Source: a virus. From it: a DNA stretch of 25,897 bases. Shown here piece after piece: positions 1 through 25,897 of the stretch. The stretch spans positions 1 to 25,897 of IMG/VR virus record IMGVR_UViG_3300028025_000331; one strand, written 5' to 3'. The position numbers and the translations under genes were made by a program. Within the stretch, counting starts at the first letter, position 1. Every line of letters begins with the position of its first letter. A model generated the notes under the pieces. That model saw only the letters and a list, made by a program, of their open reading frames with translations, was not told where the DNA came from and searched no databases.

Positions 1-126
1 CTGATTGATGTGCGCCTTGCTCGGTAGTAATCCATCGGATACTTTCTTGCGTAAAGGCGCTATCGCTGTGGCTTGTCGAAGGACAGCAATAGCGGCAGGC
101 GTGGCTTTCTTTGCAACAGGTTTCAT
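1..126 (-). CDS. Probable endolysin/peptidase, N-terminal fragment (cut by window edge)
   Basis: The first 42 codons of a gene read leftward from an ATG at 126 and run off the window with no stop. The visible N-terminus is MKPVAKKATPAAIAVLRQ, followed by SDGLLPSKAHINQ. The pattern SDG-x-L-x(3)-AH is one I recall from phage proteins whose next motif is SDHN and which are often annotated as endolysins or M15-type peptidases. The following motif lies outside the window, so the enzyme class cannot be confirmed. The start is only 3 bases after the stop of the holin-like gene, and the purine-rich end of that gene (GAGGGAAAG) serves as ribosome binding site. The position right after a holin-like gene fits a lysis cassette. 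Confidence 0.5.
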   Translation of the reverse strand, partial: MKPVAKKATPAAIAVLRQATAIAPLRKKVSDGLLPSKAHINQ

Positions 127-129
127 CGT

Positions 130-333
130 TCACTTCTTTCCCTCTTGTAGCATCATCTGGTATAAAATCTCTACCTTGGTTTCTAATCTAGTAATAGAAT
201 CTTTAACGCTTGAACCACCATTAGGCTTGAGTTCATTGAGGTAGTGCTTAACAAGCCAGCGCACTGCGCCAACAAAGCCACCAATGATTGTGCATACTGC
301 AACAGCAATTGTTGCGTAGTCTTGTGCCTGCAT
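130..333 (-). CDS. Holin-like small membrane protein, 67 aa
   Basis: A short protein with a single hydrophobic helix at about residues 6-28 (ATIAVAVCTIIGGFVGAV). A conserved-looking linker ELKPNGGSS and a charged C-terminal helix with heptad spacing (about residues 42-62, containing DSITRLETKVEIL) follow. One membrane segment plus a short coiled coil is a common layout of small phage proteins next to endolysins, and the ELKPNGGSS linker is one I recall from such genes. The inferred role is membrane permeabilisation at lysis. Its ATG overlaps the upstream TAA by one base (TAATG), suggesting translational coupling to the tail gene. It could also be another membrane-bound lysis helper. Confidence 0.6.
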   Translation of the reverse strand: MQAQDYATIAVAVCTIIGGFVGAVRWLVKHYLNELKPNGGSSVKDSITRLETKVEILYQMMLQEGKK

Positions 334-2540
334 TAGACCGTCCTAATGGTTACTAAGAGCAATCCGCCATATCCGCTGAATCGCTTATCCGAAGGTGTTG
401 CATTTCTAAAGTCCATCTCTTCGATAAGTCCAATGTAAGACTCACCAGTTCTAAAGTCTTCAACACGGATGGTGTCACCAACGTTTTCAATGTTTTCTAG
501 TTGGCTCATACGAACGTATGCTGAGCCTTCATAGCCAACCTCTACGCCGAAGTGATCTGATTCGTGGTCAAAGCAAGACAATGGATACTGGATAAGTCTC
601 TGACGTGGGATAGCAGGCAGTGCCTTGATCTGGTAACCAGTAAACAATGGTCCCTTAGTTACATCAGTAGATGAACGAGTCAGTGTGAACTGGAAGCCAA
701 GGTACTCTTGAGATGCCTGTGGATAGTTGATGTTAACCTCTGGCACAGTAGATTCCTGAGCAAAGGTACCGATGCGGAAGAAGTTATCTGCATAGTCAAT
801 AGAATCAATGTTAAGTCCACCATTAGTGGTATCTACACGAGCCTGCATTAACTTATAGATCTTTAGTTCTAGTGTGTTGTAGCGTACATAACCTGTACGC
901 AAGAAGCCCTCTGCTAATAGAGTAGATGCTGATTCAATGTAGATAGTTCCGTCTGTTCCATTACCAGCGTTGCAGAATGCAAGGCGGTTGGTATCACCAA
1001 GGAAAGCACAGGCTGTTGTGTAGTGGGTTAGCGTGTCTGCTGGGTCATATAAGTCATAGGCATACGGGAATTGTAGGTTGCCTAGTGGTTGACCCATATC
1101 AATACGAGTTACACCGACCTGACCATCCACACCAGATGCTGCCCAGATGTATCTATCACGGAAACCAAAGTCAAAGACTGGTTGGTCTGATTCAAAAATC
1201 AAAGCACCGTAGGTAATAGAACCATCTAACTGACTAGCATCTGCCATACGCATACCTTGGTTGGTGCCAATAGCCATATTGCCAAGGTAGTAAGCAATCT
1301 TAAATACAATCTCACCTACTGGTAGTTCTGCTGCAGTGATAGCACTGGTCAGTGTAGGCATAGCACCTGCTGTAGTCAGAGTAAACTTATAGATATTAGA
1401 TTGGATACCTGAGTATCCTGAGATGTAGATAGCAGCACCACTAGAGGTAACGCTAGTAAAGATATGGTCTTGGTCTCTGTGTGTATAGACGGCAGTAGGC
1501 ATAGATGACTGGTTAGTTGGAAACTCATAGACTGAATCATTGACGCACATAATGATACGTTCTTTGGTGTATTCCATAACAGCGTTGGTAGTTGCAACCG
1601 TAGTTGACTGGAACATTTGAGTTTCTGCAGTAGTTGAGTCACCAGTTAATGGCTTCTTAAACACAGTAAGTCTTTGGTTTGCGCCAACTAATTTATTGGT
1701 AACCCAGTAAGCGTTGACTCCATCATCACAGATAGCAAATACTGGGTAGTCTGATCCTGAGTTGTAATCAATGAAGTGGATAATCTCTGCTACGCCTGTA
1801 CCTGCTGGGCTAACTGGGGTAGATGCAACGTTAGAAGCAGTCTTTGCATAGGTAAAGGTGGTAGTTGTTGGCACCGCTGTAATGGTATAGGTACCATTGA
1901 AGGTAGCATCCACACCAGTAATGACAATCTCCATACCAGTACATAGACCGTGTACTGCACTGGTTGTCAGCGTTGCTACATTTGTAGTAAGGGCTTTGTT
2001 AGTAATAGATACTGTGATCTTTGGAAAGACTTTATCTACATCGTACTCATCTGTAAGAAGTACACCGTCGTACTTGATACTGTTTGTGGTCCATTGGATA
2101 GAACGCATCATTTGCCACGGACGACCATTGGCCTGAATACCACCAGTAACTACGTGCTGGCTGACACAAGACTTGAGCAGTGTTGCTTGTCCTTTAGTCC
2201 AGACATCAATGCCCTTAGACTCTGTGTACTGGAAGCGTAGTGACTCATCCTGGATAGGTTCAAAGAACTTGATGCCTTGTCCGTAGTGGAATGAAGACTG
2301 AGAGCGTAGCCACCAACCAGTAAGCGTCTGCTCACCAGGCTCACGGCTCTGGTCAATCTGTTGCTTACGGTACTGCGCTGTTACGCGACGATATGGTGAG
2401 TCGTCACTATTCATCAAGAAGAAAGGAAGACCGCCGATTGCTACATCGTAGGCTTCACCAGTTGCTGAATAGTTGGTAGATCCTGCAGGGTTGGAAAGGG
2501 TATAGACCAGACCCTCGGTAATATCATCGCCGTATGGCAT
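333..2540 (-). CDS. Tail nozzle-type structural protein (T7 gp12-like role), 735 aa
   Basis: A large beta-rich protein with no enzyme motif. Residues 1 to about 170 contain SPYRRVTAQYRKQQIDQS and GWWLRSQSSFHYGQG. Residues about 172-251 form an Ig-like module (VSITNKALTTNVATLTT, HGL, NGTYTITAVPTTTTFTYA). The centre (about 255-560) has repeated short beta segments such as YIWAASGVDG that look like propeller blades, and the C-terminal 170 residues include EDFRTGESYIGLIEEMDF. Its length is close to the T7 nozzle gp12, it lies downstream of the adaptor-type gene, and no tape-measure or tail-tube gene is visible. I therefore infer the distal tail nozzle; the match is by size, context and fold impression, not by clear sequence identity. 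A good ribosome site (AAAGGAG) sits 5-6 bases before the ATG. Only its start is separated from its neighbour by a real gap (2541-2610). Confidence 0.6.
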   Translation of the reverse strand: MPYGDDITEGLVYTLSNPAGSTNYSATGEAYDVAIGGLPFFLMNSDDSPYRRVTAQYRKQQIDQSREPGEQTLTGWWLRSQSSFHYGQGIKFFEPIQDESLRFQYTESKGIDVWTKGQATLLKSCVSQHVVTGGIQANGRPWQMMRSIQWTTNSIKYDGVLLTDEYDVDKVFPKITVSITNKALTTNVATLTTSAVHGLCTGMEIVITGVDATFNGTYTITAVPTTTTFTYAKTASNVASTPVSPAGTGVAEIIHFIDYNSGSDYPVFAICDDGVNAYWVTNKLVGANQRLTVFKKPLTGDSTTAETQMFQSTTVATTNAVMEYTKERIIMCVNDSVYEFPTNQSSMPTAVYTHRDQDHIFTSVTSSGAAIYISGYSGIQSNIYKFTLTTAGAMPTLTSAITAAELPVGEIVFKIAYYLGNMAIGTNQGMRMADASQLDGSITYGALIFESDQPVFDFGFRDRYIWAASGVDGQVGVTRIDMGQPLGNLQFPYAYDLYDPADTLTHYTTACAFLGDTNRLAFCNAGNGTDGTIYIESASTLLAEGFLRTGYVRYNTLELKIYKLMQARVDTTNGGLNIDSIDYADNFFRIGTFAQESTVPEVNINYPQASQEYLGFQFTLTRSSTDVTKGPLFTGYQIKALPAIPRQRLIQYPLSCFDHESDHFGVEVGYEGSAYVRMSQLENIENVGDTIRVEDFRTGESYIGLIEEMDFRNATPSDKRFSGYGGLLLVTIRTV

Positions 2541-2563
2541 CTACACTCCTTTAAGTTGGCATA

Positions 2564-2592
2564 AAAATATGAACAGTTTAGAGACTTGTTCA
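2564..2592 (-). promoter_or_regulatory. Possible promoter or weak hairpin upstream of the 735-aa tail gene
   Basis: The 70-base gap 2541-2610 is one of the few real intergenic spaces. On the minus strand it holds TGAACA (2587-2592), a 17-base spacer, then TATTTT (2564-2569). Each hexamer matches 4 of 6 sigma70 consensus positions. The same stretch can fold as GAAC-A-AGT, a six-base loop, then ACT-GTTC (2571-2591), followed by ATATTTTT, which would resemble a weak terminator. The sequence does not decide between the two readings. A fresh transcript starting near 2557 would carry the strong ribosome site of the tail gene. Confidence 0.3.
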
Positions 2593-2610
2593 GGTCTGTA
2601 AGATTAAAAG

Positions 2611-2955
2611 TTAAGCAGGAAGTTCTACTTCAACCCACGCTAGGGTTGCTTCATCCCAATTAAAGAACTTGCCTTCTTCTACTGGCATTGGAGTTGGAGC
2701 GTTCCATACATAAGTCTCAGTATCTAGTGTCCAAGATTCGTATGGCTTAGGTGCTGCAAATCCTGTACCGTCCCAAGTGTAACCAACGCCTGCATAGTTC
2801 TTATGTAGTGGTCGTCCTTCTGGGTGCTGGTTAGCGTGTGTATTGTAGGAAGTCTGTACCCACTCACCGCCAAGGTTTGCCTGACACCATTCCTTGGTGT
2901 CTGCAACGATTACCTGCTCGACAACTCCATCTACTACTTTAGCAAAATGTGCCAT
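2611..2955 (-). CDS. Conserved phage protein of tail-fibre region, 114 aa
   Basis: The protein starts MAHFAKVVDGVVEQVIVAD and continues with WVQTSYNTH, a HKNYAGVGYTWD block near residue 52, a KPYESWTLD block near residue 71, and a Trp-rich C-terminus (WNAPTPMP, FNWDEATLAWVEV). I recall proteins with this MAHFAK start and NYAG-GY-WD / PKPY-SW-L blocks next to tail-fibre genes of cyanophages and other aquatic phages. Their function is not established; an accessory fibre or fibre-folding role is only an inference from position. Its ATG directly follows the TAA of the 67-aa gene, and its ribosome site lies within that gene's Lys-rich end. Confidence 0.6.
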   Translation of the reverse strand: MAHFAKVVDGVVEQVIVADTKEWCQANLGGEWVQTSYNTHANQHPEGRPLHKNYAGVGYTWDGTGFAAPKPYESWTLDTETYVWNAPTPMPVEEGKFFNWDEATLAWVEVELPA

Positions 2956-3159
2956 TTACTTATCCTTTTCTTCGCCGTAAAGCGTTGCTGTATTTACTAA
3001 CTTGACTTCGCGCTTTGTCACAATGCCACCCTTTTCATCAAGTTGAGACTTGGCTGTTACCTCATCATCTGCAATAATGTGAACTAACATCACTACTTCA
3101 TATGAGAAGCATTGTGTTTGCTTTGTTTCTTTAATTTTAGTTACGTTATCTTTAGTCAT
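2956..3159 (-). CDS. Small conserved phage protein, 67 aa, unknown function
   Basis: A small soluble protein with a charged N-terminus (MTKDNVTKIKETKQTQ), a hydrophobic strand CFSYEVVMLVHIIAD near residues 17-31, and a charged second half containing EKGGIVTKREVKLV. The alternation of strand and helix suggests a compact alpha/beta fold. It has a near-consensus ribosome site (AAGGAGA, 5 bases before the ATG) that overlaps the stop codon of the large glycine-rich fibre gene. It is followed without a gap by the 114-aa gene (TAA then ATG). I do not recognise a function. Its place between fibre and tail genes suggests a fibre accessory. Confidence 0.55.
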   Translation of the reverse strand: MTKDNVTKIKETKQTQCFSYEVVMLVHIIADDEVTAKSQLDEKGGIVTKREVKLVNTATLYGEEKDK

Positions 3160-3168
3160 TGGATCTCC

Positions 3169-5535
3169 TTATACTGGGTAACGGATAATAACTATACCAG
3201 AGCCACCATTATTGTTTGCTCCTGTGCCTCCGCCACCGCCACCACCGCCTGTATTAGCAGTACCTGAACTTGGTGATTGCACACTTGAATAACCTCTACC
3301 ACCACCACCTGCACCTCCTGCGCCGCCTGAAGAAACGTTACCGCCACCTCCACCGCCGCCAGCGTAAGTAACAGATGTGCCTGTGATCGCTACTGCAACA
3401 CCTGCACCACCAGCGCCAGTTACAGTTGATGTTGCGTTAGCACCTACTGCGCCAGCACCACCGCCACCACCTGAAGCAGAATCGCTTGCGCCATTATTTG
3501 CACCACCTGCATAACCTTGGTTTGCTGTACCAGCACCACCAACATTTGAAACTGCAAATCCAACACCAGCGCCACCACCAGAACCACCAGCAGCACCAGG
3601 ACCAGCAGATGTATTTCCTGGACCAGATCTAGCACTTGAACCATAGCCACCACCAGTTGATGTAATAGTGCTGAACACTGAATTACTACCGTTTGTTCCA
3701 ACGTTAGTATCAACAGTAATCGCACCAGCACCGCCAGCACCGACAGTAACTGTGTAGTTTGTTGCAGTAAGAGATAGAGCCGTTTCTAATGATCCGCCTC
3801 CACCAGTTGCGGTAACTGTAGAACGTAAACCGCCCGCTCCACCGCCACCACCCTTGTTGGCGTAACCACCACCACCACCACCTGCAACTACTAAGTAGTC
3901 AGCAGTTAATGATTGCGTAGGAGTAAATGTTCCTGAACTTGTAAATGTATGAACCCAGTGAGTTCCAGTATTAGTAACTGTTCCACCAAACGCTTTGGCT
4001 AGTGTGTAGGAAACAATAACGATGCCTGATCCGCCTGCGCTTGCCGCATAACCAAGAGAACCACCACCACCGCCGCCGCCTGTATTTACTGTACCAGCAA
4101 CGCTTGAAATGGCATTTCCTGCACCTCTACCGCCACCGCCTGAGCCACCAGTACCACCTGTTTGTGGTGTGATTCCACTTCCACCGCCACCGCCTGCGTA
4201 TGTAACAGATGAACCTGAAATAGAAGTCGCAACTCCAGCGCCACCATTACCACCACCGCCGCTTGAGTTTCCACCTACTGCTCCTGCACCACCACCACCA
4301 CCGCCTGGTGTATCGGCAGATGGAACAACCGAACCACCCGCGTAACCTTGATTTGCTGTACCAGCACAACCCGCGCCGCTAAATTGATAACCAATACCAC
4401 CACCGCCTGAACCGCCTGTGACTTGACTTGCACCGTTACTTAAACCAGCAGAACCGCCAAGACTTGTGATTGTACCAAATACAGAATTGCTGCCATTGGG
4501 TATAACATCTCCACGATTTGCACCTGCTGGTCCACCAGCACCAACAGTTACTGTGTAATTAGTTCCATTTGTAAGAGATAGCGCAGACTCTAAAGAACCG
4601 CCACCGCCTGTAGCAGTTACTGTGGAGCGAAGTCCACCCGCTCCACCACCACCGCCAGCAAGACCGCCAGCGTTGTCATTAGCACCACCACCGCCACCTG
4701 CTACTACAAGATAGTTAGCAGTAAGGTTTGCAGATGGAGTGAATGTGCCTGAAGAATTAAATGTGTGAATAAAGACAGGATAATTTGGCATTGTAATAGT
4801 TCCACCAGTTGCACCTGCAGCACCAGTATAAAAAGTATCTGAAGAGGTAAATGTGTGGATTGTGTTGCCACCTGAAGTAGTTATAGTTCCGCCGTAGGCT
4901 CTTTGTGTAGTGCCTGAGTAACGGGCTATGACAACTCCTGAACCACCTGCTGCTGTAGTAGCACCTGAACCGCTACCAGTAGCACCATTACCTGTATTGC
5001 TTGTTCCTGCTACTGCACTATTTCCACCAGCACCACCAGTTGCATAAGTTACGGATGAACCAGTAATCGCTACTGCTAAACCTGCACCTGCTGCTCCAGT
5101 GGTTGCACCTGAAGCATTGCCACCAACACCACCAGCACCACCACCACCGCCGTTGTTAGAGCCTGAACCTGTACCGCCAGCAAAACCTTGATTGGCAGTT
5201 CCTGCGCCACCAGCATAAGTATTAGCAGAACCACCACCGCCTGAACCGCCAGATGCACCAGTGGATTCAATGCCATTTGCATCTTTTCCACCCCTACCGC
5301 CACCAATAGATGTAATGGTAGAAAACACTGAATTGTTGCCGTTAACTCCAGCAGCACCACCAGCGCCGACTGTTACAGCATAAGGAGTATTTAATGCAAG
5401 AGTTAATGCAGTCTCTAATGATCCGCCTCCGCCAGTTGCGGTTACAGTTGAACGAAGACCGCCTGCTCCACCGCCAGCGTTCCAACTTCCACCATTACCT
5501 GAACCGCCACCACCTGCAACGACAAGGTAGTCAAC
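3169..5535 (-). repeat. Three in-frame coding repeats of about 0.8 kb
   Basis: The DNA encoding the YLVVAGGGG start of each module recurs near 5510-5535, 4690-4720 and 3880-3905, a spacing of roughly 810-820 bases. The best conserved segment encodes RSTVTATGGGGSLE (near 5420-5460, 4600-4640 and 3790-3830), where the outer two copies look nearly identical by eye. Between anchors, many CCA/CCG trinucleotide runs (polyglycine codons on the minus strand) add slippage-prone microsatellite stretches. Confidence 0.75.
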
Positions 5536-5592
5536 GAGTATTCCTGCTTTAGAACCTGAAATAGAAGATGCAAAGATTCCGAGAATAGGCAT
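3169..5592 (-). CDS. Glycine-rich tail fibre, three tandem modules, 807 aa
   Basis: The protein consists of three homologous glycine-rich modules of about 200-240 residues. Each begins with YLVVAGGGG and continues with GGLRSTVTATGGGGSLE, a VTVGAGG block, NSVFxTITS, GTANQGxAGG, then SxVTYA. A GGSGIVI-type strand closes modules 2 and 3, and GGSGVVIARY closes module 1. Modules 2 and 3 are preceded by short beta linkers of the type HTFxSSGTFTP. This is the known glycine-rich domain of phage tail fibres and tip proteins, where poly-Gly helices pack into a trimeric or lattice tip that contacts the host. The first 20 residues (MPILGIFASSISG) probably anchor it. The gene overlaps the upstream stop by one base (TAATG). 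Module content can change by recombination between repeats, which suits a host-range determinant. Confidence 0.8.
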   Translation of the reverse strand: MPILGIFASSISGSKAGILVDYLVVAGGGGSGNGGSWNAGGGAGGLRSTVTATGGGGSLETALTLALNTPYAVTVGAGGAAGVNGNNSVFSTITSIGGGRGGKDANGIESTGASGGSGGGGSANTYAGGAGTANQGFAGGTGSGSNNGGGGGAGGVGGNASGATTGAAGAGLAVAITGSSVTYATGGAGGNSAVAGTSNTGNGATGSGSGATTAAGGSGVVIARYSGTTQRAYGGTITTSGGNTIHTFTSSDTFYTGAAGATGGTITMPNYPVFIHTFNSSGTFTPSANLTANYLVVAGGGGGANDNAGGLAGGGGGAGGLRSTVTATGGGGSLESALSLTNGTNYTVTVGAGGPAGANRGDVIPNGSNSVFGTITSLGGSAGLSNGASQVTGGSGGGGIGYQFSGAGCAGTANQGYAGGSVVPSADTPGGGGGGAGAVGGNSSGGGGNGGAGVATSISGSSVTYAGGGGGSGITPQTGGTGGSGGGGRGAGNAISSVAGTVNTGGGGGGGSLGYAASAGGSGIVIVSYTLAKAFGGTVTNTGTHWVHTFTSSGTFTPTQSLTADYLVVAGGGGGGYANKGGGGGAGGLRSTVTATGGGGSLETALSLTATNYTVTVGAGGAGAITVDTNVGTNGSNSVFSTITSTGGGYGSSARSGPGNTSAGPGAAGGSGGGAGVGFAVSNVGGAGTANQGYAGGANNGASDSASGGGGGAGAVGANATSTVTGAGGAGVAVAITGTSVTYAGGGGGGGNVSSGGAGGAGGGGRGYSSVQSPSSGTANTGGGGGGGGTGANNNGGSGIVIIRYPV

Positions 5593-5960
5593 TAGGCAAT
5601 ATCTCCAATCACATACCAGGCATCTGTTGCTACCTTAACTAAAGTTGCAGATGAATACTGCACTCGTAGTTTAGGTGCTGCAGCAGTTGCTCCGTTAGAA
5701 AGAATAGTTGTTGTACCAGATGTAACTGCTTGAATAGTTACCTGACCTGCACCAATCTGGATGATGTTGATTTGTGCTCCGATTGGGAATGCAACAGATG
5801 CGTTAGTTGGGATTGAGTAAGTCTGAGCAGATGCGTTGCTTGCTGTAATCAGTTCGTTGTTAGCATCTTGCAAGACAAAGGTATAAGTAGTTCCAGTTTT
5901 TGCGTCAATAGTCAACGGTGTTGATGGACTGACTGTGCCACCTACAATGTTAATAGCCAT
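5592..5960 (-). CDS. Stand-alone fibre-type beta domain protein, 122 aa
   Basis: A small, nearly all-beta protein with the core TYTFVLQDANNELITASN, TYSIPTNASVAFPIGAQIN, IIQIGAGQVTIQA, then RVQYSSATLVKV and a VIGDIA end. The same order of blocks ([57 protein letters not shown] end) forms the C-terminal 100 residues of the 267-aa fibre protein two genes upstream. This is therefore a separately encoded copy of a fibre domain. Its role, perhaps tip, adhesin or trimerisation unit, is inferred. Both ends overlap neighbours by one base (TAATG), so it should be made together with the other fibre parts. Confidence 0.65.
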   Translation of the reverse strand: MAINIVGGTVSPSTPLTIDAKTGTTYTFVLQDANNELITASNASAQTYSIPTNASVAFPIGAQINIIQIGAGQVTIQAVTSGTTTILSNGATAAAPKLRVQYSSATLVKVATDAWYVIGDIA

Positions 5961-6280
5961 TAGTTGCCATCCGATCCGAATGCTGAGAATGAGGTATTAC
6001 CACTTGTTGAGTACACGGTAATAACATCTGTGTTAGCCAATGTGATACCACCCTGTAGCGATAGCACAGCATTTGCAGCAAGCGGTACGTCGTATGCGAT
6101 GTAGTGCTCATTAGCAAGAGTTGCACCTGCTGGGCGCACTGCAATACGAAGGGAATCTTGTGTACCACCACGGTTTGCTGCCTGTAGTGTAGATACGATA
6201 GTTGCGCTAGTTGCTGTTAACAACGTTGTAGCAGTTGCAGCGCTAGGCGCTGACTGCGCTAGTACTTTATAGGCTGGCAT
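5960..6280 (-). CDS. Small beta-rich fibre-region protein, 106 aa
   Basis: The protein starts [20 protein letters not shown] and contains DSLRIAVRPAGATLANEHYI, then YDVPLAANAVLSLQGGITL, TDVITVYS, and ends TSFSAFGSDGN. I recall proteins with this start, the RVAVRPAGA-L-N-HYI block and the FSAFG end from many phage structural regions. They are usually annotated as hypothetical or structural. The alternating short hydrophobic strands suggest a single beta-sandwich. It lies in a TAATG-coupled series with the 267-aa and 122-aa fibre-type genes, which suggests a common complex. No enzymatic motif is visible. Confidence 0.6.
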   Translation of the reverse strand: MPAYKVLAQSAPSAATATTLLTATSATIVSTLQAANRGGTQDSLRIAVRPAGATLANEHYIAYDVPLAANAVLSLQGGITLANTDVITVYSTSGNTSFSAFGSDGN

Positions 6281-7083
6281 TAGGATAGATCCCCAATCAC
6301 TGTGAAGTTGTTACTTGATGTACAGATAATGGTTGCTGCACTGAATTGAGCGCGTAAGTCTGGGGCTGTTGATGTAGAACCAGTTGATGTAAGAACAGTA
6401 GTTCCATCGTTTCTAATCTGGACTGCTCCTGCTCCAAGGCGCTGTACGTTAATCTGCTGGCCCGTTGTAAAAACTCCATTAGGCACTGTCAGTGTTGTTG
6501 TTGAAGCACTGCTCATAGTGATTAACTTATTAACATCACCTGCTACTAGGCTGTAGTTAGCAGTCTTAGCGTTGATTGTTAGATCTGCAGTTGCAGGCGT
6601 AGCCCACTTAACTCCCAGTGTTGCTGCAGAATCTGCAGTCAGCACCTGTCCATTAGTTCCAACGGCAAGGTTATCTGGTACCGCACTTGCACTTGCTGCA
6701 ATAATGTCGCCCTTGGCTGTAACGATTGCATTAGGAATTGCTGCATCTGCTGTTGCCACACCTGCTGTGTAGAAGTTAAGGTCATCAGAAGTTAATACGT
6801 GCTTAACGGTAGCACCGCCAGTATGAGAGATAGCAGATGTTCCAGCACGACCACGAACAATAGTAAAGGTGTCGGTAGATACTGCTGTAATAAATACTAC
6901 TTCTTCATTCTGTGTATCAACATCGAGTGCAACTGTAAACTGGTCTACGTTGCCTGCTGCCAGCGTGACTCCACCCATAAGGGCAGAACCAGTACCAGCG
7001 GCTACAGTCATAGTGGTTGCACTGTTAGAAATTGTCGAAGCCAGCGTTGTTTCAACGCTGATAGACGAATACTTGCGAGTCAT
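6280..7083 (-). CDS. Tail-fibre-type protein, 267 aa
   Basis: Three parts are visible. Residues 1 to about 105 form a beta domain with [28 protein letters not shown], then [20 protein letters not shown] and SDDL; this RG-GT-A-H--GA-V-H-LT-DL pattern is common in phage fibre N-terminal domains. Residues about 120-163 hold [25 protein letters not shown] and GVKWATP, a shaft motif recurrent in fibres. Residues about 165-267 are the domain that also exists as the separate 122-aa gene and end VIGDLS. The ribosome site AGGAAAG lies upstream of the ATG. The inferred role is a fibre or fibre-attachment protein close to the adaptor gene upstream. Confidence 0.7.
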
Positions 7084-7096
7084 TGGCTTTCCTTAC

Positions 7097-7999
7097 CTAA
7101 CGGGTATAGTGGATTCTTATTGGATACTTGTCTGCCAACTTCAACGCTTCTTCATTCAGACGCTGTTGATAGAGGGCAAAGATGTAACGTGATGCTGCAG
7201 CACCTGCAGATGATGGTAACTTGGAATCGTTTAGATCGGCTTCAGCACTAGAGAGATTGATTCGTCCAGCGTCAAGATAAGACAGTAGTTTGTATGATGC
7301 GCCGAGTACGACCACATCGCTGCAAGAATCTGGTAGACCAGATACGTCAGAAAAATCATCTGTATTTGCGTCAAGAGTGTTCGGCGTGGCGGTATACCAA
7401 ACCTGAATTGTACGACCAGGTTGTACGTTTTCATAGATGTTAATTGTATTGTTTGTGTTGAAGGTGGCAGCATTTGCCATACCATCTAAGCGCCAGCGAT
7501 TTACTGGTAGCCATTCCTGGCTAGAACCAGTGGTTTGCCAAGAGATAAATAGGACACCTTCGCAGTCATCAGGCAATGGGTATGTAACCTGAGATGCGTT
7601 AAAGGTAAATGTGTAAGAGTTAATAATCCACAACTTAGGATAGAAACTGTTGATCGTATCGTTGATAGCCTTCTTAATAGAGTTACGTGGGAAGGTTGGA
7701 GATAGAGTTACTGGTGCATACTGTGAGTGAGGCGATGCTGTAGTTCCTTGATATCCACGACCAAAGCCTGGGATAACGTTCATTACGTTATTAGCCTTGT
7801 CAAAGGAATCAATCCACATTAGTTCATCATCAACTTCAATAATACCTTTGGCTAAGTTAGAAGATGAGCCAACGGTGATAGATGTGCTAGTGGTTGTTAA
7901 ACCAGCAGGGTTAGCAACATAGGTAATACGGTCTTGACGTAAAGCGTAACCTTGTAAGTTAGCCTTTACCTCGTCCACCAGTTCGTTCAGTGTTGGCAT
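7097..7999 (-). CDS. Head-tail adaptor-type protein (T7 gp11-like role), 300 aa
   Basis: The N-terminus MPTLNELVDEVKANLQGY is helical and is followed by a beta insertion (TTSTSITVGSSSN, IEVDDELMWIDS, GRGYQGTTASPHS). The second half contains AINDTINSFYPKLW, YPLPDDCEGVLFISW, EWLPVNRWRLD, IYENVQPGRTIQVWY and LGASYKLLSYLDAGR. It ends with a helical RYIFALYQQRLNEEALKLA. I recall this second half as a widely conserved block of phage head-tail connector or adaptor proteins. Length, helix-rich ends and the presence of a nozzle-type gene in the same block support the role of T7 gp11. The adaptor would sit between portal and nozzle. Its ATG overlaps the stop of the glycosyltransferase gene by one base. 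Confidence 0.7.
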   Translation of the reverse strand: MPTLNELVDEVKANLQGYALRQDRITYVANPAGLTTTSTSITVGSSSNLAKGIIEVDDELMWIDSFDKANNVMNVIPGFGRGYQGTTASPHSQYAPVTLSPTFPRNSIKKAINDTINSFYPKLWIINSYTFTFNASQVTYPLPDDCEGVLFISWQTTGSSQEWLPVNRWRLDGMANAATFNTNNTINIYENVQPGRTIQVWYTATPNTLDANTDDFSDVSGLPDSCSDVVVLGASYKLLSYLDAGRINLSSAEADLNDSKLPSSAGAAASRYIFALYQQRLNEEALKLADKYPIRIHYTR

Positions 8000-9060
8000 T
8001 ATTTCCTTTCATACCAGCCATCTCCCCATAGTGTGAGAAGTCTTGCGAAGTATTGTTCATATTGTGGTGCGATAGCATCTAAGGAGTACAGAGATACTGC
8101 TCGCTTGTGTATTGCTACTGGGTCTAAACTCTTAACCCACTCTGTTGCTACTGCAAACTCCATTGCATTTCTGCAACGGTATCCAGTAACACCTTGTGGA
8201 TTAGTTTCTGTGAATGCTCCCCAGTCTGTGGTAATCGTTGGAGTTCCACAGGTCTGTGCTTCGATAACTACATTTCCGAAAGGTTCTATGTAAAGCGTTG
8301 GTGCAAACAAGGCAGTAGCACCGCCCATTAACTTTGCACGTTCTTCAGGACCAACTGGTCCAACCCATTCGCCATACTCAATCTTTGGGTCTTTACCAGG
8401 TCCTGCCATAATTAACTTCAAGCCCATCTCTTTACAGACGTGCTGAGCAATTCCGATACCTTTGCGATCTACCATACGTCCTACGTATAGGTAGTAATCT
8501 TCTTTCTTTTCCTGCAATGGAAACATCTCAGGCTCTAAGTATCCTGGGATTACCGCATCATAGAAGTTTCCATCTACTAGCGTTGGGTTCTTAAACATTG
8601 CATAGATGCTGTGCATCCAAGCGTAGGATTCAAACACTTTGTACTTACTAAATACTCCACCGTAACCCACACCAAACTCTACGCTGATGTGGTTTGGATA
8701 AGCCTTAGCAATAGGTTCCTGGCTTGCTCCACCGATAAGGCAGATAAAGTCTTTCTTCTCTAGGCGCTTGCCTAGTTCTGCTATAGCCTTACCATTAAAG
8801 ATCTGCCAGTGAGGTAGTGCGTTATTAAACTCTGCCTCTGTGAAGTGCTTACCTGCCAGTGCTTCTACTTGCTGCTCTTTAGTAATACAAGTAATCAGTT
8901 CATCACACGGTGCTTCGTTATCCTCGCTGGCATACAGATAGACCGTATGCCCAAGGTTCTTCATCATTATACAAAAGCGTCTCACCTTTTCGGTATAGGC
9001 GCAGTTGACGTAATCTTTAGTTGTTTGCGTATGTGGCAGGCTAATAACGTGGAATCTCAT
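7999..9060 (-). CDS. GT4-type glycosyltransferase, 353 aa
   Basis: A glycosyltransferase of the GT-B fold. The C-terminal half carries the family 4 signature: YVGRMVDRKG near residue 190, LIMAGPGKDP, WVGPVGPEERAKLMGGA, then YIEPFGNVVIEAQTCGTPTI near residues 256-275 with the E-x7-E pair that binds the nucleotide-sugar, and TTDWGAFTETNPQG. The N-terminal half (MRFHVISLPHTQTTKDYVN, GHTVYLYAS) is the acceptor domain. There is no signal peptide, so it acts in the cytoplasm. The donor and acceptor are not visible in the sequence. It lies between the collagen-like gene and the adaptor, which suggests sugar addition to a virion protein such as the collagen-like fibre, or to host surface precursors. 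AGGA lies 8 bases before the ATG. Confidence 0.85.
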   Translation of the reverse strand: MRFHVISLPHTQTTKDYVNCAYTEKVRRFCIMMKNLGHTVYLYASEDNEAPCDELITCITKEQQVEALAGKHFTEAEFNNALPHWQIFNGKAIAELGKRLEKKDFICLIGGASQEPIAKAYPNHISVEFGVGYGGVFSKYKVFESYAWMHSIYAMFKNPTLVDGNFYDAVIPGYLEPEMFPLQEKKEDYYLYVGRMVDRKGIGIAQHVCKEMGLKLIMAGPGKDPKIEYGEWVGPVGPEERAKLMGGATALFAPTLYIEPFGNVVIEAQTCGTPTITTDWGAFTETNPQGVTGYRCRNAMEFAVATEWVKSLDPVAIHKRAVSLYSLDAIAPQYEQYFARLLTLWGDGWYERK

Positions 9061-9069
9061 ACGAGAATC

Positions 9070-10312
<1,243 letters not shown>

Positions 10313-10316
<4 letters not shown>

Positions 10317-10597
10317 GATGACACCGCTCTGAGAGCCTGCGCTGCAGGTAGTTGAAAAGTGCCAGCGATGAGATTACATACGCCATTGTAATCAAGACGA
10401 TTATCACTAGCCGTACCCGCAATCGCATTGAGAACTCCCACTGTGTCTGTATAGTTTGTTGATACTGAGCGTTGTGCTGCCCATTGACGAGCAGCCAACG
10501 CTTGGTCAACCATCTCACTTGGTGCTCGATAGGTGCCACCATTAGCCAGACGATTCAGTTCATCTAATAGCGTTGTACCGTATTGTCCTAGTGCCAC
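10313..10597 (-). CDS. Small phage protein, 94 aa, unknown function
   Basis: An alanine-rich helical protein. It contains LLDELNRLANGGTYRAP, then VDQALAARQWAAQRS and an N-x-L-x(4)-NGVCNLIAGT block near residue 70, and it ends QALRAVSS. I recall the pattern LLDELNRLANGG...NGVCN-LAGT from small genes in phage structural regions, but no function is assigned to it. The likely start is GTG at 10597, preceded by GTGAGGT, which gives a ribosome site where no ATG exists nearby. Its stop TGA overlaps the TTG start of the 113-aa gene. Confidence 0.5.
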
Positions 10598-10606
10598 CTA
10601 TTTACC

Positions 10607-10771
10607 TCACTTCTTCTTTTTACGAGATGCTGCTGCGTTATCTATTAGGTTTGGATAAGGTCGTCCTGCTGCCTTAGCCTTTGCCTTTGCTGCTGCCTTT
10701 TGTGCTGGCGTTAATTTCTTTGACTTCTCTTTAGGATTCTTTGTATCCCAGAATGCTGCTTTCTTTTTCAT
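10607..10771 (-). CDS. Tiny Lys/Ala-rich basic protein, 54 aa
   Basis: The gene starts with ATG at 10771, inside the stop of the 92-aa gene (ATGA), and ends with TGA at 10607-10609. The product starts MKKKAAFWDTKNPKEKSK, has an Ala/Lys helix (QKAAAKAKAKAAGRPYPN) and ends with RKKKK. Roughly a third of the residues are lysine. The Ala/Lys tract resembles histone H1-type tails, so nucleic acid binding is plausible but not shown. The GRPYPN-L block is one I recall from other phage small genes. It belongs to a run of four tiny basic genes between capsid and fibre genes. Confidence 0.65.
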   Translation of the reverse strand: MKKKAAFWDTKNPKEKSKKLTPAQKAAAKAKAKAAGRPYPNLIDNAAASRKKKK

Positions 10772-11046
10772 TTGCAACTACAATCCCAAGCGCGTAGCGA
10801 CTTGTTTATTCTTGAGTTCGGATCTCTAGCAGTCTTATTAGAAGTGTTCTTGGCCTTCATCCCACACATACGACCACAGAAAGACTTGCGTCGTCCTGCA
10901 GACTTAGGAGACTTAGCAGCCTCAGCCTTCTTGACTGGCGGCTTGAGATTCATCCCCTGCGCTTTAGCAGAGGCACGACCTTTTGCATTCAGGCCACCCT
11001 TTGGGTTCTTACCTTCTGCTCTCTGCCACGCTGGAGACTTTGCCAT
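10768..11046 (-). CDS. DUF6321-like basic Cys-containing phage protein, 92 aa
   Basis: The sequence reads AWQRAEGKNPKGGLNAKGRA, then SAKAQGMNLKPPVKKAEA, then a GRRKSFCGRMCGMK block near residues 51-64, and ends LRAWDCSCK. I recall the combination W-R--G-NPKGGLN-KGR, L-PPV and RRKSFC-RM-GM as a domain of unknown function (DUF6321) in phages of aquatic bacteria; this is from memory, not a search. The protein is strongly basic and has four cysteines in C-x3-C and C-x-C pairs that could bind a metal, although only the first Cys belongs to the pattern as I recall it. It is coupled at both ends: its ATG overlaps the upstream TAA, and its TGA overlaps the next ATG. Confidence 0.7.
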   Translation of the reverse strand: MAKSPAWQRAEGKNPKGGLNAKGRASAKAQGMNLKPPVKKAEAAKSPKSAGRRKSFCGRMCGMKAKNTSNKTARDPNSRINKSLRAWDCSCK

Positions 11047-11219
11047 TACTTCTTCTTACCCATTCTCTTCTTAGACATTTTTGCCTGAGACATTGCAATA
11101 GCAACTGCTTGCTTGCGACCTGTAACTACTGGACCTTTACTAGATCCTGAGTTCAAAGTACCAGCCTTAAACTCTTTCATTACCTTAGCAATCTTTGCTT
11201 TCTTAGCAGCCTTGTTCAT
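11046..11219 (-). CDS. DUF6496-like tiny basic protein, 57 aa
   Basis: The gene starts with ATG at 11219, overlapping the upstream TAA by one base, and stops with TAA at 11046-11048. The product begins MNKAAKKAKIAKVMKEFKAG, continues TLNSGSSKGPVVTGRKQAVA, then IAMSQAKMSKK, and ends in three lysines. The pattern KVM-EFK-G-L-SGS--K-V--RKQA-AIA-S-A matches, from memory, the small phage domain DUF6496. Its function is unknown. Its charge and its place among four Lys-rich genes suggest DNA or RNA binding. It is too short for usual ORF thresholds. Confidence 0.7.
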   Translation of the reverse strand: MNKAAKKAKIAKVMKEFKAGTLNSGSSKGPVVTGRKQAVAIAMSQAKMSKKRMGKKK

Positions 11220-11356
11220 TACTTGGCTGCCTTACCCATTGCACCTGTCTGGATTGATTCGTATGTGCAGTACTTCATAGCACTTTCGTATTGCTTATCA
11301 GGTGTTGGGTACTTTGTGATGTACTCGTCTGATTCCATTTTTGCGTAGTTTTCCAT
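11219..11356 (-). CDS. Tiny hypothetical protein, 45 aa
   Basis: A short frame begins with ATG at 11356 and ends with TAA at 11219-11221. The product is MENYAKMESDEYITKYPTPD then KQYESAMKYCTYESIQTGAM and a short GKAAK end. It is rich in Tyr and Glu in contrast to its basic neighbours. A consensus ribosome site AAGGAG lies 6 bases upstream, inside the last codons of the 90-aa gene, which is the strongest argument that it is translated. Its stop overlaps the ATG of the DUF6496-like gene. I do not recognise the family. Confidence 0.6.
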   Translation of the reverse strand: MENYAKMESDEYITKYPTPDKQYESAMKYCTYESIQTGAMGKAAK

Positions 11357-11358
11357 TG

Positions 11359-11631
11359 TTACTCCTTAAATGTCATTGAGATTCCATCGAATGCTTTACC
11401 AGCCTCGTTGGAAAGTTGAACTGCTGCATCTATATCTTTACTCTTTGTTGAACGTGGTTCTATACCTTGTCGTGTTGCATCGTAATAGGACTGTAGTTCC
11501 CTATCGTGTTGCTTAGCGGTAGGTATTCCTCTGTGATTAGCAGCACCTACGCTCAACTCTAGTTCACCTATCTTGCAGCCGAAGCATCCTTCAACATACT
11601 CAAGGTGCGTTGTTCGTCTATGTAAACTCAT
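11359..11631 (-). CDS. Small phage protein with CxxC motif, 90 aa
   Basis: The N-terminus MSLHRRTTHLEYVEGCFGCK has two histidines and a C-F-G-C pair, which could bind zinc. The rest is helical and charged: KQHDRELQSYYDATRQGIEP, then DIDAAVQLSNEAGKAFDG. I recall proteins with HP/HL-x-YVEGCFGCK at the start and R-QGI-P, -I--SN-TG-AF at the end from actinobacterial phages, annotated as hypothetical. The start is ATG at 11631, overlapping the TGA of the upstream gene (ATGA). Its last codons carry the ribosome site of the 45-aa gene. No function can be named. Confidence 0.6.
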   Translation of the reverse strand: MSLHRRTTHLEYVEGCFGCKIGELELSVGAANHRGIPTAKQHDRELQSYYDATRQGIEPRSTKSKDIDAAVQLSNEAGKAFDGISMTFKE

Positions 11632-11954
11632 ACTATTGGTGTCACATAATCGCCGTAGCCAGCATCGATAAGAACCTGTGCTTGGTAATCACTGATCTCA
11701 TACTCGTGTCCACCAAGGAAGTAGTAACTAGCAGCAGCCAATTCATCCTGGCTTGGAGTCAATGACAAAGTAACAGTAGTTCCATTAACAATGATTGTTT
11801 GACCACGTGCTACATCTGTCATACTAAGTGCGATAGGACCATCAATAGTTCCACCATTAAAACGGCGACCTGCAAGGCGTGAGTAAGGCGTAAAGGTATT
11901 GTAATCAGTACCCCAAGTTTGCCACTGGTACGGAGTTGTTAGTGTGTATGCCAT
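11628..11954 (-). CDS. Small structural-region protein after capsid, 108 aa
   Basis: The start is taken as ATG at 11954 because AAAGG lies just upstream; an in-frame ATG at 12008 would add 18 residues encoded by the hairpin sequence and is unlikely. The product begins MAYTLTTPYQWQTWGTDYNT and has beta strands (GQTIIVNGTTVTLSLTPSQ). It ends with a short helix and YEISDYQAQVLIDAGYGDYV. The C-terminal pattern (Y-ISD-QA-VL--AGYG) is one I recall from small genes directly following phage capsid genes. A head-completion or decoration role is inferred from that position only. Confidence 0.6.
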   Translation of the reverse strand: MAYTLTTPYQWQTWGTDYNTFTPYSRLAGRRFNGGTIDGPIALSMTDVARGQTIIVNGTTVTLSLTPSQDELAAASYYFLGGHEYEISDYQAQVLIDAGYGDYVTPIV

Positions 11955-11972
11955 ATCCAACCTTTCATAAGT

Positions 11973-12002
11973 GACAGAGGGAGAGTTTCCCCTCCCCCTG
12001 CC
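11973..12002 (-). terminator. 13-bp hairpin with GAAA loop after the capsid gene
   Basis: On the minus-strand RNA the arm 12002-11990 (GGCAGGGGGAGGG) pairs with 11985-11973 (CUCUCCCUCUGUC). This gives 13 continuous pairs, three of them G-U, around the tetraloop GAAA, a stable GNRA-type loop. It lies 15 bases after the capsid stop and 18 bases before the next ATG. No U-run follows, so it is not a classical intrinsic terminator. It may act as an attenuator, an RNase barrier that protects the capsid message, or a processing site. T7 also has a terminator directly after its capsid gene. Confidence 0.55.
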
Positions 12003-12016
12003 GTGCACTAGCGGAA

Positions 12017-13198
12017 TTATCCGTTTGTTGCAGCAGACTCAATGCGATAGAGCGCTGCTTCACGAAGGCGTGCAAAGCCTCCGAAGTAGTACCAACCGAT
12101 TGTGCGGAAGCGACGTAGTGCGTCGATCTCTGGACCGATAACGGTTGAGATGTCTGCAGCCTGTGCTTCAGCCAATGCTTCACGACCTGCGATAATCGCA
12201 CGGTAGTTGTTGGTGAATGTAACAGTACCTGTGTCAGCAACTGATGTGATGTTAGATGCTGTAAGTGCATAGGTAAATGTTGTTGTTGATGGAACAGACG
12301 CGATTGTGTATGTTCCGTTGACTGCTGTGTTTGTTGTAGCAGCAACTGTTACAACCTGACCTACGCCAAGACCGTGAGCAACTGCTGTAGTAATAGTTAC
12401 TACGTTTGTTGTCAAAGCAACGTTGGTGATTGAAACTGTAGGTGTGATACCTGTAGCCAACTTTAGACCGTTTAGAACACGTGGTGTCTCAACGATGAAA
12501 GCGCCTTCGATAACGCCTACTGCACCAGCAACGAACGGTGTACGCTCAACGTACTTTGTTAGTTCCTGGAATCCACCTGTACCAGTTTCAGCGCGAAGAT
12601 CGGCTGACTGACGTGGGTGTAGGTATGCAGCATATAGTTCACCCATACGAGGCAATGCCTTGTTTGTGCGTAGTGATACAACAGCGTTACGGATGTCCGC
12701 AACTGTCATTGTGTCTACTGGTAGAACTGTTGCTGATGATGTTGGAGCAGTTCCTGATGGACCGTTTGAGTAGATCACGTTAGTTCCTGATGAAAGGACC
12801 TGACCTACTACGTTGTCGATAGAGTCTGCTGCGTTGTACGCGATGATGTCAGCAAGTGCTGAATCAACGTCGTTGAAAGAAGTTAGGTTTAACTTCTTTG
12901 TTGTTGTAACTGCTGAACCGTATTCGTTCAGTGTTACTGTAACCTGTGATGGGTTACCTAGTGCAATGCTTGAAACATCTGATGCTTCGCTCAATGTAGA
13001 TGTAGCCTGAGCCAAATCTGAATAGATTGAGAAAACAACTGATGATCCTGGCATAGCCTGTTGCACTGGCTTAACATCAGCAAGTGAGCGCATAACAGGG
13101 ATTGAACGCAATGCCATTCTGACATATTGATCGTACGCTGCTTGTACTAGATTGCTGATGCTAGACGTGGTGGTGGGGGTACCTGTTGGAATTGCCAT
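12017..13198 (-). CDS. Major capsid protein, HK97-fold type, with inserted Ig-like domain, 393 aa
   Basis: The protein begins MAIPTGTPTTTSSISNLVQ and shows PVQQAMPGSSVVF near residue 44. It continues with NEYGSAVTTTKKLNLTSFND near residue 91, IAYNAADSIDN, GELYAAYLHPRQSADLRAE, TPFVAG and YRAIIAGREALAEAQA. I recall these blocks from major capsid proteins of the N4-gp56 type with an HK97 fold. Residues about 252-327 form an Ig-like module (VSITNVALTTNVVTITT, HGLGVGQ, NGTYTIASVPSTTTFTYA) placed between two conserved capsid blocks, so it should project from the capsid surface. The scaffold gene lies directly upstream, and a strong hairpin follows the stop. The ribosome site GAAAGG lies about 11 bases before the ATG, rather far. 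Confidence 0.85.
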   Translation of the reverse strand: MAIPTGTPTTTSSISNLVQAAYDQYVRMALRSIPVMRSLADVKPVQQAMPGSSVVFSIYSDLAQATSTLSEASDVSSIALGNPSQVTVTLNEYGSAVTTTKKLNLTSFNDVDSALADIIAYNAADSIDNVVGQVLSSGTNVIYSNGPSGTAPTSSATVLPVDTMTVADIRNAVVSLRTNKALPRMGELYAAYLHPRQSADLRAETGTGGFQELTKYVERTPFVAGAVGVIEGAFIVETPRVLNGLKLATGITPTVSITNVALTTNVVTITTAVAHGLGVGQVVTVAATTNTAVNGTYTIASVPSTTTFTYALTASNITSVADTGTVTFTNNYRAIIAGREALAEAQAADISTVIGPEIDALRRFRTIGWYYFGGFARLREAALYRIESAATNG

Positions 13199-13229
13199 TA
13201 GGGTCTAGCCTTTCTTATTTAGGATCGGA

Positions 13230-13697
13230 TTAGAGTCCAGACATCCTAATTACATCATCCAGTTCTTCTCTGCTATTTGCATTCATAAGTTTCTGCATAA
13301 TGTTGTCGTTGTGTTCAGGAGAAACTCCTGATTCGACAGTATTAGTCATACGCTTATATGCAGCAGCATCGGCTGGATTTACGTTAGGTGTTGCCTGGGT
13401 CTGATTAGTTTCAATCCCGAATACATCGGAATAATCTTCTAACCATTTAGATACAGACTCTTCAGTTGGGTCTATATCCTGTGGGATAAATGCAGCAATT
13501 TTGCTGTTTACCCCGCGACTTGCGAGGGCATCTTTGATTGCTCGTTCTCTTTGCGCTTTGTTAAGACTTTCAAACTGTGCCTTTAGTTCGGACAGTTCCT
13601 TGTCTTTTTGCTTAGTAGCCTTACGCAGTTGTTTTACAAGGTCATTGCCTGATGAGTCCATTTCGAAGTCATCATCCTCGTAGTCATAGTTGGACAT
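13230..13697 (-). CDS. Scaffolding protein, 155 aa
   Basis: The start is chosen at 13697 because GGGAGAAGGA lies just before this ATG; an upstream ATG at 13712 has no such site. The N-terminus is acidic (MSNYDYEDDDFEMD). Next is a coiled coil, LVKQLRKATKQKDKELSELK and further to about residue 55, then ALASRGVNSKIAAFIPQD and WLEDYSDVFGI. The C-terminus is a charged helix (REELDDVIRMSGL). Small size, acidic head, coiled coil and helical C-terminus directly upstream of the capsid gene are the usual properties of phage scaffold proteins, which guide procapsid assembly and then leave. The SR-GVN-KIAAF-P block is one I recall from such genes. Confidence 0.8.
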   Translation of the reverse strand: MSNYDYEDDDFEMDSSGNDLVKQLRKATKQKDKELSELKAQFESLNKAQRERAIKDALASRGVNSKIAAFIPQDIDPTEESVSKWLEDYSDVFGIETNQTQATPNVNPADAAAYKRMTNTVESGVSPEHNDNIMQKLMNANSREELDDVIRMSGL

Positions 13698-13825
13698 AGG
13701 TCCTTCTCCCATTCTTGTTAGATTGACGCAAGCCTCACATTCACCTTGGGGAAAGTGGTGTGGCTCTTGCTACTGGTTTTAATCTCACTCCAACGGACCA
13801 GTCGTCCCGTTGGCAGGCTTGTTAT
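13698..13825 (-). promoter_or_regulatory. Structured untranslated leader before scaffold and capsid genes
   Basis: This is the longest gap in the window. On the minus strand it contains an outer inverted repeat (13815-13821 with 13729-13735, CAAGCCT/AGGCTTG). An inner hairpin at 13790-13813 has nine pairs, one bulge and a five-base loop, and a weaker stem lies in 13741-13760. The three stems could form a multi-branched RNA just upstream of the scaffold ribosome site. I see no convincing sigma70 promoter here; a promoter of an unknown phage or host factor remains possible. Confidence 0.4.
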
Positions 13826-15208
13826 TTAGAAACTACCAGCACGCTCACGTGCTATGGCTCCTGAACCAGCACTGCCGCTAAATGCAGCAGTTTCTAGTTG
13901 TGTTAGTTTCTTACGTTGCTTGGAAGCCTCTGTTGATCCAGCAAGTCCAAAGACTTCAGTCTCTGCTGTTTGCTGTGTGTATGGAGATTGCTTATAGATC
14001 TCTGCTAGTTGGCTACCGCGAGGTGCAACTTCTGCAACTGTCTGGAAACCTTGCTGTGCTTGCTGCTTAGTAATACCAGCAGCGGCTAGTTCTTCTGCAC
14101 GAGTCATACCAGTCTTAAGTCCTGATTGAATTGCAGCGCCACCAATTTCAGCAGCAGTTACCTTACGCTTGATCTGCTCAACAGCATTAGCAGGATCTAG
14201 TACGTAAGCCAAGATATCTCCATTAGAGATACCTGGATAAAATTCTTTAAGTGCTCTAGCAACTTCTGGGTTAGAGTTAACTACACGATTCTGCGCTGTC
14301 TGGATGCGGTCTTCTAGTTCTACTGCAGATACATCTCCAGCCAAGAACTTCTCGAAGCCACTCTGGACACCTAGTTCGCCCTTTGTGTAATAGGACTCTG
14401 GCATACCATAACGACGCATTACATCCTGATACTGGTCTTCAGTACCGATGTACTCAGCCTCAGATAGTGCACGAAGCCCCTTAGCCACACGCTGTGCGTT
14501 TGCAGCAAAGCGCTTCTTGTAGGCATCTGTTTCACGTAGACGAAGAGTAAACTCTGATGGAGATACACCTTCTTCAATTAAAGACTTGAGTGGGCTTACT
14601 AAAGCCTCAAGTCCATACTGCTTAAACTCTGAATATAGAAGGTCGTATGCTGATTTACGATCTGCTTTTTTTTCTTCCAAGTTTGCTTGATACATAGCAA
14701 ACGTGTCTGGGTCGTTAAATTTTCTTCCGTCTGATGCTGTATAAATTCCACCACCAACGCCAACACCATAATCTAGCCCGTCCTCATCGTCTGATCCTTG
14801 ATCGCGTGGTATTTTAGGCGAGACAACAGTAAACTCTCCATCGGCTCCTTGAGTAAATGCTGCTCCATAGGTTTGAGATGAAGTAGGGCTCGTTGCTACA
14901 GATAACTGATTATATGTTTTTCCTTCTTGATCTGTAAATGTTTCAATTTTGTAACCTGTCACACCTTCAGATGGACCAAAGAATTTTTCTAATTCTTTAG
15001 GAAATGGTCCTGGGGTAAAACCTGACGGAATCATACCTTCAGGCTCACTAAAGGGTATACCAGTTGTTGGGTTATACTTTTTATTTTCTTCTTTTAGTAT
15101 CTTTGCAAGTTCTTCTTCTGAAACTGGAGGATTCTTTGGACCAAAAACCCTCTTAGGTTGTTCTTGTCCATCATCAACCATCATTAGTTCTGGATTATAT
15201 CTAGCCAT
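13826..15208 (-). CDS. Large helical virion protein, probably internal, 460 aa
   Basis: Residues 1-150 are low in order (Pro/Gly-rich, with a DDEDGLDYGVGVGGG stretch near 140). From about 170 to 400 it is helical: LLYSEFKQYGLEALVSPLKS, SPSEFTLRLRETDAYKKRFA near 216, LSEAEYIGTEDQYQDVMRRY, DVSAVELEDRIQTAQ, and ILAYVLDPANAVEQIKR. I recall this helical block from structural regions of actinobacterial phages, without an assigned function. The position between portal and scaffold and the similar EFT-RL--[ST]D motif in the next upstream gene suggest paired internal proteins. The C-terminus ends ARERAGSF. The ATG lies two bases after the stop of the 545-aa gene. Confidence 0.6.
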   Translation of the reverse strand: MARYNPELMMVDDGQEQPKRVFGPKNPPVSEEELAKILKEENKKYNPTTGIPFSEPEGMIPSGFTPGPFPKELEKFFGPSEGVTGYKIETFTDQEGKTYNQLSVATSPTSSQTYGAAFTQGADGEFTVVSPKIPRDQGSDDEDGLDYGVGVGGGIYTASDGRKFNDPDTFAMYQANLEEKKADRKSAYDLLYSEFKQYGLEALVSPLKSLIEEGVSPSEFTLRLRETDAYKKRFAANAQRVAKGLRALSEAEYIGTEDQYQDVMRRYGMPESYYTKGELGVQSGFEKFLAGDVSAVELEDRIQTAQNRVVNSNPEVARALKEFYPGISNGDILAYVLDPANAVEQIKRKVTAAEIGGAAIQSGLKTGMTRAEELAAAGITKQQAQQGFQTVAEVAPRGSQLAEIYKQSPYTQQTAETEVFGLAGSTEASKQRKKLTQLETAAFSGSAGSGAIARERAGSF

Positions 15209-15210
15209 TA

Positions 15211-16848
15211 TTACCCCTGGAATCCGAAGTCACGTAGGACTTTAAGTACTGAGTCTGATGATTCAGTGCGAGCATTATCTGTGTACTGCCAGCGTGGATC
15301 TTTGCGAAGAATTCGCTGGAAATCATAGAGAGATGTTTCCTTCTCTGGTCCAATAGCCATACGTAATGTCTTATCGTCAAGACTAATAGAATCAGGTGCT
15401 ACTTCAAGAACTGATGCCATAACATTTCTGTATGGAGCATAGATATCCTTGAGGTCTAAACCTTGGTCTAGTAGGTTTGCTACCTTGTCTGGTAGACCTA
15501 ACTTTGCAGCACCACGGATTGTATTCTTAAATGTCTCAACTGATTCACCTTTAGCAAGGCGCTGTAACCAGTCATTGATATTAGAACCAAATTGTGTATC
15601 TAGGTTAAATCCATTAGCACGTGCTGTTGCACGAAGCGATGTTAAATCTGCTCCAACTGATCCACCTAGTTGTGTACCAGGCTTGTACGAGATAAGCGCT
15701 GATAATTCACGGTTAATGATGTTTGGATCTTTGTCATTGGCTGAGTCATACATACGCTTGACAAATGCATCAAGGCGCTCAGGCGACATTGTTCCAGTAA
15801 GACCTGAAGCAGCGGCTTCAATGAATGCTTTGGCAGATGCAAGACCCATAGCATAAGAAGATGTAGTCTTTAACTGACCAATTTTAGAAAGGATTGCATC
15901 TTTCTTTTGCTGTGTATCAGCAAGTTCTAATTGTTGATTATACTTAGCAAGAGTTTCATCATATTCTCTGCGTTGTGCATCACGCTTTGCATAAGTAGTA
16001 CCATTGCGAATAGCCCAATCAGATGCTGCCAGACGACGAGTAAACTCCTCTGGCTCCATATCATCTTCAGAAGTTGCTGGATCCTTAACAGCATCAATAA
16101 GAAGTTGTTTTAGTTCATCATCGTATAGAAAAATAGAATCTACGTTTCCATACTTAGAACGAGCAAGTGAATAGATGGCATTGATATCTTCAGCACCAGT
16201 AGCAGTTTTAGTGCCAGTAACAGTACGTGCACTAGCCTTCCTAATACCTTCTAGAGTGGTTGTATCAACCACATCTTCCTGAGCAAATGCTGGAGATGAT
16301 ACGGCCTTAGTCTTCTTTGGAGGAAGTTTTGCTTGGTCGCCAACTCCTGGAGTTACTACTTTATTCTTTGCTGCTGCAGCCTTAGATGCAGCAGTATCAG
16401 TAATAGCCGTACCAGTGGTCATTTGGACATTGCCCAGTGGACCAGTCTTTGCTTTTTCTGTAGGCTTTACCTTGATATCAGGAAATGCTTGCTCAACCGC
16501 TGGAGCAATTGAATTAAATTTATCAGTCAAATCTTTTTGATCGGCCTTTAACTGAGTTGTGTTTTCTCCGCGAGCCTCAGCCTTAGCAATGGCTAGTTGC
16601 TTTTCTCTTATCTTAGTTTGAAGACTTACATAATCTTTTGCTGGTTTTTCTAACTTTTGTAATTTAGCAAGATCATCAAAATCTTTTTTGGCATCGGCTG
16701 TAAGTTTATTGATTTCATCATTTACTTTTTTTGTTTCAGCGTCTGTGAACCAACTGCGCTTTGATGCTTCAAGTTCTCTGATTTTCTTTACTTTTGCACT
16801 GTACTGGGAACTAAGTTGATTTAACTTAGTGGTAACTGGACTAGCCAT
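15211..16848 (-). CDS. Large helical virion protein, probably internal, 545 aa
   Basis: Residues 1-120 are a long Lys/Glu-rich coiled coil (NQLSSQYSAKVKKIRELEAS and further). A low-complexity linker follows (about 130-200). The region 225-545 is helical, with IYSLARSKYGNVDS, PEEFTRRLAASDWAIRNGT near 265, a second coiled coil near 285-320, and MSPERLDAFVKRMYDSAND. The last 90 residues include NVMASVLEVAPDSISLDD, RKDPRWQYTDNAR and the final VLRDFGFQG. I recall the RKD-RWQYT-NAR...VL-DFGF end from phage structural regions. Its ATG overlaps the stop of the 250-aa gene (TAATG). Its role as an ejected or core protein is inferred from context; a tail protein is the alternative. Confidence 0.6.
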   Translation of the reverse strand: MASPVTTKLNQLSSQYSAKVKKIRELEASKRSWFTDAETKKVNDEINKLTADAKKDFDDLAKLQKLEKPAKDYVSLQTKIREKQLAIAKAEARGENTTQLKADQKDLTDKFNSIAPAVEQAFPDIKVKPTEKAKTGPLGNVQMTTGTAITDTAASKAAAAKNKVVTPGVGDQAKLPPKKTKAVSSPAFAQEDVVDTTTLEGIRKASARTVTGTKTATGAEDINAIYSLARSKYGNVDSIFLYDDELKQLLIDAVKDPATSEDDMEPEEFTRRLAASDWAIRNGTTYAKRDAQRREYDETLAKYNQQLELADTQQKKDAILSKIGQLKTTSSYAMGLASAKAFIEAAASGLTGTMSPERLDAFVKRMYDSANDKDPNIINRELSALISYKPGTQLGGSVGADLTSLRATARANGFNLDTQFGSNINDWLQRLAKGESVETFKNTIRGAAKLGLPDKVANLLDQGLDLKDIYAPYRNVMASVLEVAPDSISLDDKTLRMAIGPEKETSLYDFQRILRKDPRWQYTDNARTESSDSVLKVLRDFGFQG

Positions 16849-17600
16849 TATCCCCTCCCAATGAACTTGTTGAATACTTCATAGAATCCCATAACGCTAC
16901 TTGCCTTAGCAGGATCACCCTTAGATACTTCTTCGATAAGAAATGCCTCTGGATTAAATGCTGCTTGAGTTGTGATCTGGCGTTGTACGCCACCACCCAT
17001 ACTCTTGTACTCAGTCTGAGCAAGGTTTTCTGGCTTGGCCATTTGTGTTTGAATGTTCTTTGTATACTTAGCAATCTGTGCCTTGGATGCACCAGAACCT
17101 GTTAGATCACGGAACACTTTGTCGATAGTTGCTTCGATACTATCTGGACTAAGATTTGTTTGTTGCTGGATCTTGGTAATCTTTTCAGCACCACCGCCAT
17201 CATCAGCAGTCTGCTTAGATAGGAATGATTCAAGATTATCTATTGGTGTTGTCTGTTGTGCTGCAGCAGGAAGAGCGGTAAATCGCTCACGTGTATAGGC
17301 ATTAAGATCTTCATAGGCGTTAAAGTAAGCATCTTGTAATTTAAGAGTTGGCTTACCAGTAACATCGCCACGATAATATCCTGCAGCCTTTAACTTCTGG
17401 GCAAGAGCCTTACGGTAATCAGCAGTAAATCCTTCAAAATCTTGTAGTAGTTTGTTTCGATCTGCAAGAGTTGGATCAGTAACTACAACATCTACAAGAG
17501 TCGTACCTTGGTATTGCTTAGTCTTTGATGTTGTGCCGCCTGTGATAATGACACCTGCTGGTACCTTCTTAGGGTCAAAAGGTATAAATGTCTCTGCCAT
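16848..17600 (-). CDS. Probable virion-associated protein, 250 aa
   Basis: The N-terminus MAETFIPFDPKKVPAGVIIT is followed by a short beta part (TTLVDVVVTDPT). Helical segments AALAQKLKAAGYYRG-type (residues 66-76: AQKLKAAGYYR) and KLQDAYFNAYEDLNAYTRER come next. The C-terminal half has LSPDSIEATIDKVFRDLTGS, KQIQTQM-like polar helices and SKGDPAKASSVMGFYEVFNK. The LKAAGYYRGDVTG stretch resembles the start of a peptidoglycan-binding repeat, but the rest of that domain is missing. It is TAATG-coupled on both sides to the giant 1610-aa gene and the 545-aa gene, suggesting a common internal complex. Confidence 0.5.
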   Translation of the reverse strand: MAETFIPFDPKKVPAGVIITGGTTSKTKQYQGTTLVDVVVTDPTLADRNKLLQDFEGFTADYRKALAQKLKAAGYYRGDVTGKPTLKLQDAYFNAYEDLNAYTRERFTALPAAAQQTTPIDNLESFLSKQTADDGGGAEKITKIQQQTNLSPDSIEATIDKVFRDLTGSGASKAQIAKYTKNIQTQMAKPENLAQTEYKSMGGGVQRQITTQAAFNPEAFLIEEVSKGDPAKASSVMGFYEVFNKFIGRG

Positions 17601-20600
17601 TAGTCACCAATCAATCTGCTAAATAAAACGCTATATGTGGAAGTTGCACTAGGATCTCCTGCTGCAATCTCCTGCAAGCGTAGTTGTAATGATTCTTTGT
17701 AAGACTTGCGAACCTTAATATCGCGGTCTGAGTTTGAGTTGTACTGAGTAGTAACTAAAATGTTATAGTCATCGTACTCACGTACCATCTCACGCAGACG
17801 ACCGATAGTAGGTCCAGTAAGGTTTGGTTCTTTAATCATCTCACGTAAATCAGCAAATGCTGCGTCACGCTTGATGGTGTTTTCTGCTGCACTAGCAAAC
17901 TCCATACGTAGTAATGGACGTGCTGCTAGAAATTCCTTTGACCAAGCCTGCCAATTGTCGTTGACAATTCTGCGCTCACGGTCTGTGAATGAACCCGTCA
18001 AGGCTTCATCACGAATAGCCTTTTGTGAGTAATAGACCTGCTCATCCTTGGCTACTGATACTTCCTTGAGGTAGTCGCCAATTAACTTCTTCTGGCGATA
18101 GCCTTCATTCATCAATGTCTGGTATGCATCGTAGGTAAATTCACCAGTATTTGGAATCAAGAATGCTGAACCCTGTGGGTACTTCTTAACCAAAGCACGG
18201 TTATCTTCTACCCACCTAGATGCTGCATTACTGGACTGGAAGTATGGCAATACCTGTGGATCTGACTCATTAACAGTAAATGGAACTTGATTAGGGAAAT
18301 ACTTTACCCAATCTGCCATTGCCTCGCCGTATGGATCAGAAGATCCCTGCTCTGCATACTTGTTAATCAGTTTGTTCCAGGTTTGCTTGAAGTTTACGTT
18401 TCCATTATCTCGTGCCCACTCAGCCATATCTGATTTTAGAGATACAGATGGGCTTGCTGGAGCAAAGAATCCTGCTACGAAACGAACACCAAGAATACTT
18501 TGAACGCTTGCTTCTAATGATTCTTGATAATCTTTGATCTCACCTGGAGATGCATCTGCACCTGGTGTTCTGCCTGCTGCTTCAAGATATGTTACAGCCT
18601 TGCGGAATGCTGATGCGTATTGGGACTCACGTTCATCCTTATTCATAGCAGCCATCAATCTATTGACGTGTGCTGGAAGCAATGCGTTAATAAACGGCTG
18701 ATCTTGTCCAATAGGTCCAAGTGTTGCACGCTCTACTGAACCTAGTTCCTTACCAATACGAGCAACAATTGCGTTCTCAGACTTAGCAAGACTTGGTACT
18801 AGAGAATAGATGGTGTTCAATGGCAATGCTGCCAATGGACCAGAAAATGTTGGTGCCCAAGACTCAGGATCAAAGGATGGTGTAAGCATCTTTAACTTTG
18901 CACTGAACTCTAGTGGCAATGGTGCTACAAACTTGTCTCCAAGACCGAATACATCTAGTGCTTTCTTCATTGCACCGTAGACAGGAGCCAAACCTGGGTA
19001 GACAAAGTACGCCTCACCCTGGTCATCCTTCTGAACGAATCCAGAATGGCTTACACCTTCGTAAGTTAGTGCTGCTTTCTGTATAGCCTCTGGGTTATAC
19101 TTAACAGTACGGTACAAACGACGATAGAAGTCTTCAGTTGCACGATAGAAACGAGCAAAGTTACGTGCAGACCACGCTAATTGCGTACGAAGTGCAGGGT
19201 TATCCACAAATGCAAGGGTAGATTCCAGTGCAAGTTCCTCAGATATGCGTACAATCTGTGACTTTGCTGCATCTACTGCTGCTTCACGTGCTACAGGGTC
19301 TGTAATTCCCTTTGTGTAAAGGTTAATCAGGTCTTCTGCGTAGCCACCTGGTGCATTTAAGTCATCGTAGTAGCGAACTGCTGCGTTAACTACCAATGGT
19401 TCACGTGAGAAACGTGCGTTTGACTCACCTAACCAGGTCCATCCACGCTTAGATAGGTCGGTAAGGATGTTCTTGCTTTCCATTACTGGCATAAATGCAG
19501 GTCCTGCTACAGATGCAGGTAAATCTTCAATGTTTGTAGGTAAATCTTCTAGGTTAAAATCTTCTAGATCGATGTATGCCTGACCGTTTTCATCTACCTT
19601 GCGAATCTTACCTAACAAATCCATATTAACAGACTTGCCATCTTGACGACTAAAGAGATTCTTTAGGTCATCATAGATTGCTGCTGCGTGTTGCTCAGGT
19701 GTGTAACCTTCTTTTGTGTAACGCATAAAAGTTGTAAGTTGATCGCCGAAAGATGCGATATGTGGTGCAAGTTGAGAGACAAATTCTTCTTGTGTAATTG
19801 TATCGTCAAACAACTGAATACCACGTTCACCGATATCATCGGTTGAGCGAATAATAATGTTCCAACCCCAGGCAAGTTTACCTTGGTCATCGATAAGAGA
19901 CTTCTGGGTAAAACTACTTCCACCTATTGGGCGCATTGCAGTGTCATTAAATGTAAGAGCAACTGTCTTGCCGTTGCGATCTGCAGTTGCCATCGCACGT
20001 GAAGATGCATTAAGACCGCTGATTGCGTTAGAGGCACCTTCGCCTGCTCCACGCAATAGTGTCTCTAGATTGCCATACTTAACAAAGTCCTTGATATGAC
20101 TTGGTAACTTCTCGAGGATATCTGCATTAGCGACATCATCAATCTTAGAACCTAGTAGCGCCTCTGCCATAATAATACGGCGTTGCTCTAATCTTTGACG
20201 TGGTGTTAATCCACGATAGGTAGCAACTTCGCTTTCAGAAAGAATGCCACGCTTAACAAGATCATCAGTAGCGCCTACTTCACCATTAACTGCAGCAAGG
20301 CGAGTTCTGAAATACTCTATATCCTTACGCTTGGCAACACGGTTAATCATACCTAGGTCTTGTCCAGAACCTAAGCGAATCTTAGTTGCTGTGCGACGTG
20401 AACGTGCAGTAGCAAGAAGTGACTGACCATTTAAGATACCCATTGTGTAATCTTCAATAGCGTTACGTACTGGGAAACGAGGACCAGCGATAGTTCCAAA
20501 TGTCCACGCATCTACTGTGCGCTCTGCGCCCTCTTTGTACTGGATACCCAATACACGGCTTAGGAAGGACTCACGTCCTGCAAAGCGCTGCATATCACGA

Positions 20601-22432
20601 AGACCAATAACACGAGATACATTAGATGTTTGTGAAAAGTAAAGTGCGCTATCAATACCATCAAGTTCTGATGGAATAGATCCATCTACAGAACGTGCTG
20701 AGTATGAAGCACCAGAAAATACATCGTCTCGAATAGCATTAAGTAACTTACGTCCACCTTCGGTCTTGTCTAGACCAATAAGGTTTCCAACAGTTGACTG
20801 GATGCCCTTCATCATTGCTTTGCGTTGACCAAGATCTGCTGATGCATAGATCTCAGTAAATGCTCGTGCGTGGTATGAGCCTAGCGCCATACGTGAGTAA
20901 CGGAAAAAGTCTTGTGTTGCTGTCTTTGATGTATGGTCAAATGCTTCATCATCTATCAGGGAAGCAATAGGTGTGAACTTGGCCTTGATACGATCAATAC
21001 GGTCAGCAAAGTATTCTGGAGTAAATCGTTTAATGTTCTGGCGACCTTGAATAATCTTGCCAGCAAGTTCTGCACCTGCTTCTACTGGAGATAGCGTTTC
21101 ACTACCTACTACAGCAGATAGGAGAGCATCCTCATCTGTTAGTTCCATTGTGCGAATTAGCGCACGTGAGTCTTTATCTATATCAAACACACGTCGTCCT
21201 GTTGTAAGAGCAAGAACTCTTGCCTTACGTGCAGGTGACATACGTGGTGCTAACTTGATACGAGCACCTGCTTGACCATAGAGCATAGGCTCAATCTTGG
21301 AAGCATCTGAAAGAAAAGCCTTAGCAGTATCTATATCCCATACGCCACTAAACTCTTTTTCGCCAAATGACTTAAAGGATACAATAAAGTCATCGCTTAG
21401 TTCTGGTGCTAAATCGTTAAGTGCGGTACGTGCTTGTGCAATCTCATCGATGTTACCTGATTCTTTTGCAGCAACGTACTTAGTAAAGCGATCTGTGTAA
21501 TCTGTCCATAGGTTCTGTACATTCTTTGTACCAAAGATATCTGTAGTATCAAAGTACTTAGATACCTTTGCAGCGCTACCAAGTTTGGCTGCTGCTGCAT
21601 ACTTGCCAGTAATTTTAAGAGCCTGTGAACCACCAAGATAAATCTTACGTGCCTTGCCAAGAAGAAGGGTTGGATCCATAAAGATTCGGTAGGTTGCATC
21701 TGTTGCACCTGAGATCCAAGAATATAATGGACCCTTACCCTCTAAGTCTTGAGGCAAGAATAGGTTTGCTAACTGACGACCTGGAGAATACTTAGCAGCG
21801 TTTACTTCAGCAAGTGCATCACGTAGTAGCGGATCAATAATCTCGCCTGTTTCGCTCTGCTGTGCTTCTGCTGCAATACGCTTTTCTTCTTCATTCTGTG
21901 CTTCTGCAAAGATAATCTCTGGAGCAACACCTGCAGCAATACGCTTTGCAACGTTTACTCGTGCGTTACCGTAACGAGATACTGCTGTATTGATACGATC
22001 TTGGATAAAGACATTCTCACCATCACGACCTGCTTTGCCCCAGGCATCACCAAAGTTAATGTTTTCGTTTGTAGCAATAGCACCAGCACGGTAGATGCGT
22101 GTCATCGTATCTGATGCGTAATCTAATACGTCAAATAAAGTCTTTGCTGCAGTCTTAAAAGGTAGAAATGCATAGTGTGCACCAGATTCTAACCAAGAGC
22201 GATTTGGGTCATCATCTGGTTTGTTAGTACCAGTTAACGCTACAAGAGATTGCTTCTTGTTATTAGGAAGTTTATTAAACTCTTCTGCTGCATACTGCTT
22301 AGGTAAATCAGATAGACGTTGATGAGTAGACAATGCTGAAGCAAGTCCATCAATCTGACGTGTCTGAGACGGGTTTAATCCTGCACGAAATGCTGCTTGT
22401 GCAAGGTTAGAGTTCTTTGGCGTTTCTGCCAT
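17600..22432 (-). CDS. Giant virion protein, probable internal/ejection protein, 1610 aa
   Basis: This is the largest gene of the window. The product is mostly helical, without signal peptide and without catalytic motifs I can name. Visible blocks include YAFLPFKTAAKTLFDVLDYA near residue 90, SWISGATDATYRIFMDPTLL near 240, and GPRFPVRNAIEDYTMGI near 660. A block RNFARFYRATEDFYRRLYR lies near 1095, followed by YEGVSHSGFVQKDDQGEAYF. A proline-rich region with GPLAALPLNTIYSLVPSL lies near 1200, and a long charged helical C-terminus closes the protein. I recall RNFARF-R--EDFYRR-YR plus a GPL-x-PxN segment from very large structural proteins of actinobacterial phages. It lies only three small genes after the portal. 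Internal core and DNA-ejection protein is the best inference; the absence of tail-tube genes argues against a tape measure. Confidence 0.6.
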   Translation of the reverse strand: MAETPKNSNLAQAAFRAGLNPSQTRQIDGLASALSTHQRLSDLPKQYAAEEFNKLPNNKKQSLVALTGTNKPDDDPNRSWLESGAHYAFLPFKTAAKTLFDVLDYASDTMTRIYRAGAIATNENINFGDAWGKAGRDGENVFIQDRINTAVSRYGNARVNVAKRIAAGVAPEIIFAEAQNEEEKRIAAEAQQSETGEIIDPLLRDALAEVNAAKYSPGRQLANLFLPQDLEGKGPLYSWISGATDATYRIFMDPTLLLGKARKIYLGGSQALKITGKYAAAAKLGSAAKVSKYFDTTDIFGTKNVQNLWTDYTDRFTKYVAAKESGNIDEIAQARTALNDLAPELSDDFIVSFKSFGEKEFSGVWDIDTAKAFLSDASKIEPMLYGQAGARIKLAPRMSPARKARVLALTTGRRVFDIDKDSRALIRTMELTDEDALLSAVVGSETLSPVEAGAELAGKIIQGRQNIKRFTPEYFADRIDRIKAKFTPIASLIDDEAFDHTSKTATQDFFRYSRMALGSYHARAFTEIYASADLGQRKAMMKGIQSTVGNLIGLDKTEGGRKLLNAIRDDVFSGASYSARSVDGSIPSELDGIDSALYFSQTSNVSRVIGLRDMQRFAGRESFLSRVLGIQYKEGAERTVDAWTFGTIAGPRFPVRNAIEDYTMGILNGQSLLATARSRRTATKIRLGSGQDLGMINRVAKRKDIEYFRTRLAAVNGEVGATDDLVKRGILSESEVATYRGLTPRQRLEQRRIIMAEALLGSKIDDVANADILEKLPSHIKDFVKYGNLETLLRGAGEGASNAISGLNASSRAMATADRNGKTVALTFNDTAMRPIGGSSFTQKSLIDDQGKLAWGWNIIIRSTDDIGERGIQLFDDTITQEEFVSQLAPHIASFGDQLTTFMRYTKEGYTPEQHAAAIYDDLKNLFSRQDGKSVNMDLLGKIRKVDENGQAYIDLEDFNLEDLPTNIEDLPASVAGPAFMPVMESKNILTDLSKRGWTWLGESNARFSREPLVVNAAVRYYDDLNAPGGYAEDLINLYTKGITDPVAREAAVDAAKSQIVRISEELALESTLAFVDNPALRTQLAWSARNFARFYRATEDFYRRLYRTVKYNPEAIQKAALTYEGVSHSGFVQKDDQGEAYFVYPGLAPVYGAMKKALDVFGLGDKFVAPLPLEFSAKLKMLTPSFDPESWAPTFSGPLAALPLNTIYSLVPSLAKSENAIVARIGKELGSVERATLGPIGQDQPFINALLPAHVNRLMAAMNKDERESQYASAFRKAVTYLEAAGRTPGADASPGEIKDYQESLEASVQSILGVRFVAGFFAPASPSVSLKSDMAEWARDNGNVNFKQTWNKLINKYAEQGSSDPYGEAMADWVKYFPNQVPFTVNESDPQVLPYFQSSNAASRWVEDNRALVKKYPQGSAFLIPNTGEFTYDAYQTLMNEGYRQKKLIGDYLKEVSVAKDEQVYYSQKAIRDEALTGSFTDRERRIVNDNWQAWSKEFLAARPLLRMEFASAAENTIKRDAAFADLREMIKEPNLTGPTIGRLREMVREYDDYNILVTTQYNSNSDRDIKVRKSYKESLQLRLQEIAAGDPSATSTYSVLFSRLIGD

Positions 22433-22833
22433 TACAGACCTCTAGATACGGCTTGCTGGTAAAGGATTGCTATTTCACCATCTGTATCGTATGGAAGCAT
22501 TTGAGAAAGAATGTCAGATAGTTTTTCTGACTGTCCGTTGTAGCCCATTACCTCTGGTCCTGGACCTGGGCCTACTGCTACACCTGAAGTAATTGGTTCA
22601 TCAGGGCGTTGGGTTGGTGCATATAATTCTGTGACAGGTGGTTGGGCAGCCTGTGCTGCAGCCTGAACTTGACCTGTAGGTAACCCGCGAACATCTGCTG
22701 TTCTAGCGGTAGGTGCTCCTGCTATTTGTTCTTGCATAGCCTTACGGTCACCATAATTTTGTGATGCTGGTAGATCTGTACGAACGGAGAATTTACCAGG
22801 TCCTGATACGCCTCTAATTGGGTTATCTGCCAT
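22432..22833 (-). CDS. Small Pro/Gln/Ala-rich protein, 133 aa
   Basis: The sequence is disordered in its first 100 residues (RGVSGPGKFSVRTDLPAS, then GQVQAAAQAAQPPVTELY, VGPGPGPEV). It ends with a short helix that looks folded: SDILSQMLPYDTDGEIAILY. The ATG lies inside the end of the 73-aa gene (11-base overlap) and follows AGGAGG, a very strong ribosome site. Its stop overlaps the ATG of the giant gene. A linker or chaperone for the giant internal protein is possible, but nothing in the sequence proves it. Confidence 0.55.
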   Translation of the reverse strand: MADNPIRGVSGPGKFSVRTDLPASQNYGDRKAMQEQIAGAPTARTADVRGLPTGQVQAAAQAAQPPVTELYAPTQRPDEPITSGVAVGPGPGPEVMGYNGQSEKLSDILSQMLPYDTDGEIAILYQQAVSRGL

Positions 22834-23044
22834 CGGTTTCCTCCTGTATCTTTTCTAAATCATTTGCAAATTGCTCCCAAGCCTTATTGACTTTGGAGTT
22901 TCTATTAGCATTGTAAATTGCTATTTCCATAATTTCTTCTGTAAAGGTTTGCACAGAACTTGCAAGGTTGTGTACAAGACCTGTAAGGACAACTAAAAAA
23001 TCAGCGAAGTGTATTGGACGTGGAACATCGTTCTTATTTTCCAC
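22823..23044 (-). CDS. Small helical protein with GTG start, 73 aa
   Basis: The start is set at GTG 23044, because the perfect GGAGGT at 23052-23057 is 7 bases away; a TTG at 23050 would leave only one base between. The product begins MENKNDVPRPIHFADFLVVL and continues GLVHNLASSVQTFTEEIMEI. It ends with a charged helix (WEQFANDLEKIQEETDGR). One amphipathic or hydrophobic helix lies at about residues 13-30. I do not recognise the family. Its position between portal and giant internal protein suggests head assembly. Confidence 0.55.
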   Translation of the reverse strand: MENKNDVPRPIHFADFLVVLTGLVHNLASSVQTFTEEIMEIAIYNANRNSKVNKAWEQFANDLEKIQEETDGR

Positions 23045-23073
23045 GCCCAATACCTCCGTTAATTAGAATAAGA

Positions 23074-23214
23074 TTATCCCTTTTTTACCGCGTTGCCGCG
23101 ACGACCTGCTGGCATCATTGATGGTACTACCTTGCCACCTGCTGGCTTTGAAGTATCCTTCTTGCCTTCGACTGGCTTTGACATTGGTGCTGTTGCACGT
23201 GATCCTTTGTTCAT
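23074..23214 (-). CDS. Tiny basic protein after portal, 46 aa
   Basis: A short frame begins with ATG at 23214 and ends with TAA at 23074-23076. The product is MNKGSRATAPMSKPVEGKKD, TSKPAGGKVV and a PSMMPAGRRGNAVKKG end. AGAGGGGG lies 7 bases upstream as ribosome site, overlapping the last codons of the portal gene. It is rich in Lys, Gly and Pro with no predicted fold. The MPAGRRGNAVK end is one I recall from small genes next to phage portals. It is below usual ORF size limits. Confidence 0.6.
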   Translation of the reverse strand: MNKGSRATAPMSKPVEGKKDTSKPAGGKVVPSMMPAGRRGNAVKKG

Positions 23215-23229
23215 ATTTACACCCCCTCT

Positions 23230-24984
23230 TTATGCTGCCCCGCCAATGGCGGCTAGTAGTTGGCCTATATCTGGACGTTGAGCAGCAGCGGGTGCGCCTC
23301 CTGGTTGTTCTGGAGTTGGCTGCGAGGCAGGGGCAGGGAGTGCTCCCGCTGCTGGAACTTGTGGTGCACCCTGCATTAGTTCTGGTGCTATTGGCATCTC
23401 TGGCGCTGGTTCTGGCGCAAATGCCTTACCAATAATAGTTTCTAACTGAAGACCCTTTTGACGGCCTTGGATAACTTCTGCAATACGAGTAATGATTTGA
23501 GATGGATCTTGACCTTGCGCTGCAAGAGCAGGTATTGCCTGTGCATACTGAGCAACAGCAACGCGAAGAGAGTCGCGCATTTCTTCAATGTCGACACGTT
23601 GTTCCTCCTGGGTAACGTTGAGTTCCATTGGGATCTCACGACGTACGTAATCACGAGAAACTAACTTATCTGAACGCATCTGTAACAATGCAATGATTGC
23701 ACGGTTAGGATCCATACCAGACATAATTCCGTAACGAACATCTACACCGTAGTTGCCATCGATCTGCTTTGATGGGATGTACTTCATATTAAACGGAGTA
23801 CCATCATCTACGCCCTTGATTTCCTTGGTCATATTGCCAAAGATCTTCTCATCTACTTCAAAGCAGAGAGAAGCAAGGTCTGTAAACATACGGGCAAACT
23901 GTGCTTGTGCTGACTTGATCTGTGTATCAAAGCCTGCCTGTAGTGCTTGCACACCACGGCCTGTAACGATAGATGCATCGATGTTACCTGAGCGAACCTC
24001 TGGGTAACGAGAACCTAGACGTAATTCACGCTCTAGTACACCTGATTCTTGGAAGACTCCAGGTGGTAGTTCTAGTGGAACACGTCGAATACCTTGTGGA
24101 TTGGCAGAACGCATAATCGCATCTGGACCAAGTGCCAACTCTTGCACATCCTGTGGGATAGCAATAGGTGCTTGGATAGATTTTTCTGCTGCTTGGATCT
24201 GCAATACTGCAAAACGAGCACGAGCAAGTTGAACTGATAGAACATCATCAAACTGTCCACGTGCTTCACCGTCAATAGATGAGCGCATAGCAACGTAGGC
24301 CATACACTTTCCAATAGGGTTTGGAACGTTTGATAGTACTAGGTTCTTACGCTCTGGGATAAAGATTAGATCTTGGTCTTTGTCGTGGTAGCGAACTAGT
24401 GACACATAAGGTGAGCCAGGAGAATAAACATTCTTTGGCATAATTTGGTCATAGAACTCTGGGTACTGCATTGCTAACGTTTCAGCATCAGATGCCATAA
24501 CTTGTGTAAGCGAAACTGTACGACCGAATCGATCAATTTCAGGATAAGTACCAAAAGGATTAAGCAGACGTATTCTCGGATTATTGGTTTCATAGTCCAT
24601 CTCCACCATACCTGGCAACATACCGTAGGTATTAAACCAGTCAGCACCAGTATACATTTGAATTTGTAGTTCAGATGCACTAATGTAATGGTTAACAATA
24701 CGAGTACGTGTATCTGCTGCCTTACGTGCTGAGTCTGAAACCATATTGGTTGCAGCGCAGTTGAACGATGGTAGCGGTGCCATTGCTTCTGCAAGGTCAC
24801 GCGCTGCCACGTCAATGAAGTTAGCAACTAGAGGCTTTGGGTATTCCTCAGAAAACATTGCAGGGTAAACCTTGCTAATGTCTCCCTGACGTACAGAGAG
24901 CACATCACGCATTCTCTGGTCACGTGCGGCGTAGCGTGTTTGAAGGCGATTAACCTTTGCTACTACCTCTTTAGTTGATAACAA
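23230..24984 (-). CDS. Portal protein, 584 aa, TTG start
   Basis: The portal is the dodecameric ring through which DNA enters and leaves the head. Visible blocks are LQTRYAARDQRMRDVLSVRQ near the N-terminus, PKPLVANFIDVAARDLAEAM, GADWFNTYGMLPGMVEMDY, IRLLNPFGTYPEIDRFGR, and VSIVTGRGVQALQAG-type sequence (ASIVTGRGVQALQAGFDTQI) before the long helix. The C-terminal 90 residues are Pro/Ala/Gln-rich and disordered. I recognise the TGRGVQALQ-GFD block and the general order from phage portals. The start is TTG: AAGGA lies 6 bases upstream and no ATG is near. The TTG start may lower output relative to the capsid gene. Confidence 0.8.
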   Translation of the reverse strand: MLSTKEVVAKVNRLQTRYAARDQRMRDVLSVRQGDISKVYPAMFSEEYPKPLVANFIDVAARDLAEAMAPLPSFNCAATNMVSDSARKAADTRTRIVNHYISASELQIQMYTGADWFNTYGMLPGMVEMDYETNNPRIRLLNPFGTYPEIDRFGRTVSLTQVMASDAETLAMQYPEFYDQIMPKNVYSPGSPYVSLVRYHDKDQDLIFIPERKNLVLSNVPNPIGKCMAYVAMRSSIDGEARGQFDDVLSVQLARARFAVLQIQAAEKSIQAPIAIPQDVQELALGPDAIMRSANPQGIRRVPLELPPGVFQESGVLERELRLGSRYPEVRSGNIDASIVTGRGVQALQAGFDTQIKSAQAQFARMFTDLASLCFEVDEKIFGNMTKEIKGVDDGTPFNMKYIPSKQIDGNYGVDVRYGIMSGMDPNRAIIALLQMRSDKLVSRDYVRREIPMELNVTQEEQRVDIEEMRDSLRVAVAQYAQAIPALAAQGQDPSQIITRIAEVIQGRQKGLQLETIIGKAFAPEPAPEMPIAPELMQGAPQVPAAGALPAPASQPTPEQPGGAPAAAQRPDIGQLLAAIGGAA

Positions 24985-24993
24985 TTGTTTTCC

Positions 24994-25419
24994 TTATCCG
25001 TAAATCTTGCCGTATTTGCCTTCGAGGATCTTCTTCATTGCTGCATCCTGCTTAGTCATCTTACCTGGTGCCTTCTTTGTAGTCTTAGGCTTAGGTGCCA
25101 AAGTTCTTGTTGGCTTAGGACCGACCTTTGGCATTAGAGTCTTTGTACCCTTTGAAACCGCTGGAGCCTTTGGCTTTGTAGCAGTCTTTGGTTGAGACTT
25201 AATCATTGAACCAGAAACTTGTGGCTTACTAGAAGCACTGCCAGTAATCTTTACCTTTGGCATTGACTTAATTTTTTCATTTGTTTTTCTCAACATTGAG
25301 TCAGGTGCTCGCTTAATCTTGCTAGGTTCTTTTCCGCCAACAAGTTCACGTGGTGTCATCAACTTAACGTTGAATGGCTTTGTGTTTGAACCATCTGATT
25401 TCTTTTTCATATTTGCCAT
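24994..25419 (-). CDS. Lys/Pro-rich basic protein, 141 aa
   Basis: The N-terminus MANMKKKSDGSNTKPFNVKL is followed by a Lys/Ser/Pro-rich disordered region with PKVGPKPTRTLAPKPKTTKK. It ends with a short helix, KQDAAMKKILEGKYGKIYG. The strong positive charge and PK repeats suggest nucleic acid binding, or a disordered tail that meets DNA in the head. It is coupled to the upstream gene by TAATG, and its end holds the ribosome site of the portal gene. I do not recognise a family. Confidence 0.5.
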   Translation of the reverse strand: MANMKKKSDGSNTKPFNVKLMTPRELVGGKEPSKIKRAPDSMLRKTNEKIKSMPKVKITGSASSKPQVSGSMIKSQPKTATKPKAPAVSKGTKTLMPKVGPKPTRTLAPKPKTTKKAPGKMTKQDAAMKKILEGKYGKIYG

Positions 25420-25897
25420 TACTTCTTGCTGCCCTGCTTGCGCTTAGTTTCAAGTGCATATCTCTCAGCAACTGTCTTTCCAGATCTGCTCTTTACAGAC
25501 TTAATTTGAGCAGATTGAGTTCCACTCTTGCCCTTAGTTGCTGCTGTGTAAACTTCTCCAACTTGCTTGGCAAGATTTCTTACTGCTCGTCCACGAACTT
25601 CACCTGCAAGTTCACGGGGTCCTACTTGCTTACCCTTTTTTGTTACACTGGCCACTCCACCGCCGCCGCCTGCGCGACCACTAACATTTGAATCTGTAAC
25701 TGTACGAGCAGCAGTTGATAATGCTGTTGCAATGTCGCGTGCTTCGCGTGCTGTAACTCCAAAGCGCTTTGCAACTTGCTGAACTGTTGAAGGCTTTGCT
25801 TTTGGCTTTCCTGCGTATGTAGGCTTTCCTTCTTTAATTCTCTTTAATTCTTTTGCTCTATCGGCTTCTTTTGTTCCAATAAACTTGCCTGTGTATG
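25419..25897 (-). CDS. Basic protein, 5' end outside window, at least 158 aa
   Basis: The reading frame is open from the window edge to TAA at 25419-25421. A GTG at 25655 could be taken for a start, but the frame continues upstream without stop to 25895. The upstream part shows the same character: FIGTKEADRAKELKRIKEGK, then a folded-looking helix VQQVAKRFGVTAREARDIAT. A GGGGG hinge then precedes SVTKKGKQVGPRELAGEVRG, and the end is a Lys-rich KRKQGSKK. The Q-x-VAKRFGVTAREARD segment resembles a helix-turn-helix (VAKRFGVT-x-R), so DNA binding is plausible. Whether it is a packaging, head or regulatory protein cannot be said. Confidence 0.55.
   Translation of the reverse strand, partial: YTGKFIGTKEADRAKELKRIKEGKPTYAGKPKAKPSTVQQVAKRFGVTAREARDIATALSTAARTVTDSNVSGRAGGGGGVASVTKKGKQVGPRELAGEVRGRAVRNLAKQVGEVYTAATKGKSGTQSAQIKSVKSRSGKTVAERYALETKRKQGSKK

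Follow-up and report, generated by a model that had tools for sequence, protein, structure and literature searches.

A probable ejection-protein cassette exchanged on a conserved capsid chassis in short-tailed phages of actinobacteria

In one lineage of short-tailed phages, the portal, scaffold and capsid genes form a conserved chassis on which the stretch from the gene of a 133-residue protein (g133) to the N-terminal part of a 460-residue protein (p460) is exchanged as one cassette. This exchange is the strongest result of the analysis and goes beyond anything claimed in the original prediction. The four-gene block at its center is probably (we put it at about 0.72) the internal or ejection-protein cassette of a short-tailed actinophage, kin of the Beephvirinae and of the Planktophila phages LanE43AprE7 and LanE43AprF5 (E7 and F5).

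Cassette exchange around a four-gene block

The window, which is the whole stretch of 25,897 bases that was analysed, has all of these genes on the minus strand. The block consists of p1610 (1,610 aa; 17600..22432), p250 (250 aa; 16848..17600), p545 (545 aa; 15211..16848) and p460 (460 aa; 13826..15208; phrog_8424, E 6e-97), and at 8,607 bases it takes up about the one third of the window originally described. The first cassette gene is g133 (22432..22833; phrog_8200), which is coupled to p1610; one-base TAATG overlaps join g133, p1610, p250 and p545, and the p460 start lies 2 bases past p545. On one side of the block are the portal gene (23230..24984; phrog_104, E 7e-17) and two small genes, and on the other a gene for a scaffold-like protein (13230..13712; phrog_7813, E 1e-47) followed by the major capsid protein gene (12017..13198; phrog_1357, E 2e-70; PF13252). 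The scaffold-like protein has weak scaffold matches and the position of the annotated Dennebes scaffolding protein. Both the open reading frames and their placement between portal-proximal small genes and scaffold were confirmed as predicted. The window virus is a freshwater virus of actinobacteria, and otherwise near-identical viruses bear wholly different versions of the block.

The cultured phages E7 and F5 (OX376640 and OX376641) lyse the same strain (PMC10202952). Their flanks are 96.3 and 97.7% identical, and the 8,550 bases between, from 88 bases into g133 to 9 bases before the p460 stop, have no DNA similarity. In its published description this stretch is an "8 kbp genomic island" that lacks homologues, and no explanation was given; the exchange pattern explains it, and the island is a gene-for-gene replacement. 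Among 2,415 locus pairs, 83 combine a portal identity of at least 90% and a capsid identity of at least 85% with p1610 below 60%, these pairs being mutually dependent and mostly metagenome contigs, and the reverse pattern (p1610 at least 85%, capsid below 70%) occurs in none. One pair, L068 and L079, is 100% identical in portal, capsid, glycosyltransferase and adaptor, and its p1610 proteins have no BLAST match to each other. Gradual fast evolution was rejected as the explanation because neither L068/L079 nor E7/F5 is reachable that way. A chimeric assembly might account for an individual pair of contigs, but it is hardly an option for E7 and F5, both of them sequenced isolates.

Identities co-vary between p1610 and g133 (rho 0.82) and between portal and scaffold (0.73), and the cassette genes are decoupled from the portal (0.13). 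The cassette is loose internally: the p1610-p545 value is only 0.35, and the N-termini of p545 and p460 form many clusters of their own, a point against a tight cassette. The upstream boundary of the exchange lies in g133 or just before it. The downstream breakpoint, for which 62 pairs were chosen and 12 dropped for a missing flank match or gene, lies at a median of 834 bases before the p460 stop (IQR 842-706). When the window is compared with relatives that carry other cassettes, DNA similarity ends at 14628-14676, at the start of the p460 C-terminal domain (aa 180-460; 13829..14671). This domain is conserved and the N-terminus (aa 1 to about 177) is variable, with 24 single-linkage clusters among 80 members. 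The C-terminal domain is proposed to be a dock which would usually stay with the capsid chassis.

The p1610 family falls into two deep classes, with 73 and 16 of its 89 members, whose profiles still align (class A against class B: probability 99.6, E 1.3e-23). The window's p1610 belongs to class A, as does that of E7, which is 26% identical to it, and the F5 protein belongs to class B. On the portal tree, made by a quick search with SH-aLRT support only, at least 6 class changes are forced by well-supported branches and 10 appear on the tree as drawn, the difference arising because 20 of the 48 inner branches are unresolved.

Gene order in the lineage

The order had been called unusual for a T7-like block. 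The T7 record gives portal as gene 8, scaffold as 9, capsid as 10, tail as 11-12 and internal virion proteins as 13-16, so it is true that the T7 internal virion proteins come after the tail genes, and compared with T7 the order is indeed unusual. Within its own podovirus lineage, however, it is standard: portal, long protein, p545-like, p460-like, scaffold, capsid. The window has this order, with gene-by-gene homology for portal, g133, p1610, p545, p460, scaffold and capsid (for p1610, the homology to Streptomyces phages is by profile only). It is kept in all 49 IMG/VR contigs that cover the block, the other 31 of the 80 contigs not reaching across it, and in the Streptomyces Beephvirinae (Manuel, Dennebes) and the cultured E7 and F5. 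In 34 of the 49 relatives there is enough space for a separate p250 gene.

The term T7-like did not hold up. In searches of 19 related records, none contained a single-subunit T7-type RNA polymerase (T7 positive control, E 1e-109), and all 19 contained a WhiB-like gene, an actinophage marker. Nor is the block placed as in Autographivirales, where internal virion genes follow the tail genes. The block is the standard structural module of one podovirus lineage that is not T7-like.

The closest known systems are in this lineage. The Beephvirinae (Manuel, Dennebes, Abafar) are Streptomyces podoviruses of actinobacteriophage cluster BF, with the order portal, small genes, a protein of about 1,650 aa which is the profile homologue of p1610, a protein of about 275 aa, p545-like, p460-like, scaffold and capsid, and with identities to the window of 44% for the portal, 47% for the capsid and 38% for the p460 C-terminal domain. 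These phages carry a pair of p545-like genes whose N-termini have NlpC/P60 and glycosylase annotations, whereas the window has one p545 and no recognised enzyme, and they differ also in a tRNA array before the scaffold gene. E7 and F5 have the same order and portals 51-53% identical to the window's, but no separate p250 among their open reading frames.

A shared helical module and the folds of the block proteins

The p545 protein (phrog_6654, E 8e-29; homologous to the Manuel proteins with NlpC/P60 and glycosylase annotation) has N-terminal helical hairpins (4-121), a disordered linker (130-218) and a conserved helical C-terminal module with an internal repeat (aa 222-545; 15214..16185). A profile of its residues from about 217 to 375 scored 44.0 against p250 (hhalign P 2.1e-6; reversed control 14.0, best of 100 column shuffles 16.9), 31.4 against the p460 C-terminal domain (12.8 and 16.3) and 30.0 against its own C-terminus (10.2 and 16.8). 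A direct comparison of the p250 and p460 profiles gave no significance. The sharing of a helical module by p250, p545 and p460 supports, at profile level, that part of the set arose by duplication, as had been suggested. In the Streptomyces phage Manuel two adjacent p545-like genes are tandem paralogues (45% identity over 308 aa) that bear peptidoglycan-hydrolase-like N-termini, and the N-terminus of Manuel gp12 is NlpC/P60 (E 3e-29).

The suggestion had been based on a motif common to the 460- and 545-residue proteins. Each of the two proteins does contain EFT.RL..[ST]D a single time, p545 at 268 and p460 at 219, and 0 of 2,000 shuffled window proteomes contain it. In the p460 family 42 of 80 members have the exact string, but in the p545 alignment just one of 81, so it is a peculiarity of the window genome and was rejected as evidence of duplication; the underlying profile similarity is real.

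AlphaFold predicts p545 as all-helical with fair confidence (mean pLDDT 78.9, 75-row alignment). Foldseek found no match to this model in the PDB at E<=0.001, and a second look returned mostly generic helical bundles against aa 1-124. The model of p1610 residues 411-1610 was unusable (pLDDT 59), and its fold list, which included N4 vRNAP and T7 gp15 (E 2.8 and 5.1), was discarded and given no weight because the model is unreliable. PDB sequence searches with p545, p460, p1610, the adaptor, the 735-aa protein and the portal gave nothing below E 0.2. For p1610 there was no Pfam family above cut-off and no significant PHROG, and Pfam scans of the window's own block proteins gave no recognised hydrolase. 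PF16928, the P22 injectosome translocase, matched 4 of 81 p545 members (best E 0.004), too weakly to be used. Segments of 19 residues with a mean hydropathy of at least 1.6 were found in 0 of 81 p545, 0 of 80 p460 and 3 of 29 p1610 proteins, a test that does not discriminate because T7 gp14 and gp16 also stay under 1.6. A host search for p460 relatives in genome_contigs found none.

Ejection apparatus and alternatives

That the block proteins form an internal core or ejection channel, as was first proposed, is plausible given the short-tailed relatives, which are podoviruses with 16 nm tails (PMC11536984, PMC13097060), the SU10-type head-to-tail adaptor in the window (7097..7999, minus strand; PF24175, 36.4 bits against a cut-off of 27), the hydrolase domains on relatives and the co-variation of the genes as a module. 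The Streptomyces annotators' label for the p545 paralogues, "minor tail protein", counts against it. The apparatus would serve for a Gram-positive host and work like the P22 and T7 ejection proteins, with no detectable sequence kinship to them. Against T7 gp14/15/16 and P22 gp7/20/16 the best hhalign P was 0.035, which is not significant, and the best hmmsearch E was 0.001, obtained in a set of 10 sequences and with a p250 profile that had drifted. Ejection proteins of the T7 and P22 types often have no detectable similarity among themselves (PMC8954989).

In the proposed mechanism, the block proteins would lie inside the head or the lumen of the tail, anchored via the p460 C-terminal domain, and at infection would exit through portal and tail, making a path across peptidoglycan and membrane. 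In the Streptomyces relatives, cleavage of the wall would fall to the NlpC/P60 and glycosylase-like N-termini, and in the window lineage coiled and low-complexity N-termini would take their place. Because the partners must fit each other, they would mostly be transferred together, as P22 gp16 and gp20 are, and the variation may be maintained by attack on the injection step from host or superinfection-exclusion factors. The available text of PMC10883804 describes P22 genes 16 and 20 as among the most variable virion assembly genes, gp16 and gp20 as having to match, gp7/gp20/gp16 as swapped in partner sets, and the ejection proteins as targets of SieA exclusion; P22 differs in having its ejection genes after the tail genes, a Gram-negative host and no significant sequence similarity. 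The T7 internal core (gp14-gp15-gp16) is likewise a set with one very long member, in which a hydrolase domain may move between members (PMC8954989), but it has another order and no sequence or fold match, the p1610 model being unreliable. The hypervariable region reported for the pelagiphages HTVC010P and skadi likewise varies as an island and contains an internal virion protein, although the available part of PMC10504331 does not describe exchange of an entire module in two deep classes, and the phages and hosts are others.

The block might instead be a tail-tip or minor tail module, a short external hub with wall-degrading enzymes that varies, fibre-like, with host recognition. The annotation of the p545 relatives names them minor tail proteins and mentions peptidase and glycosylase, Pfam LysM occurs in 3 of 80 p460 members (a LysM regular expression did not place these three with confidence), and the available text of PMC3909814 places many host-recognition genes in metaviromic islands. 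We consider this unlikely, given that the tail adaptor and the fibre genes of the window, collagen-like ones included, are located outside the block, that the block sits between portal and scaffold, away from the tail genes, and that E7 and F5 lyse the same strain despite their different cassettes. Somewhat less probable still is an injected effector module, in which p1610 would be cytoplasmic cargo like the N4 virion RNA polymerase, p250, p545 and p460 would be packaging helpers, and variation would track host defences and not the envelope; the size and two deep classes of p1610 fit this, but 29 diverse p1610 proteins contain no enzymatic family (only DUF3574, in 2), and the p545 relatives carry wall hydrolases. 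One very long protein downstream of the portal could also suggest the tape measure and tail proteins of a long-tailed phage. That reading was already disfavoured and is very improbable: TEM shows the relatives to be podoviruses, no identifiable tape measure is reported in the Destructrice paper (PMC13097060), the window has the short-tail adaptor, and no tail-tube or tape-measure family was found among 20 proteins scanned in the window, an incomplete genome.

With the block read as an ejection cassette, the results taken together lead to a broader and more tentative idea. Two ancient, barely alignable classes of injection apparatus, with many sub-types, may reassort almost freely on one capsid chassis via the p460 dock, whose C-terminus would belong to the chassis and N-terminus to the cassette. 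The polymorphism might predate the split between Streptomyces phages and freshwater Nanopelagicales phages, and might be kept by frequency-dependent selection at injection, through superinfection exclusion or host defence. Receptor choice would not be what keeps it, given that one strain is lysed both by E7 with its class A protein and by F5 with its class B protein.

Ejection proteins have been described mainly for podoviruses of Gram-negative hosts, and phi29-like phages, whose hosts are Gram-positive, are said to lack them (PMC8954989). If the ejection reading is true, the cassette would be a complete, natural and exchangeable ejection set in phages of Gram-positive Actinobacteria, and a second, independent system for studying the passage of a short-tailed phage through a thick wall. 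E7 and F5 would then be a natural experiment, two near-identical phages with one host and two cassettes, and the exchange pattern would predict that some host factor acts when the DNA enters.

Gene Order and Lineage

The window is 25,897 bases long with its main genes all on the minus strand, and its IMG/VR virus record is incomplete, judged from gene content. In transcription order, a 584-aa portal protein (phrog_104) comes first, then two small genes, then p1610, p250, p545 and p460 (the four large ORFs, named by length in amino acids), followed by a 160-aa scaffold-like protein and the major capsid protein (phrog_1357, PF13252). Further downstream are several small genes, a collagen-like fibre, a glycosyltransferase, a 300-aa protein matching the SU10 short-tail adaptor (PF24175, over the cut-off) and, last, fibre genes and a 735-aa protein. 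The four ORFs lie where the original prediction placed them and take up one third of the window. Because TAATG overlaps connect g133 (the 133-aa gene just before p1610), p1610, p250 and p545, and p460 begins two bases further on, g133 to p460 suggests one translationally coupled unit.

The fibre gene at 9070-9978 lies in a GC-rich stretch (57% versus about 45%) and encodes a protein with a strong collagen-repeat match (PF01391, E 2.5e-40). About 68 aa of the capsid protein (residues 254-321; gene 12017-13198) match a segment of the 735-aa protein (1815-2015) at 58% identity, and a Pfam search of this common stretch gave no match. Many relatives have a capsid protein of about 309 aa that lacks the C-terminal extension, which suggests that a decoration-type domain was added or shared.

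A tblastn search with the portal matched 31 phage records, 29 from Streptomyces phages and two labelled ct2KA10. The Streptomyces phage records that were opened are Beephvirinae, whose relatives Abafar (PMC11536984) and Destructrice (PMC13097060) are podoviruses with 16 nm tails; all five cluster BF phages of PMC9753666 are podoviruses as well. By assembly names, OX376640 (L004) and OX376641 (L005), which the phage collection lists as 'Caudovirales sp. ct2KA10', are the Planktophila phages LanE43AprE7 (E7) and LanE43AprF5 (F5). These were the first phages of freshwater Nanopelagicales to be brought into culture (PMC10202952). The block belongs to this Beephvirinae/Planktophila-phage structural module. 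It had been described as T7-like and unusual in order, and neither description holds: the WhiB-like gene that marks actinophages is present in 19/19 related records and a T7-type RNA polymerase in 0/19 (T7 control positive), and the portal-to-scaffold order is identical, hence ordinary, in all 49 of the 80 IMG/VR contigs that cover that stretch (the other 31 do not).

Exchange of the Block

Across the lineage, sequence varies far more inside the block than on either side of it. Over 51 non-redundant loci, clustering at 60% identity gave 18 clusters for p1610, 26 for p545 and 21 for p460, against 3 for the portal, 3 for the scaffold and 8 for the capsid. Exchange, rather than slow drift, accounts for this variability. 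Of the 2,415 locus pairs, which have loci in common and are not independent, 83 had p1610 below 60% despite at least 90% portal and at least 85% capsid identity, and none had p1610 at 85% or more with capsid below 70%. Loci L068 and L079 are 100% identical in portal, capsid, glycosyltransferase and adaptor, and their p1610 proteins give no BLAST hit. Of 62 pairs chosen for breakpoint mapping, 12 were dropped and 50 mapped. Upstream, the boundary falls inside g133, 6 to 690 bases from its start (median 332); downstream, it lies where the conserved C-domain of p460 begins, a median 834 bases ahead of that gene's stop. When the window was compared with four differently-cassetted relatives, DNA similarity ended at 14,628-14,676 and returned at 22,774-22,839, with short weak matches only in between.

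E7 and F5 are 96.3% identical upstream, to 88 bases into g133. The next 8,550 bases lack DNA similarity, and identity returns, at 97.7%, 9 bases ahead of the p460 stop. PMC10202952 reports this difference as an unexplained 8 kbp island whose hypothetical proteins lack homologues in the other phage. Profile comparison shows the F5 island genes to be homologous and collinear (g133 E 1.5e-7, p545 3e-12, p460 8e-7); the p1610 counterpart reached only E 0.007 with the window-type profile, but 3e-13 with phrog_10618, the family containing the Streptomyces long protein. Receptor choice might be considered as the cause, and the lysis of the same strain by both phages (PMC10202952) argues against it.

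Across 49 loci, p1610 identity correlated with that of g133 (rho 0.82), p460 (0.43) and p545 (0.35), and little with portal (0.13) or scaffold (0.16), while portal and scaffold correlated at 0.73. There are thus two linkage groups, a chassis (portal, scaffold, capsid) and a cassette (g133 to the N-terminal part of p460), with further reassortment within the cassette. Counting redundant loci, there are 89 long proteins, and these form two disjoint and exhaustive classes, A (73, including the window and E7) and B (16, including Manuel, Dennebes and F5), homologous at profile level only (E 1.3e-23). The portal tree has 51 rows, of which 13 are class B. As drawn it requires at least 10 class changes, and its well-supported branches force 6. 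Shuffling the labels gives nearly as many (mean 11.8-11.9; 45-63 of 500 shuffles as low), and therefore the classes reassort almost freely over the chassis tree.

Domain Make-up and Duplication

In the AlphaFold model of p545 (mean pLDDT 78.9), helical hairpins at the N-terminus are joined by a disordered linker to a C-domain that is helical and conserved. In profile comparison the middle of p545 scored 44.0 with p250, 31.4 with the p460 C-domain and 30.0 with its own C-terminus; reversed controls scored 10-14, column-shuffled controls at most 16.9, and other proteins of the phage, taken as controls, gave P of at least 0.0076. Direct comparison of p250 with p460 was not significant. In phage Manuel, genes 12 and 13 lie in tandem and are paralogous (45% over 308 aa); each is a p545 homologue, one carrying an NlpC/P60 peptidase domain (E 3e-29) and the other annotated as a glycosylase. 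Together, the profile matches and the tandem paralogues bear out the proposed growth of the set by duplication. The motif said to be common to p545 and p460 occurs in exact form in just 1 of 81 p545 members, although the profile similarity underlying it stands.

The N-termini of p545 and p460 (e.g. L057:6475-8694 and L004:15339-16928) are highly diverse, forming 20 clusters among 81 p545 members and 24 among 80 p460 members, and are exchanged independently of the C-domains. Many are of low complexity, with GT, PTG or poly-G runs; LysM occurs in 3 of the 80 p460 members. In 15 of 49 contigs (L027, L042 and L049 among the loci) the p1610-p545 gap is too small for a p250 gene, and certain p545 N-termini in such loci resemble p250, which suggests fusion or fission of the two genes.

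A Candidate Ejection Cassette

Because sequence comparison with T7 and P22 ejection-protein families gave no significant match, the block is not placed among them; in our reading, it works like them. In fold comparison p545 had no Foldseek match at E<=0.001, and the p1610 model was unreliable (pLDDT 59). Variable ejection proteins in P22-like phages (PMC10883804), a pelagiphage hypervariable region that includes an internal virion protein (PMC10504331) and metaviromic-island genes that include internal virion proteins (PMC3909814) are already in print. In searches of openly available papers, we found no report of the E7/F5 island as an ejection cassette and no description of the two long-protein classes.

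P22 is taken as the model for why such sets move jointly and why they vary. P22 hybrid phages require matching gp16 and gp20; few virion assembly genes vary as much as those for gp16 and gp20, and SieA, an inner-membrane exclusion protein, stops injection through gp16/gp20 (PMC10883804). Gene order, homology, sharing of the module, exchange and the boundary at the p460 domain junction are established here. The four proteins would be virion-internal and ejected. The p460 C-domain would dock to the conserved chassis, and the p460 N-terminus and the other proteins would make up an exchangeable injection set.
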